Assembly: GCF_009758015.1 (NCBI RefSeq)
Contig: NZ_WSEL01000009.1
Coordinates: forward strand, 1,785,501 to 1,849,500
Source: Ramlibacter pinisoli
Lineage (GTDB): Bacteria; Pseudomonadota; Gammaproteobacteria; Burkholderiales; Burkholderiaceae_C
Direction: 5' to 3'
DNA: 64,000 bases
Part shown: positions 1 through 64,000 of the stretch, piece after piece
Layout: every line of letters begins with the position of its first letter
Numbering within the stretch: position 1 is the first letter of the stretch
Position numbers and translations under genes: made by a program
The notes under the pieces: model-generated
The model's database searches: none
The model's input: the letters and a program-made list of their open reading frames with translations, nothing else
What the model was told of the DNA's origin: nothing

Positions 1-250
1 TCTGGTGGTCGGCCCGGCCGATCTCTTCGCAGACGATGCCGCAGTCGACGAACGAGTAGCCCTGGCCGCCGTACTCCTCGGGCAGGCGCAGGCGCAGCAG
101 GCCCATGTCGACGATCTTCTTCATGTACTCGGGCGTGAGCCATTCGCCGGTGCGGTCCCAGTGCTGGTACTTGGGCAGCAGCTCCTTCTCGGCGAAGTCG
201 CGCACCGAGTCGCGGATCATGATCTGGTTGTCGCTCAGGCTGAAATCCAT
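1..250 (-). CDS. Acyl-CoA dehydrogenase, N-terminal part (cut by window edge)
   Basis: The reverse strand reads from an ATG at 250 off the left edge, giving 83 residues. The sequence begins MDFSLSDNQIMIRDSVRDFA and continues through LRLPEEYGGQG, which is the all-helical N-terminal domain of FAD-dependent acyl-CoA dehydrogenases. A clear AAGGAGA ribosome site precedes the ATG. It lies 11 bases downstream of the HMG-CoA-lyase-like gene on the same strand, so it is probably the third gene of a CoA-thioester operon with the CoA-transferase upstream. The substrate cannot be told from this fragment, and the catalytic Glu lies outside the window. Confidence 0.85.
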   Translation of the reverse strand, partial: MDFSLSDNQIMIRDSVRDFAEKELLPKYQHWDRTGEWLTPEYMKKIVDMGLLRLRLPEEYGGQGYSFVDCGIVCEEIGRADHQ

Positions 251-261
251 GGTGTCTCCTT

Positions 262-1410
262 TCAGGAATTCCGTCGTGGGTCGGTCCCCTGGAACCATGG
301 GCCGGTGATCGGCAGCTTCCAGGGCGAATAGCCCTCGCCCTCGTAGGCGGCGGGACCGTGCTTGAAGTGCCTGGCCGCCTTCAGGCTCTCGACGGCAGGC
401 AGGTTGGGGTCGTAGAAGGCGCCCGCCTGCGGGCGCGGGCCGGCCTTGGACACGTGGCCGAAGGCGGTGACGCCGAGCAGCCGCTCGAGCAGCCACACGC
501 ACTCGACCAGCTTGTCCATGTCGACGCCGGTCGGAATGCCCATGCCTTCGAGCATGTGCAGGAAGTCTTCCGTCGCCACCATGCCGGAGGCCATGCCGTT
601 GCCGCAGTACTGGCCGCCGCCCAGTCCTCCGAGCGTGCCGTCGACCAGGACGGTGTCCGACGCGTCCAGCGTGCGCAGCGCGGCGTACAGCGACGGCAGC
701 GCCATGCCCCGGGCGTCATGCATGTGCAGGTGGAACTGCCGGACCTGCGGCCAGCGGCGCTTGATCTCCTGCAGGTCCTGCTCCATCTCGTGCGGCAGGC
801 ACCAGCTCTGCGAATCGTGCAGGCCGATCTCCGCCACCTCGAGGCCGGCGGCGCGCAGCAGGTCGATCTGGCGCGCCAGCATGGACAGGCGGTACTCCTG
901 GCTGAACTTGCCGAGGAAGTTGGACCCCCAGGCCGAGTAGATGGCCACCCGCGCCTGGGTGATGCCGCGCGCCTTCGCGTCGGCGATGGTCTCGGGCCAG
1001 GCCTGCATGGCCTGCTCGATGGACCGGTTGACGTTGCGGCGCTGGTGCACGTCGCAGATGTCGACGAACAGGGTGCACAGCTCGTCCTCGACCGTCAGCG
1101 GCGGCGAGAACTGGGCGGCGATCTTGCGCGCCTTGGCCGTGTGGGCGAACGTCAGGTAGCTGACGCCGGGCACCGGCCGGAAGGAGCGCAGCAGTTCCTC
1201 GAACACCGCCATCTGCGGCACGTAGCGCGGGCTGACGAACGCGCCCACGCTGATGCGCTTGAGGCCGGTGGCCGACAGCGCCTCGATCAGCTCGACGCGC
1301 GCGGACAGCGGGATCTTCGGGTCGGCGATGCCGAAGCCTTCGCGGACGATCTCTTCGCTGTAGATGACGGTCGGCCAGTTCACGGGGGTGGTTCCGGGCA
1401 GGTTTTTCAA
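262..1410 (-). CDS. HMG-CoA lyase-like (HMGL/DRE-TIM) enzyme
   Basis: TIM-barrel carbon-carbon lyase or aldolase of the HMGL-like family. The N-terminal segment VIYSEEIVREGFGI aligns with the usual EVGPRDGLQ region but lacks the canonical PRDG. Conserved family features follow: GAFVSPRYVPQMA, the metal-binding HLHMHDARGMAL, and a glycine-rich GTLGGLGGGQYCGNG loop. The typical active-site region is therefore partly kept. The start is uncertain: TTG at 1452, TTG at 1410 (weak AGG upstream) and GTG at 1383 are all in frame. I use 1410 because the family usually starts just before this strand. It sits between a class III CoA-transferase and an acyl-CoA dehydrogenase, which suggests cleavage of a branched hydroxyacyl-CoA such as a citramalyl- or HMG-like thioester. 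Substrate unknown. Confidence 0.75.
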   Translation of the reverse strand: MKNLPGTTPVNWPTVIYSEEIVREGFGIADPKIPLSARVELIEALSATGLKRISVGAFVSPRYVPQMAVFEELLRSFRPVPGVSYLTFAHTAKARKIAAQFSPPLTVEDELCTLFVDICDVHQRRNVNRSIEQAMQAWPETIADAKARGITQARVAIYSAWGSNFLGKFSQEYRLSMLARQIDLLRAAGLEVAEIGLHDSQSWCLPHEMEQDLQEIKRRWPQVRQFHLHMHDARGMALPSLYAALRTLDASDTVLVDGTLGGLGGGQYCGNGMASGMVATEDFLHMLEGMGIPTGVDMDKLVECVWLLERLLGVTAFGHVSKAGPRPQAGAFYDPNLPAVESLKAARHFKHGPAAYEGEGYSPWKLPITGPWFQGTDPRRNS

Positions 1411-1467
1411 TTGTCTACCTATTATGGCGAGGCCGCCTAAATAGTCAACCAATTAAGCCAAAGCACA

Positions 1468-2700
1468 TCAGGAGCCGATGACCTTCAGCGCCTGCAACCG
1501 CGCGAACTCCTCCTCGCCGACGCCCAGCTCCTCGCGCAGGACGCGCCGGGTCGACTCGCCGAGGTGCTCGCCCGGCCAGCGGACGGCGGCCGGCATCCCG
1601 GCCATGCGCGGCAGTGGCGCGGGCATGCAGACATCACCCTCGCCATGGTCCGGCACGTCCAGGAAGTTGCCGCGTGCCAGCACCTGCGGATGCGTCATCA
1701 CGTCCTCGATGCTCTGGATCTTCACGGCCGGCACGTCGGCGGCCTGCAGTTGCGCGAGGGCGTCGTCCGTGTTGCGCGCGAGCAGCCACTGGTTGATGGC
1801 CCCGTCCAGCAGCGGGCGGTGCGCAACCCGATCCTTGTTCTGGCGGAACTGCTCCGACTCGGCCATGTCGGGACGGCCCACCGCGTGCATCAGGCGCCGG
1901 AACACCGTGTCGCCGGTGCCGCTGATGAAGATCCATTCGCCGCTCCCGGTCCGGTAGGAGCCGCCCGGGGACACGTAGTCGGGGGTGTTGCCCGTGCGCT
2001 GGGTCACGCGGCCCTGGTGCCGGAAGCGCTGCGGCATGTCCTTGAGGAAGGGGAGCATGGTCTCGTACAGCGCCAGGTCGATCTCGTTGCCGCCGGGCTG
2101 CCGGTGACGCAACTGGCCCAGCAGCGCCGTCACGATGCCGAAGGCCGACCACAGACCCGCGTTGAAATCGCACACCGGCAAGCCGGCCTGCTGGGGCGGC
2201 ATGTCCGGCTCGCCCGTGACGTACACGAGGCCGGAGAACGCCTGGGCGTTGCGGTCGAAGCCCGGCACGTCCCGCCATGGCCCATCCTGGCCGTAGCCGC
2301 TGATGCGCGCGATGACGAGATCGGGGGACTTTTCACGCAGCCACTCGCGCGTGATGCCCCAGCGGTCGAGCGTGCCGGGACGGAAGTTCTCGACCAGCAC
2401 GTCCGCTTTCTCGAGCAACCGGCCCAGGATGTCGCGCCCCTGCGGCGTGCGCACATCCAGCGCCACGGAGCGCTTGTTGCGCCCCATCGCCGACCACCAG
2501 TAGCTGCTGTCGCCGCCGGGCGGATATTCGCCGAGCGTGCGCATCGGATCCCCACCGTCGGGCAGCTCGAGCTTGATGACTTCGGCGCCGAAGTCCGCCA
2601 GCAACGTCGCGGCGAACGGCGCGGAAATGAAGGTCCCGATCTCGATGACCCGGATGCCATCAAGCGCGGCGAGAGGACTTGCAGAGGTAGAGGTTCTCAT
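1468..2700 (-). CDS. CaiB/BaiF family class III CoA-transferase
   Basis: This 410-residue protein is of normal length for class III (formyl-CoA-transferase type) CoA-transferases, which move CoA between carboxylic acids. It begins with the typical LDGIRVIEIGTFISAPFAAT and has the VLVENFRPGTLDRWGI segment. The likely catalytic Asp is D149 in PGFDRNAQAFSG, by comparison with the family. It is the first gene of a reverse-strand run with the HMGL-like lyase (gap under 60 bases) and the acyl-CoA dehydrogenase, so it probably activates the acid that the lyase then cleaves. No strong ribosome site precedes the ATG. An AT-rich promoter region shared with the divergent NUDIX gene lies directly upstream. 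Confidence 0.88.
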   Translation of the reverse strand: MRTSTSASPLAALDGIRVIEIGTFISAPFAATLLADFGAEVIKLELPDGGDPMRTLGEYPPGGDSSYWWSAMGRNKRSVALDVRTPQGRDILGRLLEKADVLVENFRPGTLDRWGITREWLREKSPDLVIARISGYGQDGPWRDVPGFDRNAQAFSGLVYVTGEPDMPPQQAGLPVCDFNAGLWSAFGIVTALLGQLRHRQPGGNEIDLALYETMLPFLKDMPQRFRHQGRVTQRTGNTPDYVSPGGSYRTGSGEWIFISGTGDTVFRRLMHAVGRPDMAESEQFRQNKDRVAHRPLLDGAINQWLLARNTDDALAQLQAADVPAVKIQSIEDVMTHPQVLARGNFLDVPDHGEGDVCMPAPLPRMAGMPAAVRWPGEHLGESTRRVLREELGVGEEEFARLQALKVIGS

Positions 2701-2714
2701 GGGATGTTCGCGGG

Positions 2715-2784
2715 CGACTTTTTAATGTATAACTATTTAAACACGGTGCCCGCCCCAGGTAAACCCGTTCAGACCAAAGCACTG
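2715..2784. promoter_or_regulatory. AT-rich divergent promoter/operator region
   Basis: An AT-rich block (about 2719-2741) stands out in the GC-rich sequence between the CoA-transferase (reverse) and the NUDIX gene (forward). It contains ACTATTTA at 2732-2739. The same octamer occurs in inverted orientation at 1438-1445, just before the HMGL-like gene. A likely binding region for the neighbouring FadR-type regulator is inferred only from this repetition and position. Confidence 0.4.
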
Positions 2785-4017
2785 ATGCCCACCCCAGCCG
2801 TCCCGACCCCGGCCACGTTGCGCCCAGCCGCCACGGTCGTCATCGTGCGAGCCGGCCTGAAGGGGCCGGAGGTGCTGATGCTGTTGCGCGCGGAGAAAGG
2901 CGACCACAACAGTGGCGCCTGGGTATTCCCCGGCGGCCTGGTGGATCGCGGCGACCGCGCCTGCCATGCCTGTTGCGCCGGCCTGGACGACGCCGAGGCA
3001 AGCCGGCGGCTGGGCCTGGCCGCGGGCGGCCTGGACTTCTACGTGACGGCCATCCGCGAGAGCTTCGAGGAAGCAGGACTGCTGTTGGCCATCGACGATC
3101 GCGGCGCCTTTCCCGCGCTGGACGGGCCAACCGGCGACGCGCTCTCGGCGCTGCGCAAGCCCATCGGACGAGGCGAGCTCGACTTCGGCGCCGTTTGCCG
3201 CGACCACGGCCTGCGGCTGGCCACCGACCGCCTGCACTACATCGCGCACTGGATCACGCCGCCGGGCATGGCCAAGCGGTTCGACACCCGCTTCTTCCTG
3301 GCCGTGGTGCCCCCCTCGCAACGCGCCGCGCACGACGCGGTGGAGACGCTGGACCACGGCTGGTTCCGGCCGGCCGACCTGCTCGCGGGCGGCGACGCGC
3401 GCAAGCTGCTGGTCGTCACCCGCACGATGCTCCAGACCGTGGCCGGCTTCGACGACGTGGACGGCCTCCTTCGGTGGGCCGAGTCCCCGCGCGGGGTCAA
3501 GACGGTCACCAGACGACGTTGCCGCGATGCGCAGGGGCCGCAGGTGCTCATGCCGGACCATCCCGCGTGGCCGGAAGTCGGCCTGCTCGACCCCGAGGGC
3601 GAGGGGACGGCCTGGTGCGAGCTGCGCGCCGGCGTGCCGGTGCGGCTGTCGCCCCTGGTGCGTCGTTTCACCCACGGCGACGGCAACTGCTACCTGATCG
3701 GTGATGGGGCTCGCGGATGGGCGGTGATCGACCCCCCGCCTTCGCCCGACCGCGACTGGCTGCTCGCCCTCACGGGTGGCCGCGAGCCGGTCGCCCTCTC
3801 CACCGGGGAGGCCCGCGGCGTACGCGCCACGTCACCTATCCCCGATCTCACGCTGGAGGCACTGGACACGCCGGGGGGAACGGCCTGGCTGCTGCGGCAG
3901 GAGAGAATGCTGTTCACCGGCCGCTGGGCACCGCCCCGTGCGGAGCTACCCCCGGCGCTGGGCACCGTGGCCGACTGGATGGCGCCCGCCCGCGGCTTTC
4001 TTGTCCCCCTGCGCTGA
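2785..4017 (+). CDS. NUDIX hydrolase fused to a degenerate metallo-beta-lactamase-like domain
   Basis: A 410-residue protein. The N-terminal half is a NUDT19/CoA-pyrophosphatase-like NUDIX domain: FPGGL near residue 48, a long insertion, then RESFEEAGLLL at 91-101, so the NUDIX box is split as in NUDT19-type proteins. It probably hydrolyses a nucleoside diphosphate derivative, possibly CoA esters, given the acyl-CoA neighbours. From about residue 285 the protein resembles the start of a metallo-beta-lactamase fold (LVRRFTHGDGNCYLIG then WAVIDPPP) and later a TPGGTAWLL...LFTG stretch. The HxHxDH metal motif is absent and the domain is only about 125 residues. I chose ATG 2785 because the NUDIX fold begins about 15 residues later. 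A FadR-type regulator follows after 31 bases. Confidence 0.8.
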   Translation: MPTPAVPTPATLRPAATVVIVRAGLKGPEVLMLLRAEKGDHNSGAWVFPGGLVDRGDRACHACCAGLDDAEASRRLGLAAGGLDFYVTAIRESFEEAGLLLAIDDRGAFPALDGPTGDALSALRKPIGRGELDFGAVCRDHGLRLATDRLHYIAHWITPPGMAKRFDTRFFLAVVPPSQRAAHDAVETLDHGWFRPADLLAGGDARKLLVVTRTMLQTVAGFDDVDGLLRWAESPRGVKTVTRRRCRDAQGPQVLMPDHPAWPEVGLLDPEGEGTAWCELRAGVPVRLSPLVRRFTHGDGNCYLIGDGARGWAVIDPPPSPDRDWLLALTGGREPVALSTGEARGVRATSPIPDLTLEALDTPGGTAWLLRQERMLFTGRWAPPRAELPPALGTVADWMAPARGFLVPLR

Positions 4018-4048
4018 CCGTGTCACCTTAGCTCGATCATTCCGAACC

Positions 4049-4891
4049 ATGCCACTTCCCGCCGCCCGCGTGAACGGAGCCAAAGCGCTCCCCGCCAAAC
4101 GACCGAAGGCCGCCGAAGTGGTCGCGGCCGAGATTCGCCGGCAGATCGTGACCGGCCGGCTCAAGCCCGGCGACAAGCTGCAGCCGGAGAGCGTCCTCAA
4201 GGACGAATTCGCGATCTCGCGGCCCACCATGCGCGAGGCGCTGCGCCTGCTGGAGTCGGAATCCCTCATCAGCATCAGCCGCGGCAAGCATGGCGGCGCG
4301 CGGGTGAGCTCGATCGACCTGGGATCCATGTCGCGGCAGATCGGCGTCTTCCTCCAGGTCGAGGGCACCACCCTGCCGGACGTCTGGTTCGCGCGCACCA
4401 TCATCGAGCCGCCCGCGGCCCGGCTGCTCGCCGCGCAGCGCGACCCGCTGGTCCTGGCCGAACTGGAAGCGAATATCGCGGAGGCGCGGCAGGCCGCCAG
4501 CACGGACCTGATCCGCTATGCGGACCTCAGCGCGGAGTTCTCGCTCCTGATCACGCGGCATTGCGGCAACAAGACCCTGCACCTGCTCGCCTCGCTCATC
4601 TTCGACATCATCCGCCGCCAGCACGAACACGTGACCGAGCGCACGCGCGAAAAGGCCAGCGTCGGCCGCTTGCGGGAGGAGAGCCTTCTCACCCGGGAGG
4701 AAGCCATCCGGATGATGCGCGCCGGCAAGGTGGCCGAGATCGAGCGCTTCTGGCGCGCGCACCTCGAGCACATGCGCGATCTCGTCCTGGCCGCCTACGA
4801 CGGCCCCATGACGATCGACGTGCTGAACAAGCCCGCCGGCAAGCAGCGCGCGATCTCGAAAGTGCGCCGAGAGGCGTCCCTGCCCAGCTGA
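4049..4891 (+). CDS. FadR-subfamily GntR transcriptional regulator (FCD domain)
   Basis: A 280-residue DNA-binding regulator. The winged helix-turn-helix covers about residues 20-90 (RQIVTGRLKPGDKLQPES ... ISRPTMREALRLLESESLI), and an all-helical FCD effector domain covers about 100-245. Regulators of this group usually sense organic acids or acyl-CoAs and repress nearby catabolic operons. It lies between the NUDIX gene and the AcuI-like reductase, all on the forward strand, and close to the divergent CoA-transferase operon, which is its probable target. Ligand unknown. Confidence 0.88.
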   Translation: MPLPAARVNGAKALPAKRPKAAEVVAAEIRRQIVTGRLKPGDKLQPESVLKDEFAISRPTMREALRLLESESLISISRGKHGGARVSSIDLGSMSRQIGVFLQVEGTTLPDVWFARTIIEPPAARLLAAQRDPLVLAELEANIAEARQAASTDLIRYADLSAEFSLLITRHCGNKTLHLLASLIFDIIRRQHEHVTERTREKASVGRLREESLLTREEAIRMMRAGKVAEIERFWRAHLEHMRDLVLAAYDGPMTIDVLNKPAGKQRAISKVRREASLPS

Positions 4892-4920
4892 GCGCCAGTC
4901 CTCCACACACGGTCGATCCC

Positions 4921-5907
4921 ATGTTCAAGGCTCTCCACCTCACGCAGCGCGATGGCAAGACCGAGGCGCTGTTGCGCGACTTCGATGACGCCGACCTGCC
5001 GCCTGGCGACGTCACGGTCCGCGTCGCCTATTCGAGTCTCAACTACAAGGATGCCCTCGCGGTCACCGGGCGCGGCCCTGTCATCCGGCGTTGGCCCCTG
5101 GTGCCGGGGATCGATCTGGTCGGGACGGTCGAGCGCAGTGACGATGCCCGGTGGAAAGCCGGTGACGCCGTCGTCGTCAACGGCTGGGGCCTGGGCGAGA
5201 CGGAATGGGGTGGCTTTGCGCAAAAGGCCCGGCTGTCCGGCGACTGGTTGCTGGCGCTCCCGCCGCAGATCGCGCCCTGGGACGCCGCGGCATTCGGGAC
5301 GGCAGGCTACACCGCCGCGCTCTGCGTCATGGCCTTGCAGCGGCACGGCCTGGCCCCGTCGGACGGGCCGGTGCTGGTCACGGGTGCCTCGGGCGGCGTG
5401 GGCTCGATTGCGGTCTCCCTCCTGGCCGGCCTCGGCTACACGGTGACGGCGTCCAGCGGGGCCAACGCGGCGCAGGCGGAAACGCTGCGTTCGCTGGGGG
5501 CCGCCGAGGTGATCGACCGCGCCGAGCTGGGGGCGCCCGGCAAGCCGCTCCAGCGCGAACGCTGGGCAGGCGCGATCGACACGGCCGGCAGCCACACGCT
5601 GGCGAACGTCTGTGCGACGCTGCGCTGGAACGGCGCAGTGGCCGCCTGCGGCCTGGCCCAGGGCAGCGACTTCCCGGCGACGGTCATGCCGTTCATCCTG
5701 CGCGGCGTCACCCTCTACGGCATCAACTGCGTCTTCGTTCCCAACGACACCCGGCGACGCGCCTACGAATTGCTCGGCCAATACGTCCCGCTGGACCGGC
5801 TGCGAGCCATCAGCACGGAGGTCGGACTGACCGAGGTCGTCGCCGCCTCGCACGATCTCCTGGACGGACGCCGGAAGGGGCGCGCGGTGGTGGCAGTCGA
5901 TCGGTGA
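4921..5907 (+). CDS. acuI: Acryloyl-CoA reductase-like MDR oxidoreductase (YhdH/AcuI family)
   Basis: A 328-residue, zinc-free medium-chain dehydrogenase/reductase. The N-terminal MFKALHLTQRDG and SSLNYKDALAVTGRGPVIRRWP are characteristic of the YhdH/YhfP/AcuI group. The NADPH-binding glycine motif GASGGVGSIA sits at about 155-164. Family members reduce acryloyl-CoA to propionyl-CoA, detoxifying the reactive acryloyl intermediate of propionate/3-hydroxypropionate/DMSP metabolism. Its setting among CoA-thioester enzymes fits this. Symbol assigned by family resemblance; a related enoyl reductase activity is possible. It ends 46 bases before the convergent GntR gene. Confidence 0.82.
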   Translation: MFKALHLTQRDGKTEALLRDFDDADLPPGDVTVRVAYSSLNYKDALAVTGRGPVIRRWPLVPGIDLVGTVERSDDARWKAGDAVVVNGWGLGETEWGGFAQKARLSGDWLLALPPQIAPWDAAAFGTAGYTAALCVMALQRHGLAPSDGPVLVTGASGGVGSIAVSLLAGLGYTVTASSGANAAQAETLRSLGAAEVIDRAELGAPGKPLQRERWAGAIDTAGSHTLANVCATLRWNGAVAACGLAQGSDFPATVMPFILRGVTLYGINCVFVPNDTRRRAYELLGQYVPLDRLRAISTEVGLTEVVAASHDLLDGRRKGRAVVAVDR

Positions 5908-5953
5908 GCGAAACGCCGTGAGGCGCGGTCACCGCCGACGCCCGTCGCAGAGA

Positions 5954-6688
5954 CTACGAACGATCCCGCCGCAGCCGAGTCGCCACACTCATCCGATCGC
6001 CCGGATGAATCGTGATTGCAATCTCGAATGCTTCGTTCGCGTGATCCAGGTATCGGCGCATGATGCGCAGCGCAGGCGATCCCGCTTTCGCATGCAGCAC
6101 CTCCGCCACCTCGGGTGGCAAGGGCACGGCATGGATGATCTGCTCAACCTCCGCGACCCGCCGGCCATAGTAGCTTTCGATCAAGGAGCTGACCAGGATC
6201 TTGGGCTGCTTGCGCAAGAGCTTCGGGATATCTGCGTAGTCGGCATCGATGTACGTCTCCGTCCAGCCCGCCGGCGTTTCCTCGTTGCCGTCTCCGGGCA
6301 GACGCAGGAGTTCGAGCCGGATCCAGCGTGTCCCGGGCAGGACGCCGAGCTGCTTGGCAGTGGGCCTGTCAAGCACCACCGTTTCCGCCTTCCTCACAGA
6401 GCGCACCTGGTCCTCGGCGAGCTGCACCAGGTCTTCGAGCGAGGCAACCGCCTGCGAATAGCCCCTCTGCGGTGTCGCAGATTCCACCTTCGTGCCCAGG
6501 CGCTTCTTGCGGGAGACCAAGCCCATCGCCTGCAACTCCTGCAACGCAAGCCGAACGGTTGGCCGACTGGTTCCGTACTGGCCGCACAGCTCGACCTCGG
6601 TCGGTAGCAGCGACCCCACGGGAAAGCGGCCGCGCGCTATCGCAGCGGAGAGTTCCTCGGCGACTTGGGCGTAGAGAGGTCTGGCCAT
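5954..6688 (-). CDS. HutC-subfamily GntR regulator (UTRA domain)
   Basis: A 244-residue regulator. The winged helix-turn-helix occupies residues 1-70 (YAQVAEELSAAIARGRFPVG, then SRPTVRLALQELQAMGL) and a UTRA ligand domain about 95-235. It is divergent from the MmgE/PrpD-LeuC-LeuD-Bug operon, with a 97-base intergenic region carrying a perfect inverted repeat over the likely promoter. This arrangement implies local repression relieved by the pathway substrate or an intermediate. The ligand is unknown; UTRA domains bind varied small acids and sugars. Confidence 0.9.
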   Translation of the reverse strand: MARPLYAQVAEELSAAIARGRFPVGSLLPTEVELCGQYGTSRPTVRLALQELQAMGLVSRKKRLGTKVESATPQRGYSQAVASLEDLVQLAEDQVRSVRKAETVVLDRPTAKQLGVLPGTRWIRLELLRLPGDGNEETPAGWTETYIDADYADIPKLLRKQPKILVSSLIESYYGRRVAEVEQIIHAVPLPPEVAEVLHAKAGSPALRIMRRYLDHANEAFEIAITIHPGDRMSVATRLRRDRS

Positions 6689-6725
6689 GGCGGGACGTCA
6701 GGGAATGTCCGAGTGTAGCAGCGCC

Positions 6726-6766
6726 TTGACAATATGTCCTTACTTATTAATATGCCATGACATATT
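6726..6766 (+). promoter_or_regulatory. Promoter with overlapping inverted-repeat operator
   Basis: A consensus -35 TTGACA lies at 6726-6731, with a -10-like TAATAT at 6748-6753 (16-base spacer). An outer perfect repeat AATATGTC (6731-6738) / GACATATT (6759-6766) brackets the -10. A second, tighter repeat AATATG (6749-6754) / CATATT (6761-6766) shares the right arm. This is a plausible three-half-site operator for the divergent UTRA-type GntR protein, blocking transcription of the operon starting at 6786. Binding is inferred, not shown. Confidence 0.6.
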
Positions 6767-6785
6767 CTCAACGTTCGCACCTCCA

Positions 6786-8183
6786 ATGCAGCAATACCTC
6801 GACACCAGCAACTCCCCCCCGGTGACCCGCCTGCTGGCCCGGATGATCGTCAACACCCGCTACGAGGATCTTTCGCCGGTTACCGTCAAGGCAGCCGAAC
6901 TGGCCTTGTACGACTGGGTTGGGTGCGCGATGGTCAGCGGGCAGACCGAGAAGGCAGCCAAGATGGCGCGTGTCGCAGCTGCGGAAGGCGCCCAGGGAGG
7001 TGCACTGGTGTTCGCAGACGGCAAGCGGACCAGCCCGCACTGGGCCGCCTTTGCCAACGGCGCCTCGCATGCCGTCGAGCTCGACGACGTCCATATGGCC
7101 TCCATCATTCACGGAGGCATCGTGATCTGTCCGACCGCGCTGTCGGTCGCCGAGCAGTCCAGGGCCAGCGGCAAGAAGCTGATTGAAGGGCTGGTGGTCG
7201 GCTTTGACGTGGCCTATCGGATCGGCGAAGCGATCGCCAAGACACACTACCTGATGTGGCACAGCACGGGGACCGTGGCAACGTTCGGCGCAGCTGCTGC
7301 CGCGGCCAAGATCATGGGCCTCGATGAAGACCAGACCTGCTGGGCCCTGGGCAACGCCGCCTCCCAGGCAGCGGGCATCTGGGAATATCTGAAGTTTGGC
7401 GATGACACCAAGCTTCTCCATAGCGGCAAGGCAGCAATGAACGGCCTGCTGGCTGCTTCGCTCGCCAGAGAAGGCTTCACGGGGTCGGACACGGGCATCG
7501 AGGGCGAGCGCGGATTCCTGGCGACGATGTCGGGCTCCAGCAACCCGGCCGCGGTGAACTGGGACGCCATGACCCGCGACCTCGGCAAGAAATTCAAGGT
7601 CGATGAGAACGGGTACAAGTTGCACGCGTGCTGTCGCCACGGCCACGTCAGCATCGACAACGCACTGCGTCTCATCCAGCAGCACGGGATTCGGGCGGAC
7701 CAGGTCAAGGCCGTGCGCGTGCAGATGAACAGGAATTCGTGCGACACGCTCGGGGACAGCGATCCGGTTTCGCCCTACAAGGCCAAATTCAGCCTCGCAT
7801 TCTTCATGGCAACTTGCTTCCTGCATCGCAAGGTGGGCATGGAAGCTTTCACGGACGACCGTCTGCGGGACCCTGCGATGCGTGCCTTCATGAAGAAGGT
7901 GAGTTACCTCGAGAACCCCGAGTACACCCGGAACTATCCGCGACTGTGGACCGCCAGCCTGGAGGTGGAGTTGCAGGACGGGCAGGTGCTGTCCACCCAA
8001 GGTGACCTGCCCTATGGCGACCCGGCCACCGAGCTTCCGATCCCCCTGTTCGAGCAGAAGGCGCTCGACATGATGGGATCGGTCGTCGGTGCAGACCGGG
8101 CACGCGGCCTTCTGGCCGCCATGCAGCAGTTGCCCGAGGTGGGCGACGTCTCCCGGATTTTCGACGGCTATCCGTACCGCTGA
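6786..8183 (+). CDS. MmgE/PrpD family protein
   Basis: A 465-residue member of the MmgE/PrpD family, which includes 2-methylcitrate dehydratase, cis-aconitate decarboxylase and iminodisuccinate epimerase. The family hallmarks are visible: an N-terminal helical domain with ALYDWVGCAMVSG, then SHAVELDDVH and HIGGIV-like IIHGGIVICPTALSVAE, and a KLHACCRHGH stretch near residue 280. I start at ATG 6786, because upstream codons run through the promoter region. It is first in an operon with aconitase-like large and small subunits (10 and 12 base gaps) and two Bug receptors. Dehydration, isomerisation or decarboxylation of a tricarboxylate-like substrate is likely. The exact reaction is not determinable here. 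Confidence 0.85.
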   Translation: MQQYLDTSNSPPVTRLLARMIVNTRYEDLSPVTVKAAELALYDWVGCAMVSGQTEKAAKMARVAAAEGAQGGALVFADGKRTSPHWAAFANGASHAVELDDVHMASIIHGGIVICPTALSVAEQSRASGKKLIEGLVVGFDVAYRIGEAIAKTHYLMWHSTGTVATFGAAAAAAKIMGLDEDQTCWALGNAASQAAGIWEYLKFGDDTKLLHSGKAAMNGLLAASLAREGFTGSDTGIEGERGFLATMSGSSNPAAVNWDAMTRDLGKKFKVDENGYKLHACCRHGHVSIDNALRLIQQHGIRADQVKAVRVQMNRNSCDTLGDSDPVSPYKAKFSLAFFMATCFLHRKVGMEAFTDDRLRDPAMRAFMKKVSYLENPEYTRNYPRLWTASLEVELQDGQVLSTQGDLPYGDPATELPIPLFEQKALDMMGSVVGADRARGLLAAMQQLPEVGDVSRIFDGYPYR

Positions 8184-8193
8184 GAGGCCGCAC

Positions 8194-9447
8194 ATGGGAA
8201 TGACGATCACCGAAAAGATCATCGCCAGCCACGCGGATCTGCCCCGCGTGCGGCCGGGCGACTTCGTCGAAGCCAGGGTGGACCAGACCTGGTCAGACGA
8301 CCTGGGGTCACCGCTCACGATGGGCCTGCTGGAGGAACACGGGCTGAAGGTCTGGGACCCGAGTCGGATGTTCGTGACCTCGATGGTCAATTCGCCGGCA
8401 CAGAGCATCCAGACGGCGACCGTCCTGAAGAGCATCCGGCGTCTCACGGGCAAGCTGGAAATCCCGCACTACGAGATGGGCAAGGCGGCGATCCACAACG
8501 CGCTGGGAATCGAGATCGGCAAGACGCTGCCGGGCGAACTGATCGCCGGAGGCAACTCACATGCCTGCATGGCAGGCGGCCTGGGCTGCTTTGCCACCGG
8601 GATGGGATCGACCGACATTGCGGCCATCCTTGCTACCGGGCGGACCTGGCTGGAGGTGCCGCGGACGATCCGCTTCCGATTCGTGGGAAAGCTGCGTCCC
8701 TGGGTCACAGGCAAGGACCTGATGCTGCACGTGATCGGCAGGATCGGCTTCTCCGGCGCAGACAACGCGGCGATGGAATTCTGCGGCGAGCCGATCGACA
8801 CGCTGGAGGTCGAGGAGCGCCTGTCCATGACCAACATGGCCATCGAGGCGGGCGCCCAGAACGCGATCATCGAGCCCGATGCAAAGACACTGGCCTATGT
8901 CGACAAGATTGCCCAAAGGGCCTTCACGCCGGTCTACGGCGACCGAGATGCGGAAATATCCGAAGAGCACGTGATCGACGTCTCCGAACTCGAGCCGGTG
9001 ATCGCCCTGCCCTCGTTGCCCAGCAACACGCGGCCGCTGACGGCCGTGAAGGGCATTCGCTTCGACCAGGTCTACATCGGCTCCTGCACCAACGGCTGGA
9101 TGACCGACATGCGTGTCGCCGCCTCGATCCTCAAGGGTCGCAAGGTGAGCGACGCCCTGCGCGTGATCATCATTCCGAGTACCGCGCAGATCCACCGCCA
9201 GTGTGTCGAGGAAGGATTGGCCCAAGTCTTCCTGGAGGCCGGGTGTGCCTTCTCCATGCCCACCTGCGGCCCCTGCATCGGGGCCCACATGGGCATCCTG
9301 GCGGAGGGCGAACGTTGCCTGTCCACCAGCAACCGCAACTTCCCGGGTCGCCAGGGCCACGTGAAGAGCGAAACGTATCTGTGCAACCCAGCCGTCGCTG
9401 CCGCCACTGCCGTGAAGGGCGAGCTGTGCGGCCCCGACGACCTCTGA
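8194..9447 (+). CDS. Aconitase-superfamily large subunit (LeuC/HacA-like), atypical active site
   Basis: A 417-residue protein with the layout of the archaeal-type isopropylmalate/homoaconitate dehydratase large subunit. Iron-sulfur ligands are present: C298 in GSCTNG and C358/C361 in CGPCIG, with the TSNRNFPGRQG signature at 378-388. Two usually invariant active-site motifs are changed. The Asp-His pair normally found after the FDPxxx(V)xxx segment is Val65-Asn66 (TSMVNSPAQ), and the Asp-Ser-His triad is Asn121-Ser-His. The cluster is therefore probably kept, but the acid-base chemistry differs. It pairs with the LeuD-like subunit 12 bases downstream. A divergent hydro-lyase or isomerase is likely; leucine biosynthesis is unlikely in this context. 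Confidence 0.8.
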   Translation: MGMTITEKIIASHADLPRVRPGDFVEARVDQTWSDDLGSPLTMGLLEEHGLKVWDPSRMFVTSMVNSPAQSIQTATVLKSIRRLTGKLEIPHYEMGKAAIHNALGIEIGKTLPGELIAGGNSHACMAGGLGCFATGMGSTDIAAILATGRTWLEVPRTIRFRFVGKLRPWVTGKDLMLHVIGRIGFSGADNAAMEFCGEPIDTLEVEERLSMTNMAIEAGAQNAIIEPDAKTLAYVDKIAQRAFTPVYGDRDAEISEEHVIDVSELEPVIALPSLPSNTRPLTAVKGIRFDQVYIGSCTNGWMTDMRVAASILKGRKVSDALRVIIIPSTAQIHRQCVEEGLAQVFLEAGCAFSMPTCGPCIGAHMGILAEGERCLSTSNRNFPGRQGHVKSETYLCNPAVAAATAVKGELCGPDDL

Positions 9448-9459
9448 GGAAACCTCATC

Positions 9460-9963
9460 ATGTGGCATCAAGGCAGAGCGTGGTTCATCGGCGCCGACAT
9501 CGACACCGACCAGATCATGCCGACCCCGTACCTGGCACTGAGAACGAACGAGGACCTCGGTCGCCATGTGCTTTCGGGCAATGACCCGGCGTGGCCGGGA
9601 CGCTTCGCCCCGGGCGATGTCCTGTTCGCGGGAGCGAACTTCGGCTGCGGCAGCTCGCGCGAACATGCGCCCCGCGGGCTCAAGGGCGCTGGCATCGCCT
9701 GCGTGGTGGCGCCTTCATTCGCGCGCATCTTCTTCCGCAACGCCATCAACATCGGCTTGCCGCTGCTGATCCTGCCGGAGGTACAGACCGGCGCGGGCGG
9801 AGAACCGGTCTGGGTCGACTCCGAGAGTGGCCAAGTCAGGCGCAGCGCCGAAGGTCCGGTCCTGCAGGGCGCCAAGCCGCCCGGGATCATCAGGGACATC
9901 CTGGCCCATGGCGGTCTGATGCCCTACGTCAAGGCCCGGTCCGCAGCCGTCTCCACCGTCTGA
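9460..9963 (+). CDS. Aconitase-superfamily small subunit (LeuD-like)
   Basis: A 167-residue swivel domain. The DIDTDQIMP motif is at about 12-20 and GCGSSREHAP at 64-73, both fully conserved in the IPM/homoaconitate dehydratase small subunit and containing the substrate-carboxylate-binding Ser-Ser-Arg. Unlike its partner it shows no obvious loss. It follows the large subunit by 12 bases and precedes the first Bug receptor by 25, with AGGAAACC-type ribosome site at its start. Together they form a heterodimeric hydratase for an unidentified carboxylate. Confidence 0.85.
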   Translation: MWHQGRAWFIGADIDTDQIMPTPYLALRTNEDLGRHVLSGNDPAWPGRFAPGDVLFAGANFGCGSSREHAPRGLKGAGIACVVAPSFARIFFRNAINIGLPLLILPEVQTGAGGEPVWVDSESGQVRRSAEGPVLQGAKPPGIIRDILAHGGLMPYVKARSAAVSTV

Positions 9964-9988
9964 ACATCCTCCAGAAATGGCTCCCACC

Positions 9989-10957
9989 ATGAAGCGCAGA
10001 GACTTCCTCCTTTCCGGCGCCGCCCTCGGTGCCTTGCCGGCGGCCGCCGTGGCGCAATCCGTGTTTCCCGCCAAGCCGGTCACCATGGTTGTGGTGTTCC
10101 CTGCCGGCCAGGCTGGCGACCTGCTGGCCCGGGTGCTCAGCGAACCGCTGTCCAGGACCTGGGGCCAGCAGCTGATCATCGACAACAAGGCGGGCGCAGC
10201 CGGCATCATCGGCAGCGCCTTCGTCGCCAAGGCGCGCCCGGATGGCTACACGCTCCTTCTCAGCTCCACCGGCCCCATGGCTGTGGCGCCGCACGTCTAC
10301 AAGAAGGCGGGCTATGACCCGCTCCGGGACTTCACCCCCATCGTGAGCGTCGGCGGCGTCGGCTACGCGCTGGTGGTGCCGGCCACGTCCAAGTTCCACA
10401 GCCTGGGCGACCTGGTGTCCGGCGCCAAGGCGACGGGCAGGCTGAACTACGCGTCGGCGGGCAATGGCTCCACGCAGCACCTGATGATGGAACTGCTCAA
10501 GCAGCGCGCCGGCATCGAAATGACGCACGTTCCGTACAAGGGGCTGGCTCCCGCATACCCCGACCTGATCAGCGGCACGCTCGATGTGTTCTTCGACACC
10601 CTGCCCAGCGTGCTGCCGCACCTGCAATCGGGGAAGGTCCGGGTGCTCGCGGTGTCCACGCCGGAACGGGTACCCGCACTGCCCGACGTGCCGACCGTCA
10701 TGGAGAGTGGCATTCCCGATTTCCGGATCCTGGGGTGGTACGGCATCGCTGCACCCGCGAAGCTGGACACCACGATCCGGGACAAGATCAACGCCGACCT
10801 CAGGCAGGTCATCGCGACCGAGGCGGTCAGGAACAGCATGGCAAAGCTGGGCATCGTGTCGATGGTGGGCAGCCCGGACGACTTCGCGAAGTACCTGGCG
10901 TCAGAGTACGAGAAGTTCGGCGACATCATCAGGAAGGCGAACATCACGGTCGAATGA
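9989..10957 (+). CDS. Bug/TctC-family periplasmic solute receptor
   Basis: A 322-residue tripartite tricarboxylate transporter receptor. The N-terminus MKRRDFLLSGAALGALPAAA is a Tat-like signal ending near an AVAQ cleavage site; I prefer this ATG over the one at 9977 because it places the RR pair correctly. Family motifs: PVTMVVVFPAGQAGDLLAR, IIDNKAGAAGIIGS, DGYTLLL, NGSTQHLMMELL, HVPYKG. It binds a carboxylated ligand in the periplasm. The next gene is a clear paralogue. No TctA/TctB membrane genes lie nearby, so it either uses a remote transporter or acts as a sensor. Confidence 0.9.
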   Translation: MKRRDFLLSGAALGALPAAAVAQSVFPAKPVTMVVVFPAGQAGDLLARVLSEPLSRTWGQQLIIDNKAGAAGIIGSAFVAKARPDGYTLLLSSTGPMAVAPHVYKKAGYDPLRDFTPIVSVGGVGYALVVPATSKFHSLGDLVSGAKATGRLNYASAGNGSTQHLMMELLKQRAGIEMTHVPYKGLAPAYPDLISGTLDVFFDTLPSVLPHLQSGKVRVLAVSTPERVPALPDVPTVMESGIPDFRILGWYGIAAPAKLDTTIRDKINADLRQVIATEAVRNSMAKLGIVSMVGSPDDFAKYLASEYEKFGDIIRKANITVE

Positions 10958-11008
10958 CGCCGTGACCCGGACCATGACTTCCACCGCGAGTGGATCGAGG
11001 AGACATTC

Positions 11009-11992
11009 ATGATCGATCGCAGGACTTTCGTTCGCTCGGCCGCCATCTTGGGTGCATCGCCGATGCTGGTCCCCGTTCCCGGCCGTGCCGAGGCCTATCC
11101 CAGCAAACCGGTGACCATCATCGTTCCGTTCGCTGCCGGCCAGTCGGGCGACGTGCTGGCCCGCATTCTTTCGGAGCCCCTCGGGAAGATGTGGGGCAAA
11201 TCGCTCATCGTCGAGAACAAGGTCGGCGCGGGCGGCGCCATCGGCAGCCAGTTCGTCGCGAAAGCGCCGGGCGATGGGTACACGCTACTCCTCGGCTCGA
11301 GCGGTCCGATGGCCATCGCGCCGAACCTTGTCAAGAATGTCGGGTACGACCCGCGCAAGGACTTCACGCCCATCATGAACATCGCCGGCGTGGCACAGGC
11401 ACTGGTCGTTCCGGCCAGCTCGAAGTACAGGTCGGTGCGGGATCTGGTCGCGGACGCCAAGGCTCGACCCGACAAACTGAGCTATGGCTCGGGCGGCAAC
11501 GGTTCGACCCAGCACCTGACGATGGAAATGCTGAAACAGCATGCAGGAATCTCGATGGTGCACGTTCCGTACAAGGGAACAGCACCTGCCTATACAGACC
11601 TGATCGGAGGCCAGCTCGACGTGCTCGTCGACTCCGCTCCGGGCGTGGTGCCGTTCCTGCAGTCGGACAAGGTGCGGGTGCTCGCCGTGTCGACGGCGAA
11701 ACGGATGCCAAGCTGGCCCAACGTACCGACCATGGCTGAGAGCGGCTTCCCGGATTTCGACGTTCTCGGCTGGCTAGGCATCGTTGCGCCCCAGGGACTG
11801 AGCCCGGCGATCCAGAAGCGACTGAACGACGATCTCAAGACGGCACTGGCCAACGATGCCGTCAAGGCAAACCTGGCCCGCCTGGGCATGATCTCGCTGG
11901 GCACCAGCCCCGAGGAGTTCGGCCGGTACATCGATACCGAGCTGGCCAAGTTCGGGGACGTGATCAGGAAAGGCGGCATCACCGTCGAGTGA
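11009..11992 (+). CDS. Bug/TctC-family periplasmic solute receptor (paralogue of the previous gene)
   Basis: A 327-residue receptor with a twin-arginine signal (MIDRRTFVRSAAILGASPML) and predicted cleavage after GRAEA. The domain matches its neighbour closely: PFAAGQSGDVLARILSEPL, GGNGSTQHLTMEMLKQ, HVPYKGTAPAYTDLIGG. It looks like a tandem duplication, with AGGAGA in front of the ATG. Likely the last gene of the MmgE/LeuCD operon. Two receptors may recognise different forms of the pathway substrate; this is inference. Confidence 0.9.
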   Translation: MIDRRTFVRSAAILGASPMLVPVPGRAEAYPSKPVTIIVPFAAGQSGDVLARILSEPLGKMWGKSLIVENKVGAGGAIGSQFVAKAPGDGYTLLLGSSGPMAIAPNLVKNVGYDPRKDFTPIMNIAGVAQALVVPASSKYRSVRDLVADAKARPDKLSYGSGGNGSTQHLTMEMLKQHAGISMVHVPYKGTAPAYTDLIGGQLDVLVDSAPGVVPFLQSDKVRVLAVSTAKRMPSWPNVPTMAESGFPDFDVLGWLGIVAPQGLSPAIQKRLNDDLKTALANDAVKANLARLGMISLGTSPEEFGRYIDTELAKFGDVIRKGGITVE

Positions 11993-12090
11993 GGCAGCCG
12001 GAACCTCGCGGGCCCGACGCTGATCCCGGAACAGGGCCTGGTGGCGGAGCGCGAGAGAAGATTCGATGGCCTCGCGTCCGACCCGCCGAC

Positions 12091-12996
12091 TCAAGTCAGC
12101 AGCCGCTGGCCGCCTTCCTTCAGCACGGCCAACAGGGTGCGCACTGGTGGCGGCCTGTAGCCATCGCGGCGCAGCAGGACCCCGAACTGCCGTTCGAGCA
12201 CTGCCGACGGCACCGGCACCTCGCGCAGCAGCGTCCCCACCGGGCCGGCCTGGAGGCTCTTGCGCGAGATGAGGGTGAGCAGCTGGTTGTGCGCGATCAG
12301 GCGCGGCATCAGCGAGATGGAGGCTGATTCCACCTGCACCCGCGGCGGCGCCAGTCCGTTGCGCTCGAAGGTGTTCTCCAGCCAGACGCGCAGGCTCACG
12401 TCCGGCGAAGGCAGAACCCAGGCGTAGCCCGCCAGGTCGCCGATCTGTGGCGCCGGCGCCGTCCGGCGCAGCAGGGGGTGGCGCTTGCTGGCCGCCACCA
12501 CGACCGGATCGTCGAACAGGACATGGCGCTCGAACTCTCGCTTGGCGGACGCCAACGGCCCCACCACCGCGTCCAGCGTCCCGGCGCGCAGCGCCTGGAG
12601 CAGCGAGGCACTGACGTCCACGGCCAGGTGCAGGGTCAGGCCGGGCGCACGTTCCAGCAGCGCGTGGACCAGCTGCGGCAGCAGCCGGTCGGCTGCCGTC
12701 GGCGCACCACCCAGGCGCAGGTGGCCGGCCGCGCCGCGCGCGAGGTCCGTCACTTCCTGCAGGGTGTCATCCATGGTGCGGCGCATGAAGCGCGTGCGTT
12801 CCAGGACCACCCGGCCGACTTCGGTGAGCTTCAGGCGGCGGCCTTCCCGCTCGAACAGCGTGGCGCCCAGCGCCTCCTCCAGGCGCCGCAACGACTTGCT
12901 CAATGCCGGCTGCGTCCGGTGCATCGCCTCGGCAGCGCGGCCCAGGTGCCCGAAGTCGGCCACGGCCTCGAAGTAGCGGAAGTCGCGCAGGTCCAT
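12091..12996 (-). CDS. LysR-family transcriptional regulator
   Basis: A 301-residue LysR protein: helix-turn-helix in residues 1-60 (MDLRDFRYFEAVADFGHLGRAA ... TQPALSKSLRRLEEALG), followed by a two-lobed effector domain starting about residue 90. Upstream in-frame codons exist, but MDLRDF is the standard family start. It is divergent from the Bug/enolase/lactonase operon, with an LTTR-type T-N11-A palindrome between the two starts, so it probably activates that operon on substrate binding. Confidence 0.92.
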   Translation of the reverse strand: MDLRDFRYFEAVADFGHLGRAAEAMHRTQPALSKSLRRLEEALGATLFEREGRRLKLTEVGRVVLERTRFMRRTMDDTLQEVTDLARGAAGHLRLGGAPTAADRLLPQLVHALLERAPGLTLHLAVDVSASLLQALRAGTLDAVVGPLASAKREFERHVLFDDPVVVAASKRHPLLRRTAPAPQIGDLAGYAWVLPSPDVSLRVWLENTFERNGLAPPRVQVESASISLMPRLIAHNQLLTLISRKSLQAGPVGTLLREVPVPSAVLERQFGVLLRRDGYRPPPVRTLLAVLKEGGQRLLT

Positions 12997-12998
12997 GG

Positions 12999-13013
12999 AT
13001 GAATCGAATTCAT
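12999..13013. promoter_or_regulatory. LysR-type T-N11-A palindrome
   Basis: ATGAAT-CGA-ATTCAT is a perfect 6-base inverted repeat that fits the T-N11-A LysR box. It lies 2 bases upstream of the lysR start and 72 bases before the divergent Bug gene, a typical place for an autoregulatory and activation site. Confidence 0.5.
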
Positions 13014-13084
13014 GAAAACTTGGAAAGAAGAGATTGGACGCGCGTGAAGCGGCTGTCAACAATCCGCACTCCCAAGGAGACTCG

Positions 13085-14053
13085 ATGATCCCGCTTTCCC
13101 GCATCCTGGCTGCGCTGGCACTGTCACTCGCAGCCGCCGCAGCGGCCGCCCAGGCCGCCTTTCCCTCCCGCGCCATCACGATGGTGGTGCCCTACTCGGC
13201 CGGGGGCGGCGTGGACACCATCGCCCGCCTGATCGCGCCCGGCCTCTCCGAACGGCTGGGCCAGGCGGTGGTCATCGACAACCGGCCCGGCGTGTCCGGC
13301 GTCATCGGCTCCCAGCTGGTGGCGCGTGCGCCGGCCGACGGGTACACCCTGGTGGCTGGCAACACCACGACCCATGCCACCAACTTCTTCCTGCTGAAGA
13401 ACCCCGGCTACGCCACCAGGGACTTCGTGCCGGTGGCCGGCCTGGACCACGGCCCCACGGTGCTGGTGGTGCGCGCCGACAGCCGCTTCCAGAACGTGCA
13501 GGACCTGATCGCCGCCGCGAAGGCCGCGCCCGACGCGCTCACCTACGGCTCGAGCGGCAATGGCAGCTCGCACCACCTCTCGGCCGAGTCCTTCGCCAGC
13601 GCGACCGGCGCACGCATGCGCCAGATCCCCTACAAGGGCGGTCCGGGCGTGATGAACGACCTGCTGGGGGGCCAGCTGGACCTGGCCTTCGAGGTCATCC
13701 CGGTCGCCGTGCCGCTGATCAAGGCGGGGCGCCTGCGCGCGCTGGGCGTTACCAGCCGCGCGCCGATGCCGGCGTTGCCGGGCATCAAGCCGATCGCCGA
13801 ACTGGGCGTGCCCAATTTTGAGCTCGAGACCTGGAAGGGCATCTTCGCCCCGGCGGGCACGCCGCCGGCGGTGGTGGAACGGCTCGGACGGGCCGTCGCC
13901 GAGGTCGTGGCCACCCCGGCCGTGCAACAGCGCATGCAGGAGCTGGGACTCTTCCCGGACACACGCTACGGCGCCGCCTTCGCGACCTTCTACCAGGCCG
14001 ACGTGGCGCGCTGGGGCCGCTTCATCCGCGACGCCGGCATCCAGGCCGATTGA
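13085..14053 (+). CDS. Bug/TctC-family periplasmic solute receptor
   Basis: A 322-residue receptor with a Sec-type signal (MIPLSRILAALALSLAAAA, cleavage near AAQAA). Family motifs AITMVVPYSAGGGVDTIARL, VIDNRPGVSGVIGSQL and QIPYKGGPGVMNDLLGG are present. First gene of a forward operon divergent from lysR, with a CAAGGAGA ribosome site. It ends 11 bases before the enolase-superfamily gene, implying uptake of the acid that enzyme processes. Confidence 0.9.
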   Translation: MIPLSRILAALALSLAAAAAAAQAAFPSRAITMVVPYSAGGGVDTIARLIAPGLSERLGQAVVIDNRPGVSGVIGSQLVARAPADGYTLVAGNTTTHATNFFLLKNPGYATRDFVPVAGLDHGPTVLVVRADSRFQNVQDLIAAAKAAPDALTYGSSGNGSSHHLSAESFASATGARMRQIPYKGGPGVMNDLLGGQLDLAFEVIPVAVPLIKAGRLRALGVTSRAPMPALPGIKPIAELGVPNFELETWKGIFAPAGTPPAVVERLGRAVAEVVATPAVQQRMQELGLFPDTRYGAAFATFYQADVARWGRFIRDAGIQAD

Positions 14054-14064
14054 GGGGCGTCAGC

Positions 14065-15150
14065 ATGAAAGTCACGCGAGTCGACATCCGCACCATCCGC
14101 CTGCCGCTGCAGGTGCCCATTCCCAGCGCGCGCACCCTGATCGAGGCGATCGGGTGCCTCCTGGTGGAAATCCAGACCGACCAGGGCCTGGTCGGCGAGG
14201 GCATGGTCTTCACGCTCAACAGCCGCCGCCTGGGCGCGCTGCGCGAGCTGGTGGAAAGCTTCGCGCCGCACGCGGTGGGCCTCGACCCCCTGCACGGTGG
14301 CGCCTTCTGGGACGCCGCCTGGCGCGACATGGGCTTCCTGGGCCACCGGGGCGCCAACGCGGTGGCCGCCGCCCCGATCGACATGGCGATGTGGGACCTG
14401 CGCGGCAAGGCGGCCGGCGTCAACGTCGGCGGCCTGCTCGGCGGGCACCGCACCGCCGTGCCGGCTTATCGCAGTGGCGCGTTGCGCCTCTCCGCCTCGG
14501 TCGACGCGCTGCAGCGCGAGGCCGCCGACCTGGTGGCCGAGGGTTTTCGCGCCGTCAAGATGTCGCTGGGCATGCCCTCGGCGGACGACGACGTGGCACG
14601 GGTGCGCGCAGTGCGCGAGGCCATCGGCCCCGGCGTCGAGTTGATGGCCGACTGCAACCAGCAGTTCACGGTCGACCAGGCGATTCGCCTGGGCCGCCGG
14701 CTGGAGCCTCATGGCCTGCGCTGGATCGAGGAGCCATTGCCCTACCACGATCACGCGGGCACGGCGGCGGTGGCGCGCGCGCTGGACACGCCCGTGGCGG
14801 GTGGCGAGACCGAGTACACGCGGCTGGGCATGATGGACATGCTGCGCGCCGGCGCCGTCGATCTGCTGATGCCCGACCTGCAGCGCATGGGCGGGCCGAC
14901 GGAGTTCCTCAAGGTGGCGCATGCGGCCGAATTGATGAACGTGCCGCTCGCGCCGCACCTGTTCGTGGAGATGAACCTGTCGCTGGCGGCGGCGTTGCCC
15001 GGCGTGACCCACGTGGAAGTCATGCCCTGGTTCGAGCCCCTGTACGGCGCCGCGATCGAGTTGGACGCGCAAGGGCGCGCGGTGGTGCCCACGGCGCCTG
15101 GCTGGGGTTTCTCGTTCGATCGCGCCGCGGTCGAGCGTTACAGCGCGTGA
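14065..15150 (+). CDS. Mandelate racemase/muconate lactonizing enzyme-family protein
   Basis: A 361-residue enolase-superfamily protein. The N-terminal capping domain spans about 1-125 and the barrel carries the Mg2+ ligands D196 (ADCNQQ), E222 (IEEP) and E248 (GGETEY). A basic residue K165 is on strand 2, but the usual Lys-x-Lys reads Lys-Met-Ser (KMS at 165-167). D271 and H298 could form the His-Asp dyad, with E302 nearby. It therefore abstracts a proton alpha to a carboxylate, most likely acid-sugar dehydration or racemisation. I chose ATG 14065, preceded by GAGGGG, over an earlier TTG. It is flanked by two Bug receptors and a lactonase-like gene. Substrate unknown. Confidence 0.85.
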   Translation: MKVTRVDIRTIRLPLQVPIPSARTLIEAIGCLLVEIQTDQGLVGEGMVFTLNSRRLGALRELVESFAPHAVGLDPLHGGAFWDAAWRDMGFLGHRGANAVAAAPIDMAMWDLRGKAAGVNVGGLLGGHRTAVPAYRSGALRLSASVDALQREAADLVAEGFRAVKMSLGMPSADDDVARVRAVREAIGPGVELMADCNQQFTVDQAIRLGRRLEPHGLRWIEEPLPYHDHAGTAAVARALDTPVAGGETEYTRLGMMDMLRAGAVDLLMPDLQRMGGPTEFLKVAHAAELMNVPLAPHLFVEMNLSLAAALPGVTHVEVMPWFEPLYGAAIELDAQGRAVVPTAPGWGFSFDRAAVERYSA

Positions 15151-15161
15151 AGGGGACAGCG

Positions 15162-16136
15162 ATGCAACGACGCGAATGGCTGGCGCTGGCTGCGGCCGGC
15201 GCCCTGGCACCCGGCCTGGCGCGGGCCGCCTACCCGGAGCGGCCGATCCGGCTGGTGATTCCTTTCGCTGCCGGCGGCAACGGCGACATCATGGCGCGGG
15301 TGACGGCGCCATACCTGGTGCCCGGGGCGCCGCAAGGCGTGGTGCCGGACAACCGCGGTGGGGCTGGCGGCGGCCTCGGGGCAGAGATCGTGGCGCGTGC
15401 CAAGCCAGACGGCCATACCTTGCTGTGGGGCGCCAACGGGCCACTGGTGAACAGCGTGCTGATGTCGCCCCAGCCGCGCTACGACCCGCTGAAGGATTTC
15501 AGCGCCATCGGCCTGATGAGCCTGGTGCCCATGGGCCTGGTCGTGCGGCCGGAAGTGCCGGCGCGCAGCCTGAAGGAATTCCTGGCGTATGCCAGGGCGC
15601 AGCCTGGCGGCGTGTCCATCGGCACCTCCGGTCTGGGTGGCGCCAACCACGTTCCGCTCGAAGTGTTCAAGGCTGCCACCGGCGCCAACATCCTGCATGT
15701 GCCGTACAAGGGTGGCGGCTCGGCGTTGCCGGATTTCCTGGGCGGCACCACCCAGGGCCTGTTCACCGAAATCTCCACCGTGCTGGGTTTCCACCGCGAG
15801 GGTCGCGCGCGCATCCTGGCGATCGCCTCCGAGCAGCGCCTGTCGCTGCTGTCGGACGTGCAGACCTTCATCGAGAACGGCCTGCGCGACTTCACCGCCT
15901 ACACCTTCAACGGACTGTGGGCGCCGGCCGGCACGCAGCCGGACGTGATCTCCGCCCTCAACCGCGGATTGCTGGGCGCCTTGCGCGACCGGGGCGTACT
16001 GGCCGACGTCGTCGCCCGCGGCGCGCTGCTGGCCAACGAGGCGCAGGCCACGCCGGCGGGCGCCCGGGCCTTCCTGGAGCGCGAGATTGCCCGCACCCGC
16101 CAGGCCATGAAAGTGGCCGGCATCCAGCCGCAATGA
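15162..16136 (+). CDS. Bug/TctC-family periplasmic solute receptor
   Basis: A 324-residue receptor with an arginine-containing N-terminus (MQRREWLALAAAGALAPGLA) and probable cleavage after LARA. Motifs include PIRLVIPFAAGGNGDIMARV and HVPYKGGGSALPDFLGG. It diverges from the earlier receptor of this operon, so the pair is not a recent duplication. Its stop overlaps the next start (ATGA), showing translational coupling to the amidohydrolase. Confidence 0.88.
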   Translation: MQRREWLALAAAGALAPGLARAAYPERPIRLVIPFAAGGNGDIMARVTAPYLVPGAPQGVVPDNRGGAGGGLGAEIVARAKPDGHTLLWGANGPLVNSVLMSPQPRYDPLKDFSAIGLMSLVPMGLVVRPEVPARSLKEFLAYARAQPGGVSIGTSGLGGANHVPLEVFKAATGANILHVPYKGGGSALPDFLGGTTQGLFTEISTVLGFHREGRARILAIASEQRLSLLSDVQTFIENGLRDFTAYTFNGLWAPAGTQPDVISALNRGLLGALRDRGVLADVVARGALLANEAQATPAGARAFLEREIARTRQAMKVAGIQPQ

Positions 16137-16975
16137 CCGCCGCGGCGTACCAGCCCGTCTACGCGCCGCCGGCCGGCGCGTGCGACAGCCACTGCCACAT
16201 CTGGGGGCCGACCGACCGCTTTCCCTTCGCGGCCGGGCGGCCCTACACGCCGCCGGACCGGGACAAGCACGTGCTCACGGCGCTGCACCGCCGGCTGGGA
16301 CTGCAGCGGACCGTCATCGTGCAACCCATCGTGTACGGCAGCGACAACGCCGCGATGCTCGATGCCATCGCCGACGACCCACGGAATCGCCGCGGCATCG
16401 CCTTGCTGGGCCCCGACGACACCGATGCGCAGCTGCTGCGCCTGCACGAGGCGGGCATCCGCGGCGTGCGCTTCGGCTTCGTCAAGCACCTCAAGCGCCG
16501 GCCCGATCTCGCGTTCCTGCGCCGCACGGCCGAGCGCATCGCTCCGCTGGGTTGGCACGTGCAACTGCACCTGGACGCCGACCAGCTGGACGAACTGGGC
16601 GACGCCATCCGCAGCCTGCGGCTACCGGTGGTCATCGACCACATGGGTCGCGTCGATGCCGCGCTGGGCCTGGAGCAGCCCGCCTTCCAGTTGCTGCTGG
16701 ACCTGGTGCGCCGTGACGAGCGCTGGATCAAGTTGTCCGGGGCCAACCGGGTCTCTGCCATCGGCGCCCCCTTCGAGGACGTGGTGCCCTTCGCACGCGC
16801 GCTGATCGACGCCGCACCGGACCGGGTGCTATGGGGCACCGACTTTCCGCACCCGCTGTCGCGCCATCCGGTCGAGGACGAGGCGCTGCTCCTGGACCTG
16901 CTGCCGCAGTTTGGCGATGCCGCGGCCCTGCAGCGGCTGATGGTGGACAACCCGACCCGGCTGTACGGGTTCTGA
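16133..16975 (+). CDS. Amidohydrolase of the 2-pyrone-4,6-dicarboxylate lactonase-like family
   Basis: A 280-residue metal-dependent TIM-barrel hydrolase (amidohydrolase_2). Metal-site motifs are visible: DSHCHIWGP at about 18-26, VVIDHMG around 166-172 and WGTDFPHP at about 233-240. Related enzymes open lactones such as 2-pyrone-4,6-dicarboxylate or sugar-acid lactones. It overlaps the preceding Bug gene by 4 bases and ends the operon, suggesting lactone hydrolysis next to the enolase-family step. The reaction order is inference. Confidence 0.83.
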   Translation: MTAAAYQPVYAPPAGACDSHCHIWGPTDRFPFAAGRPYTPPDRDKHVLTALHRRLGLQRTVIVQPIVYGSDNAAMLDAIADDPRNRRGIALLGPDDTDAQLLRLHEAGIRGVRFGFVKHLKRRPDLAFLRRTAERIAPLGWHVQLHLDADQLDELGDAIRSLRLPVVIDHMGRVDAALGLEQPAFQLLLDLVRRDERWIKLSGANRVSAIGAPFEDVVPFARALIDAAPDRVLWGTDFPHPLSRHPVEDEALLLDLLPQFGDAAALQRLMVDNPTRLYGF

Positions 16976-17140
16976 GGCCAGCGAGCGCAGTCTCCGGGCC
17001 TGGTCGGGCAAGACCTGCATGACCTGCCGCCATTTGTCCTGAGTTCCTCGTCGAGGCGGCCCATGGACTGGCCGGGGATCCGGAGAAGTCACCCGTCAGC
17101 AGAGGACTGGCGCTGGATGGCTGCTTTGATGGGTAGAAGC

Positions 17141-17167
17141 AAAAAAGCGGCCAGAGGCCGCTTTTTG
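17141..17167. terminator. Rho-independent terminator
   Basis: The 6-base GC stem GCGGCC (17147-17152) / GGCCGC (17156-17161), extended by flanking A and T runs, can act in both directions. It sits just downstream of tRNA-Ser on the reverse strand, so it is the likely 3' end of the serS-tRNA transcript. Confidence 0.75.
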
Positions 17168-17177
17168 TCTACGTGAT

Positions 17178-17268
17178 TGGCGGAGCAGGTGGGATTCGAA
17201 CCCACGGTACGGCATAACCGTACACCGGATTTCGAGTCCGGCGCATTCGACCACTCTGCCACCGCTCC
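17178..17268 (-). tRNA. serU: tRNA-Ser(CGA)
   Basis: The reverse strand folds as a long-variable-arm tRNA. Acceptor GGAGCGG pairs with CTGCTCC (one G-U), the discriminator is G, and CCA is encoded. The anticodon loop CTCGAAA gives anticodon CGA, reading UCG. A class II variable arm (TGTACGGTTATGCCGTACC) confirms serine. It lies 53 bases downstream of serS on the same strand and just before a terminator. The gene symbol follows E. coli usage for the CGA isoacceptor. Confidence 0.95.
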
Positions 17269-17321
17269 TGAATTCGGTTCGCGTGGTGCGAAGCCCCAGA
17301 TTCTAACCGACCCGGCGCGGC

Positions 17322-18641
<1,320 letters not shown>

Positions 18642-18695
18642 TTATTCGCGGGGCTCGTAGCATCCGGGGGCTTCCCGGCACCAAGGAGTCCTGCG

Positions 18696-19106
18696 ATGCA
18701 GATCGAGACCTACGTGTTCTTCAACGGCACCTGCGAGGAGGCACTGGCCTTCTACGCGCGCGCCCTCGGCGGCAAGACCGTGGCACTGATGCGCTACGAA
18801 GGCTCGCCGATGGACACCCCGGAACTGCCCGCGAACTGGAAACAGAAGGTGATGCACTCCACCTTCGAGTGCGAAGGCGCGCGCTTCATGGCCAGCGACA
18901 CCCCGCCCGGCCAGCACCCGGGCTACAGCGGCTTCTCCCTGTCGCTCTATGTTCCCGGCGATGCCGACAAGGGCCGGCGTGCATTCGATGCGCTGGCCGA
19001 AGGCGGCAAGGTCACGATGCCGTACGGCCCGCCGTTCTGGGGTGGCCATTTCGGCATGCTGACCGACCGCTTCGGCATCCCCTGGATGGTCTCGACCGAG
19101 CACTGA
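18696..19106 (+). CDS. VOC-family (PhnB-like) protein
   Basis: A 136-residue vicinal-oxygen-chelate fold protein, PhnB-like: opening IETYVFFNGTCEEALAFYARALGG, SDTPPG, then a closing GGHFGMLTDRFGIPWMVSTEH. Family members include uncharacterised bleomycin-resistance-like and methyltransferase-like proteins; no specific substrate can be given. Divergent from serS across a 63-base gap with an AAGGAG ribosome site. It is not obviously linked to the YcaO locus that begins 153 bases downstream. Confidence 0.85.
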   Translation: MQIETYVFFNGTCEEALAFYARALGGKTVALMRYEGSPMDTPELPANWKQKVMHSTFECEGARFMASDTPPGQHPGYSGFSLSLYVPGDADKGRRAFDALAEGGKVTMPYGPPFWGGHFGMLTDRFGIPWMVSTEH

Positions 19107-19259
19107 ACGCCGCGCGCCGGGCGCGGGCTGTCGTTCCTGCGCCGGGCGGCCCCGCCGCCGGCTAAACCGCGCTGCCGCGGCCGGGATGTACTGCTCGAAG
19201 GGAGGCCGCTGCCCGAGACAAGGGCCCCGCACCGGTGTGCGGGTTGGGCGCCGTCGAGC

Positions 19260-21233
19260 ATGCAGGAGACCATCGCATACCCCACCACCCAGGGCCAGTG
19301 GCACATCCGGGGCGGCACCCTGCGCTGCCGCCAACCGGGCCGGGCGGTCACCGTCCAGGCGCCCGGGCCGCTGCTGCGGGCAGTGCAGGCGCTGTGCGAT
19401 GGCCATCTCGGCTGGCGGGCGGTGGCCGCGGGCCTGGCAGTCCGCTGGCCTGCCGGCGCGGTCGTCCGCTTCCTGACCAGCCTCACGCAGCACGGCCTGC
19501 TGCTCGACCGGCAAGACGCCGCCCTGTTGCAGGTGCCGGCCCACCGCACCTTCGGCGATCGCCCGCTGCCGGCGCCGCAGCTGCGTCTTCTTCTGGAGCG
19601 GACGTTGGCAGGGGTTGGCGGGCGCAGCCTGCGCTGGCAGGTCGATGTGCTGCGCTGCCTGCCCGATCCCGACGGTCAGGGCCTGCCCGTGGAGCTGTAC
19701 GAAGTCACCCAGTCGCCGGCAGGCGGCGTGGCCATGCACCGCCTATCGCGCGGCGCGGGTGTCTCCTGGCACCTGCTGCCCGATCCCCGGCTGCTGCAGT
19801 TCGCCTCCGCGGTGGTGCTGCCGCGCGCCGCCCGGCCGTCGACCGGCGAGGTCCAGGGGCGCGGCATCCAGAGCTTGTGCGCGGCCCAGCGCTGCGCGTT
19901 GGAACTGGGTCTTGGCCACGCCTTGCACCAAGTCCTCGCGACGGCCCCGGCGTCCCGCCGCGGCGCACCGGCTGTCCGCCCGGTGGCGGCGCTTGTCTTG
20001 GGCGTTCCATGCTCACCGGCCGAGGCCGCGGTGCAGCAGGTAGACAACTGGTTGCACCTCGGCGCCGCGCCCGCCCGGCTCCATGCCGATGCGGCTCCCT
20101 GCGGCTTCTCCTTCAGCGCCGGGCCGGTGCGCGAGGGCCGGCTCACGCTGTTCACGGTCGGCCGCTCCAGCGATCCGCGCAGCGCGCTGCGCAAGGCGGA
20201 GGCCGAGGCCTGGGAAAGGCTCGGCTGGGCGCGGCTGGGCCCAACGGTGGAGGGCACGCTGCACGACTTCGTGGCCGCACGCGATCCGCGAACGGTGGTG
20301 GCATATGCCGACTGGCAGCACCGCCGCCCGGGCTTTCCCTTCATGCCCTTCGATCCGCGCCGGCTCGCGCTCTGGTGCCGGGGCCAGGACGTCGCCACCG
20401 GGGCGGCAGTCCTGCTGCCGGCCGAGTGCGTACACGCCCTGGACGCCCTGCCGGCCCACTGGCGTCGCCGGTCCTGCACGACGACCAGCACCTCGGGCGT
20501 CGCCGCCGGTCCCGACAGCGCAACGGCCCTGGCCTGGGCGCTGCTCGAACTGGTCGAACGCGATGCCTTCCTGCGCGCCTGGCTGGCCGGCAAGTCCGCG
20601 CCGGTGGTGTCGCCGGCGACGCTGCCGGGCGAGGCCCGGCGGCGCCTGCGCGCGCTGCAGGCGGCCGGCCACCGTGTGGCCGTGCTGCGACTGCCGGCAC
20701 CGGCCCCGGTGTACGGTGTGTTCGTGCAGGCGCTGCAGCGGCCGTTCACCGCCGTCACGGCGGGCGCGCATTTCGATCCCGTGCAGGCCCTGCTCAAGGC
20801 GTTCGACGAAGCCGAGGGCCGGGCCGCCCACGCCGCCGCCCATCCCCTGCCCCCGCTGGCCAGCCCACGCGCGGTGCGGTCGATCGGCGATCTCCAGCGG
20901 CACTGGCAGTCACCGGGGCAAGTCCGGCAGGCCGACTTCCTGGCCGCGGGGCCGCCCACGGCCGCCTTCGCCCCGCCCGACACGTGCCACGACGGTGCAA
21001 CGCTGATCGCCGCGCTGGCGCAGGCCGGTTGCCCGGCACTGGCGTTCGACCTCACGCCGGCCGGGGCCGCCATCGAGCAGGGGCGCACGCCGCTACGCGT
21101 GGTGCGCGCCGTCGTGCCCGGCCTGCTGCCGCTCTGGTTCGGCCACGGGCTCGAACCGGCCGGCCTGCCGGCCTTCAGTGCGGCGGCCGGCAGCCGCGCC
21201 GGCCGCCCCGTCCCCATCCACCCGTTCGCCTGA
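19260..21233 (+). CDS. YcaO-type cyclodehydratase-like RiPP enzyme with N-terminal RRE-like domain
   Basis: A 657-residue multidomain protein. Residues 1-90 resemble a PqqD/RRE-like winged helix for leader-peptide binding (LLRAVQALCDGHLGWRAVAAGL then VVRFLTSLTQHGLL). Residues 100-235 are a linking domain; RGIQSLCAAQRCALELGLGHAL weakly recalls half of a SagB-type flavin dehydrogenase. The YcaO domain covers about 245-657: ALRKAEAEAWER (309-320), STSGVAAG then ALLELVERDAFLRAWL (410-442) and FDEAEGRAAH (515-524), all in the ATP/Mg-binding regions. The C-terminus RPVPIHPFA resembles the Pro-rich PxPxP tail of azoline-forming YcaO enzymes. It probably activates backbone amides to form thiazoline/oxazoline in the peptide encoded 10 bases downstream. 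No separate ThiF-like partner is present. Confidence 0.83.
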   Translation: MQETIAYPTTQGQWHIRGGTLRCRQPGRAVTVQAPGPLLRAVQALCDGHLGWRAVAAGLAVRWPAGAVVRFLTSLTQHGLLLDRQDAALLQVPAHRTFGDRPLPAPQLRLLLERTLAGVGGRSLRWQVDVLRCLPDPDGQGLPVELYEVTQSPAGGVAMHRLSRGAGVSWHLLPDPRLLQFASAVVLPRAARPSTGEVQGRGIQSLCAAQRCALELGLGHALHQVLATAPASRRGAPAVRPVAALVLGVPCSPAEAAVQQVDNWLHLGAAPARLHADAAPCGFSFSAGPVREGRLTLFTVGRSSDPRSALRKAEAEAWERLGWARLGPTVEGTLHDFVAARDPRTVVAYADWQHRRPGFPFMPFDPRRLALWCRGQDVATGAAVLLPAECVHALDALPAHWRRRSCTTTSTSGVAAGPDSATALAWALLELVERDAFLRAWLAGKSAPVVSPATLPGEARRRLRALQAAGHRVAVLRLPAPAPVYGVFVQALQRPFTAVTAGAHFDPVQALLKAFDEAEGRAAHAAAHPLPPLASPRAVRSIGDLQRHWQSPGQVRQADFLAAGPPTAAFAPPDTCHDGATLIAALAQAGCPALAFDLTPAGAAIEQGRTPLRVVRAVVPGLLPLWFGHGLEPAGLPAFSAAAGSRAGRPVPIHPFA

Positions 21234-21243
21234 GGAGAAGACC

Positions 21244-21441
21244 ATGCCCGCACCCGCCACGTCCCGCGCCCGCCGCACCGGCCCCCGCTCGTTCCGCTGG
21301 AGCGTGTCTTCGCTCCACGTCGAACCGCTGCGTCCCGCGTCCTTCGCCGGCGTGCTCGACGGCTGCACCTCCTGCGACGGCTGCCCGGCGCCCATGGTGG
21401 CCCCGGCGCGCCGTCGGCCGGCGCGCCGCGGCAAGCGCTGA
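21244..21441 (+). CDS. Putative azol(in)e RiPP precursor peptide (TOMM-like)
   Basis: A 65-residue peptide with a strong GAGGAGA site and only 10 bases after the YcaO gene. The basic N-terminal segment with SFRWSVSSLHVEPL could be a leader. A small DGCTSCDGCPAP segment (39-50) holds three Cys, one Thr and one Ser spaced by Asp/Gly, resembling a heterocyclisable core. An Arg/Pro-rich tail (RRRPARRGKR) follows. Position between YcaO and ATP-grasp genes, composition and size support a precursor. No homologue was recognised, so the assignment is inference. The leader cleavage site is unclear, although DG at 39-40 is a candidate. Confidence 0.65.
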   Translation: MPAPATSRARRTGPRSFRWSVSSLHVEPLRPASFAGVLDGCTSCDGCPAPMVAPARRRPARRGKR

Positions 21442-21459
21442 ATCTGCCGCCGCGCGCCG

Positions 21460-22455
21460 ATGCTGCTCGCCTCCTACCTCAGCCATGCTGCAGCCGTGCA
21501 GCGCGCCGCGGCCCGCCTGGGCATCGACGCCTGGACCCGCATGGCCGACTTCTCGCTGCACCTGCGGCGCGAGGGCACCAGCCTGCGCTGGCGTCCCAGC
21601 TTCATCACAACCACCGGCAGCGGCCAGGCCTACACCGACCAGCTCACCCCCGCTTCCACCGGCTTTGCCGGCTGGTTCCCCTACCCGCTGCGGCGCTGGC
21701 CGCTGGCCACCGACAAGGCCCGCTTCAAGCACGAAGCCCAGGCGCTCGGGCTGCGCACGCCCGCCGCCTGCCACGACGCCGGGCAGATCGGCGGACCCTA
21801 CCTCGCCAAGGCCATCCACTCATCCTTCGGCCAGGGCCTGCGCGGGCCCTGGCCCGCGCACGACCCGGCCGATCCCGACCAGCAGCTGCGGGCCGACGAG
21901 TACTACGAGAACTTCCTGCTCGGCGTGAGTGCCAAGGCGTGGTGCTGGGCCGGCCGCTGCCTGGCGCTGGAGCTGGTGCGTCCGGCCATCGTCACGGGCG
22001 ACGGCACGGCCACCTTGCGGCAGCTGGTGCAGGCGCTGCCGCATGCGAAGGGCCGCCACGACTGGTCGCTGGTGGCCCACCTGGCGCTCTTCGCGGGCCT
22101 CGACCACGTCGACGCCATCGTGCCGGCGCAACGCGAGGTGGCGGTCGAATACCGCTACGGGTCGGTCTACCGCGATCCGCTGGAGCCCAGCATCAACGCG
22201 CTCGACGAAGCCCGGGCCGACGGCCTGGCAGGCCAGTTCCACGATGCGGCGCGCCGGCTGCAGGCGCATGTGCCCGCATTCGACGACCCGGCACCCACGC
22301 TGTACACCCTCGACGCCGTCGTCGATGCCCAGGGGCAGGCCTGGTTCCTCGAGATGAATTGCAACCCCACCGTGCATCCGCACGCCTACGAAGCCCTGCT
22401 GGCCACGGTGTTCGGCGCGCAGCCGGCACCCGCCGCGGTGCTTGCAGTGGCCTGA
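21460..22455 (+). CDS. ATP-grasp ligase-like protein of the YcaO locus
   Basis: A 331-residue protein. The ATP-grasp fold is supported by TDKARFKHEAQALGLRTP (84-101), an ATP-binding lysine strand YLAKAIHSSFGQGLRG (114-129) and the Mg-binding TLDAVVDAQGQAWFLEMNCNP (283-303; Asp285, Glu298, Asn300). Such enzymes ligate a carboxylate to an amine or thiol via acyl phosphate. It starts 18 bases after the precursor-like peptide and belongs to the same forward operon. It may modify the peptide (amide or ester formation) or make a cofactor or cap. The RiPP role is inferred from position. An aminoligase role for a free metabolite is an alternative. Confidence 0.75.
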   Translation: MLLASYLSHAAAVQRAAARLGIDAWTRMADFSLHLRREGTSLRWRPSFITTTGSGQAYTDQLTPASTGFAGWFPYPLRRWPLATDKARFKHEAQALGLRTPAACHDAGQIGGPYLAKAIHSSFGQGLRGPWPAHDPADPDQQLRADEYYENFLLGVSAKAWCWAGRCLALELVRPAIVTGDGTATLRQLVQALPHAKGRHDWSLVAHLALFAGLDHVDAIVPAQREVAVEYRYGSVYRDPLEPSINALDEARADGLAGQFHDAARRLQAHVPAFDDPAPTLYTLDAVVDAQGQAWFLEMNCNPTVHPHAYEALLATVFGAQPAPAAVLAVA

Positions 22456-22594
22456 GAACCGGTCTCCCAGCCCCGCGCCGTTGCGGCGCCGGGTGCCCGC
22501 CATGGCAAGATGAGAAAAATTGCAGGGCTGCACCAAAGGATTCAACTCCGTCCTGGCTGCGCGCCCTAGCATCGACGCCGACGAGGAGACCATC

Positions 22595-23767
22595 TTGCCC
22601 GCCATCACCAACATCGAAGACCTGCGCGTGCTCGCGAAACGGCGCGTGCCGCGCATGTTCTACGACTACGCCGACTCCGGCTCCTGGACCGAGAGCACCT
22701 ACCGCGCCAACGAGGACGACTTCAACCGCATCCTGTTCCGCCAGCGGGTGGCGGTGAACATGGAGGGCCGCAGCACCCGGACCACCATGGTCGGCCAGCC
22801 GACCAACATGCCGGTGGCCATCGCGCCGACCGGCCTCACGGGCATGCAGCACGCCGACGGCGAGATCCTGGCGGCGCGCGCGGCCAAGGCCTTCGGCATC
22901 CCGTTCACGCTCTCGACCATGAGCATCTGCTCGATCGAGGACGTGGCCAAGGGCACCGACAACCACCCGTTCTGGTTCCAGCTGTACGTGATGCGCGACC
23001 GCGGCTTCATCGAGCGCCTGATCGACCGCGCCAAGGCGGCCAACTGTTCGGCCCTGGTGGTCACGCTGGACCTGCAGATCCTCGGCCAGCGCCACAAGGA
23101 CATCAAGAACGGCCTGTCGGCGCCGCCCAAGCTCACGGTCGCCAACATGCTGAACCTCATGACCAAGCCCCAGTGGTGCCTGGGCATGCTGGGCACGCCG
23201 CGGCGCCAGTTCGGCAACATCGTCGGCCACGTCAAGGGCGTCGAGAACATGGGCTCGCTGTCGGAGTGGACCGCCAAGCAGTTCGACCCCCGGCTGTCGT
23301 GGGCCGACGTCGAATGGATCAAGCAGCGCTGGGGCGGCAAGCTCATCCTCAAGGGCATCCAGGACGTCGAGGACGCCCGCCTGGCGGTCGATTCGGGCGC
23401 CGACGCCCTGATCGTGTCCAACCACGGCGGACGCCAGCTCGATGGCGCGCCCTCCTCCATCTCGGCCCTGCCCGAGATCGTCGAGGCCGTGGGGCGCCGC
23501 ATCGAGGTGCACATGGACGGCGGCATCCGCTCCGGCCAGCACGTGCTCAAGGCGGTGGCGCTGGGCGCCCGGGGTACCTACATCGGCCGCGCCATGCTCT
23601 ACGGGCTGGGCGCCATGGGACAGGCCGGGGTGGAGAAGGCGCTGGAGATCATCCGCAACGAGCTCGACCTGTCGATGGCCTTCTGCGGCCGCACCGACAT
23701 CACCCAGGTCGACAAGTCGATCCTGCTGCCCGGCACCTACCCGACCGGGCGCGCCGCCGGCTACTGA
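22595..23767 (+). CDS. FMN-dependent alpha-hydroxy-acid oxidase/dehydrogenase (LldD-like)
   Basis: A 390-residue FMN TIM-barrel enzyme that oxidises 2-hydroxy acids (lactate-like) to 2-keto acids. Motifs: PVAIAPTGLTGMQHADGEILAARAA, the flavin segment LVVTLDLQILGQRHKDIKNG, catalytic SNHGGRQLDGAPSS and GGIRSGQHVLKAVALGARGTYIGRAMLYG. The TTG at 22595 is chosen because GAGGAGA lies at the right distance; an earlier TTG at 22520 has no such site. It is 139 bases past the ATP-grasp gene, so it is probably not part of that locus. Confidence 0.88.
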   Translation: MPAITNIEDLRVLAKRRVPRMFYDYADSGSWTESTYRANEDDFNRILFRQRVAVNMEGRSTRTTMVGQPTNMPVAIAPTGLTGMQHADGEILAARAAKAFGIPFTLSTMSICSIEDVAKGTDNHPFWFQLYVMRDRGFIERLIDRAKAANCSALVVTLDLQILGQRHKDIKNGLSAPPKLTVANMLNLMTKPQWCLGMLGTPRRQFGNIVGHVKGVENMGSLSEWTAKQFDPRLSWADVEWIKQRWGGKLILKGIQDVEDARLAVDSGADALIVSNHGGRQLDGAPSSISALPEIVEAVGRRIEVHMDGGIRSGQHVLKAVALGARGTYIGRAMLYGLGAMGQAGVEKALEIIRNELDLSMAFCGRTDITQVDKSILLPGTYPTGRAAGY

Positions 23768-23788
23768 GCGCTCGCGGCCACCGCGCGG

Positions 23789-24136
23789 CTAGCGCGAGCG
23801 GCCGTCGAAGTGGGTCACCGGCACCGACTCCAGGTCGATGCCTTCCAGGCAGCGGATGTTGACGGCGGCCATCGCGCCGCCGCCCGGGCCCGGCCCCTCG
23901 CCGTACGGATGGATGCCGCAGGCGGGGCAGAACCGGTGCCGGACCACGTGCTTGTTGAACAGGTAGGTCGCGGCATCGGCCTCCGGCGTCAGCAGCGTCA
24001 GTTGCTGATGCGGCACGAACCACAGCAGCGACCCCTTGCGCTGGCACATCGAGCAGTTGCAGGCCATGGCGCTTTCCAGCGTGCCCTCGACCTCGAAGGC
24101 CACCCGGCCGCAATGGCAACTTCCCCGGTATTTCAT
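23789..24136 (-). CDS. GFA-family (CENP-V/S-(hydroxymethyl)glutathione synthase-like) zinc protein
   Basis: A 115-residue single-domain GFA protein. Zn-binding Cys are C7/C9 (SCHCG), C26/C28/C31 (CNCSMC) and C70/C73 (CPACG). Family members are called glutathione-dependent formaldehyde-activating enzymes, but most, like this one, have no proven substrate. AGGAGA sits before the ATG at 24136. Convergent with the oxidase and divergent from dinB across 70 bases. Confidence 0.87.
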   Translation of the reverse strand: MKYRGSCHCGRVAFEVEGTLESAMACNCSMCQRKGSLLWFVPHQQLTLLTPEADAATYLFNKHVVRHRFCPACGIHPYGEGPGPGGGAMAAVNIRCLEGIDLESVPVTHFDGRSR

Positions 24137-24206
24137 CGTGACGATCTCCTGGGCGGTGAGGCGCCATTGTGGCAAGCGGGCGACGGCCTGACGCCACAAT
24201 CGGGGC

Positions 24207-25427
24207 GTGACAGCACAGCGCCGCATCGCCCATCTCGACATGGACGCGTTCTTCGCGTCGGTCGAACTGCTGCGCTATCCGCAGCTCAAGGGCTTGCCGG
24301 TGGTCATCGGCGGCGGCCGGCGCCGGGTCGACGAGATGGTGCGGGCGAGGTATGCCGACCAGCCCCTGTCGGCCATCCCGCCCGAGGCCTTCCCGCTGCT
24401 GAAGGACTACACGGGGCGCGGCGTCATCACCACCGCCACCTACCCGGCGCGCCAGTTCGGCGTCGGCTCCGCCATGGGCATGATGAAGGCGGCCAAGCTG
24501 TGCCCCCAGGCCATCGTGCTGCCGGTCGATTTCGACGAGGTGCGCCGCTACTCGCGCACCTTCAAGGGCGTGATCCGCGAGATCGCCCCGCTGGTCGAGG
24601 ACCGCGGCATCGACGAGGTGTACATCGACTTCACCGAGGTGCCCGGCGGCCAGCGCGAAGGCGGCCGCGTGCTGGCGCGGCTGATCCAGAAATCCATCCT
24701 GGAGGCGACGGGCCTGACCTGCTCGATCGGCGTGGCGCCCAACAAGCTCATCGCCAAGATGGCGAGCGAGTTCGACAAGCCCAACGGCATCTCGATCGTG
24801 CACGAAGCCGACCTGCAGAAGCGCATCTGGCCGCTGGCGGTGCGCAAGATCAACGGCATCGGTCCCAAGGCGGAGGCCAAGCTGCACCAACTGCACGTGT
24901 TCACGATCGGCGAGCTGGCCGCCCAGGATCCCGAGTGGCTGATGGACAACTTCGGCCGCTCCACCGGCGCCTGGATGCACGCAGTCGCCTGGGGCCGCGA
25001 CGACCGGCCGGTGGTCATGGAGAGCGAGCCGGTCTCCATGAGCCGCGAGACGACCTTCGAACGCGACCTGCACGCCGTGCGCGACCGCGCCGAGCTGGGC
25101 TCCATCTTCACGGACCTGTGCGTGCGCGTGGCCGGCGACCTGCGCCGCAAGGGCTATGTCGGCAAGACCATCGGCATCAAGCTGCGCTACGACGATTTCC
25201 GCATCGCCACGCGCGACCAGACGGTGGAGCACTTCACCGACGACGCCCGCACCATCCGCCAGGTGGCCGGCCAGTGCCTCAAGCGCGTGCCGCTGGATCG
25301 CAAGCTGCGGCTGCTGGGCGTGCGGGTGAGCAAGCTGGCGCGCGCCGGCGAGACGGAGGCAGCCGACATTCCGCCGTCTGCGCACCGGGTCGAGGAATAC
25401 ACGCCCGACCTGTTCCAGGCCGGCTGA
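24207..25427 (+). CDS. dinB: DNA polymerase IV (Y-family)
   Basis: A 406-residue translesion polymerase. Palm motifs HLDMDAFFASVE (9-20) and GIDEVYIDFTE supply the catalytic acids; helix-hairpin-helix (KINGIGPKAEAKLHQL) and little-finger domain follow. Starts at GTG 24207, consistent with the normal IAHLDMDAFF distance. The usual Ser of the SxDE motif is Gly (GIDE), a mild variant. No LexA-type CTGT-N8-ACAG box was recognised immediately upstream. Confidence 0.93.
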   Translation: MTAQRRIAHLDMDAFFASVELLRYPQLKGLPVVIGGGRRRVDEMVRARYADQPLSAIPPEAFPLLKDYTGRGVITTATYPARQFGVGSAMGMMKAAKLCPQAIVLPVDFDEVRRYSRTFKGVIREIAPLVEDRGIDEVYIDFTEVPGGQREGGRVLARLIQKSILEATGLTCSIGVAPNKLIAKMASEFDKPNGISIVHEADLQKRIWPLAVRKINGIGPKAEAKLHQLHVFTIGELAAQDPEWLMDNFGRSTGAWMHAVAWGRDDRPVVMESEPVSMSRETTFERDLHAVRDRAELGSIFTDLCVRVAGDLRRKGYVGKTIGIKLRYDDFRIATRDQTVEHFTDDARTIRQVAGQCLKRVPLDRKLRLLGVRVSKLARAGETEAADIPPSAHRVEEYTPDLFQAG

Positions 25428-25721
25428 GCCGCAAACACTCTCCTCGTCGGGCCAGGGCGGCCCAGGGTCGGTGCCGGCGCACCTGGGGCGTGCGTCGTCC
25501 CGGCGGCGGATCGAGGGGCCTCCTGACCGCGCGGTCCGCCGCGCGCCTACACCTGCCGGCGGGCCGCGCGCTTACCTTGAAGCATTCGCGCAGGCCGCGT
25601 TACAGCTTCGGCCCCCGCGCCGCCAATCCCTTCTTGAACCGGGCACGGATCTTTCTACATTTCATGGAACCGCCAGCTCTGGCGCGCCGGCCCGGGAGTC
25701 ATCGACGAAGCGACGAACACC
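25428..25721. other. Intergenic stretch without recognised gene
   Basis: These 294 bases between dinB and the small membrane protein contain no ORF with convincing codon pattern, no clear hairpin terminator and no tRNA. It is GC-rich and unremarkable. Confidence 0.5.
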
Positions 25722-26021
25722 ATGACGCTGATCGAACTGCAGCACATCAAGCAATGGCACGTGGGTCACCGTGCCTCGCACCCGGTCGAATACCACCTCT
25801 GGGACACCATGCTCATGCTCTGGCTGGCCGGCTGGATCGGCTGGCTGCCAGCATTCGCGTTCGACGAGCTCTGGACCGTGCCGCTGTGCGTGTTCGCCAT
25901 CTCGGCGCCCGACGTGTACACCGCGTGGCGGGCCCGGGCGCACCGGCGGCAGCGCCTGCGCTGCGACTGGCTGTGCGCCGCGCCGCGCTCACTGCCGCGC
26001 GGTCCGGACGTTCGGGGGTAG
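25722..26021 (+). CDS. Small hypothetical membrane protein
   Basis: A 99-residue protein with two likely membrane segments ([20 protein letters not shown] and [17 protein letters not shown]) followed by a basic [14 protein letters not shown] tail. Not recognised as a named family. It overlaps the convergent queF by 33 bases at its 3' end. The hydrophobic composition argues for a real gene, but the ribosome site is weak. Confidence 0.55.
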
Positions 26022-26840
26022 CGCGAGCGGGTGGCTGGTGCGGAACGGGTTGATGTCCAGCCCGCCGCGGCGCGTGTAACGGGCGTACACGGCCAGCTTG
26101 GTCGGCCGGCACTGCCGGCGGATGTCGGTGAAGATGCGCTCCACGCACTGCTCGTGGAACTCGTTGTGGTTGCGAAAGCTCACCAGGTAGCGCAGCAGCC
26201 CGCCCTGGTCGATCTGCGGCCCCACGTAGCGGATCTGCACGCTGCCCCAGTCGGGCTGGCCCGTCACCAGGCAATTGCTCTTGAGCAGGTTGCTCACCAG
26301 CACCTCGTCGACCGGCTGCTCGTCGAAGGCGGCCGACAGCAGCGCCGGCTGGGGCGTGTAGTCGGTGCACTCGATGTCCAGGCGGTCCAGCAGCACGCCA
26401 TCCAGTTCGTGCACCCGCTCGCGCTCGAACTGGTCGGGCGCCAGCAGCCGCACGCCGATCGAGCCAGCCGCGCCACTGCCGCGCCACAGCGCCTCCGCCA
26501 GGTCGGCGCGCAGCCGAGCCTGCACCTCCTCGGGGGTGGCGAACCGCGAATTGCTGAAGCTGTTCAGGTACAGCTTGAACGACTTGCTCTCGACGATGTT
26601 GGGCGTCTCGCAGGGCACGGTGACGTGGGCGATCGCCACCACGGGCTTGCCGCGCGGGGTGAGCCAGCTCAGCTCATAGGCGGTCCAGAGGTCGGCGCCG
26701 AAGAACGGCGGCTGCGCGCCGATGCCGAGCTCCTCGCGCTTGGGCGCCCGCGAGAAAGGGTAGAGCAGGCCTGCGTCGTACTGGTCCTGGTAGGCGGCGG
26801 GCTTGCCGAGCAGGGATTGCTCGGGAGAGTTGGGCGTCAT
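25989..26840 (-). CDS. queF: NADPH-dependent 7-cyano-7-deazaguanine reductase (type II)
   Basis: A 283-residue tunnelling-fold enzyme that reduces preQ0 to preQ1 in queuosine biosynthesis. The substrate motif [18 protein letters not shown] is present. The active-site Cys lies in [16 protein letters not shown] with a following Asp, and the terminal [16 protein letters not shown] is typical. The length fits the long, two-domain (E. coli) type. It overlaps the alpha/beta hydrolase stop by 4 bases (ATGA). Confidence 0.95.
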
Positions 26841-27727
26841 CGGCCACCAGTCTGCCGCAGGTGCGGCACCACCGCCTGCAGCAGCAGATCGACCACCCCT
26901 GGCGGAAGGTCATGGCCCATGCCCGCGATGGCCACCAGCCGGGCGCCACGGATGCGCCGCGCCGTGTCGTGGCCGCAGGCGAACGGAACCAGCGGATCGT
27001 CCTTGCCGTGCACGACGAGCGTCGGCACCCGCAGGCCGGCCAACTCCCTGGCGCGCGTTCCGTCGGCCGCCACCGCCACCATCTGCCGCAGCACGCCCGG
27101 CGGATCGCTGCTGCGGCGCACGGCCGCGCGCACCCGTTGCCGTACCTGGTCCTCGTCGGCCGGGAAGGCCGGACTGCCGATGGCACGCAGCAGCCGCAGG
27201 GTGTGCTCGACCTGCGCGTCCTCGCCGGGACCGGTGGGCCGGCCCAGCAGCAACTTGAGCACCTGCGGCTTCGGGCCGGGCAGGCGGCGCGCCCCGCTGG
27301 AGCTCATGATGCTGGTGAGCGACAGCACGCTCTCGGGCGCCGCCAGCGCCATGCGCTGGGCGATCATGCCGCCCATGCTGACGCCCACCACGTGCGCGGC
27401 CCGGATCCCCAGCGCGGCCAGCACGCCCAGGCTGTCGGCGGCCATGGCCTGCAGCGTGTAGGGCGCGCGCACGCGCAGGCCCAGGCGGTGCTTCAGCGAC
27501 GCCAGCAGCAGGTTGGGAACGCCGAGCTGGGGGAAGTGCTGCGACAGGCCGGCGTCGCGGTTGTCGAAGCGCAGCACGCGGAAGCCGGCGGCCTGCAGGC
27601 CCTGCACGAACGGTTCGGGCCAGGCGATCAGCTGCATCCCCAGGCCCATGACCAGCAGCACGGCGGGCCGGTCGGCCTCGCCGGTGTCCTCGACCTCGAT
27701 GGGGATGCCGTTGGCCTGGACCTTCAT
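26837..27727 (-). CDS. Alpha/beta hydrolase
   Basis: A 296-residue hydrolase. Nucleophile elbow GVSMGG gives Ser near residue 117; an acid in the [10 protein letters not shown] loop and H in [10 protein letters not shown] complete a triad. The oxyanion segment LVMGLGMQ and [11 protein letters not shown] are typical of esterase/peroxidase-type members. Precedes queF with ATGA overlap, but no functional link is known. Substrate unknown. Confidence 0.88.
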
Positions 27728-27743
27728 GCGCAGGCCGCCGGGC

Positions 27744-28604
27744 TCACTCGAAACGGCCCTCGCGCAGCCACTTGGTGGCGATCCACTTCTCGCCCGCCAG
27801 CACCGGCGCGCCGCCGTGCAGGGTGCGGGTGGAGGGATGCGGACGGTCGTAGCTGAAGAACACGCCGTGTCCCCGCTTGGGATAGACCTCCAGGTGCACG
27901 TCCGGGAAGGTGGTGCCGCCGCCCTTCTCCGGCTCGGCCAGGTACATCACCAGCGTGCCCACGCGCTGGCCGCCGCGGCGCAGGATGGTGGGCGTGCCGG
28001 GCTCGTTGGGGTCGAAGTAGTCGTAGTGCGGCTTGTACTCGGCACCCGGACGGTAGTGCAGCACCTGCAGCCCCTCGCCGTTCTCGACCGGCCAGTTCAG
28101 CAGGCGTGCGATGCGCTCCTCGATGCGGCGCACCACCTCGGTCTCACCGCGGGCGAAGAACATGCCGCTGCTGGTGCGGTCGGCGTTGACCTCCTCGCCG
28201 CCGGTCTTGGTGGCCACGGTCAGCGAGCGCGCCAGCCGCGGCTTGGCCAGCGCGATCAGGGCGTCGCACTCCTCGTCGGACAGCAGGTTGCCGAACACCA
28301 CGACGCGCGGGTTGAACATGTTCTGCAGGACGTGCACCCGGCGATCGCCGGTGTCGACGTACAGCGGCGACTCCTCCAGGCCGGGATCGGGCACCTTGGT
28401 GGCCGCCGGCAGCCCCTGGGCGACCGCCTGCGCCTCCAGGTGGGTGCGCAGCGTGCTCTCCATGGCCTCGATCGCCACGTCCTCCTGCCAGCCCGACGCG
28501 AGCATCGACTGGAGCGCGGCCTCGGCGGGGTGTCCGGCCTGTGCCTGCGCCACGATCCATTGCCGCAGCTCGGGCGTGATGTGTTGCTGGGTCTTGGTCG
28601 TCAT
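27744..28604 (-). CDS. 2OG-Fe(II) oxygenase, prolyl 4-hydroxylase-like
   Basis: A 286-residue protein. The C-terminal P4Hc domain carries the iron HxD motif (PHYDYFD), a distal His in RTLHGGAPV and the 2OG-binding Lys in GEKWIATKWLR. Bacterial homologues hydroxylate prolines in proteins such as EF-Tu; the target here is unknown. The N-terminal ~90 residues are helical and less conserved. ATG 28604 overlaps the yaaA stop (ATGA), so it is translationally coupled to that oxidative-stress gene. Confidence 0.88.
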   Translation of the reverse strand: MTTKTQQHITPELRQWIVAQAQAGHPAEAALQSMLASGWQEDVAIEAMESTLRTHLEAQAVAQGLPAATKVPDPGLEESPLYVDTGDRRVHVLQNMFNPRVVVFGNLLSDEECDALIALAKPRLARSLTVATKTGGEEVNADRTSSGMFFARGETEVVRRIEERIARLLNWPVENGEGLQVLHYRPGAEYKPHYDYFDPNEPGTPTILRRGGQRVGTLVMYLAEPEKGGGTTFPDVHLEVYPKRGHGVFFSYDRPHPSTRTLHGGAPVLAGEKWIATKWLREGRFE

Positions 28605-29380
28605 GGCCGGATTGTGCGACGGAACACCAGCCGGTCGGGGCCCGAGGCGGCGGCGGCGAAACGGTAGCCGTCGAGGTCGAAAGACTCGAGCTGGCGCGGG
28701 GTCTGCAGGCGGTTGAGGATGGCGTAGCGGGCCATCAGGCCGCGGGCCTTCTTGGCATAGAAGCTGACCACCTTGTGCGGACCGTCGCCCTTGGCGTCTT
28801 CGAACACGCACTCCACCACCCGGGCCTTGAGCCGTTGCAGGTCGACCGAGCGGAAGTATTCCTGCGAGGCCAGGTTCACGACCACCGGCGAGGCGTCGCC
28901 GGCCAGCCGCTCGTTCAGGTAGTCGGCGATGCCGGTCCCCCAGAACTGGTACAGGTTCCGGGCCTTGCCCACGGTGAGCGCCGTGCCCATCTCGAGCCGG
29001 TACGGCTGCATGCGGTCAAGGGGCCGCAGCACGCCGTACAGGCCGCTCAGGATGCACAGGTGCTGCTGCGCCCAGTCGAGGTCGGTGGGCGACAGGCGGC
29101 GGGCCTGCAGCCCGTCGTAGACGTCGCCGTCGAAGGCCAGCGCGGCGGGGCGCGAGTTGGCCTCGGTGAACTGCGGTGACCAGGCCTGGTAGCGCTCGAC
29201 GTTCAGGGTCGCGAGCGCCGGGCTGATGTCCATCAGGCCGGCGACCTGGCGGGCGGACTTCTTGCGCAAGGTGGCGATCAGCTGGGCCGACCGCTCGCTG
29301 AACAGCGGCTCGGTGGGACGCACCGGCGGCAGGGGGGACTCGTAATCGAGCGTCTTGGCGGGCGACAGCAGGAACAGCAT
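28601..29380 (-). CDS. yaaA: YaaA-family peroxide stress protein
   Basis: A 259-residue UPF0246/DUF328 protein starting MLFLLSPAKTLDYESP with KKARGLMARYAI near the end. In E. coli YaaA limits peroxide damage by lowering free iron. Located upstream of the iron-dependent oxygenase. Length is normal. Confidence 0.92.
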   Translation of the reverse strand: MLFLLSPAKTLDYESPLPPVRPTEPLFSERSAQLIATLRKKSARQVAGLMDISPALATLNVERYQAWSPQFTEANSRPAALAFDGDVYDGLQARRLSPTDLDWAQQHLCILSGLYGVLRPLDRMQPYRLEMGTALTVGKARNLYQFWGTGIADYLNERLAGDASPVVVNLASQEYFRSVDLQRLKARVVECVFEDAKGDGPHKVVSFYAKKARGLMARYAILNRLQTPRQLESFDLDGYRFAAAASGPDRLVFRRTIRP

Positions 29381-29406
29381 GGAAACTGGAAACAGGGGGT
29401 TTCGGC

Positions 29407-29682
29407 TCAGCGCCACGCGCGCAGGGTCAGCCATTGCACGGCAGCCGCGACCAGGACGAGGGCGCCATAGGTGGCCATCCGGCCGTCGGCGCCGAACCAC
29501 CACAGCCCGGCGCCGAGCACGCCGGCCCCGGCCAGGAACACCAGCCCGGCCTGCAGCATCAAACGGCTGCGGCCTGCGGTGGCGCGCAAGGTGGCGCGAG
29601 CGGCGAGCGGCAACAGCAGGGCCAGGAAGGCCGCCGGCGCCAGGAAGCTCATGAGATGCAACAGGATGTAGAACGGGCCCAT
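29407..29682 (-). CDS. Hypothetical small membrane protein
   Basis: A 91-residue protein, nearly all hydrophobic: helices at MGPFYILLHLMSFLAPAAF, then LQAGLVFLAGAGVLGAGLWW, then YGALVLVAAAVQWLTL. Not recognised. It is 26 bases upstream of yaaA on the same strand and divergent from hemA, across the hemA promoter. Confidence 0.68.
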   Translation of the reverse strand: MGPFYILLHLMSFLAPAAFLALLLPLAARATLRATAGRSRLMLQAGLVFLAGAGVLGAGLWWFGADGRMATYGALVLVAAAVQWLTLRAWR

Positions 29683-29712
29683 GCGTGGTGGGTCTTGATC
29701 CAGCGTAAGTGC

Positions 29713-29744
29713 TTGACAGGACGCGGGATTTTATAATCGCTGAC
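29713..29744 (+). promoter_or_regulatory. hemA promoter region with TATAAT next to the start codon
   Basis: A perfect -10 TATAAT lies at 29732-29737, only 7 bases before the hemA ATG. A TTGACA at 29713-29718 is spaced by 13 bases, shorter than the usual 17. A transcript from this -10 would begin at or next to the ATG, so a leaderless mRNA is likely; there is no Shine-Dalgarno before the start. Confidence 0.5.
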
Positions 29745-31019
29745 ATGGCTGTCTGGGCATTGGGCATCAACCACACGACCGCGCCGTTGGACCTGCGCGG
29801 TCGTTTTGCGTTCGCCCTCGACCAGATCGAGCCGACGCTGCACGGCCTGCGCACGAACCTGCATGGCCGGCTGGCCCGCCAGCCCGAGGCGGCCATCCTG
29901 TCCACCTGCAACCGCACCGAGATCTACTGCGCCGGGCCCGAGCACGACCTCGAGCCCACCATCGACTGGCTCGCCCAGTCGGGCGGGGTGCCGCCGGGCC
30001 TGCTGCGGTCGCACGCCTACATGCTGCGCGACGGCATGGCGGCGCGCCATGCCTTCCGGGTCGCCAGCGGGCTCGACTCGATGGTGCTGGGCGAGGCCCA
30101 GATCCTGGGCCAGATGAAGGACGCGGTGCGCGCGGCCGAGCAGGCCGGTGCCCTGGGCACCACGCTGAACCAGCTGTTCCAGCGCTCGTTCGCGGTGGCC
30201 AAGGAGGTGCGCAGCGCCACCGAGATCGGCGCGCATTCCATCAGCATGGCCGCCGCCGCCGTGCGCCTGGCCGGCCGCCTGTTCGAGGACCTGACCAAGG
30301 TGCGGGTGCTTTTCGTCGGCGCCGGCGAGATGATCGAGCTGGCGGCCACGCACTTCGCCGCGCGCAACCCGGCCGGCATCGCCATCGCCAACCGCACGCT
30401 CGAGCGCGGCGAGAAGCTGGCCAGCCGCTTCGGCGGCGAAGTCATGCGCCTGGCCGACCTGCCGGGCCGGTTGCACGAGTTCGACATCGTGGTGAGCTCG
30501 ACCGCCAGCCAGCTGCCCATCATCGGCCTCGGCGCGGTCGAACGGGCGGTCAAGGCGCGCAGGCACCGCCCCATGTTCATGGTCGACCTGGCGGTGCCGC
30601 GCGACATCGAGCCCGAGGTGAAGGCCCTCGAGGACGTCTACCTCTACACCGTCGACGACCTCGCCCATGTGGTGCAGACCGGTCAGGCCAACCGCCAGGC
30701 CGCCGTCGCCCAGGCCGAAGCCATCATCGACGCCGGCGTCCAGAGCTTCCTGCACTGGATGGACCAGCGCGGCGCCGTTCCGCTCATCCGGCAGCTGAAC
30801 GCCCAGGCCGACGAATGGCGCACGGCCGAACTGGCGCGTGCGCGCAAGTTGCTGGCGCGGGGCGACAACGTCGATGACGTGCTGGAGGCGCTGTCGCGCG
30901 GCCTGACCCAGAAGATGCTGCACGGTGCCATGGCCGAGCTGCACGCCGGCGACGCGGCCGCGCGCGAACGCGCCGGCACGGCGATCCAGCACTTCTTCCT
31001 GCGCAACAAGGGCCGTTAG
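29745..31019 (+). CDS. hemA: Glutamyl-tRNA reductase
   Basis: A 424-residue enzyme for the first step of C5 tetrapyrrole synthesis, reducing glutamyl-tRNA to glutamate-1-semialdehyde with NADPH. Catalytic Cys55 sits in [10 protein letters not shown]; the Rossmann motif [14 protein letters not shown] follows near residue 190, and a helical dimerisation domain closes it. Starts ATG 29745 ([10 protein letters not shown]). Confidence 0.97.
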
Positions 31020-31042
31020 CGGCGCCCGTGCCGCGCCCGCCC

Positions 31043-31063
31043 AGCGTTGAGCGTTCAGCGTTG
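31043..31063. repeat. Triple 7-base tandem repeat
   Basis: Three consecutive heptamers, AGCGTTG, AGCGTTC, AGCGTTG, lie in the hemA-prfA gap, followed by a small GCGGGA...TCCCGC hairpin near 31066-31081. No function assigned. Confidence 0.5.
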
Positions 31064-31115
31064 CGCGGGACACGTCCCGCCCCCTGAACGCCCCACGCCG
31101 ACACTCCCCAACCCC

Positions 31116-32213
31116 TTGAAGCCCTTCCTCCGCCAGCAACTCGAGCGCTACCCGGTGCGCCTGCAGGAGCTCGATTTCTTCCTGCAGCAGCCCGAAGTGG
31201 TGCAGGACATGGCGCGCTTTCGCGCCCTCACCCGCGAACACGCCGAGGTCAGCGAGGTGGCCGGCCGCTTCCAGCACCTGCGCGACCGCGAGGCCCAGCT
31301 CGCCTCGACCCGCGAACTGCTGGACGACCCCGACATGGCCGAGATGGCCCGCGACGAGATCGCGACGCTCGAGGCCGAACTGCCGGAGCTGGAGGACGAG
31401 CTGCAGAAGCTGCTGCTGCCCAAGGACCCGGACGACGTGCGCAACACCTTCCTGGAGATCCGGGCCGGCACGGGCGGCGACGAGTCGGCCCTGTTCGCCG
31501 GTGACCTGCTGCGCATGTACACGCGGTACGCCGAGCGCCAGGGCTGGCGCTGCGAGCTGGTGAGCGAGAGCCCGGGCGAGGTCGGCGGCTACAAGGAAGT
31601 GGTGGTGCGGGTGGTGGGCGACGGCAGCTACGGCAAGCTCAAGTTCGAATCGGGCGGCCACCGGGTGCAGCGGGTGCCGGCCACCGAAACGCAGGGCCGC
31701 ATCCACACCAGCGCCTGCACGGTGGCCGCACTGGCCGAACCGGACGAGGCGCAGGCCGTGCAGATCAATCCGGCCGACCTGCGCATCGACACCTTCCGCG
31801 CCAGCGGGGCGGGCGGCCAGCACATCAACAAGACCGACTCGGCGGTGCGCGTCACCCACATCCCGACCGGCATCGTCGCCGAGTGCCAGGACGACCGCAG
31901 CCAGCACCGCAACAAGGCCAAGGCGCTGCAGGTGCTGGCCGCGCGCATCCAGGACAAGGAGCGCACCGAGCGGGCCGCCAAGGAAGCCGCCACGCGCAAG
32001 GGCCTGATCGGCAGCGGCGACCGCAGCGACCGCATCCGGACCTACAACTTTCCCCAGGGCCGGGTGACCGACCACCGCATCAACCTCACGCTGTACAAGC
32101 TGTCGTTCGTGATGGAAGGCGACCTCGACGAGCTCATCGACGGACTGCTGCTGGCCCGCAAGGCCGAGCAGCTGGAAGACCTGGAGCTGGGGCTGGGCGC
32201 CCCGGCGGCATGA
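31116..32213 (+). CDS. prfA: Peptide chain release factor 1
   Basis: A 365-residue factor that reads UAA/UAG. The peptidyl-hydrolase GGQ motif is in [20 protein letters not shown] near residue 233 and the stop-codon tripeptide PAT in [15 protein letters not shown] near 190. TTG 31116 gives the conserved [19 protein letters not shown] start. Stop overlaps prmC (ATGA), which encodes the methylase that modifies this GGQ Gln. Confidence 0.96.
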
Positions 32214-33034
32214 CTGTCGCCCAGGCCCTCGCGTGGGCGATGGGCGCCGGCGTGGCCCGGCTGGATGCCCAGTTGCTGCTGCTGCAGGCCCTCGGCCGGC
32301 CGCAGGGCGACCGGGCCTGGCTCATCACCCACGATGCCGACGCCCTGGAGCCGACGACGCACGCCGCATTCGAAGCCGCCTGCGGCCGTCGCCTGGCTGG
32401 CGAGCCGCTGGCCTACCTGGTGGGGCAGAAGGAGTTCTTCGGCCTGCCCCTGCAGGTCGACCATCGGGTGCTGGTTCCCCGTCCCGACACCGAAACCATC
32501 GTCGAGTGGGCGCTCGAGGCCCTGGCGGGCCGGCAGGCCCCGCCGGTCATCGACCTGGGCACGGGCAGCGGCGCGATCGCCCTGGCCATCCAGTCGCGCC
32601 GCCCCGACGCCCACGTCACCGCGGTCGATCGCAGCGCCGACGCGCTGGCAGTGGCCGCCGCCAACGCCCAGCGGCTGCAGTTGCCCGTCCGGTTCGTCCA
32701 GGCCGACTGGTTGCAGGGCGCGGGCCGCTACGACCTGGTGGTGAGCAACCCGCCCTACGTCGCGCAGGGCGATCCGCACCTTCCCGCCCTGGCCCATGAA
32801 CCGGTCAGCGCCCTGGTGGCCGGCACCGACGGCTTGTCGGACCTGCGCCGCATCGCGGCGGATGCCCCGGGGCACCTGCAGCCGGGCGGCTGGCTGCTGC
32901 TGGAGCATGGTTGGGACCAGGCGGCAGCGGTGCGGCAACTGCTGGCCGACGCCGGCTTTACCGACATCGGATCCCGGCGCGACCTTGCGGGTGTCGAGCG
33001 CTGCTCGGGCGGCCGCTGGCTTGAACGGGGATAA
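32210..33034 (+). CDS. prmC: Release factor glutamine methyltransferase
   Basis: A 274-residue SAM-dependent enzyme that methylates the GGQ glutamine of RF1/RF2. The helical N-domain spans ~1-80; SAM motif [13 protein letters not shown] is near 117-129 and the catalytic NPPY near 180. Coupled to prfA by a 4-base overlap. Confidence 0.96.
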
Positions 33035-33079
33035 TCGGGTCTCATGTGCGCGGACGGCGCACCGCAAGGAGAATTCGAG

Positions 33080-33415
33080 ATGAGCGACGTTCAGCAACGC
33101 ATCGACCAGCTGGTCAAGAGCAACGACGTCCTGCTGTTCATGAAGGGCAGCGCCAGTTTCCCCATGTGCGGCTTTTCCGGCCGCGCGATCCAGATCCTGA
33201 AGGCTTGCGGCGTCGACCCGCGCGCGGTGGCCACGGTCAACGTGCTCGAGGACGACGAGATCCGGCAGGCCATCAAGGACTACAGCAACTGGCCGACCAT
33301 TCCGCAGCTGTACGTGCGCGGCGAGTTCATCGGCGGCTCGGACATCATGATGGAGATGTACCAGAGCGGCGAACTGCAGCAGGTCCTGGGTTCCACGGCC
33401 GGCACGCAGGGCTGA
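33080..33415 (+). CDS. grxD: Monothiol glutaredoxin (Grx4/GrxD type)
   Basis: A 111-residue CGFS-type glutaredoxin (C30GFS) that binds and moves [2Fe-2S] clusters with glutathione. WPTIPQLYVRGEFIGGSDI is the glutathione-binding strand. Strong AAGGAGAA site before ATG 33080. Follows prmC. Confidence 0.96.
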   Translation: MSDVQQRIDQLVKSNDVLLFMKGSASFPMCGFSGRAIQILKACGVDPRAVATVNVLEDDEIRQAIKDYSNWPTIPQLYVRGEFIGGSDIMMEMYQSGELQQVLGSTAGTQG

Positions 33416-33557
33416 CCTGCGTCAGCAGTCGCGCGCCGCGGCTGCCAACCTCACCGGTATTCGACTGACAGCGGCTCGCGGCAGCGGGCCGCTTCCGTTG
33501 CGCTCTGGCACGGCATATGCTGCAATCAACACAGCAGTCGATGAAGGAGTTGCAGGC

Positions 33558-34556
33558 ATGGACAGCCGCAGTCTGGTACCCCACCCATCCTCTTCGTTCC
33601 AGCTTCCCATCGCCAACCTGCGGAGCGTCTTCCGTCCGCACGATGTCGAGCGCAAGCTGGCCAAGCTGCCCAACAAGGACCACGAGAACCTGCGCTCCAC
33701 CTACGAGCGCATGCTCGAGCGCGGCCCCGAGCGCTTCCAGGTCAAGCCCAGCGGCGTGCCGAACATGGCTGCCCTGTACCACGAACTGCCCAACTTCACC
33801 GATGCGCTCGACGACGTGAAGCGCCATGTCGCGCTGTCACAGGACTGCCGCGACGGCCTCGAGGTGACACCGATGCTGCTGCTCGGGCCCCCGGGCATCG
33901 GCAAGACGCATTTCGCGCGCAAGCTGGCCGAACTGCTGGGTACCGGCATGAACCTGGTTCCCATGAGCTCCATGACGGCGGGCTGGCTGCTGTCCGGCGC
34001 GTCCTCGCAATGGAAAGGTGCCAAGCCGGGCAAGGTGTTCGAGGCCATCGTCGATGGCCAGTACGCCAATCCGGTGCTGGTGGTCGACGAGATCGACAAG
34101 GCCGCCGCCGACGCGCAGTACGACCCGCTCGGTGCGCTCTACGGCTTGCTCGAGCACGACACGGCCGTGTCGTTCGTGGACGAGTTCGCCGAGGTGGCCA
34201 TCGATGCCAGCCAGGTGATCTGGATCATGACCGCCAACGACGAGCGCTGCATCCCCGAGCCCATCCTGAACCGCATGAACGTGTTCGAGATCGAGCCGCC
34301 CTCGCCGGAGGCCGCGCGGCAGATCGCCCGCAACCTCTACTGCTCGATCCGCAACGAGCACGGCTGGGGCGAGCGCTTCGATCCGGAACCGGCCCAAGAG
34401 CTGCTCGACCAGCTCGCCGAACTGGCCCCGCGCGAGATGCGGCGCGCCCTCATGACCGGATTCGGCAATGCGCGCCTCGACCAGCGGGGCCAGATCACCG
34501 CGGACGACTTGCCCAAGGCCGGCTCCGCCAAGGGCCGCATGGGCTTCATCCAGTAG
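33558..34556 (+). CDS. AAA+ ATPase (Lon-like ATPase domain protein)
   Basis: A 332-residue ATPase. Walker A GPPGIGKTH at 110-118, Walker B PVLVVDEIDK at 172-181 and sensor-type MTANDE. No Lon protease catalytic Ser/Lys domain follows, so it is an ATPase only. AAGGAG precedes ATG 33558. Its partner or substrate is unknown. Homologous in layout to Lon AAA modules of other proteins. Confidence 0.85.
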   Translation: MDSRSLVPHPSSSFQLPIANLRSVFRPHDVERKLAKLPNKDHENLRSTYERMLERGPERFQVKPSGVPNMAALYHELPNFTDALDDVKRHVALSQDCRDGLEVTPMLLLGPPGIGKTHFARKLAELLGTGMNLVPMSSMTAGWLLSGASSQWKGAKPGKVFEAIVDGQYANPVLVVDEIDKAAADAQYDPLGALYGLLEHDTAVSFVDEFAEVAIDASQVIWIMTANDERCIPEPILNRMNVFEIEPPSPEAARQIARNLYCSIRNEHGWGERFDPEPAQELLDQLAELAPREMRRALMTGFGNARLDQRGQITADDLPKAGSAKGRMGFIQ

Positions 34557-34559
34557 CGG

Positions 34560-35219
34560 TCAGGTCGAGGCGCTGCGGGCGGGCGGCGCTGCCTGCGGCG
34601 GCCCGGGGTCGACCCACTGCCAGTTACGGCTGGCCGACAGCACTGCATTGGGGTACGGGGCCTGGCCGCGGCTGCCGTTGTAGCGGCCGAGCGCCATGAA
34701 GAGGTCACCGCGCTCGCGCTCCAGGTAGTGGCGCAGGATGACGCAACCGAAGCGCAGATTGGTCTGCATGTGAAACAGCTTGCTGGCGTCGCCATCGCCG
34801 ATCAGGCGGCTCCAGAACGGCATCACCTGCATGTAGCCGCGCGCTCCGACCGCGCTGACGGCGTGCTTGCGAAAGCCGCTTTCCACCTGCACCAGGCCCA
34901 GCACCAATCCGGTGTCGAGGCCGGCGCGCCTGCTCTCGTACCAGACCGTCTGCAGGAACTCCTTGCGGTCCTGCAGTTCGAGCTTGCGGCGCGCCAGCCG
35001 GGGGCTCATGGCACCCAGCCAGCGCAGGTAGGCCAGGTAGGAGGCGCTGTCGCGGAACTCGGGAACGGGCGGGGCGGCGTTGGCGATGGCCGACCCGAGG
35101 GCGCTGCGCACCGAGTCAGCCAGCGGCTCCTCGATCTGCCCTCCGGCCCGTGCCGGCCCGGCCCCCAGGACACCGAGCGCTGCCAGCAGCGGCGGCCAGC
35201 AGGCCCGGCGGGTGATCAC
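34560..35219 (-). CDS. Lytic transglycosylase (SLT domain)
   Basis: A 219-residue exported muramidase. The signal [20 protein letters not shown] is followed by an SLT domain with catalytic Glu113 in [26 protein letters not shown], then [13 protein letters not shown]. It cleaves peptidoglycan glycan strands. GTG 35219 overlaps the proS stop (35216-35218), so the two are translationally coupled. Confidence 0.9.
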
Positions 35220-36961
35220 GCCTGCAGGCGGCCGCGCAGGAAAGACAGCACCTCGCCCGCCGGCACCTTGGTGGCGGCCGCGTCGCGGCGGTGCTGGTAC
35301 TCGAGCTGCCCTTCCTTCAGGCCGCGGTCGGAGATGACGACGCGGTGCGGCACGCCGATCAATTCCCAGTCGGCGAACATGGCGCCCGGGCGCTCGCCGC
35401 GGTCGTCCAGCAAGACGTCGACGCCGGACGCGGCCAGGTCGTCGTGCAGCTTCTCGGCGGCCGCCTTGACCTCGGCGCTGCGATCCATGCCGATCGGGCA
35501 CACCACCACCGTGAACGGCGCGATCGCGTCGGGCCAGATGATGCCGCGCGCATCGTGGTTCTGCTCGATGCCGGCGGCGGGCAGGCGCGTGACGCCGATG
35601 CCGTAGCAGCCCATCTCCATGAGTTGCGGCTTGCCGCCCTCGTCGAGGAAGCTGGCGTTCATCGGCGCGCTGTACTTGGTGCCGAGGTAGAAGATGTGGC
35701 CGACCTCGATGCCGCGCTCGATGACCAGCCGGCCCTTGCCGTCCGGGGAGGGATCGCCCTCGACCACGTTGCGCAGGTCGGCGACGGCATGCGGCTCGGG
35801 CAGGTCGCGGCCCCAGTTGACGCCGACGGTGTGGAAGTCTTCCTCGTTGGATCCACAGATCCAGTCGGCCATGACGGCCACTTCGCGGTCGGCGACCACC
35901 CGGACCGGCTTGCGCACGTCGAGCGGCCCGAGGTAGCCCGGCTTGGTGCCGAAGTGGTCGACGATCTCGCCGGCGGTGGCGAAGCGGAACCCGGTGTCCA
36001 GGCCCGGCACCTTGCCGACCTTGATCTCGTTCATGTCGTGGTCGCCGCGCAGCAGCAGCAGCCAGACCTGGGTCTCGACCACCTGCCCGGCATCGTCGGT
36101 GCGGTCGGTGGCGAGCACGAGCGACTTGACCGTGCGCTGCAGCGGCAGGTCGAGGAAGGTGGCGACGTCGGCGCAGGTGGCCTTGCCCGGCGTCGGCACC
36201 TTCTCCAGCGCCTGGCGCGGCGCGGGTCGCGGCTCGCGCGGCGCCAGCGCCTCGGCCTTCTCCATGTTGGCCGCGTACTCGCTGTCGGGGCAGTAGACGA
36301 TGGCGTCCTCGCCGGTCGCCGCGATGACCTGGAACTCCTCGGACAGGTCGCCGCCGATGGCGCCGCTGTCGGCGGCCACGGCGCGGTAACGCAGGCCGAA
36401 GCGGTCGAAGATCGCGCGGTAGGCCTTGGCCATGGACTGGTAGCTCGCCTTGGCGCCGGCGGCGTCGCGGTCGAAGCTGTAGGCGTCCTTCATGATGAAC
36501 TCGCGGCTGCGCATCACGCCGAAGCGCGGCCGCCGCTCGTCACGGAACTTGGTCTGGATGTGGTACAGGTTGCGCGGCAACTGCTTGTAGCTGCGCAGCT
36601 CCTGGCGGGCGATGTCGGTGACCACTTCCTCGCTGGTGGGCTGGATGATGAAATCGCGCTCGTGGCGATCCTTGACCCGCATCAGCTCGGGCCCCATCTT
36701 CGACCAGCGGCCGGTCTCCTGCCAGTATTCCGCCGGCTGCACCACCGGCATCAGCAGTTCGACGGCGCCGGCGCGGTTCATTTCCTGGCGCACGATCGCC
36801 TCGATCTTGCGCAGCACGCGCAGCCCCATCGGCATCCATGAATAGATGCCGGCACCGAGCCGCTTGATCATGCCGGCTCGCATCATCAACTGGTGACTCA
36901 CCACCTCCGCATCGGCAGGCGCTTCCTTGAGCGTGGAAATGAGGAACTGGGAGGCTTTCAT
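35216..36961 (-). CDS. proS: Prolyl-tRNA synthetase (bacterial type with INS domain)
   Basis: A 581-residue class II enzyme that charges tRNA-Pro. Motif 1 [20 protein letters not shown], motif 2 [15 protein letters not shown], and ATP site [18 protein letters not shown]. The editing insertion (INS) domain occupies about 230-390 and removes Ala-tRNA-Pro. ATG 36961. tRNA-Pro(CGG) is elsewhere in the window, not adjacent. Confidence 0.97.
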
Positions 36962-36990
36962 GCGGGGGGAGGGGGAAGGCGGCTGAGCTC

Positions 36991-37020
36991 TTGGCGTGCC
37001 GGCAAGGCGGCATGCATAAT
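36991..37020 (+). promoter_or_regulatory. Probable rppH promoter
   Basis: TTGGCG (36991-36996) and CATAAT (37015-37020) are separated by 18 bases. Transcription would start about 25 bases before the rppH ATG. Confidence 0.45.
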
Positions 37021-37049
37021 GGTCTCAGTTCAAAAATTGGGGTTTGATT

Positions 37050-37694
37050 ATGCTTGACCGGGACGGCTTCAGGCCCAACGTCGGCATCATCCTGCTCAAC
37101 CAGAAAAACCAGGTGTTCTGGGGCAAGCGGATTCGCACCCACAGCTGGCAATTTCCGCAAGGCGGGATCGACCGCGGTGAAACGCCGGAACAGGCGATGT
37201 ACCGCGAACTGCATGAAGAAGTCGGCCTCATGCCGGAGCACGTGCGCATCATCGCGCGCACGCGCGACTGGCTGCGCTACGAAGTGCCCGACCGCTACAT
37301 CCGGCGCGACGCCCGCGGCCACTACAAGGGCCAGAAGCAGATCTGGTACCTGCTGCAACTGACCGGCCAGGACTGGAACCTCAACCTGCGCGCCACCAAC
37401 CATCCCGAGTTCGACGCCTGGCGCTGGAACGACTACTGGGTCCCGCTGGACGTGGTGGTCGAATTCAAGCGCGGCGTGTACGAGATGGCCCTGACCGAAC
37501 TCGCGCGCTTCGTGCCCCGCCACGACCACCGCAACCGCTACCTGCGCAGCGGCATGCGGTCGCGCGACAGCGGCCCGCATGACCCCTCGGCCGAAGCGGG
37601 CCCGGGTCCGGGGTTCGAGCTGCCGCCGGGCGCGACCTTCGAACCCGACCCGCAGGTGGCGCTCAAGCAGACGGAAGGCAATCGTGCGTCGTGA
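37050..37694 (+). CDS. rppH: RNA pyrophosphohydrolase
   Basis: A 214-residue NUDIX enzyme that removes pyrophosphate from mRNA 5' ends, triggering decay. Opening [17 protein letters not shown] and the NUDIX box [20 protein letters not shown] at 38-57 are canonical. About 45 C-terminal residues are low-complexity. Divergent from proS. Shares 11 bases with the next gene. Confidence 0.95.
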
Positions 37695-38199
37695 GCTGCG
37701 CGGGCCGGCCCTGGTGTTGGCCCTGTCCGCCTCGCTGGCGCACGCCCAGCTGGTCCCGGTCGATCCCGACTGGAAGGAACTGACGGCGCCGGCACCACCC
37801 GCCTCGCTGCGCACGCAGGGGCTGGTGCCGATCGACGTCGAGCCGTCGCAGCTTCGCTGGGGCATCGATCCGGACAGCATCGCCGTCGGTGCCGACGGGA
37901 TCGTGCGTTACGTCGTGGTGGCACGCGGCGAGGGCAGCGCACTGAACGCGTTCTACGAGGGCCTGCGCTGCAGCAGTGGCGAGGTGAAGGTCTATGCGCG
38001 CCGGAGCAGCGACGGTGGCTGGGTGCCGGCCGCCGCCAGCGACTGGCAGACAGTGTTCAACAACCCGCCGGTGCGCCACAGCCTGGTCATCGCCAGAAAC
38101 GGCGCCTGCACCGGCAAGGTGGCCAACGTGTCGGCCGCCCAGATCCAGCGCGACCTGGCCAGCGCCAGCAAGGGCCGCCACCTGAACGACTCGCGCTGA
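37684..38199 (+). CDS. CNP1-like family exported protein
   Basis: A 171-residue protein with signal peptide [21 protein letters not shown] and a CNP1-like domain ([11 protein letters not shown] near the N-terminus, [23 protein letters not shown]). Family function is unknown. GTG 37684 follows GGAAGG and overlaps rppH by 11 bases. Convergent with proB. Confidence 0.82.
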
Positions 38200-38210
38200 G
38201 GCCGCGCCTC

Positions 38211-39367
38211 TTAGCGCGTGACCACCAGATTGGTGCGATGGATCATCTCGGGCTCGGCCATGTAGCCGAGCAAGCGCTCGATCTCGGCCGACGGCTTGCG
38301 GCATAGCAGCCGGGCCTCGGCACTGGCGTAGTTGGCCAGCCCCCGCGCCACTTCGCGGCCCGCGGCGTCCCGCACCGCGATGACGTCGCCGCGCGAGAAC
38401 TCGCCGTCGACGGCGGTCATGCCGATCGGCAACAGGCTCTTGCCCTCCCCCACCAGCTTGGCCACGGCGCCCTCGTCGACCAGCACGGCGCCGCGCAGCT
38501 GCAGGTGGTCGGCCATCCAGCGCTTGCGCGCCTGGCTCTTCTGCGTGGGTGCCACCAGCAGCGTGCCGATGCCTTCGCCGCCGCACAGGCGCAGCAGCGC
38601 ATCGCGCTCGCGACCCCAAGCGATGACGGTCGAGGCGCCCGACCGCGCGGCCCGGCGCGCCGCCAGGATCTTGGTGATCATCCCGCCCCTGCCGAGGCTG
38701 GAACCGGCCCCGCCGGCCATCGCCTCCAGCGCGTCGTCGCCGGCGCGCCCCACGTGGACGAAGGTGGCGGCGGGGTCCTTGCGCGGGTCGGCCGTGTACA
38801 GGCCGCGCTGGTCGGTGAGGATGACCAGCAGGTCGGCCTCGACCAGGTTGGCCACCAGCGCACCGAGCGTGTCGTTGTCACCGAACTTGATCTCGTCGTT
38901 GACGACGGTGTCGTTCTCGTTGATGACCGGCAGCACCGCGAGCGAGAGCAGCGTGAGCAGCGTCGACCGGGCATTCAAGTAGCGCTCGCGGTCGGCGAGG
39001 TCGGCGTGCGTGAGCAGCACCTGCGCCGAGCGCAGCCCGTTCTCGCGCAGCTTGCTTTCGTACATCTGCGCCAGGCCCATCTGCCCGACCGCCGCGGCGG
39101 CCTGCAGTTCGTTGAGCTCGTGTGGCCGCGTGGTCCAGCCCAGGCGCTTCATGCCTTCGGCGATGGCACCGCTGGACACCATGATGACTTCGCGGCCGTC
39201 GCGCGCAAGCAGTGCCAGCTGGCGGCACCACTCGCCGATCGCGCCTTCGTCGAGGCCCCTGCCCTCGTTGGTGACGAGGCTGGAGCCGACCTTGACGACG
39301 ATGCGCCGCGCACCGCGCAGCAGGTCGCGCTGCTCGGGCCCGAGGCCCTCACCGCTCGGCGTTGCCA

Positions 39368-39368
<1 letters not shown>
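38211..39368 (-). CDS. proB: Glutamate 5-kinase
   Basis: A 385-residue enzyme for the first proline-synthesis step. Amino-acid-kinase domain ([41 protein letters not shown]) spans ~1-260 and a C-terminal PUA domain from ~285. ATG 39368 overlaps the obgE stop (ATGA), giving the conserved obgE-proB coupling. Confidence 0.96.
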
Positions 39369-40450
<1,082 letters not shown>

Positions 40451-40451
40451 T

Positions 40452-40487
40452 CAAAAAGAACGAAGCCCCGAGCAAGTCGGGGCTTCG
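40452..40487 (-). terminator. Rho-independent terminator after rpmA
   Basis: On the reverse strand an 11-base stem, CGAAGCCCCGA (40461-40471) with TCGGGGCTTCG (40477-40487), is followed by a T-rich tail at 40452-40460. It lies between rpmA and obgE and would reduce ribosomal-protein readthrough into obgE-proB. Confidence 0.85.
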
Positions 40488-40508
40488 GACCTGCGGCGCG
40501 AGGTTACC

Positions 40509-40769
40509 TCACGCTGCGGGGGTGACGTTCACGGTGTGCTTGTTGAGCGAACCCTGGACCTTGAACGACACGTGGCCGTCCACCAGCGCGAACAGCGTGT
40601 GGTCCTTGCCCACGCCGACGTTGGTGCCGGGGTGGAACTTGGTGCCGCGCTGGCGCACGATGATCGAGCCAGCCGTGATGAGTTCGCCGCCGAACGCCTT
40701 CACGCCCAGCATCTTGGGCTGGGAATCCCGCCCGTTGCGCGTCGAGCCGCCGCCTTTTTTCTGTGCCAT
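40509..40769 (-). CDS. rpmA: 50S ribosomal protein L27
   Basis: An 86-residue protein with the normal start [20 protein letters not shown] and [18 protein letters not shown]. It sits near the peptidyl-transferase centre. Gap of 16 bases from rplU. Confidence 0.97.
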
Positions 40770-40785
40770 GTCATCTGCTCCTGGT

Positions 40786-41097
40786 TCAGGCCGCGATGGC
40801 GCCGATCTGCAGTTCGGTGAACTGCTGGCGATGCCCCTGGCGCTTCTGGTAGTGCTTGCGACGGCGCATCTTGAAGATGCGAACCTTGTCGTGCTTGCCA
40901 TGGGCCACGACCGTGGCCTTGACCGTTGCACCGGACACCAGGGGAGTGCCGACCTTTAGGTCGCCGCCGTTGCCGACTGCGAGCACCTGGTCGATCACGA
41001 TTTCCTGGCCTACGTCCGCAGCAATCTGTTCTACTTTGATTTTCTCGCCGGAGGCAACGCGATACTGCTTGCCGCCGGTTTTTATGACCGCGTACAT
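40786..41097 (-). CDS. rplU: 50S ribosomal protein L21
   Basis: A 103-residue protein ([33 protein letters not shown]). First gene of the rplU-rpmA unit, with a strong promoter and a leader hairpin. Confidence 0.97.
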
Positions 41098-41119
41098 GTG
41101 AGACCTCTGAAATGAGAAG

Positions 41120-41145
41120 CTCCCTGGGACGGATTTCCCAGAGAG
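41120..41145 (-). promoter_or_regulatory. Leader hairpin in the rplU 5' untranslated region
   Basis: CTCCCTGGGA (41120-41129) and TCCCAGAGAG (41136-41145) pair across a 6-base loop with one G-U. It falls between the predicted transcription start (~41145) and the rplU ATG. An L21-type autoregulatory leader is possible. Confidence 0.5.
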
Positions 41146-41151
41146 CCCAAG

Positions 41152-41180
41152 ATCATAGCATGGTATGCGGTCACTAACAA
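41152..41180 (-). promoter_or_regulatory. rplU promoter
   Basis: On the reverse strand TTGTTA (41175-41180), a 17-base spacer and TATGAT (41152-41157) make a near-consensus sigma-70 promoter. Confidence 0.75.
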
Positions 41181-41248
41181 GGCTTGGCCGGCAGGCGCCC
41201 AGCCGGGTAGGGGCTCTTCCTATAATCGGCTGAACTGCCGTACCCGCC

Positions 41249-42232
41249 TTGACAGCCTCCTCCGCCAGCACCGCCTCGGTGCTCTCCTTGATCGCCGATG
41301 ACATGCTCGAGGTGGACGCGGTCATCGCCCACCGCCTCGGCTCCAGTGTCCCGCTGGTCGGGCAAGTCTCCCAGTACATCATCTCCGCCGGCGGCAAGCG
41401 GCTGCGCCCCGCGCTGCTCCTGCTGGTGAGCGCGGCCCTGGGATACCACGGCCCGCACCGCTTCACGCTGGCCGCCGTCGTGGAATTCATCCATACGGCC
41501 ACCCTGCTGCACGACGACGTGGTGGACGAATCGACCCTGCGGCGCGGCCGCGCCACCGCCAACGAGAACTTCGGCAATCCGGCCAGCGTGCTGGTGGGCG
41601 ACTTCCTCTACTCGCGCGCCTTCCAGATGATGCTGGACGCGAACGACATGCGCATCATGGCCATCCTGGCCGACGCCACCAACGTCATCGCCGAGGGCGA
41701 GGTGCTGCAGCTGATGAACATGCACGACGCCTCGCTCGACGAGGCGGGCTACCTGCGCGTGATCCGCTCCAAGACGGCCAAGCTGTTCGAGGCCAGCGCC
41801 CGCCTGGGCGCGGTGCTCGCGGGCGCCTCGCCGGCGATCGAGGAAGCCTGCGCCAGCTACGGCCAGGCGCTGGGCACGGCGTTCCAGGTGATCGACGACG
41901 TGCTGGACTACGACGGCGATGCGCAGGAGATGGGCAAGAACCTCGGCGACGATCTGCGCGAAGGCAAGGCCACGCTGCCGCTGATTGCCGCCATGCAGCG
42001 CGGCTCCGCGTCGCAACGCGACTTGATCCGCCACGCGATCGAGCACGGGGCCGTGGACGAACTCGATTCCATCATCCGCATCGTGCGCGAAACGGGCGCG
42101 CTGGATGTCACGCGCTCGGCGGCTGCGGCGGAGGCGCAGCGGGCCATCGACCACGCGCAACGCCTGCCGGCGAATCAGCACGCCGAAGGTTTGGTACAAT
42201 TGGCGGCTCAACTGCTGCAGCGTCGCAACTGA
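41249..42232 (+). CDS. ispB: Polyprenyl diphosphate synthase (octaprenyl type)
   Basis: A 327-residue all-helical synthase for the ubiquinone side chain. First Asp-rich motif DDVVD at 89-93 and second DDVLD near 217; GGKRLRP is the IPP-binding segment. Starts at TTG 41249; a TATAAT at 41221-41226 is its probable -10. Chain length cannot be read from sequence alone. Confidence 0.94.
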
Positions 42233-42262
42233 CCCAGTCACGACGCCGCCGTTGCGGCACAT

Positions 42263-42339
42263 CGGGGTGTAGCTTAGCCTGGTAGAGCGCTACGTTCGGG
42301 ACGTAGAGGCCGGAGGTTCGAATCCTCTCACCCCGACCA
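42263..42339 (+). tRNA. proK: tRNA-Pro(CGG)
   Basis: A 77-base cloverleaf with encoded CCA. Acceptor CGGGGTG pairs with CACCCCG; anticodon stem CTACG/CGTAG encloses TTCGGGA, anticodon CGG, reading CCG. T-loop GGTTCGAATCC is normal. Located between ispB and pilB. Symbol follows E. coli usage for the CGG isoacceptor. Confidence 0.95.
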
Positions 42340-42437
42340 GGTTTCCTTCTCACGTGACTTCCTGCGCACGCCGGACACCCGGCCTTCGCGCTGCTTACCA
42401 CACCTCGATTTACACCGGATGGGCTTTCGGCGATGAT

Positions 42438-42473
42438 CAGCTGGCTTTCTTCCGGCCCGTCCGGAAGCAGCTG
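42438..42473 (+). promoter_or_regulatory. Bulged hairpin upstream of pilB
   Basis: CAGCTG (42438-42443) / CAGCTG (42468-42473) enclose CTTCCGG (42449-42455) / CCGGAAG (42461-42467), leaving a 5-base bulge and a 5-base loop. There is no T tract, so a leader structure rather than a terminator. Confidence 0.4.
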
Positions 42474-42488
42474 ATTGCTCACACAACG

Positions 42489-44231
42489 ATGGCCGCCGTC
42501 GATCCTGCAGTTTCCGAAGCTCCATCGCTCGCCTTGCCGGGCCTGGCGCGTGCACTGGTGTCCGCCGGCAAGCTGGGCCAGAAGTCCGCCGAGGACCTCT
42601 ATCGCAAGGCACAGGCCAGCCGCAGCAGCTTCATTGCCGAACTCACCGGGTCGGGTTCGGTCTCGGCGGCCGACCTGGCCCACACCATGTCCACCGCGTT
42701 CGGGGCTCCCCTGCTGGACCTCGAGGCCGTCGACGTGCAGCGGCTGCCCAAGGCGCTGCTCGACGCCAAGATCTGCCAGGCCTACCGGGTGGTGGTGCTT
42801 GCCAAGCGCAACAACCGGCTGATCGTCGCCACCGCCGACCCGTCCGACCAGGAGGCCGCCGAGAAGATCAAGTTCGCGACCCAGATGGGCGTCGACTGGA
42901 TCATCGCGGAGTACGACAAGCTGACCAAGATGGTCGAGGCGAACGCGACGAGCGCGACGCAGGCCATGGAGAGCATCGTCGGCGACGACTTCGAGTTCGA
43001 CGAGTCGACGATGGAAGACTCGGTCGTCGACGAGGAGGACAAGTCCGGCTCGGGCTCCGAGGTCGAGGACGCCCCAGTCGTCAAGTTCCTGCACAAGATG
43101 CTGCTCGACGCGTTCAGCATGCGGGCGTCGGACCTCCACTTCGAACCCTACGAGCACACCTACCGGGTGCGGTTCCGCATCGACGGCGAGCTGCGCGAGA
43201 TCGCCACCCCCCCGGTGGCCATCAAGGACAAGCTGGCCTCGCGCATCAAGGTCATCTCGCGGATGGACATCTCCGAGAAGCGGGTGCCGCAGGACGGCCG
43301 GATGAAACTCAAGGTCGGCCCCGACCGGGTGATCGACTTCCGCGTCAGCACGCTGCCCACCCTGTTCGGCGAGAAGATCGTGATCCGGATCCTGGACCCG
43401 AGCAGCGCCAAGCTGGGCATCGAGGCCCTGGGCTACGAGCCGCAGGAGAAGGAGCGCCTGCTCAGCGCCGTCGCCCGCCCCTACGGCATGGTGCTGGTCA
43501 CCGGCCCCACCGGTTCGGGCAAGACGGTGTCGCTCTACACCTGCCTGAACATCCTGAACAAGCCGGGTGTCAACATCTCCACGGCCGAAGACCCGTCGGA
43601 AATCAACCTGCCGGGCGTCAACCAGGTCAACGTCAACGACAAGGCGGGGCTGACGTTCGCCGCCGCCCTGAAGTCGTTCCTGCGCCAGGACCCGGACGTC
43701 ATCATGGTCGGCGAAATCCGCGACCTGGAAACGGCTGACATCGCGATCAAGGCCGCCCAGACCGGCCACATGGTGCTGTCCACGCTGCACACGAACGACG
43801 CGCCGACCACCCTCACGCGCATGCGCAACATGGGCATCGCGCCGTTCAACATCGCCTCGAGCGTCATCCTCATCACCGCCCAGCGCCTGGCGCGCCGGCT
43901 GTGTCCCAATTGCAAGCAGCCGGCCGACATCCCGCACGAGGCCCTGCTCGATGCGGGCTTCCAGGAGGAAGAGGTCGACGGCAGCTGGACTCCCTACCGC
44001 CCGGTCGGCTGCAGCATGTGCAACAACGGCTACAAGGGCCGTGTCGGCATCTACCAGGTGATGCCGATCAGCGACGAGATCCAGCGCATCATCCTGCGCG
44101 ACGGCAGTTCGATGGACATCGCAGCGCAAGCGCGCAGCGAAGGAGTCAGGAGCCTGCGCGAATCGGGGCTTCACAAGGTGAAGCTGGGCGTCACTTCCCT
44201 CGAAGAAGTGCTCGGCTGCACCAACGAGTAG
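42489..44231 (+). CDS. pilB: Type IV pilus assembly ATPase
   Basis: A 580-residue extension motor. N-terminal MshEN domain, then Walker A GPTGSGKT near 339-346, Walker B DPDVIMVGEIRD and a Zn-binding tetracysteine CPNC...CSMC (~472-510). Powers pilin insertion. Chosen ATG 42489 gives the normal N-domain length. Start of pilB-pilC-pilD. Confidence 0.95.
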   Translation: MAAVDPAVSEAPSLALPGLARALVSAGKLGQKSAEDLYRKAQASRSSFIAELTGSGSVSAADLAHTMSTAFGAPLLDLEAVDVQRLPKALLDAKICQAYRVVVLAKRNNRLIVATADPSDQEAAEKIKFATQMGVDWIIAEYDKLTKMVEANATSATQAMESIVGDDFEFDESTMEDSVVDEEDKSGSGSEVEDAPVVKFLHKMLLDAFSMRASDLHFEPYEHTYRVRFRIDGELREIATPPVAIKDKLASRIKVISRMDISEKRVPQDGRMKLKVGPDRVIDFRVSTLPTLFGEKIVIRILDPSSAKLGIEALGYEPQEKERLLSAVARPYGMVLVTGPTGSGKTVSLYTCLNILNKPGVNISTAEDPSEINLPGVNQVNVNDKAGLTFAAALKSFLRQDPDVIMVGEIRDLETADIAIKAAQTGHMVLSTLHTNDAPTTLTRMRNMGIAPFNIASSVILITAQRLARRLCPNCKQPADIPHEALLDAGFQEEEVDGSWTPYRPVGCSMCNNGYKGRVGIYQVMPISDEIQRIILRDGSSMDIAAQARSEGVRSLRESGLHKVKLGVTSLEEVLGCTNE

Positions 44232-44262
44232 GCATCGGGAAGGACCAGAGGAGAAGCGCTTC

Positions 44263-45480
44263 ATGGCGACGGCAACAGCAACCAAGATCACGGAATTCGT
44301 CTTCGAGTGGGAAGGCCGCGACCGCAACGGCAAGCAGGTCAAGGGCGAGACCCGGGCGGCGGGCGAGAACCAGGTGCAGGCCGCGCTGCGGCGCCAGGGA
44401 GTCTCCCCCACCAAGATCAAGAAGCGCCGCATGCGCTCGGGCCAGAAGATCAAGCCCAAGGACATCGCGATCTTCACGCGCCAGCTCGCCACCATGATGA
44501 AGGCCGGCGTGCCGCTGCTGCAGGCGTTCGACATCGTCGGCCGCGGCAACGCCAACGCCAGCGTCACCAAGCTGCTCAACGACATCCGCACCGACGTCGA
44601 GACCGGCACGTCGCTGTCGGCCGCCTTCCGCAAGTACCCGCTGTACTTCAACAGCCTGTACTGCAACCTGGTGGAAGCTGGCGAGGCCGCCGGTATCCTG
44701 GAAGCGCTGCTCGACCGCCTGGCCGTCTACATGGAGAAGACCGAGGCGATCAAGTCCAAGATCAAGTCGGCGCTCATGTACCCGATCTCGGTCGTCGTGG
44801 TCGCCTTCGTGGTGGTCACGGTCATCATGATCTTCGTGATCCCGGCGTTCAAGCAGGTGTTCACGTCGTTCGGCGCCGACCTGCCGGCGCCCACCCTGTT
44901 CGTCATGGGCATCAGCGAGTACTTCGTGAAGTACTGGTACCTGATCTTCGGCATCATCGGCGGCGGCCTCTACTTCTTCATGCAGGCCTGGAAGCGCAAC
45001 GAGAAGGTCCAGTCCTTCATGGACCGCCTGATGCTCAAGGTCCCCGTGTTCGGCGACCTGGTCTACAAGTCCGTCATCGCCCGCTGGACCCGCACGCTCG
45101 CCACCATGTTCGCCGCCGGCGTGCCGCTGGTGGAGGCGCTCGACTCCGTGGGTGGTGCGGCCGGCAACTCGGTCTACGCATCGGCCACCGTCAAGATCCA
45201 GCAGGAGGTGTCCACCGGCACCAGCCTCACCTCGGCGATGACCAACGCCAACGTGTTCCCGACCATGGTGCTGCAGATGTGCGCCATCGGCGAGGAGTCC
45301 GGCTCCATCGACCACATGCTGAGCAAGGCCGCCGACTTCTACGAGGCCGAGGTCGACGACATGGTGGCCGGCCTGTCCAGCCTGATGGAGCCCATCATCA
45401 TCGTCTTCCTCGGCGGCCTGATCGGCGGCATCGTGGTCTCGATGTACCTGCCGATCTTCAAGCTCGGCGCCGTCGTCTGA
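44263..45480 (+). CDS. pilC: Type IV pilus inner-membrane platform protein
   Basis: A 405-residue protein with two T2SF domains. Each has a membrane helix, e.g. MYPISVVVVAFVVVTVIMIF and SLMEPIIIVFLGGLIGGIVV. It links PilB to the pilus base. AGGAG site before the ATG. Its stop overlaps pilD by 1 base (TGATG). Confidence 0.95.
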   Translation: MATATATKITEFVFEWEGRDRNGKQVKGETRAAGENQVQAALRRQGVSPTKIKKRRMRSGQKIKPKDIAIFTRQLATMMKAGVPLLQAFDIVGRGNANASVTKLLNDIRTDVETGTSLSAAFRKYPLYFNSLYCNLVEAGEAAGILEALLDRLAVYMEKTEAIKSKIKSALMYPISVVVVAFVVVTVIMIFVIPAFKQVFTSFGADLPAPTLFVMGISEYFVKYWYLIFGIIGGGLYFFMQAWKRNEKVQSFMDRLMLKVPVFGDLVYKSVIARWTRTLATMFAAGVPLVEALDSVGGAAGNSVYASATVKIQQEVSTGTSLTSAMTNANVFPTMVLQMCAIGEESGSIDHMLSKAADFYEAEVDDMVAGLSSLMEPIIIVFLGGLIGGIVVSMYLPIFKLGAVV

Positions 45481-46319
45481 TGGTCTCGCCCGTCGTGGAC
45501 GCCGCGCTCGCCGGCGTCCTCGGGCTGCTGGTCGGCAGCTTCCTCAACGTTGTCATCTTCCGGCTGCCCAGGATCCTGGAAAGGCAGTGGGCGGCCGAAT
45601 GCGCCGACCTCGCGGGCAAGGACCCGGAGCCGTCGGAGCCGTTCAACCTGATGCGCCCACGCTCGCGCTGCCGCCAGTGCGGCCACGTCATCCGCTGGTA
45701 CGAGAACATCCCGGTCCTGAGCTTCATTGCCCTGCGCGGCAAGTGCTCGTCGTGCGGCACGCCGATCGGCTGGCGCTACCCCGTGGTCGAACTGGCGACG
45801 GCCGCCCTCTTCGCCTTCTGCGTCTGGCAGTACGGTGCGACCTGGAAGGGCCTGGCCTGGTGCGGTTTCTGCGCCGCCCTGCTGGCGCTGGCGCTGATCG
45901 ACTGGGACACCACGCTGCTGCCCGACGACATCACGTTGCCGCTGGTCTGGGCCGGGCTCATCGCGTCGGCGCTGCGCTGGAACACCCTGCCCCTCAGCCA
46001 GTCGCTCTGGGGCGCGGTCGCCGGCTACCTGTCCCTGTGGGCGGTGTACAAGGGCTTCAAGCTGCTCACCGGCAAGGAAGGCATGGGCTACGGCGATTTC
46101 AAGCTCTTCGCGGCACTGGGCGCATGGTTCGGGCCCGAGGCGCTGGTGCCCATGATCCTGATGGCCTCGGTCATCGGCGCCGTGATCGGCATCGGCATGA
46201 AGTTCGCGAGTGGCCTGCGCCCTGGCGGCTACGTGCCGTTCGGCCCGTTCCTGGCCGGCGCCGGCTTCGCGGCCCTGCTGTTCGGCCCCGAGTCCATCCT
46301 GCGGACCATCGGCCTCTAG
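45480..46319 (+). CDS. pilD: Prepilin peptidase/N-methyltransferase
   Basis: A 279-residue aspartic protease that removes prepilin leaders and methylates the new N-terminus. Zn motif CRQCG...CSSCG in the N-loop; catalytic Asps in LIDWDTTLLPD and GYGDFKLFA. About eight membrane segments. Confidence 0.96.
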   Translation: MVSPVVDAALAGVLGLLVGSFLNVVIFRLPRILERQWAAECADLAGKDPEPSEPFNLMRPRSRCRQCGHVIRWYENIPVLSFIALRGKCSSCGTPIGWRYPVVELATAALFAFCVWQYGATWKGLAWCGFCAALLALALIDWDTTLLPDDITLPLVWAGLIASALRWNTLPLSQSLWGAVAGYLSLWAVYKGFKLLTGKEGMGYGDFKLFAALGAWFGPEALVPMILMASVIGAVIGIGMKFASGLRPGGYVPFGPFLAGAGFAALLFGPESILRTIGL

Positions 46320-46326
46320 GCGTGCC

Positions 46327-46923
46327 ATGAGAGTCGGCCTGACCGGCGGCATCGGGAGCGGCAAGAGCACCGTGCTGCACATGCTGCGCGAGCTGGGTGC
46401 CGCCGCGATCGACGCCGACGCCATCTCGCGGGCCACCACGGCAGCGGGCGGCGCCGCCATCCCGGCCATCGCGACGCGTTTCGGCAACGACTTCATCACG
46501 CCCGACGGCGCACTCGACCGCGACCGGATGCGCGCCCAGGTCTACGCCGACCCGGCGGCGCGGCGCGACCTCGAGGCCATCATCCATCCCCTGGTGGGTG
46601 CCGAAACTGCTCGCCAGGCCGCCATGGCCGAGGCGGCCGGCGCACGCTGCGTGGTGTTCGACATCCCGCTGCTGGTCGAATCCGGCCGCTGGCGCGCCCT
46701 GGTCGACCGCGTGCTCGTGGTCGACTGCCAGCCGGCCACCCAGATCGCGCGGGTGCAGGCCCGCAGCGGGCTGGCCGAAGCCCAGGTGCAGGCCATCATC
46801 GCGGCCCAGGCGCCGCGCGGGCAGCGGCTGGGTGCCGCCGACGTGGTGATCGTCAACGACGACCTGACGCTCGACCAACTGAGGGCCGAGGTGGAACAGG
46901 TCGCGCGGGGGTTCGGGCTATGA
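46327..46923 (+). CDS. coaE: Dephospho-CoA kinase
   Basis: A 198-residue kinase for the last CoA step. P-loop GGIGSGKST at 7-15, DADAISR, then FDIPLLVESGRW. Follows pilD by 7 bases; the pilD-coaE order is typical. Confidence 0.96.
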   Translation: MRVGLTGGIGSGKSTVLHMLRELGAAAIDADAISRATTAAGGAAIPAIATRFGNDFITPDGALDRDRMRAQVYADPAARRDLEAIIHPLVGAETARQAAMAEAAGARCVVFDIPLLVESGRWRALVDRVLVVDCQPATQIARVQARSGLAEAQVQAIIAAQAPRGQRLGAADVVIVNDDLTLDQLRAEVEQVARGFGL

Positions 46924-46954
46924 TGGTGTGTTCGCGGAACGCCGCGCAGCAGCC

Positions 46955-47716
46955 TTGAGCGTGATCCTCTACGAATACCCGTTCAACGAACGCATCCGCA
47001 CCTACCTCCGCCTGGAGCACCTGTTCCGGCGCCTCGGGGAACTGGTCCCGCGCGAGCATCCGCTCGACCACCACTACGCGCTCGCGACCATCTTCGAGAT
47101 CATGGACGTCGCGGCCCGCGCCGACCTGAAGTCGGACGTGATGAAGGACCTCGAGAAGCAGAAGGGCGTGCTCAACAGCTACCGTGGCAACCCCGGCGTC
47201 GCGGAATCGGTGCTCGACGAGGTGGTGTCGCAGCTCGATGCGAACTTCACCGCGTTGAACAACCTGCCGGGCAAGGCCGGGCAGTCGCTCACCGACAACG
47301 AGTGGCTCATGAGCATCCGCAGCCGCATCGGCATCCCGGGCGGCACCTGCGAGTTCGACCTGCCGGGCTACTACGCCTGGCAACACCTCGACGCCGCCAC
47401 CCGCCAGGCCGACCTGGGGCGCTGGGCGCGTCCGCTCGGCCCCTTCGCCGAGTCCATCCACCGGCTGCTGAAGCTGCTGCGCGACTCGGGCACGGCGCAA
47501 AAGGTGATGGCGATCGGCGGCCAGTTCCAGCAGACCCTGCCGCAGGGGCGCACCTTCCAGCTGCTGCGCCTGCGCATCGACCCTGCCCAACGCCTCGTGC
47601 CCGAGATCAGCGGCAACCGGCTGATGGTCTCGGTCCGCCTGATGCGCCAGGAAGGCAGCGACAAGCTGCACAGCAGCAACGAGGACGCGGGCTTCGAGCT
47701 CACCCTGTGTTCCTGA
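46955..47716 (+). CDS. zapD: Cell division protein ZapD
   Basis: A 253-residue FtsZ-bundling protein (DUF1342/YacF). [22 protein letters not shown] and [20 protein letters not shown] are typical. I use TTG 46955 ([10 protein letters not shown]); GTG 46961 is also possible. 31 bases after coaE. Confidence 0.92.
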
Positions 47717-47724
47717 GGAAGGCC

Positions 47725-47928
47725 ATGCCCGACGATCCCCGGCCCCGGATCGTCGCCTGCCCCACCTGCGGCGGCGACAGCATCTATTCACCGGCCAACC
47801 CCTACCGGCCGTTCTGCAGCGAGCGCTGCAAGAACCTGGACCTCGGCGCCTGGGCCAGCGAGAGCTTCCGCGTGCCGGACGAAACGCCGCCCGACGACCA
47901 GCCGTTCGGCGATCCCAAGCTCCAGTAG
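47725..47928 (+). CDS. yacG: DNA gyrase inhibitor/zinc protein YacG
   Basis: A 67-residue protein with a four-Cys zinc site (C12, C15, C31, C35: CPTCG...[13 protein letters not shown]). E. coli YacG binds GyrB. GAGGAAGG site; gap of 8 bases from zapD. Confidence 0.95.
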
Positions 47929-47932
47929 CCGG

Positions 47933-48403
47933 CTAGCCGGCGTGCGTGGCGCCGGTGAAGCTGCGCTCCTGCGCGAACCACTGCAGCACGGGCACCGTCC
48001 CGGGCAGGACCGGCGCCACGGCGACCGGCAGTTCTTCCCAGGCGAACTGCTGGCCCTCGTGCATGTGCAGCTCGCCGTCCCACTCATAGACCTTGCAGAA
48101 GTTCAGCCGAACCAGCGCGTGCGGATAGTCGACCCGCTCGACGCGCCAGGGATGCACGGCGCCGATGCGCACCCCGATCTCCTCGACCAGCTCGCGGCGC
48201 AGCGCGTCCTCCACGCTCTCGCCGGGCTCGACCTTGCCGCCGGGGAACTCCCAGTAGCCGGCGTAGACCTTGCCCTCGGGCCGGCTGGTGAGCAGGAAGC
48301 GGCCGTCGGCGCGCACCAGCACGCCCACGGCGACTTCCACTTCCTTGCGGTCGGGGCCGCCCTCGCGCGGCCGGTCGCCGTCGGCGACGAGCAGTCCGCT
48401 CAC
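47933..48403 (-). CDS. mutT: MutT-like NUDIX hydrolase
   Basis: A 156-residue protein. NUDIX box GGKVEPGESVEDALRRELVE (with EEIGV) is canonical; likely 8-oxo-dGTP or related diphosphatase. GTG 48403 overlaps the DUF815 stop (48400-48402), so it is coupled to it. Convergent with yacG. Substrate inferred from family. Confidence 0.85.
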   Translation of the reverse strand: MSGLLVADGDRPREGGPDRKEVEVAVGVLVRADGRFLLTSRPEGKVYAGYWEFPGGKVEPGESVEDALRRELVEEIGVRIGAVHPWRVERVDYPHALVRLNFCKVYEWDGELHMHEGQQFAWEELPVAVAPVLPGTVPVLQWFAQERSFTGATHAG

Positions 48404-49296
48404 GCCGCGTGCCGGCCGGCCCAGTCGCGCGCGAACTGGTAGGCCACCCGCCCGCTGCGCGAACCGCGCTCCAGCGCCCAGACCAGCGCTTCCGCGCGCG
48501 CGGACTCGATGCTGTCGCGCGGCACGCCGAACGACGACAGCCATTGCGCCGTGATGGCCAGGTACTCGTCCTGGCTGAACGGATAGAAGCTCACCCACAG
48601 ACCGAACCGCTCGGACAGCGAGATCTTCTCCTCGATCACCTCGCCCGGGTGGACCTCGCCGTCCTCGGTGTGGGTGTAGGTGAGGTTGTCCTTCATGTAC
48701 TCGGGAAGGAGGTGCCGGCGGTTGCTGGTGGCGTAGATCAGCACGTTGGGCGTCGACGCCGCCACCGAGCCGTCCAGAATGGACTTCAGCGCCTTGTAGC
48801 CGGCCTCCCCCTCCTCGAAGCTGAGGTCGTCGCAGAACACCACGAACTTCTCCGGCCGGCCGGAGACCACGTCGACGATGTCCGGCAGGTCGGTGAGGTC
48901 GGCCTTGTCGACCTCGATCAGCCGCAGCCCGCGGCCCGCGTATTCGTTCAGGCAGGCCTTGATCAGGGAGCTCTTGCCGGTGCCGCGGGCGCCGGTCAGC
49001 AGCACGTTGTTGGCCGGCTGCCCGGCCACGAACTGCTCGGTGTTGCGCTGGATGCGCTCCTTCTGCGGTTCGATTTCCTTCAGGTCGCCGAGCCGGATGG
49101 CGGCGACATGGCGCACCGGTTCGAGCGAACCGTGGCCGCTCGAGCGCTTGCGGTAGCGCCAGGCGATGGCGCTACCCCAGTCGGGTGCGCCGAGCGGTTG
49201 CGGCAGCACCGCCTCCAGGCGGTCGATCAGGCGCATGGCGCGCACGATGAGGGTGTCGAAGCGGTCGCTCACCGGGTTGGTCTCCATGCGGCTCAT
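48400..49296 (-). CDS. ATP-binding protein, DUF815 family (AAA ATPase-like)
   Basis: A 298-residue protein: Walker [17 protein letters not shown], Walker B-like [20 protein letters not shown], typical [22 protein letters not shown]. Function unknown in bacteria. ATG 49296 overlaps the argJ stop by 4 bases. Confidence 0.9.
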
Positions 49297-50519
49297 GAGC
49301 GGTAGTCCGCGTTGATGCTCACGTACTCGTGGCTGAAGTCGCAGGTCCAGACCGTGTCCGCCGCGGCTCCCCGGCCGAGGCCGACCCGCACCGTGATCTC
49401 CTGCTGCTTCATCACGCGCTGGCCGTCCTCTTCCCGGTAGGCCGGATTGCGGCCGCCGCGCACCGCCACGTGCACGTCGTCCAGCCACAGGTCGATGGTG
49501 CCCTGGTCGAGATCGTCGATGCCGGCATAGCCGACCGCCGCCAGGATCCGCCCGAGATTGGGGTCGCTGGCGAAGAACGCGGTCTTGACCAGCGGCGAAT
49601 GGGCGATGGCGTAGGCCACTTGCCGGCATTCAGCGCCGCTGCGGCCGCCTTCGACCCGCACGGTGATGAACTTGGTGGCGCCCTCGCCGTCGCGCACGAT
49701 GGCCTGCGCCAGCCGGCGGGCCACATCCAGCAGCGCCGCCTTCAGCGCCCGTCCTTCCTCGCTGTCCAGCGAAGTGATCGGTGCGTGCCGCGCCCGGTTG
49801 GTCGCGATGACGACGAAGGAATCGTTGGTCGACGTGTCGCCGTCGACGGTGGCGCGGTTGAAGGAGGCTTCCGCCAGTTCGAACGCGAGCTGCTGCATCA
49901 GCGGCTGCGCCACGCAGGCGTCCGTGGCCAGGAAGCCGAGCATGGTGGCCATGTTGGGCCGGATCATGCCGGCGCCCTTGCTGATGCCCGTGATGGCCAC
50001 CTCTTCGCCGCCGATGCGCACGCTGGTGCTGAAGGCCTTGGGCACCGTGTCCGTGGTCATGATGCCCTCGGCCGCCCGCAGCCAGTGATCGGGCCTGGCA
50101 TCGCCGATCGCCGCCGGCAGCCCGGCCTCGATGCGATCCAGCGGCAGCGGCTCCATGATCACGCCGGTGGAGAACGGCAGCACCTGCTCCGGCGCCACCT
50201 CCAGGTGGCGGGCCAGCGCGATGCAGGTGGCGCGCGCGCGCACCAGCCCCTCGTCGCCGGTGCCGGCGTTCGCATTGCCGGTGTTGATCACCAGCGCGCG
50301 GATGTCGGGCGAGGCCAGGTGCTCGCGGCAGACCTGCACCGGCGCGGCGCAGAACCGGTTGCGGGTGAACACGCCGCCGACGCTGGCGCCGGGCTCGAGC
50401 AGCATCACGGTCAGGTCCTTGCGGGCTGCCTTGCGGATGCCGGCCTCGGCCACGCCGATGGTGAGCCCGCGCACGGGTCGGAGGTCGCCGGCACGCGGCG
50501 GCTGGAGATTCACGGCCAT
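49293..50519 (-). CDS. argJ: Glutamate N-acetyltransferase/amino-acid acetyltransferase
   Basis: A 408-residue bifunctional enzyme of the cyclic arginine pathway. The self-cleavage region [20 protein letters not shown] provides the Thr nucleophile (ATML). Length normal. Head of a reverse operon argJ-DUF815-mutT, all with 4-base-type overlaps. Confidence 0.95.
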
Positions 50520-50543
50520 GGAGTCAGGTCGGGGAAGTGGAGA

Positions 50544-50984
50544 TCAGTTCTGGCGCCAGGGCAGGCCGCGCAGGCGCCAGCCGCCCTTGTGGCCGCGGTG
50601 CCCCTGGGCATCGGCGTCGCCTTCGAAGCCTTCGAGGATGTTGTAGGCCTCCAGGCCCAGTTCGGTCGCGCGGCGGGCGGCGTTCATCGAACGCACCCCG
50701 CTGCGACAGAACAGCACGGCCTTCTTGCCGGGCGGGACGGCGGCGCGCAGTTCCTGGTCGAACGCGGGGTTCATGGCCATCCCGGGCCACTGCTTCCAGG
50801 TGACGGCGACCGCACCGGGAACGAAGCCGACCCACTCGCGCTCGGCATCGGAGCGGACGTCGACGAGCACGGCATCGCCGGCCTGCCACCAGGCGTGGGC
50901 GGTTTCGGGCGAGACGTCGCCGGCATAGCCGGCGGCGGGACGGACGCCGGCGGGAACGGCTGCGGGCGGGACAAGCGTGGACAT
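50544..50984 (-). CDS. Rhodanese-domain sulfurtransferase
   Basis: A 146-residue single rhodanese domain. Catalytic Cys in LFCRSGVRSMNAA; LVDVRSDAEREWVG is the opening motif. Likely a persulfide carrier. It ends 24 bases before argJ. Confidence 0.87.
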   Translation of the reverse strand: MSTLVPPAAVPAGVRPAAGYAGDVSPETAHAWWQAGDAVLVDVRSDAEREWVGFVPGAVAVTWKQWPGMAMNPAFDQELRAAVPPGKKAVLFCRSGVRSMNAARRATELGLEAYNILEGFEGDADAQGHRGHKGGWRLRGLPWRQN

Positions 50985-51015
50985 GCCACGATTTTGCCAG
51001 CCCGCCGGCCGGCGA

Positions 51016-51804
51016 TCAGACGATGCGCACGCTCAGGTTGGGCAGGCCGTCGATGTGCATCTCGATGACGTCGCCGCGCACCACCGGCCCGACGTTCTCG
51101 GGCGTGCCGGAATAGATGATGTCGCCGGGGAACAGCTCGTTGGCCTCGGACAGCTTGCTGATCTGCTCAGCCACCGACCAGATCATCTGGTTCAGGTTGG
51201 CGTTCTGCTTGGTCTGGCCGTTGACCTTGAGCCAGATCGCGCCCTGCCGGAAGTGCCCGGTCTGCGCCAGCCGGTGAACCGGGCCGATGGGGGCGGAACG
51301 GTCGAAGCTCTTGCCGATCTCCCAGGGCTTCTTCTCGTCGCCCATGGCGCGCTGCAGGTCGCGGCGCGTCATGTCCAGGCCCAGCGTGTAGCCGTAGACC
51401 AGGTCCAGCGCCTTGTCGACGGGGATGTTGCGCCCGCCCTTGCCCAGCACGGCCACCAGCTCGGCCTCGTAGTGGTAGTTCTTGGTCAGGCTCGGGTAGG
51501 GGTGGTCCGCGACGGTTCCCGTGGCGACGAACTGGATGGCGTCGGTCGGCTTCTGGAAGAAGAACGGCGGCTCACGGTCCGGGTTCGAGCCCATCTCGAT
51601 GGAGTGGGCACGATAGTTTCTGCCGATGCAGTAGATGCGGCGCACCGGAAACACCTCGTCGCTGCCCACGATGGGAATGCCGACGGTGGGCACGACGAAC
51701 GGCGTCCGTCCTGCCGCGCTGTTGCCCATCGTGGCCGACGCGCAGCCCGCCAGGGACGTGCCTGCCACGGCTGCCGATGTGCCGAAGAAATGCCTGCGAT
51801 CCAT
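51016..51804 (-). CDS. FAH-family hydrolase with Tat/lipoprotein signal
   Basis: A 262-residue fumarylacetoacetate-hydrolase-family protein. Residues 1-22 (MDRRHFFGTSAAVAGTSLAGC) contain a Tat RRxFF motif and an SLAGC lipobox. The core has CIGRNYRAH, EAELVAVLG and DIIYSGTPENVGPV, so metal ligands are present. Family members split beta-diketo or acylpyruvate bonds, normally in the cytosol. AAGGAG site before ATG 51804. Divergent from dctP. Confidence 0.87.
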   Translation of the reverse strand: MDRRHFFGTSAAVAGTSLAGCASATMGNSAAGRTPFVVPTVGIPIVGSDEVFPVRRIYCIGRNYRAHSIEMGSNPDREPPFFFQKPTDAIQFVATGTVADHPYPSLTKNYHYEAELVAVLGKGGRNIPVDKALDLVYGYTLGLDMTRRDLQRAMGDEKKPWEIGKSFDRSAPIGPVHRLAQTGHFRQGAIWLKVNGQTKQNANLNQMIWSVAEQISKLSEANELFPGDIIYSGTPENVGPVVRGDVIEMHIDGLPNLSVRIV

Positions 51805-51903
51805 TCTTTCTCTCTCCTTGGGGTGATCCGAACCCCGCAAGTATCACGGCCGTCCCGGAAGGTCCGACCCTCGGTGTAAACCCTCTTACCGTGCGCGCGA
51901 GGG

Positions 51904-51918
51904 CCTATCAAAGATAGC
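51904..51918. promoter_or_regulatory. Short palindrome upstream of dctP
   Basis: CTATC-AAA-GATAG at 51905-51917 lies 45 bases before dctP and about 100 bases from the divergent FAH gene. A possible operator; weak evidence. Confidence 0.3.
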
Positions 51919-51962
51919 GTGCTAACAAATTCGGATCAACCAGCCGGGTACAAGGAGATTCC

Positions 51963-53078
51963 ATGACCACCCCCAAGACCCCTCGCCGCCGCAGCCTGCT
52001 CAAGGGCGCGGCCGTCGCCGCCGGCGCCATGTCGGCGCCGATGGTGTCCAACGCGCAGCAGACCACCTCGTTCCGCTTCCAGAGCACCTGGCCGGCCAAG
52101 GACATCTTCCACGAGTTCGCCAACGACTTCGCCAAGAAGGTGAACGACATGGCTGGCGGACGGCTCAAGATCGAGGTGCTGCCGTCCGGCGCCGTGGTCC
52201 CCGCCTTCCAGCTGCTGGAAGCGGTGAACAAGGGCACTCTCGACGGCGGCCACGGCGTGGTGGCCTACCACTACGGCAAGAACTCGGCGCTGGCGCTGTG
52301 GGGCTCCGGCCCGGCGTTCGGCATGGACCCCAACATGGTGCTGTCCTGGCACTACTACGGTGGCGGCAAGGCGCTGCTCGAGGACATCTACAAGTCCATC
52401 AACATGGACGTGGTCTCGTATCTGTACGGCCCCATGCCCACCCAGCCGCTCGGCTGGTTCAAGAAGCCGGTGTCCAACGTCTCCCAGATGAAGGGCCTGA
52501 AGTTCCGCACGGTCGGCCTCGCCGTCGACGTGTTCACCGAACTGGGCTCGGCGGTCAACCCGCTGCCGGGCGGCGAGATCGTGCCCGCCCTCGACCGCGG
52601 CCTGATCGACGCGGCCGAGTTCAACAACGCCTCGTCCGACCGCGCGCTGGGCTTCCAGGACGTGGCCAAGAACTGCATGCTGCAAAGCTTCCACCAGAGC
52701 GGCGAGCAGTTCGAGATCCTGTTCAACAAGGGCAAGTACAACGCGCTGCCGCAGGAGCTCAAGTCCATCATCGACTACGCCGTGCAGGCCGCCAGCGCCG
52801 ACATGAGCTGGAAGGCGATCGACCGTAATTCCAAGGACTACATCGAGCTCAAGACCAAGGACAAGGTCAACTTCTACAAGACGCCCGATTCCATCCTGAA
52901 GGCGCAGCTCGAGGCGTGGGACAAGGTCATCGCGGCCAAGTCCAAGGAAAACCCCTTCTTCAGCAAGGTCCTGGATTCGCAGAAGGCGTTCGCCCAGCGC
53001 GCCGGTCAGTGGCAGAACGATTACATGGTGGACTTCAAGATGGCCTACAACCGGTACTTCGGCACCAAGAAGGCCTGA
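51963..53078 (+). CDS. dctP: TRAP transporter substrate-binding protein (DctP)
   Basis: A 371-residue periplasmic protein with a Tat signal (RRRSLLKGAAVAAGAMSAPM, cleavage near SNAQ). Family motifs QSTWPAKDIFHEFANDFAKK and KFRTVGLAVDVF are present. The carboxylate-binding Arg is likely in LKFRTVG. Delivers an acid to the DctQM pump. AAGGAGA site. A strong terminator follows. Confidence 0.9.
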   Translation: MTTPKTPRRRSLLKGAAVAAGAMSAPMVSNAQQTTSFRFQSTWPAKDIFHEFANDFAKKVNDMAGGRLKIEVLPSGAVVPAFQLLEAVNKGTLDGGHGVVAYHYGKNSALALWGSGPAFGMDPNMVLSWHYYGGGKALLEDIYKSINMDVVSYLYGPMPTQPLGWFKKPVSNVSQMKGLKFRTVGLAVDVFTELGSAVNPLPGGEIVPALDRGLIDAAEFNNASSDRALGFQDVAKNCMLQSFHQSGEQFEILFNKGKYNALPQELKSIIDYAVQAASADMSWKAIDRNSKDYIELKTKDKVNFYKTPDSILKAQLEAWDKVIAAKSKENPFFSKVLDSQKAFAQRAGQWQNDYMVDFKMAYNRYFGTKKA

Positions 53079-53097
53079 CGACCGCACCGCCCCGGCG

Positions 53098-53141
53098 GCC
53101 GGCCAGCCATCCGGGTTCCCCGATGGCTGGCCGGCTTTTTA
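53098..53141 (+). terminator. Terminator/attenuator between dctP and dctQ
   Basis: A 14-base GC-rich stem (53098-53111 with 53122-53135) is followed by TTTTT at 53136-53140. It probably sets an excess of DctP over DctQM. Confidence 0.8.
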
Positions 53142-53180
53142 TCAGCCGTTCGCGACAGCGATGAGGAGAAGACGAAGAAC

Positions 53181-53807
53181 ATGGCAATCCAGAAACTGTT
53201 GCACGGCGTGGACACCGCCAGCACATGGATCGGCAAGGCGTTCGCCTGGCTGATCATTGCGCTGATGGTCCTCGTGGTGGTCGAGGTATTCAAGCGTTAC
53301 ATCATCAACATGCCAACGGCATGGGTGTTCGACGTCAGCAACATGCTCTACGGGGCGCTGTTCATGATGTGCGGGGCCTATGCCCTGGCGCAGGACGGCC
53401 ATGTGCGGGGCGACTTCCTGTACGGCAACTTCCGCCCCCGCGTCCAGGCGGCGCTCGACCTGGTGCTGTACATCGGCTTCTTCCTGCCCGGCATCGTCGC
53501 GCTCACCTGGGCCGGCTGGCGCTACTTCGGCGATTCGCTGGCGATGAAGGAGACCACCTTCAACGCCACTCCGCTGCCTATCTATCCGTTCAAGTTCATC
53601 ATCCCGCTGGCCGGCGCCGTCGTGCTGATCCAGGGCCTGTCCGAGATGCTGCGCTGCATCGTGTGCCTGAAGACCGGTCAGTGGACGCCGCGCCTGCAGG
53701 ACGCGCAGGAGGCCGACGTCGTGGCGCAGCAGCTGGCCGGCAGCGAACTGGTGGACGACGAAGCGCGCCAGCTGGCGATCGAGAAGTCGAAGGGGCTGAA
53801 GGGATGA
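53181..53807 (+). CDS. dctQ: TRAP transporter small permease (DctQ)
   Basis: A 208-residue protein with four membrane helices, e.g. AFAWLIIALMVLVVVEVFKR and FKFIIPLAGAVVLIQGL. A 45-residue charged C-tail follows. Coupled to dctM by a 4-base overlap (ATGA). Confidence 0.9.
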   Translation: MAIQKLLHGVDTASTWIGKAFAWLIIALMVLVVVEVFKRYIINMPTAWVFDVSNMLYGALFMMCGAYALAQDGHVRGDFLYGNFRPRVQAALDLVLYIGFFLPGIVALTWAGWRYFGDSLAMKETTFNATPLPIYPFKFIIPLAGAVVLIQGLSEMLRCIVCLKTGQWTPRLQDAQEADVVAQQLAGSELVDDEARQLAIEKSKGLKG

Positions 53808-55831
53808 GCAACGCCGCACTCGGCCTGACGATGCTGGCCCTCATCGTCGTGGTGATCATGCTGGGCTTCCCGACGGCGTTCACCCTGATGGGGCTGGGCA
53901 TCATGTTCGGCTACGTCGCCTTCTACGATCCTGCGGTCCACTTCTGGGACAACAAGGTCTTCGAGCTGATGGTGCAGCGCGCCTTCGGTGCGATGAACAA
54001 CGACACCCTGCTGTCGATCCCGTTGTTCGTCCTGATGGGCTACGTGATGGAACGCGGCGCCCTGGTGGACAAGATGTTCTACAGCGTGCAGCTGGCGTTC
54101 CGCAGCGTCCCCGGCTCGCTGGCGGTCACCACGCTGATCATCTGCACCTTCTGGGGCATCGCTTCCGGCCTGGTCGGTGCGGTGGTGGTGCTGATGGGCG
54201 TGATCGCGATGCGCCCGATGCTCAACGCGGGTTACGACACGCGGCTGGCAGCCGGCGTCATCACCGCCGGCGGCACGCTGGGCATCCTGATCCCGCCGTC
54301 CGTGATGATCATCGTGTATGCGGCCGTGGCCGGCCAATCGGTGGTGAAGCTGTACGCCGCCGCGATGTTCCCCGGCTTCTTCCTCTCGCTGCTCTACCTG
54401 ATCTACATCATCGGCTGGGTCACCCTGAACCCACGGGTGGCGCCCAAGCTGCCGCCCGAGCAGATGCAGGTGCCGATCCCGGACTGGCTGGCGCACGTGT
54501 CCGGCCAGTACTCGCGCCGCCTGCTGCCGGCCTTCGCGGCGGCCGTGGCGGCACCCGCGCGGGCCCTAGGCGGTGCCGGACGGGAGCTGGGGCTCACCTG
54601 GACCCGGCTGCTGCGCGGGCTGGGCACGGCCCTGGTGCCGCTGGCGCTGGCGCTGGTCACCCTCGGCACCGTCTGGTGGTACGTGGTCATCTACTCGCAG
54701 CGCGTCGACACCTCGGTTCCGATTTCGGCCGAGGCGGTCGACAACGGCATGGCCAGCAGCGGCGTCCAGGAACCGCCCGGCACCGGCGGCGGCGTTCAGG
54801 AACCGCCGGCCCAGGCCGGCCTGCGCGAACCGCCGGCCGACACCGCTGGCGCCCTGAAGGAGCCGCCCGCCGAGGGGCTGAAGGAGCCGCCGTCGGAGGG
54901 CCTGAAGGAACCACCAGGCGCCGGCGGACTGCGCGAGCCGCCGGGCGCCGGCGGCGTGCAGGAACCGCCCGGCGCGCGAGGAGCCGCGGCACCGGCCGCG
55001 CGCACCGGCGACGGTCCCCTGGAAAGCCTGGGCGGGCCGTCCAAGGCGGCGGAGCAGGCCGCGGTGCCGCCCTCCTTCTACATCGGCTTCGGGATCACCT
55101 GCGCCATCGCAGCCCTGCTGCTGGTCTGGTACTACTGGCGGTTCGACGCCGAGCAGTTCGAGATCCTGCGCATGCTCACGTCGTCGGTGATGCCGCTGGC
55201 CGTCCTCACCTTCGTGGTGCTGGCGGTCATCCTGTTCGGCATCACCACGGCCACCGAGTCGGCTGCCGTGGGGGCGGCGGGCGCCTTCCTGATGGCCTGG
55301 CATGCCGGCACGCTGACCTGGCAGCGCATCAAGGAGGCCGTGTTCCTGACCGCCAAGACCACCTCCATGGTGTGCTGGCTGTTCGTGGGGTCGGCCATCT
55401 TCTCGGCCGTGTTCGCGCTGCTGGGTGGCCAGCGCCTGGTCGAGGAGTGGGTGCTGGCGATGAACCTGACGCCGATCCAGTTCCTGCTGGTGTCCCAGGC
55501 CATCATCTTCGTCCTGGGCTGGCCGCTGGAGTGGACCGAGATCATCGTGATCTTCGTGCCCATCTTCCTGCCCCTGCTGCAGCACTTCCAGATCGATCCC
55601 ATGCTGTGGGGCGTGCTGGTGTTCGTCAACCTGCAGGCGGCCTTCCTGTCGCCGCCGGTCGCGATGTCGGCGTTCTACCTGAAGGGCGTCTCGCCGTCCC
55701 ACGTCACCATCAACCAGATCTTCGCGGGCATGATGCCGTACATGCTCATCGTGATCGTCTGCATGGTGCTGATGTACATCTGGCCCTCGCTCACGCTCTG
55801 GCTGCCGAACTACCTCTACGGTGGGGGCTGA
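53804..55831 (+). CDS. dctM: TRAP transporter large permease (DctM) with Glu-Pro-Pro repeat insertion
   Basis: A 675-residue protein, compared with ~430 for normal DctM. Helices 20-205 and 425-670 match the two halves of a large TRAP permease (GFPTAFTLMGLGIMFGYVAF; ILIPPSVMIIVYAAVAGQSV; NLQAAFLSPPVAMSAFYLKG). Between them is an inserted hydrophobic segment (~277-297) and a repeat of eight EPP units (323-389), described separately. Extra midsegments occur in some Comamonadaceae DctM; the EPP repeat I do not recognise. ATG 53804. Confidence 0.88.
   Translation: MSNAALGLTMLALIVVVIMLGFPTAFTLMGLGIMFGYVAFYDPAVHFWDNKVFELMVQRAFGAMNNDTLLSIPLFVLMGYVMERGALVDKMFYSVQLAFRSVPGSLAVTTLIICTFWGIASGLVGAVVVLMGVIAMRPMLNAGYDTRLAAGVITAGGTLGILIPPSVMIIVYAAVAGQSVVKLYAAAMFPGFFLSLLYLIYIIGWVTLNPRVAPKLPPEQMQVPIPDWLAHVSGQYSRRLLPAFAAAVAAPARALGGAGRELGLTWTRLLRGLGTALVPLALALVTLGTVWWYVVIYSQRVDTSVPISAEAVDNGMASSGVQEPPGTGGGVQEPPAQAGLREPPADTAGALKEPPAEGLKEPPSEGLKEPPGAGGLREPPGAGGVQEPPGARGAAAPAARTGDGPLESLGGPSKAAEQAAVPPSFYIGFGITCAIAALLLVWYYWRFDAEQFEILRMLTSSVMPLAVLTFVVLAVILFGITTATESAAVGAAGAFLMAWHAGTLTWQRIKEAVFLTAKTTSMVCWLFVGSAIFSAVFALLGGQRLVEEWVLAMNLTPIQFLLVSQAIIFVLGWPLEWTEIIVIFVPIFLPLLQHFQIDPMLWGVLVFVNLQAAFLSPPVAMSAFYLKGVSPSHVTINQIFAGMMPYMLIVIVCMVLMYIWPSLTLWLPNYLYGGG
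54767..54976 (+). repeat. In-frame EPP repeat within dctM
   Basis: Eight Glu-Pro-Pro units, each preceded by Gln, Arg or Lys, occur at residues 323, 333, 342, 353, 361, 369, 378 and 387 with spacing of 8-11. Intervening residues are mainly Gly/Ala. The repeat is in a large loop between the two permease halves. Confidence 0.9.
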
Positions 55832-55851
55832 CCCGGCCACCTTTCCGATGC

Positions 55852-55878
55852 ACGGGGCGCCTTCGGCGCCCCGTTTTT
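55852..55878 (+). terminator. Terminator after dctM
   Basis: CGGGGCGCC (55852-55860), loop CTTC, GGCGCCCCG (55865-55873), then TTTTT. Ends the TRAP operon before icmF. Confidence 0.88.
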
Positions 55879-55897
55879 CATCCGGACCACGCGTTCG

Positions 55898-55927
55898 ATT
55901 GACGTTGACGTAAACGTCAATTAAGCT
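55898..55927 (+). promoter_or_regulatory. Palindromic operator over the icmF promoter
   Basis: ATTGACGTT (55898-55906) and AACGTCAAT (55913-55921) form a perfect 9-base inverted repeat. A second exact repeat, TTGACGT-AA-ACGTCAA, is at 55905-55920. Together they fill the 17-base spacer between TTGACG (55899-55904) and TAAGCT (55922-55927). The pattern recalls the MerR-family LiuR sites of branched-chain acid catabolism genes; this is recalled, not checked. Confidence 0.6.
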
Positions 55928-55983
55928 GGCGCGCGCAGACTTTCCCGACCGGGCCACGAGCCCGGTCCTCCGGAGACACCCCG

Positions 55984-58900
55984 ATGACCGACCTGTCCGC
56001 CGAATTCAAGGCGCTCGCCAACTACCGCCCGACGCACAAGGTGCGCTTCGTCACCGCGGCCAGCCTGTTCGACGGCCACGACGCGGCCATCAACATCATG
56101 CGGCGCATCCTGCAGGGCATGGGCGCCGAGGTCATCCACCTCGGGCACAACCGCAGCGTCGACGAGGTCGTCACCGCCGCCCTGCAGGAAGACGTGCAGG
56201 GCATCGCCGTCAGCTCCTACCAGGGCGGGCACGTCGAATACTTCAAGTACATGGTCGACCTGCTGCGCCAGCGCGGCGGCGAACACATCCAGGTGTTCGG
56301 CGGCGGCGGCGGCGTCATCGTGCCGGCCGAGATCCGCGAGCTGCACGAGTACGGCGTGACCCGCATCTACAGCCCCGAGGACGGCCAGCGCATGGGGCTG
56401 CAGGGCATGATCGGCGAGATGGTGATGCGGTGCGACCGCGACCTGTCGCCGCACGCCCCGACCGACGCCGGCGCCATCGAGGGCCACGACTACAGCCACT
56501 GGCGCGCGCTGGCACAGCTCATCACCGCCATCGAGAACGGTGCGGCGGACGAAGCGCTGGTCGCCCGGGTGCGCGAACGGGCCGGGGCCCGCACCGTACC
56601 GGTGGTCGGCATCACCGGCACCGGCGGCGCCGGCAAGTCCTCGCTCACCGACGAACTCATCCGCCGGCTGCGGCTCGACCAGGACGACCGCCTGCACGTG
56701 GCCGTCATCTCCATCGACCCCTCGCGCCGCAAGAGCGGCGGTGCCCTGCTGGGCGACCGCATCCGCATGAACGCCATCTCGCCCTGGCAACAGGGCCCGC
56801 GCGTGTTCATGCGTTCGCTCGCCACGCGCGACTTCGGCAGCGAGATCTCGGCCGCCCTGCCGGACGTCATCGCCGCCTGCAAGGCCGCCGGCTTCGACCT
56901 CGTCGTGGTCGAGACATCGGGCATCGGCCAGGGCGACGCCGCCATCGTGCCGCTGGTCGACGTGCCGCTGTACGTCATGACGCCGGAGTTCGGCGCCGCC
57001 AGCCAGCTCGAGAAGATCGACATGCTCGACTTCGCCGAGTTCGTCGCCATCAACAAGTTCGACCGCAAGGGGGCTGCCGACGCCCTGCGCGACGTCGCCA
57101 AGCAGGTGCAGCGCAACCGCGAGGCGTGGACCCGACGGCCGGAGGAGATGCCGGTGTTCGGCACCATGGCGGCGCGCTTCAACGACGATGGCGTCACCGC
57201 GCTCTACCAGGCCTTGCGGGCGCGCCTGCAGGAGCTGGGCCTGCCCGTGCAGGCCGGTCGGCTGCCGGAGGTGGGCGGCCGCCACAGCACCAACCAGACG
57301 CCGATCGTGCCAGGCGCGCGCGTGCGCTACCTGGCCGAGATCTCCGACACGGTGCGCGGGTACAAGAAGCGCGCCCGCGAGCAGGCCCGCCTGGCCCGCG
57401 AGATCCAGCAGCTGCAGGAAGCGGCGCGCATGCTCAAGGTCGACAAGCCGGAGCGGGCGCCGGCCGCCGAGGCCGCCCTCGACCTGGCGGGCAAGCGCAA
57501 GGCCCGGATGGACCGCGATGCGCTGCACCTGCTGCAGCAGTGGCCCGACATGCAGCGGGCCTACGCCGGCGACGAATACGTGGTGAAGATCCGCGACAAG
57601 GAAATCCGCACCGCGCTCACCACCAAGTCCCTCTCCGGCACCACCATCCGCAAGGTGGCCCTGCCGGCCTACGAGGACCACGGCGAGATCCTGAAGTGGC
57701 TGATGCTGGACAACGTGCCCGGCAGCTTTCCGTACACCGCCGGCACCTTCGCCTTCAAGCGAGAGAACGAGGACCCGACCCGCATGTTCGCGGGCGAGGG
57801 TGACGCCTTCCGCACCAACCGCCGCTTCAAGCTGCTCTCCGAGGGCATGCCGGCCAAGCGCCTGTCGACCGCCTTCGACTCGGTCACGCTGTACGGCAAC
57901 GACCCGGCCGAGCGCCCCGACATCTACGGCAAGGTCGGCAACTCCGGCGTGTCCATCGCGACGCTGGAGGACATGGAAGTGCTGTACTCCGGGTTCGACC
58001 TGTGCAGCCCCAGCACCTCGGTGTCGATGACCATCAACGGCCCGGCGCCGACCATCCTGGCCATGTTCATGAACACGGCCATCGACCAGCAGCTGGAGAA
58101 GTTCCGCACCGACAACGGCCGCGAGCCCACCGCCACCGAGGCCGCCAAGGTGCGCGAATGGGTGCTGGCCAACGTGCGCGGCACGGTGCAGGCCGACATC
58201 CTCAAGGAAGACCAGGGGCAGAACACCTGCATCTTCTCGACCGAGTTCAGCCTCAAGGTGATGGGCGACATCGCCCAGTACTTCGTGCACCACAACGTGC
58301 GCAACTTCTATTCGGTGTCCATCTCCGGCTACCACATCGCGGAGGCCGGGGCCAACCCCATCAGCCAGCTGGCGTTCACGCTGTCCAACGGGTTCACGCT
58401 GGTCGAGGCCTACCTCGCCCGCGGGATGCACATCGACGACTTCGCCCCCAACCTGTCGTTCTTCTTCTCCAACGGCATGGACCCGGAGTACACCGTGATG
58501 GGGCGCGTGGCGCGGCGCATCTGGGCGGTGGCGATGAAGGACAAGTACGGCGCCAACGAGCGCAGCCAGAAGCTCAAGTACCACATCCAGACGTCGGGGC
58601 GCAGCCTGCACGCGCAGGAGATCCAGTTCAACGACATCCGCACCACCCTGCAGGCGCTGATCGCCATCTACGACAACTGCAATTCGCTGCACACCAACGC
58701 GTTCGACGAGGCCATCACCACGCCCACCGAGGACAGCGTGCGGCGCGCCATGGCCATCCAGCTCATCATCAACCGGGAGTGGGGGCTGGCCAAGAACGAG
58801 AACCCCAACCAGGGCGCCTTCATCATGGAAGAGCTGACCGAACTGGTCGAGGAGGCCGTCCTGGCCGAGTTCGAGCGCATCGCCGAACGCGGTGGCGTGC

Positions 58901-59277
58901 TGGGCGCGATGGAGACGGGCTACCAGCGCGGCAAGATCCAGGACGAGAGCATGCACTACGAGATGCTCAAGCACACCGGCGAGTTGCCCATCGTCGGCGT
59001 CAACACCTTCCGCAACCCGCACGGCGACACCGTGCTGGAGAAGCTGGAGCTGGCCCGCTCGACCGAGGACGAGAAGCTGGGCCAGCTGCGCCGGCTGCAG
59101 GACTTCCAGTCCCGCAACGCGACGGCGGCGCCGGCCATGCTGCAGCGCCTGCAGCAGGCCGTCATCGACAACGGCAACGTGTTCGAGGTGCTGATGGATG
59201 CGGTGCGCGTGTGCTCGCTCGGGCAGATCACGAACGCCCTGTTCGAGGTCGGCGGCCAGTACCGGCGCAACATGTGA
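55984..59277 (+). CDS. icmF: Fused isobutyryl-CoA mutase/G-protein chaperone
   Basis: A 1097-residue adenosylcobalamin enzyme with B12-binding domain (residues ~15-150; D30-G-H32 provides the cobalt-ligand His), a MeaB-like G domain (Walker [14 protein letters not shown] near 209, NKFD) and a large mutase barrel from ~530. It interconverts isobutyryl- and butyryl-CoA or related acyl-CoAs. [20 protein letters not shown] is the IcmF form of the substrate loop, unlike methylmalonyl-CoA mutase. ATG 55984 after a 24-base operator. Not in operon with the next gene. Confidence 0.93.
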
Positions 59278-59452
59278 CCCGTGCTCCGGGCCGCCCATCG
59301 TCAGGCTCCTGACAGCCTGGGCGACCTCTTGCCCCAGGGCACCGCAGGGCCACGCAGAATTACCTAGGGGGTTCCCCGCTACCGCGCTGCAACACGGGTA
59401 CTAGCATCCCGGCTTCGGGCGTGCCGTGGGCATGCCAACAGGAGTGCGTGCC

Positions 59453-60226
59453 TTGGCAGCGGAGATCATCCTCGAGACCAAAGGGCTGACGAAGGAGTTC
59501 AAGGGCTTCGTCGCCGTGAACGGCGTGGACCTGCAGGTCCGCCGCGGCGACATCCACGCCCTGATCGGCCCCAACGGCGCCGGCAAGACGACCTTCTTCA
59601 ACCTGCTGACCAAGTTCCTGCCGCCCACCCGCGGCACCATCACCTACCTGGGCAGCGACATCACCAACGAGCGGCCGGCGCAGACCGCCCGCCGCGGCAT
59701 CGTCCGCTCGTTCCAGATCTCCGCCGTGTTCCCGCACATGACCGTGCTGGAGAACGTGCGCGCCGCCCTGCAGCGCAACCTCGGCACCTCGTTCCATTTC
59801 TGGAAGCCCGAACGGTCGCTGTTCCACCTGCATGAGCGCGCCCGCGCCCTGCTGGGCGAAGTCGACCTCTCCGCCTTCGCCGACGAGCTCACCGTGAACC
59901 TGCCTTACGGCCGCAAGCGGGCGCTGGAGCTGGCCACCACGATGGCGCTGGAGCCGGACCTGATGCTGCTCGACGAGCCCACCCAGGGCATGGGCCACGA
60001 GGACGTCAGCCGCGTCACGCAGCTGATCAAGAAGGTCTCGGCCGGCCGCACCATCCTGATGGTCGAACACAACATGAACGTCGTGTCGTCGATCGCCGAC
60101 CGCATCACGGTGCTGCAGCGCGGTGCCGTCATCGCCGACGGCCCCTACGCCGAGGTGTCGCGCAATCCCCAGGTCATCGAGGCCTACATGGGCGCCGCCG
60201 ACGCCGAACTGCAGGGGGCGCACTGA
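59453..60226 (+). CDS. livG: Branched-chain amino acid ABC transporter ATPase (LivG)
   Basis: A 257-residue ATPase. Walker A GPNGAGKTT, a Q-loop SFQIS, signature LPYGRKRALELA, Walker B LMLLDEPTQGM. TTG 59453 is preferred since AGGAG lies 8 bases before; ATG 59432 lacks one. First gene of the livGFKHM order seen here. Confidence 0.9.
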   Translation: MAAEIILETKGLTKEFKGFVAVNGVDLQVRRGDIHALIGPNGAGKTTFFNLLTKFLPPTRGTITYLGSDITNERPAQTARRGIVRSFQISAVFPHMTVLENVRAALQRNLGTSFHFWKPERSLFHLHERARALLGEVDLSAFADELTVNLPYGRKRALELATTMALEPDLMLLDEPTQGMGHEDVSRVTQLIKKVSAGRTILMVEHNMNVVSSIADRITVLQRGAVIADGPYAEVSRNPQVIEAYMGAADAELQGAH

Positions 60227-60308
60227 ATGCCGGCCCCCACGCTGGCGGCTGCGCCGCTGCACTGCCCCCGAAGGGGCCCATGCCTCCTGGAGGCGGCTCG
60301 CCGGAGGC
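60227..60308. repeat. Palindrome-rich spacer between livG and livF
   Basis: The 82-base spacer holds CCCCC-GAA-GGGG and GCCTCC-T-GGAGGC inverted repeats and repeated GGCGG. Similar short palindromic spacers recur between genes in Comamonadaceae, as recalled; not verified here. Confidence 0.4.
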
Positions 60309-61016
60309 ATGATGGCAAGTGAGTTCCTGCGCATCGAGAACCTGAACGCCTGGTACGGCGAGTCGCACGTCCTGCACGGCGTGAACATGTCGGTCGGCGA
60401 AGGCGAAGTGGTCTCCCTCCTGGGCCGCAACGGCGCCGGACGCACCACCACCATGCGTGCCATCGTGGGCCTGACCGGCCGCCGCACCGGGTCGATCCGC
60501 ATCCAGGGCCGCGAGGCGATCGGATTGCCGCCGCACAAGGTGGCGCGCCTGGGCGTGGGCTACTGCCCCGAGGAACGGGGCATCTTCGCCAGCCTGTCGG
60601 CCGAGGAGAACCTGCTGCTGCCGCCCAGCGTGGGCCCCGGCGGCATGAGCGTCGCCGAGATCTACGGCATGTTCCCCAACCTGAAGGAGCGCGCCGCGAG
60701 CCCCGGCACGCGCCTGTCGGGGGGCGAACAGCAGATGCTGGCCGTGGCGCGCATCCTGCGCACCGGGGCGCGGCTGCTGCTGCTGGACGAGATCTCCGAG
60801 GGCCTGGCCCCGGTCATCGTGCAGAAGCTGGCCGAGATGATCCGCACGCTCAAGGCCAAGGGCTACACCATCGTGCTGGTCGAGCAGAACTTCCGCTTCG
60901 CCGCCCCCCTGGCCGACCGCTTCTACGTCATGGAGCACGGCAAGATCGTGCGCGAGTTCGCGCAACACCAGCTGCGGGACAACATGTCCATGCTGCAGGA
61001 ATATCTCGGCGTCTAG
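60309..61016 (+). CDS. livF: Branched-chain amino acid ABC transporter ATPase (LivF)
   Basis: A 235-residue ATPase. Walker A reads GRNGAGRTTT, with Arg45 in place of the universal Lys; codon 60441-60443 is CGC. Signature RLSGGEQQMLAVARIL, Walker B LLLLDEISEGLAP are normal. ATG 60309 (or 60312). Pairs with LivG. Confidence 0.9.
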   Translation: MMASEFLRIENLNAWYGESHVLHGVNMSVGEGEVVSLLGRNGAGRTTTMRAIVGLTGRRTGSIRIQGREAIGLPPHKVARLGVGYCPEERGIFASLSAEENLLLPPSVGPGGMSVAEIYGMFPNLKERAASPGTRLSGGEQQMLAVARILRTGARLLLLDEISEGLAPVIVQKLAEMIRTLKAKGYTIVLVEQNFRFAAPLADRFYVMEHGKIVREFAQHQLRDNMSMLQEYLGV

Positions 61017-61046
61017 CGCCACCGCTTTTTTCCAAGGAGACCTTCC

Positions 61047-62246
61047 ATGAAGTTCAAGACCCTCGTTGCAGCCATGGCCCTGGGCCTGGGCAGCCTGGCC
61101 GCGACGGCGCAGAACAACGGCCCGGTCCGCATCGGGTTCATCACCGACATGTCCAGCCTGTACGCGGACATCGACGGCCCGGCCGGCGCCGAGATGATCA
61201 AGTGGGCGGTGCAGGATTTCGGCGGGAAGGTGCTCAACCGCCCGATCGAGGTGCTCACCGCCGACCACCAGAACAAGGCGGACGTCGCCGCCTCCAAGGC
61301 GCGCGAGTGGATCGACAGCCAGAACCTGGCCCTGCTGATCGGCGGCACCAGCTCCGGCACCAACCTGGCCATGGCGGGCATCGCCAAGGAGAAGAAGCGC
61401 CCCTTCATCTCCATCGGCGCCGGCTCCGCCCGCCTGACCAACGAGGACTGCACGCCCTACACCATCCACTACGCCTACGACACCGTGGCGCTGGCCAAGG
61501 TGGGCGGCAACGCGCTGGTCAAGGGCGGCGCCAAGAAGTGGTACTTCCTGACCGCCGACTACGCCTTCGGCCACTCGCTGGAAGCCGATGCCACCACCGT
61601 GGTCAAGGCCAACGGCGGCACCGTGGTCGGCTCGGTCAAGCACCCGCTGAACGCCTCCGACTTCTCGTCCTTCCTGCTGCAGGCCCAGGGCTCCAAGGCC
61701 GACATCCTGGCCATGGCCAACGCCGGCGGCGACACCATCAACGCCATGAAGGCGGCCAAGGAATTCGGCATCACCAAGAGCATGAAGGTGGCCGGCCTGC
61801 TGGTGTTCATCAACGACGTGCACTCGATCGGCGTCGCCAACGCCGAAGGCCTGCAGGTCGCCGACAGCTGGTACTGGAACCAGGACGACGATTCGCGCAA
61901 GTTCGCCAAGCGCTTCTTCGACAAGTACAAGCGCATGCCGTCCAGCCTGCAGGCGGCCGACTACTCGGCGACCACCAACTACCTGAAGGCCGTCCAGGCC
62001 GCCGGCACGACGGACACCGACAAGGTGATGTCGACCCTGCGCGGGATGAAGTTCAACGACTTCTATCACAAGAACGGCACCATCCGCGCCGACGGCCGCA
62101 TGCTCCACGACATGTACCTGTTCCAGGTCAAGTCGGCCAAGGAGTCGAACACGCCGTGGGACTACTACAAGCTGGTGGCCAAGGTGCCCGGCGAGCAGGC
62201 GTTCACGACCCCCGCCGAGTCGAAGTGCTCGCTGCTGAAGAAGTAA
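61047..62246 (+). CDS. Branched-chain amino acid ABC transporter substrate-binding protein
   Basis: A 399-residue periplasmic type I binding protein. Signal MKFKTLVAAMALGLGSLAATA then VRIGFITDMSSLYADIDGPAG. It probably binds an amino acid or aromatic/carboxylate ligand. A CAAGGAGA site precedes the ATG. Ligand undetermined. Confidence 0.9.
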   Translation: MKFKTLVAAMALGLGSLAATAQNNGPVRIGFITDMSSLYADIDGPAGAEMIKWAVQDFGGKVLNRPIEVLTADHQNKADVAASKAREWIDSQNLALLIGGTSSGTNLAMAGIAKEKKRPFISIGAGSARLTNEDCTPYTIHYAYDTVALAKVGGNALVKGGAKKWYFLTADYAFGHSLEADATTVVKANGGTVVGSVKHPLNASDFSSFLLQAQGSKADILAMANAGGDTINAMKAAKEFGITKSMKVAGLLVFINDVHSIGVANAEGLQVADSWYWNQDDDSRKFAKRFFDKYKRMPSSLQAADYSATTNYLKAVQAAGTTDTDKVMSTLRGMKFNDFYHKNGTIRADGRMLHDMYLFQVKSAKESNTPWDYYKLVAKVPGEQAFTTPAESKCSLLKK

Positions 62247-62311
62247 GGAAGCAAACCTGAACGACGGTGGGCGGGCTCCCCCCGCCCACCTCCAGACGAG
62301 CACACGCCGCC

Positions 62312-63196
62312 ATGGAAATCTTCGGCATTCCCCACCAGGCCTTCCTGGGCCAGCTCATGCTGGGCCTGGTCAACGGCGCCTTCTACGCGATGCTCAGTCT
62401 CGGGCTGGCCGTCATCTTCGGCCTGCTCGACATCGTGAACTTCGCGCACGGGGCCCTCTACATGGTCGGCGCCTTCGCGGCCTGGATCATGCTGGACAAG
62501 TGGGGCGTGGGCTACTGGTGGGCGCTGCTCCTGGCGCCCCTTCTCGTCGGCGCGTTCGGCGTGGTGATCGAGCGACTGCTCCTCAAGAGGCTGTACGGGC
62601 TCGACCCCCTGTACGGACTGCTGCTCACGTTCGGCCTCGCCCTCATCCTCGAAGGCGCCTTCCGCAAGGAATATGGCGTCTCCGGCCAGTCCTATTCCGT
62701 CCCGGAAGCCCTGGCGGGCGCCACCAACCTCGGTTTCATGATCCTGCCCAACTACCGGGCCTGGGTCGTGGTCGCGTCGGTGGCGGTGTGCCTGGCCACC
62801 TGGTTCATCATCGAGCGCACCCGCCTGGGTGCCTACCTGCGCGCGGGCACCGAGAACGCCAAGCTGGTGCAGGCGTTCGGCGTCAACGTGCCCCTGATGG
62901 TGTCCCTCACCTACGGCGCGGGCGCCGCCCTGGCGGGCCTGGCCGGCGTGCTGGCCGCCCCGGTGATCCAGGTGACGCCGCTGATGGGCTCCAACCTCAT
63001 CATCGTCGTGTTCGCCGTCGTGGTGATCGGCGGCATGGGTTCCATCCTGGGTTCCGTCATCACCGGCCTCGGACTGGGCATCGTCGAAGGCTTCACGCGC
63101 GTGTTCTATCCTGAAGCCTCCAACATCGTCGTGTTCGTGATCATGGCCATCGTCCTGATGCTGCGACCCGCCGGCCTGTTCGGCAAGGAGGCCTGA
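62312..63196 (+). CDS. livH: Branched-chain amino acid ABC transporter permease (LivH)
   Basis: A 294-residue permease with about eight helices: LMLGLVNGAFYAMLSLGLAV, IVNFAHGALYMVGAF, and closing VIGGMGSILGSVITGLGLGI. ATG 62312. Overlaps livM by 1 base (TGATG). Confidence 0.93.
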   Translation: MEIFGIPHQAFLGQLMLGLVNGAFYAMLSLGLAVIFGLLDIVNFAHGALYMVGAFAAWIMLDKWGVGYWWALLLAPLLVGAFGVVIERLLLKRLYGLDPLYGLLLTFGLALILEGAFRKEYGVSGQSYSVPEALAGATNLGFMILPNYRAWVVVASVAVCLATWFIIERTRLGAYLRAGTENAKLVQAFGVNVPLMVSLTYGAGAALAGLAGVLAAPVIQVTPLMGSNLIIVVFAVVVIGGMGSILGSVITGLGLGIVEGFTRVFYPEASNIVVFVIMAIVLMLRPAGLFGKEA

Positions 63197-64000
63197 TGAC
63201 CCCACCCTCCACCTCGGTCACCACCGCCGGCGAGCTGCCGATCGAGCCAGCGAACGCGGCGATCGCCCGCCACGGCGGCGGCATGAGCAGGACCGTCCGC
63301 CTGACCTACCTCGCGCTGCTGGCGCTGGCCGTGCTGGCGCCGTTCATCGGCCTGTACCCGGTCTTCGTGATGAAGCTGCTGTGTTTCGCGCTGTTCGCCT
63401 GCGCGTTCAACCTGCTGCTCGGCTTCACCGGCCTGCTGTCGTTCGGCCATGCTGCCTTCTTCGGCACGGCCGCCTACGTCACCGGCTGGTTCGTCAAGGT
63501 CCAGGGCTGGACCCCCGAACTGGGCGTGCTGGCCGGGGTGGTCTTCGCCGCCCTGCTCGGCCTGGTGTTCGGGCTGGTCGCCATCCGGCGCCAGGGCATC
63601 TACTTCGCCATGATCACGCTGGCCCTGTCGCAGATGGTGTTCTTCGTCTGCCTGCAGGCCCCGTTCACCGGCGGCGAGGACGGCCTGCAGGGCGTGGCGC
63701 GGGGCAACCTGTTCGGCGTGCTGCCGCTGGGTGACGACCACGTCATGTACTACGTGGTGCTGGCCGTGTTCCTGGCCTGCTTCCTGGGCATCCTGCGCAT
63801 CGTCACGTCGCCCTTCGGCCAGGTGCTGAAGATGATCCGCGAGAACGAGCCGCGCGCCATCTCGCTCGGCTACGAGGTCGACCGCTACAAGCTGCTCGCC
63901 TTCATCCTGTCCGCCTCGCTGGCGGGCCTGGCCGGCTCGATGAAGACGCTGGTGATGAAGTTCGCCACCCTGTCCGACGTGCACTGGTCCATGTCCGGCG
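63196..64000 (+). CDS. livM: Branched-chain amino acid ABC transporter permease (LivM), cut by window edge
   Basis: At least 268 residues to the edge. LLGFTGLLSFGHAAFFGTAA and the IRENEPRAISLGYEV region are LivM-typical. A ~30-residue extended N-terminus precedes the first helix. Stop lies beyond the window. Confidence 0.92.
   Translation, partial: MTPPSTSVTTAGELPIEPANAAIARHGGGMSRTVRLTYLALLALAVLAPFIGLYPVFVMKLLCFALFACAFNLLLGFTGLLSFGHAAFFGTAAYVTGWFVKVQGWTPELGVLAGVVFAALLGLVFGLVAIRRQGIYFAMITLALSQMVFFVCLQAPFTGGEDGLQGVARGNLFGVLPLGDDHVMYYVVLAVFLACFLGILRIVTSPFGQVLKMIRENEPRAISLGYEVDRYKLLAFILSASLAGLAGSMKTLVMKFATLSDVHWSMSG

Follow-up and report, generated by a model that had tools for sequence, protein, structure and literature searches.

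The three-gene cassette described here, found in a window of 64,000 nucleotides from Ramlibacter pinisoli (GCF_009758015.1, NZ_WSEL01000009.1 positions 1,785,501-1,849,500, forward strand; all feature coordinates below are those of the window), is related to known peptide natural-product pathways, yet is built differently. It encodes a YcaO-family protein, a small peptide and an ATP-grasp ligase, and sequence comparisons suggest that the peptide is probably modified by the two ATP-using enzymes encoded beside it. On balance, we favor the interpretation that this is a compact RiPP cassette whose product bears azolines and whose precursor is also modified by the ATP-grasp enzyme. A bolder proposal, which we put forward tentatively, is that the cassette represents a new Burkholderiales RiPP type, an azol(in)e/graspetide hybrid. 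Such a type would combine an RRE-SagB-YcaO chain with an ATP-grasp enzyme that forms a side-chain link at the invariant acidic position of the core, and repeated loss of the oxidase would turn azole makers into azoline makers.

In the proposed pathway, an RRE-like region at the N terminus of the YcaO protein would bind the FxWxhSS leader of the peptide. The YcaO domain, by using ATP, would cyclodehydrate the core Cys, and perhaps Ser/Thr, residues of DGCTSCDGC to azolines. The ATP-grasp enzyme would then activate a carboxylate of the precursor, most likely that of the invariant Asp/Glu39, and join it to a nucleophile; alternatively, it may act by ligation at the precursor C-terminus. For cleavage of the leader and for export, the pathway would have to rely on genes located elsewhere in the host.

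Gene arrangement and genomic context

The genes for the YcaO-family protein (657 aa; 19260..21233), the precursor peptide (65 aa; 21244..21441) and the ATP-grasp ligase (331 aa; 21460..22455) all lie on the forward strand, exactly where an earlier sequence-only reading of the locus had placed them, and the list of ORFs in the window confirms that all three reading frames are open. The cassette occupies the gap between serS and a gene for an FMN-dependent dehydrogenase, and this gap is empty in one cassette-free genome (L073). The FMN-dependent dehydrogenase (22595-23767), which scores 280 bits against the mycofactocin MftD model, below the cut-off, was considered as a possible cassette partner. 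It was excluded because it is present in 21 of the 21 genus genomes searched and adjoins serS in the cassette-free L073.

On reading the neighboring ORFs, we recognized no protease or transporter near the cassette. None of the three cassette proteins matches ThiF/E1 or ocin-ThiF models at E values up to 1. An upstream element, ATGTACTGC, for which we searched because of the annotated starts of relatives, was not found in front of YcaO at any of the ten loci examined, and in the plasmid collection both the window YcaO protein and P0053 are without a match.

The ATP-grasp ligase

Alignment A1, a model and a structural alignment, in which many ATP-grasps are among the matches listed, indicate that the ATP-grasp fold is complete and that its metal-site residues are intact. 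The protein carries D285, E298 and N300 (TLDAVVD ... FLEMNCNP). Its assignment to the cassette also draws on co-occurrence: all 14 genomes with the YcaO family have an ATP-grasp match, and in 13 of the 14 the ATP-grasp gene lies within ~1.6 kb of the YcaO gene. In genome G311, the only strong match adjoins an RHS gene and is separated from the YcaO gene by ~100 kb. Across 299 genomes from the family, any match at all to the ATP-grasp protein is confined to 12, two of these matches being partial (G032, E 5.0e-4; G065, E 7.1e-4).

ATP-grasps of this family are found also without YcaO. A single origin of the YcaO/ATP-grasp pairing is unsupported, because type A loci hold ATP-grasps of two clades. 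Some relatives carry additional genes, either for a radical SAM enzyme or for a 2OG oxygenase accompanied by a second precursor family.

Certain ATP-grasps, such as cyanophycin synthetase and PGM1, append amino acids or other amines at peptide termini. The cassette could likewise make an azoline RiPP in which the ATP-grasp enzyme adds such a group at the peptide terminus and forms no side-chain link, a reading that we consider rather unlikely. Ring formation at D/E39 is itself a guess from conservation, and the acid could instead serve recognition.

The precursor peptide

The ORF of 65 residues beside the YcaO gene is conserved and resembles a precursor gene. When a profile HMM built from four other Ramlibacter loci, with the window peptide excluded, was searched against the 885 ORFs of the window, this peptide was the sole match (E 2.4e-7), and a database search produced 29 peptides of the 65-residue precursor type, the window's included. 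The sequence-only reading had proposed a RiPP-type cassette with co-conserved peptide, YcaO and ATP-grasp genes, and had named a lack of conservation of the peptide as evidence that would tell against it; the profile match, the 29 peptides and the proximity of ATP-grasp to YcaO in 13 of 14 genomes instead uphold the proposal. Precursors of relatives were identified by reading small ORFs beside YcaO, and a search for CxxC-rich ORFs around the relatives' genes gave only noise.

The peptide alignment (A4) comprises 32 distinct rows, including two near-identical pairs, and divides the peptide into leader-like and core-like parts followed by a variable tail. The leader motif FRWSVSS (peptide residues 17-23; 21292..21312, forward strand) includes F17 and W19, which are present in 32 of 32 rows. 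The predicted core, DGCTSCDGCPAP (residues 39-50; 21358..21393, forward strand), contains Cys/Ser/Thr residues. Its position 39 is acidic (D or E) in all 32 rows, as is Cys47 present in all 32, with gap placement in the window row uncertain near residues 45-47. The leader motifs Phhx(1,2)h and GG, in the forms given in the available text of PMC8939145, each occur in 0 of 32 rows within the first 40 and 45 residues. Predicted precursors with neither motif are included in the same survey, as far as its available text extends.

Conservation of the core Cys and Asp, coupled with the failure to recognize a transporter or protease by reading nearby ORFs, would also fit a small protein that acts inside the cell in metal binding or regulation and is matured by both enzymes, without being a natural-product precursor. 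However, the leader-like/core-like division, the variable tail and the location beside a RiPP-type YcaO chain argue against such a role, which we regard as unlikely.

The YcaO domain and N-terminal region

The YcaO domain (20160..21125, forward strand) was assigned from PF02624, conserved columns and profile matches to MJ1094, TruD, LynD and MusD; family alignment A2 and domain scores were also used for the protein as a whole. The match to PF02624 (residues 301-622) scores 150.3 bits against a cut-off of 25.7, thus providing the HMM match to YcaO that had been suggested as a check. Residues E316, E319, R320, E430, E433 and R434, which are invariant in this protein family, are kept in the window copy, as are the nearly invariant Q607 and R609. 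A match in G601 was removed from the family count, as it proved to be a conventional E1-YcaO protein accompanied by a peptide rich in Cys.

Three models matched the window YcaO protein, of which TIGR03604 (SagD type) is the best at 123.9 bits, below its curated cut-off of 219.25, whereas the McrA-thioamidation-type model scores 32.1 bits. This difference favors the azoline type of YcaO that the sequence-only reading had assumed. Among solved structures, MJ1094 gives the best profile E value (2.3e-13), with TruD close behind (6e-12), a ranking that could point to a thioamide or amidine as the YcaO product. Such a product is improbable, given the far lower score of the McrA-thioamidation model, the thiazoline-oxidase-type domain fused in relatives, and the finding of a TfuA gene in none of five genomes, the window's included. 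The last result also counters a TfuA-linked YcaO, which had been raised at the outset as a competing assignment.

The RRE-like region (approximately residues 1-88; 19260..19523, forward strand) is a weak assignment that draws on conservation of the N-terminal region across this family and on two low-scoring profile alignments. The family profile aligns with TruD residues 36-106 at 4.1 bits, which is not significant by itself; its alignment with the N-terminus of an E1-YcaO protein scores 7.3 bits (hhalign probability 14.8), with an E value of 0.97 over the full set of ORFs searched. The suggestion that the YcaO N-terminus carries leader recognition is faintly supported by these alignments, neither of which is significant in a wide search.

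A fused dehydrogenase domain

Most of the listed YcaO relatives form one chain, consisting of the conserved N-terminal region, a SagB-type domain and the YcaO domain. Among 38 YcaO homologues listed, partial records included, 27 carry both PF00881 (SagB/BmdC-type flavin dehydrogenase) and PF02624. Therefore, the dehydrogenase that had seemed simply to be lacking is a fused domain and, judging from its sequence, is degenerate in the window. When the family profile is compared with structures, columns 116-320 match the thiazoline oxidase BmdC (E 5.6e-6).

The SagB/nitroreductase remnant (19545..20010, forward strand; ends approximate) was delineated by a family SagB-region profile, the alignment and the presence of PF00881 in relatives; PF00881 itself has no match in the window YcaO protein. 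The profile, which was built from the intact A2 rows themselves, scores 51.8 bits in the window, 294-338 bits in the closest relatives with an intact domain (P0017-P0048) and 146-163 bits in type B proteins. Approximately 100 residues are gone from the window region, and the RTVASGG-like and KYGNR-like stretches of relatives are missing. Given the degenerate state of the fused dehydrogenase, thiazolines should persist in the window product, and relatives with an intact domain could oxidize theirs to azoles.

A similar loss is seen in P0018, P0021 and P0037, in which YcaO is conserved. The family tree requires several SagB-domain changes, and the label "no SagB domain" is only weakly clustered on it (41 of 500 shuffles are as low). 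The shortened region and missing motifs might mean that the window copy is decaying and the cassette is on its way out, but this is improbable in view of the three open frames, the retained YcaO residues, the comparable losses in those relatives and the existence of a near relative of the ATP-grasp enzyme with 88% identity (P0002).

If the RiPP reading is true, a cassette of ~3.2 kb with two enzymes and one peptide would introduce two distinct modifications, each driven by ATP. In that case, relatives that retain or lack a working oxidase would form natural pairs in which azolines and azoles could be compared inside one family. The precursor family (32 aligned sequences) and the fused enzyme could serve as probes for further clusters.

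Comparison with known systems

Our literature search found no published account of this SagB-YcaO fusion or of these precursors. The sequence-only reading recognized no described class with this composition, which holds in part: a 2022 survey (PMC8939145), in its available text, includes loci in which ATP-grasps occur together with SagB nitroreductases, SPASM enzymes and YcaO/TfuA ("branch 6"). The cassette likewise joins an ATP-grasp to SagB-type and YcaO components, and shares with graspetides the ATP-grasp fold and metal-site residues, but it differs in that 0 of 32 precursor rows have a leader motif of the published type and 0 of 5 genomes have TfuA. According to the accessible portions of PMC6511847, a thiovarsolin-type TfuA-YcaO cluster contains an ATP-grasp, VarL (name from PMC8120280), whose gene could be deleted without effect on production. 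That cluster also unites YcaO with ATP-grasp; unlike the Ramlibacter cassette, it is TfuA-dependent and actinobacterial.

With TOMM/LAP systems of the SagBCD and McbBCD type, the cassette shares a SagD-type YcaO, a Cys/Ser/Thr core and, in relatives, a SagB-type dehydrogenase. However, its three proteins have no ThiF/E1 domain, its dehydrogenase is part of the YcaO chain and is degenerate in the window copy, an ATP-grasp is added, and no protease or transporter was recognized nearby. TruD, LynD and MusD, which we take to be E1-YcaO fused cyclodehydratases of the cyanobactin type, likewise have an N-terminal region fused to YcaO, and their YcaO halves match by profile. The middle domain of the cassette chain is SagB-type rather than E1-like, and the N-terminal similarity to TruD amounts to only 4.1 bits. 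BmdC matches the family's middle columns, but its PDB entry calls it an NRPS oxidase, whereas the corresponding domain of the cassette family is part of the YcaO chain.

The three-gene cassette and its precursor peptide

The cassette consists of three ORFs on the forward strand, which encode a YcaO protein (19260-21233; 657 aa), a peptide (21244-21441; 65 aa) and an ATP-grasp protein (21460-22455; 331 aa). These positions, and the intergenic gaps of 10 and 18 bases, are exactly those proposed in the sequence-only reading. A search of the window genome with the YcaO protein produced one match.

In other genomes of the genus, the short ORFs lying immediately 3' of YcaO genes were examined by reading, and four of their peptides, from stretches of relatives' DNA (L020, L034, L035 and L036), were made into a profile that leaves out the window peptide. 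The window has 885 stop-to-stop ORFs of 30 codons or more; among all of these, the profile matched one significantly, the frame that contains the 65-residue ORF (E 2.4e-7; the next is 0.61). A database search with five peptides and an E threshold of 0.01 yielded 29 proteins, including that of the window. Thus, the ORF proposed as a precursor is a real, conserved gene.

An alignment of 32 precursors, all distinct although two pairs are near-identical, has the consensus FQWGISS ... RDGSxxDCSxISPLPxPxRK. In the numbering of the window peptide, F17, W19 and C47 are present in 32 of 32 rows, and residue 39 is acidic throughout (D in 26, E in 6). G40 is kept in 31 rows and D45 in 30, with some uncertainty in how gaps are placed in the window row around residues 45-47. 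The window core, DGCTSCDGCPAP, contains three cysteines and is one of 2 rows with that number; 17 rows have one cysteine and 13 have two.

The window cassette is very probably a RiPP cassette, and the chemistry expected of it would likely include azoline formation. We lean, slightly less firmly, toward a second modification of the same peptide, which would be made by the ATP-grasp protein. A side-chain link at D/E39 as the specific form of this modification is a tentative suggestion.

Distribution and locus variants

At the genus level, 7 of 60 genomes contain the YcaO family (E up to 1e-20), and in the taxonomic family 8 of 399 do (E up to 1e-40). An order-level search produced 3 of 399 genomes, among them the window genome and G601, which was dropped because its protein is an ordinary E1-YcaO. 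The resulting 14 distinct genomes all contain an ATP-grasp match, located within ~1.6 kb of the YcaO gene in 13; for comparison, any match to the ATP-grasp is present in 12 of 299 genomes of the taxonomic family. In the remaining genome, G311, the only strong match lies ~100 kb from the YcaO gene, beside an RHS gene.

A precursor adjoins the YcaO gene in 11 of the 14 genomes. Precursors like the window peptide (type A) occur in G000 (the window genome), G097, G311, G353 and G341, and a second, RLPHKVGLPLSSGGCGDAIER-like family (type B) in G099, G223, G310, G405, G402 and G828; no precursor was recognized in G132 or G302. The ATP-grasps of type A loci split between two clades, which suggests more than one origin, or exchange, of the pairing.

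Type B precursors, whose RLPHKVGLPLSSGGCGDAIER-like core sits at or near the C-terminus, reside beside the same YcaO family (L018 12300-12488, L021 4875-5099, L037 8973-9164, L047 7391-7591, L048 10595-10771 and L051 8030-8224). A 2OG-Fe(II) oxygenase-like gene is present at five of these six loci (L018, tested with Pfam; L037, L047, L048 and L051, by reading) and was not recognized in L021. A radical SAM/SPASM enzyme is found at three of five type A loci (G097, G341 and G353), and at an E cut-off of 1e-10 none was detected in the window genome or G311.

Other arrangements were also observed. In G096, a 254-aa protein adjoining the YcaO gene (L015 7654-8418) begins with a precursor-like N-terminus, which is followed by SDSSCCC and by a weak Hint (intein-like) domain, with matches below Pfam cut-offs only; conceivably, a RiPP core is freed by a self-cleaving domain. 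The ATP-grasp gene in L015 has another immediately beside it (9441-10193), which belongs to the R2K clade (PF18299). L022 (9111-12630, tested) and L032 (8782-12540, by reading) each have three consecutive genes, for an ATP-grasp, a short YcaO protein that lacks the N-terminal parts and a PLP enzyme of Cys/Met metabolism, and no precursor was recognized in either. In L052 (9679-12533), a small peptide rich in CxxC repeats accompanies an ordinary E1-YcaO fusion; this peptide is likely an azol(in)e precursor of a different type.

Giant RHS/YD-repeat frames (~3,000 to 6,200 aa, with LysM in some) lie within ~5 kb of a YcaO or ATP-grasp gene in at least 6 of the 14 genomes, and also beside the lone ATP-grasp of G311 (L015 11743-17994, L021 7559-13819, L035 11488-18999, L047 25-2760, L048 2-7153, L051 12541-18999 and L065 3-7601; also L032 3-8789). 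RHS matches exist somewhere in at least 13 of 14 genomes, but judged by eye this closeness looks far from chance. No giant RHS gene was seen in the part of the window that was read, and the best RHS match of its genome is on a different contig. Some ATP-grasps of the same family have ABC exporters as neighbors (L014 1433-3646, tested; L031 6764-18954, by reading), and some have giant RTX/cadherin-like proteins (L018 70-8973, tested; L031, by reading). No YcaO match was found in L014 or L031.

The cassette and a VOC gene (18696-19106) occupy the gap between serS and an FMN-dependent dehydrogenase gene, which is empty in one genome without the cassette (G301), where the two genes adjoin with a short gap (L073). 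Within the genus, all 21 genomes searched have this dehydrogenase, whose gene in the window is downstream of the cassette. Because serS was not seen in the 1.5-kb flanks of the other 18 relatives' loci, gene order there varies. A plasmid record collection searched with the YcaO protein produced no match.

A degenerate SagB region in the YcaO protein

Nitroreductase (PF00881) and YcaO (PF02624) domains occur together in 27 of 38 listed homologues (several partial, and including that of the window). Where these homologues carry an organism name, seven are from Ramlibacter and one is from Achromobacter, which points to Ramlibacter as the source of the window. The C-terminal half of the family profile matches the solved YcaO enzymes MJ1094, TruD, LynD and MusD, and columns 116-320 match the thiazoline oxidase BmdC (E 5.6e-6). 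Intact proteins P0017, P0020, P0032 and P0044 score 30.1 to 40.3 bits against TIGR03605 (SagB dehydrogenase), under the cut-off of 78.4; P0017 scores 43.3 bits against PF00881, above the cut-off of 23.5. The similarity of the N-terminal ~90 residues to leader-binding domains is faint, with 4.1 bits to TruD 36-106 (not significant alone) and 7.3 bits to an E1-YcaO protein of another family (hhalign probability 14.8; E 2.7e-4 as a single target and 0.97 among all ORFs). In the family alignment (A2), the C-terminus is mostly HPFT or HPFP rather than the proposed PxPxP.

Judged from its sequence, the window protein retains a mere remnant of the SagB region, with 51.8 bits against a SagB-region profile, versus 294 to 338 for the intact closest relatives (P0017-P0048), 146 to 163 for type B proteins and 99 for L015, although intact A2 rows score high by construction because they built the profile. 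RTVASGG-like and KYGNR-like stretches are missing from the window row of A2, and the degenerate region is common to the window protein (P0016), P0018, P0021 and P0037; no TIGR03605 match was found in P0018 or P0037. The KYGNR-like motif is kept in 11 of 14 genomes and not in G000, G132 or G302; G097's own protein stands in A2 as P0046.

On a tree of 41 rows, seven were labeled as having no SagB domain (P0016, P0018, P0021, P0037, L038 and the short proteins L022 and L032). This label requires five changes, at least four forced by well-supported branches, and 41 of 500 label shuffles gave counts as low. P0018 is sister to the window protein (93/96), the intact P0023 groups with P0037 (100/96), P0021 has no firm partner, and L038 is a long branch of unsure position. 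We infer that these changes are losses. Conserved YcaO residues are retained in the window copy, and its product would carry azolines rather than azoles.

Comparison with known systems

Titles and abstracts, in a coverage mostly outside subscription journals, contained no description of an RRE-SagB-YcaO fusion or of these precursors, which does not prove novelty. In the parts available, tfuA-ycaO fusions and separate nitroreductases are described (PMC8120280), and an MNIO-nitroreductase fusion is reported (PMC12636437; see also PMC12710340). The accessible text of PMC8939145 describes 'branch 6' ATP-grasp loci where SagB nitroreductases, SPASM enzymes and YcaO/TfuA occur; by its own statement, the combination of YcaO and ATP-grasp was previously unreported. 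A TfuA-YcaO cluster with an ATP-grasp appears in the available portion of PMC6511847, where deletion of the ATP-grasp left production unaffected.
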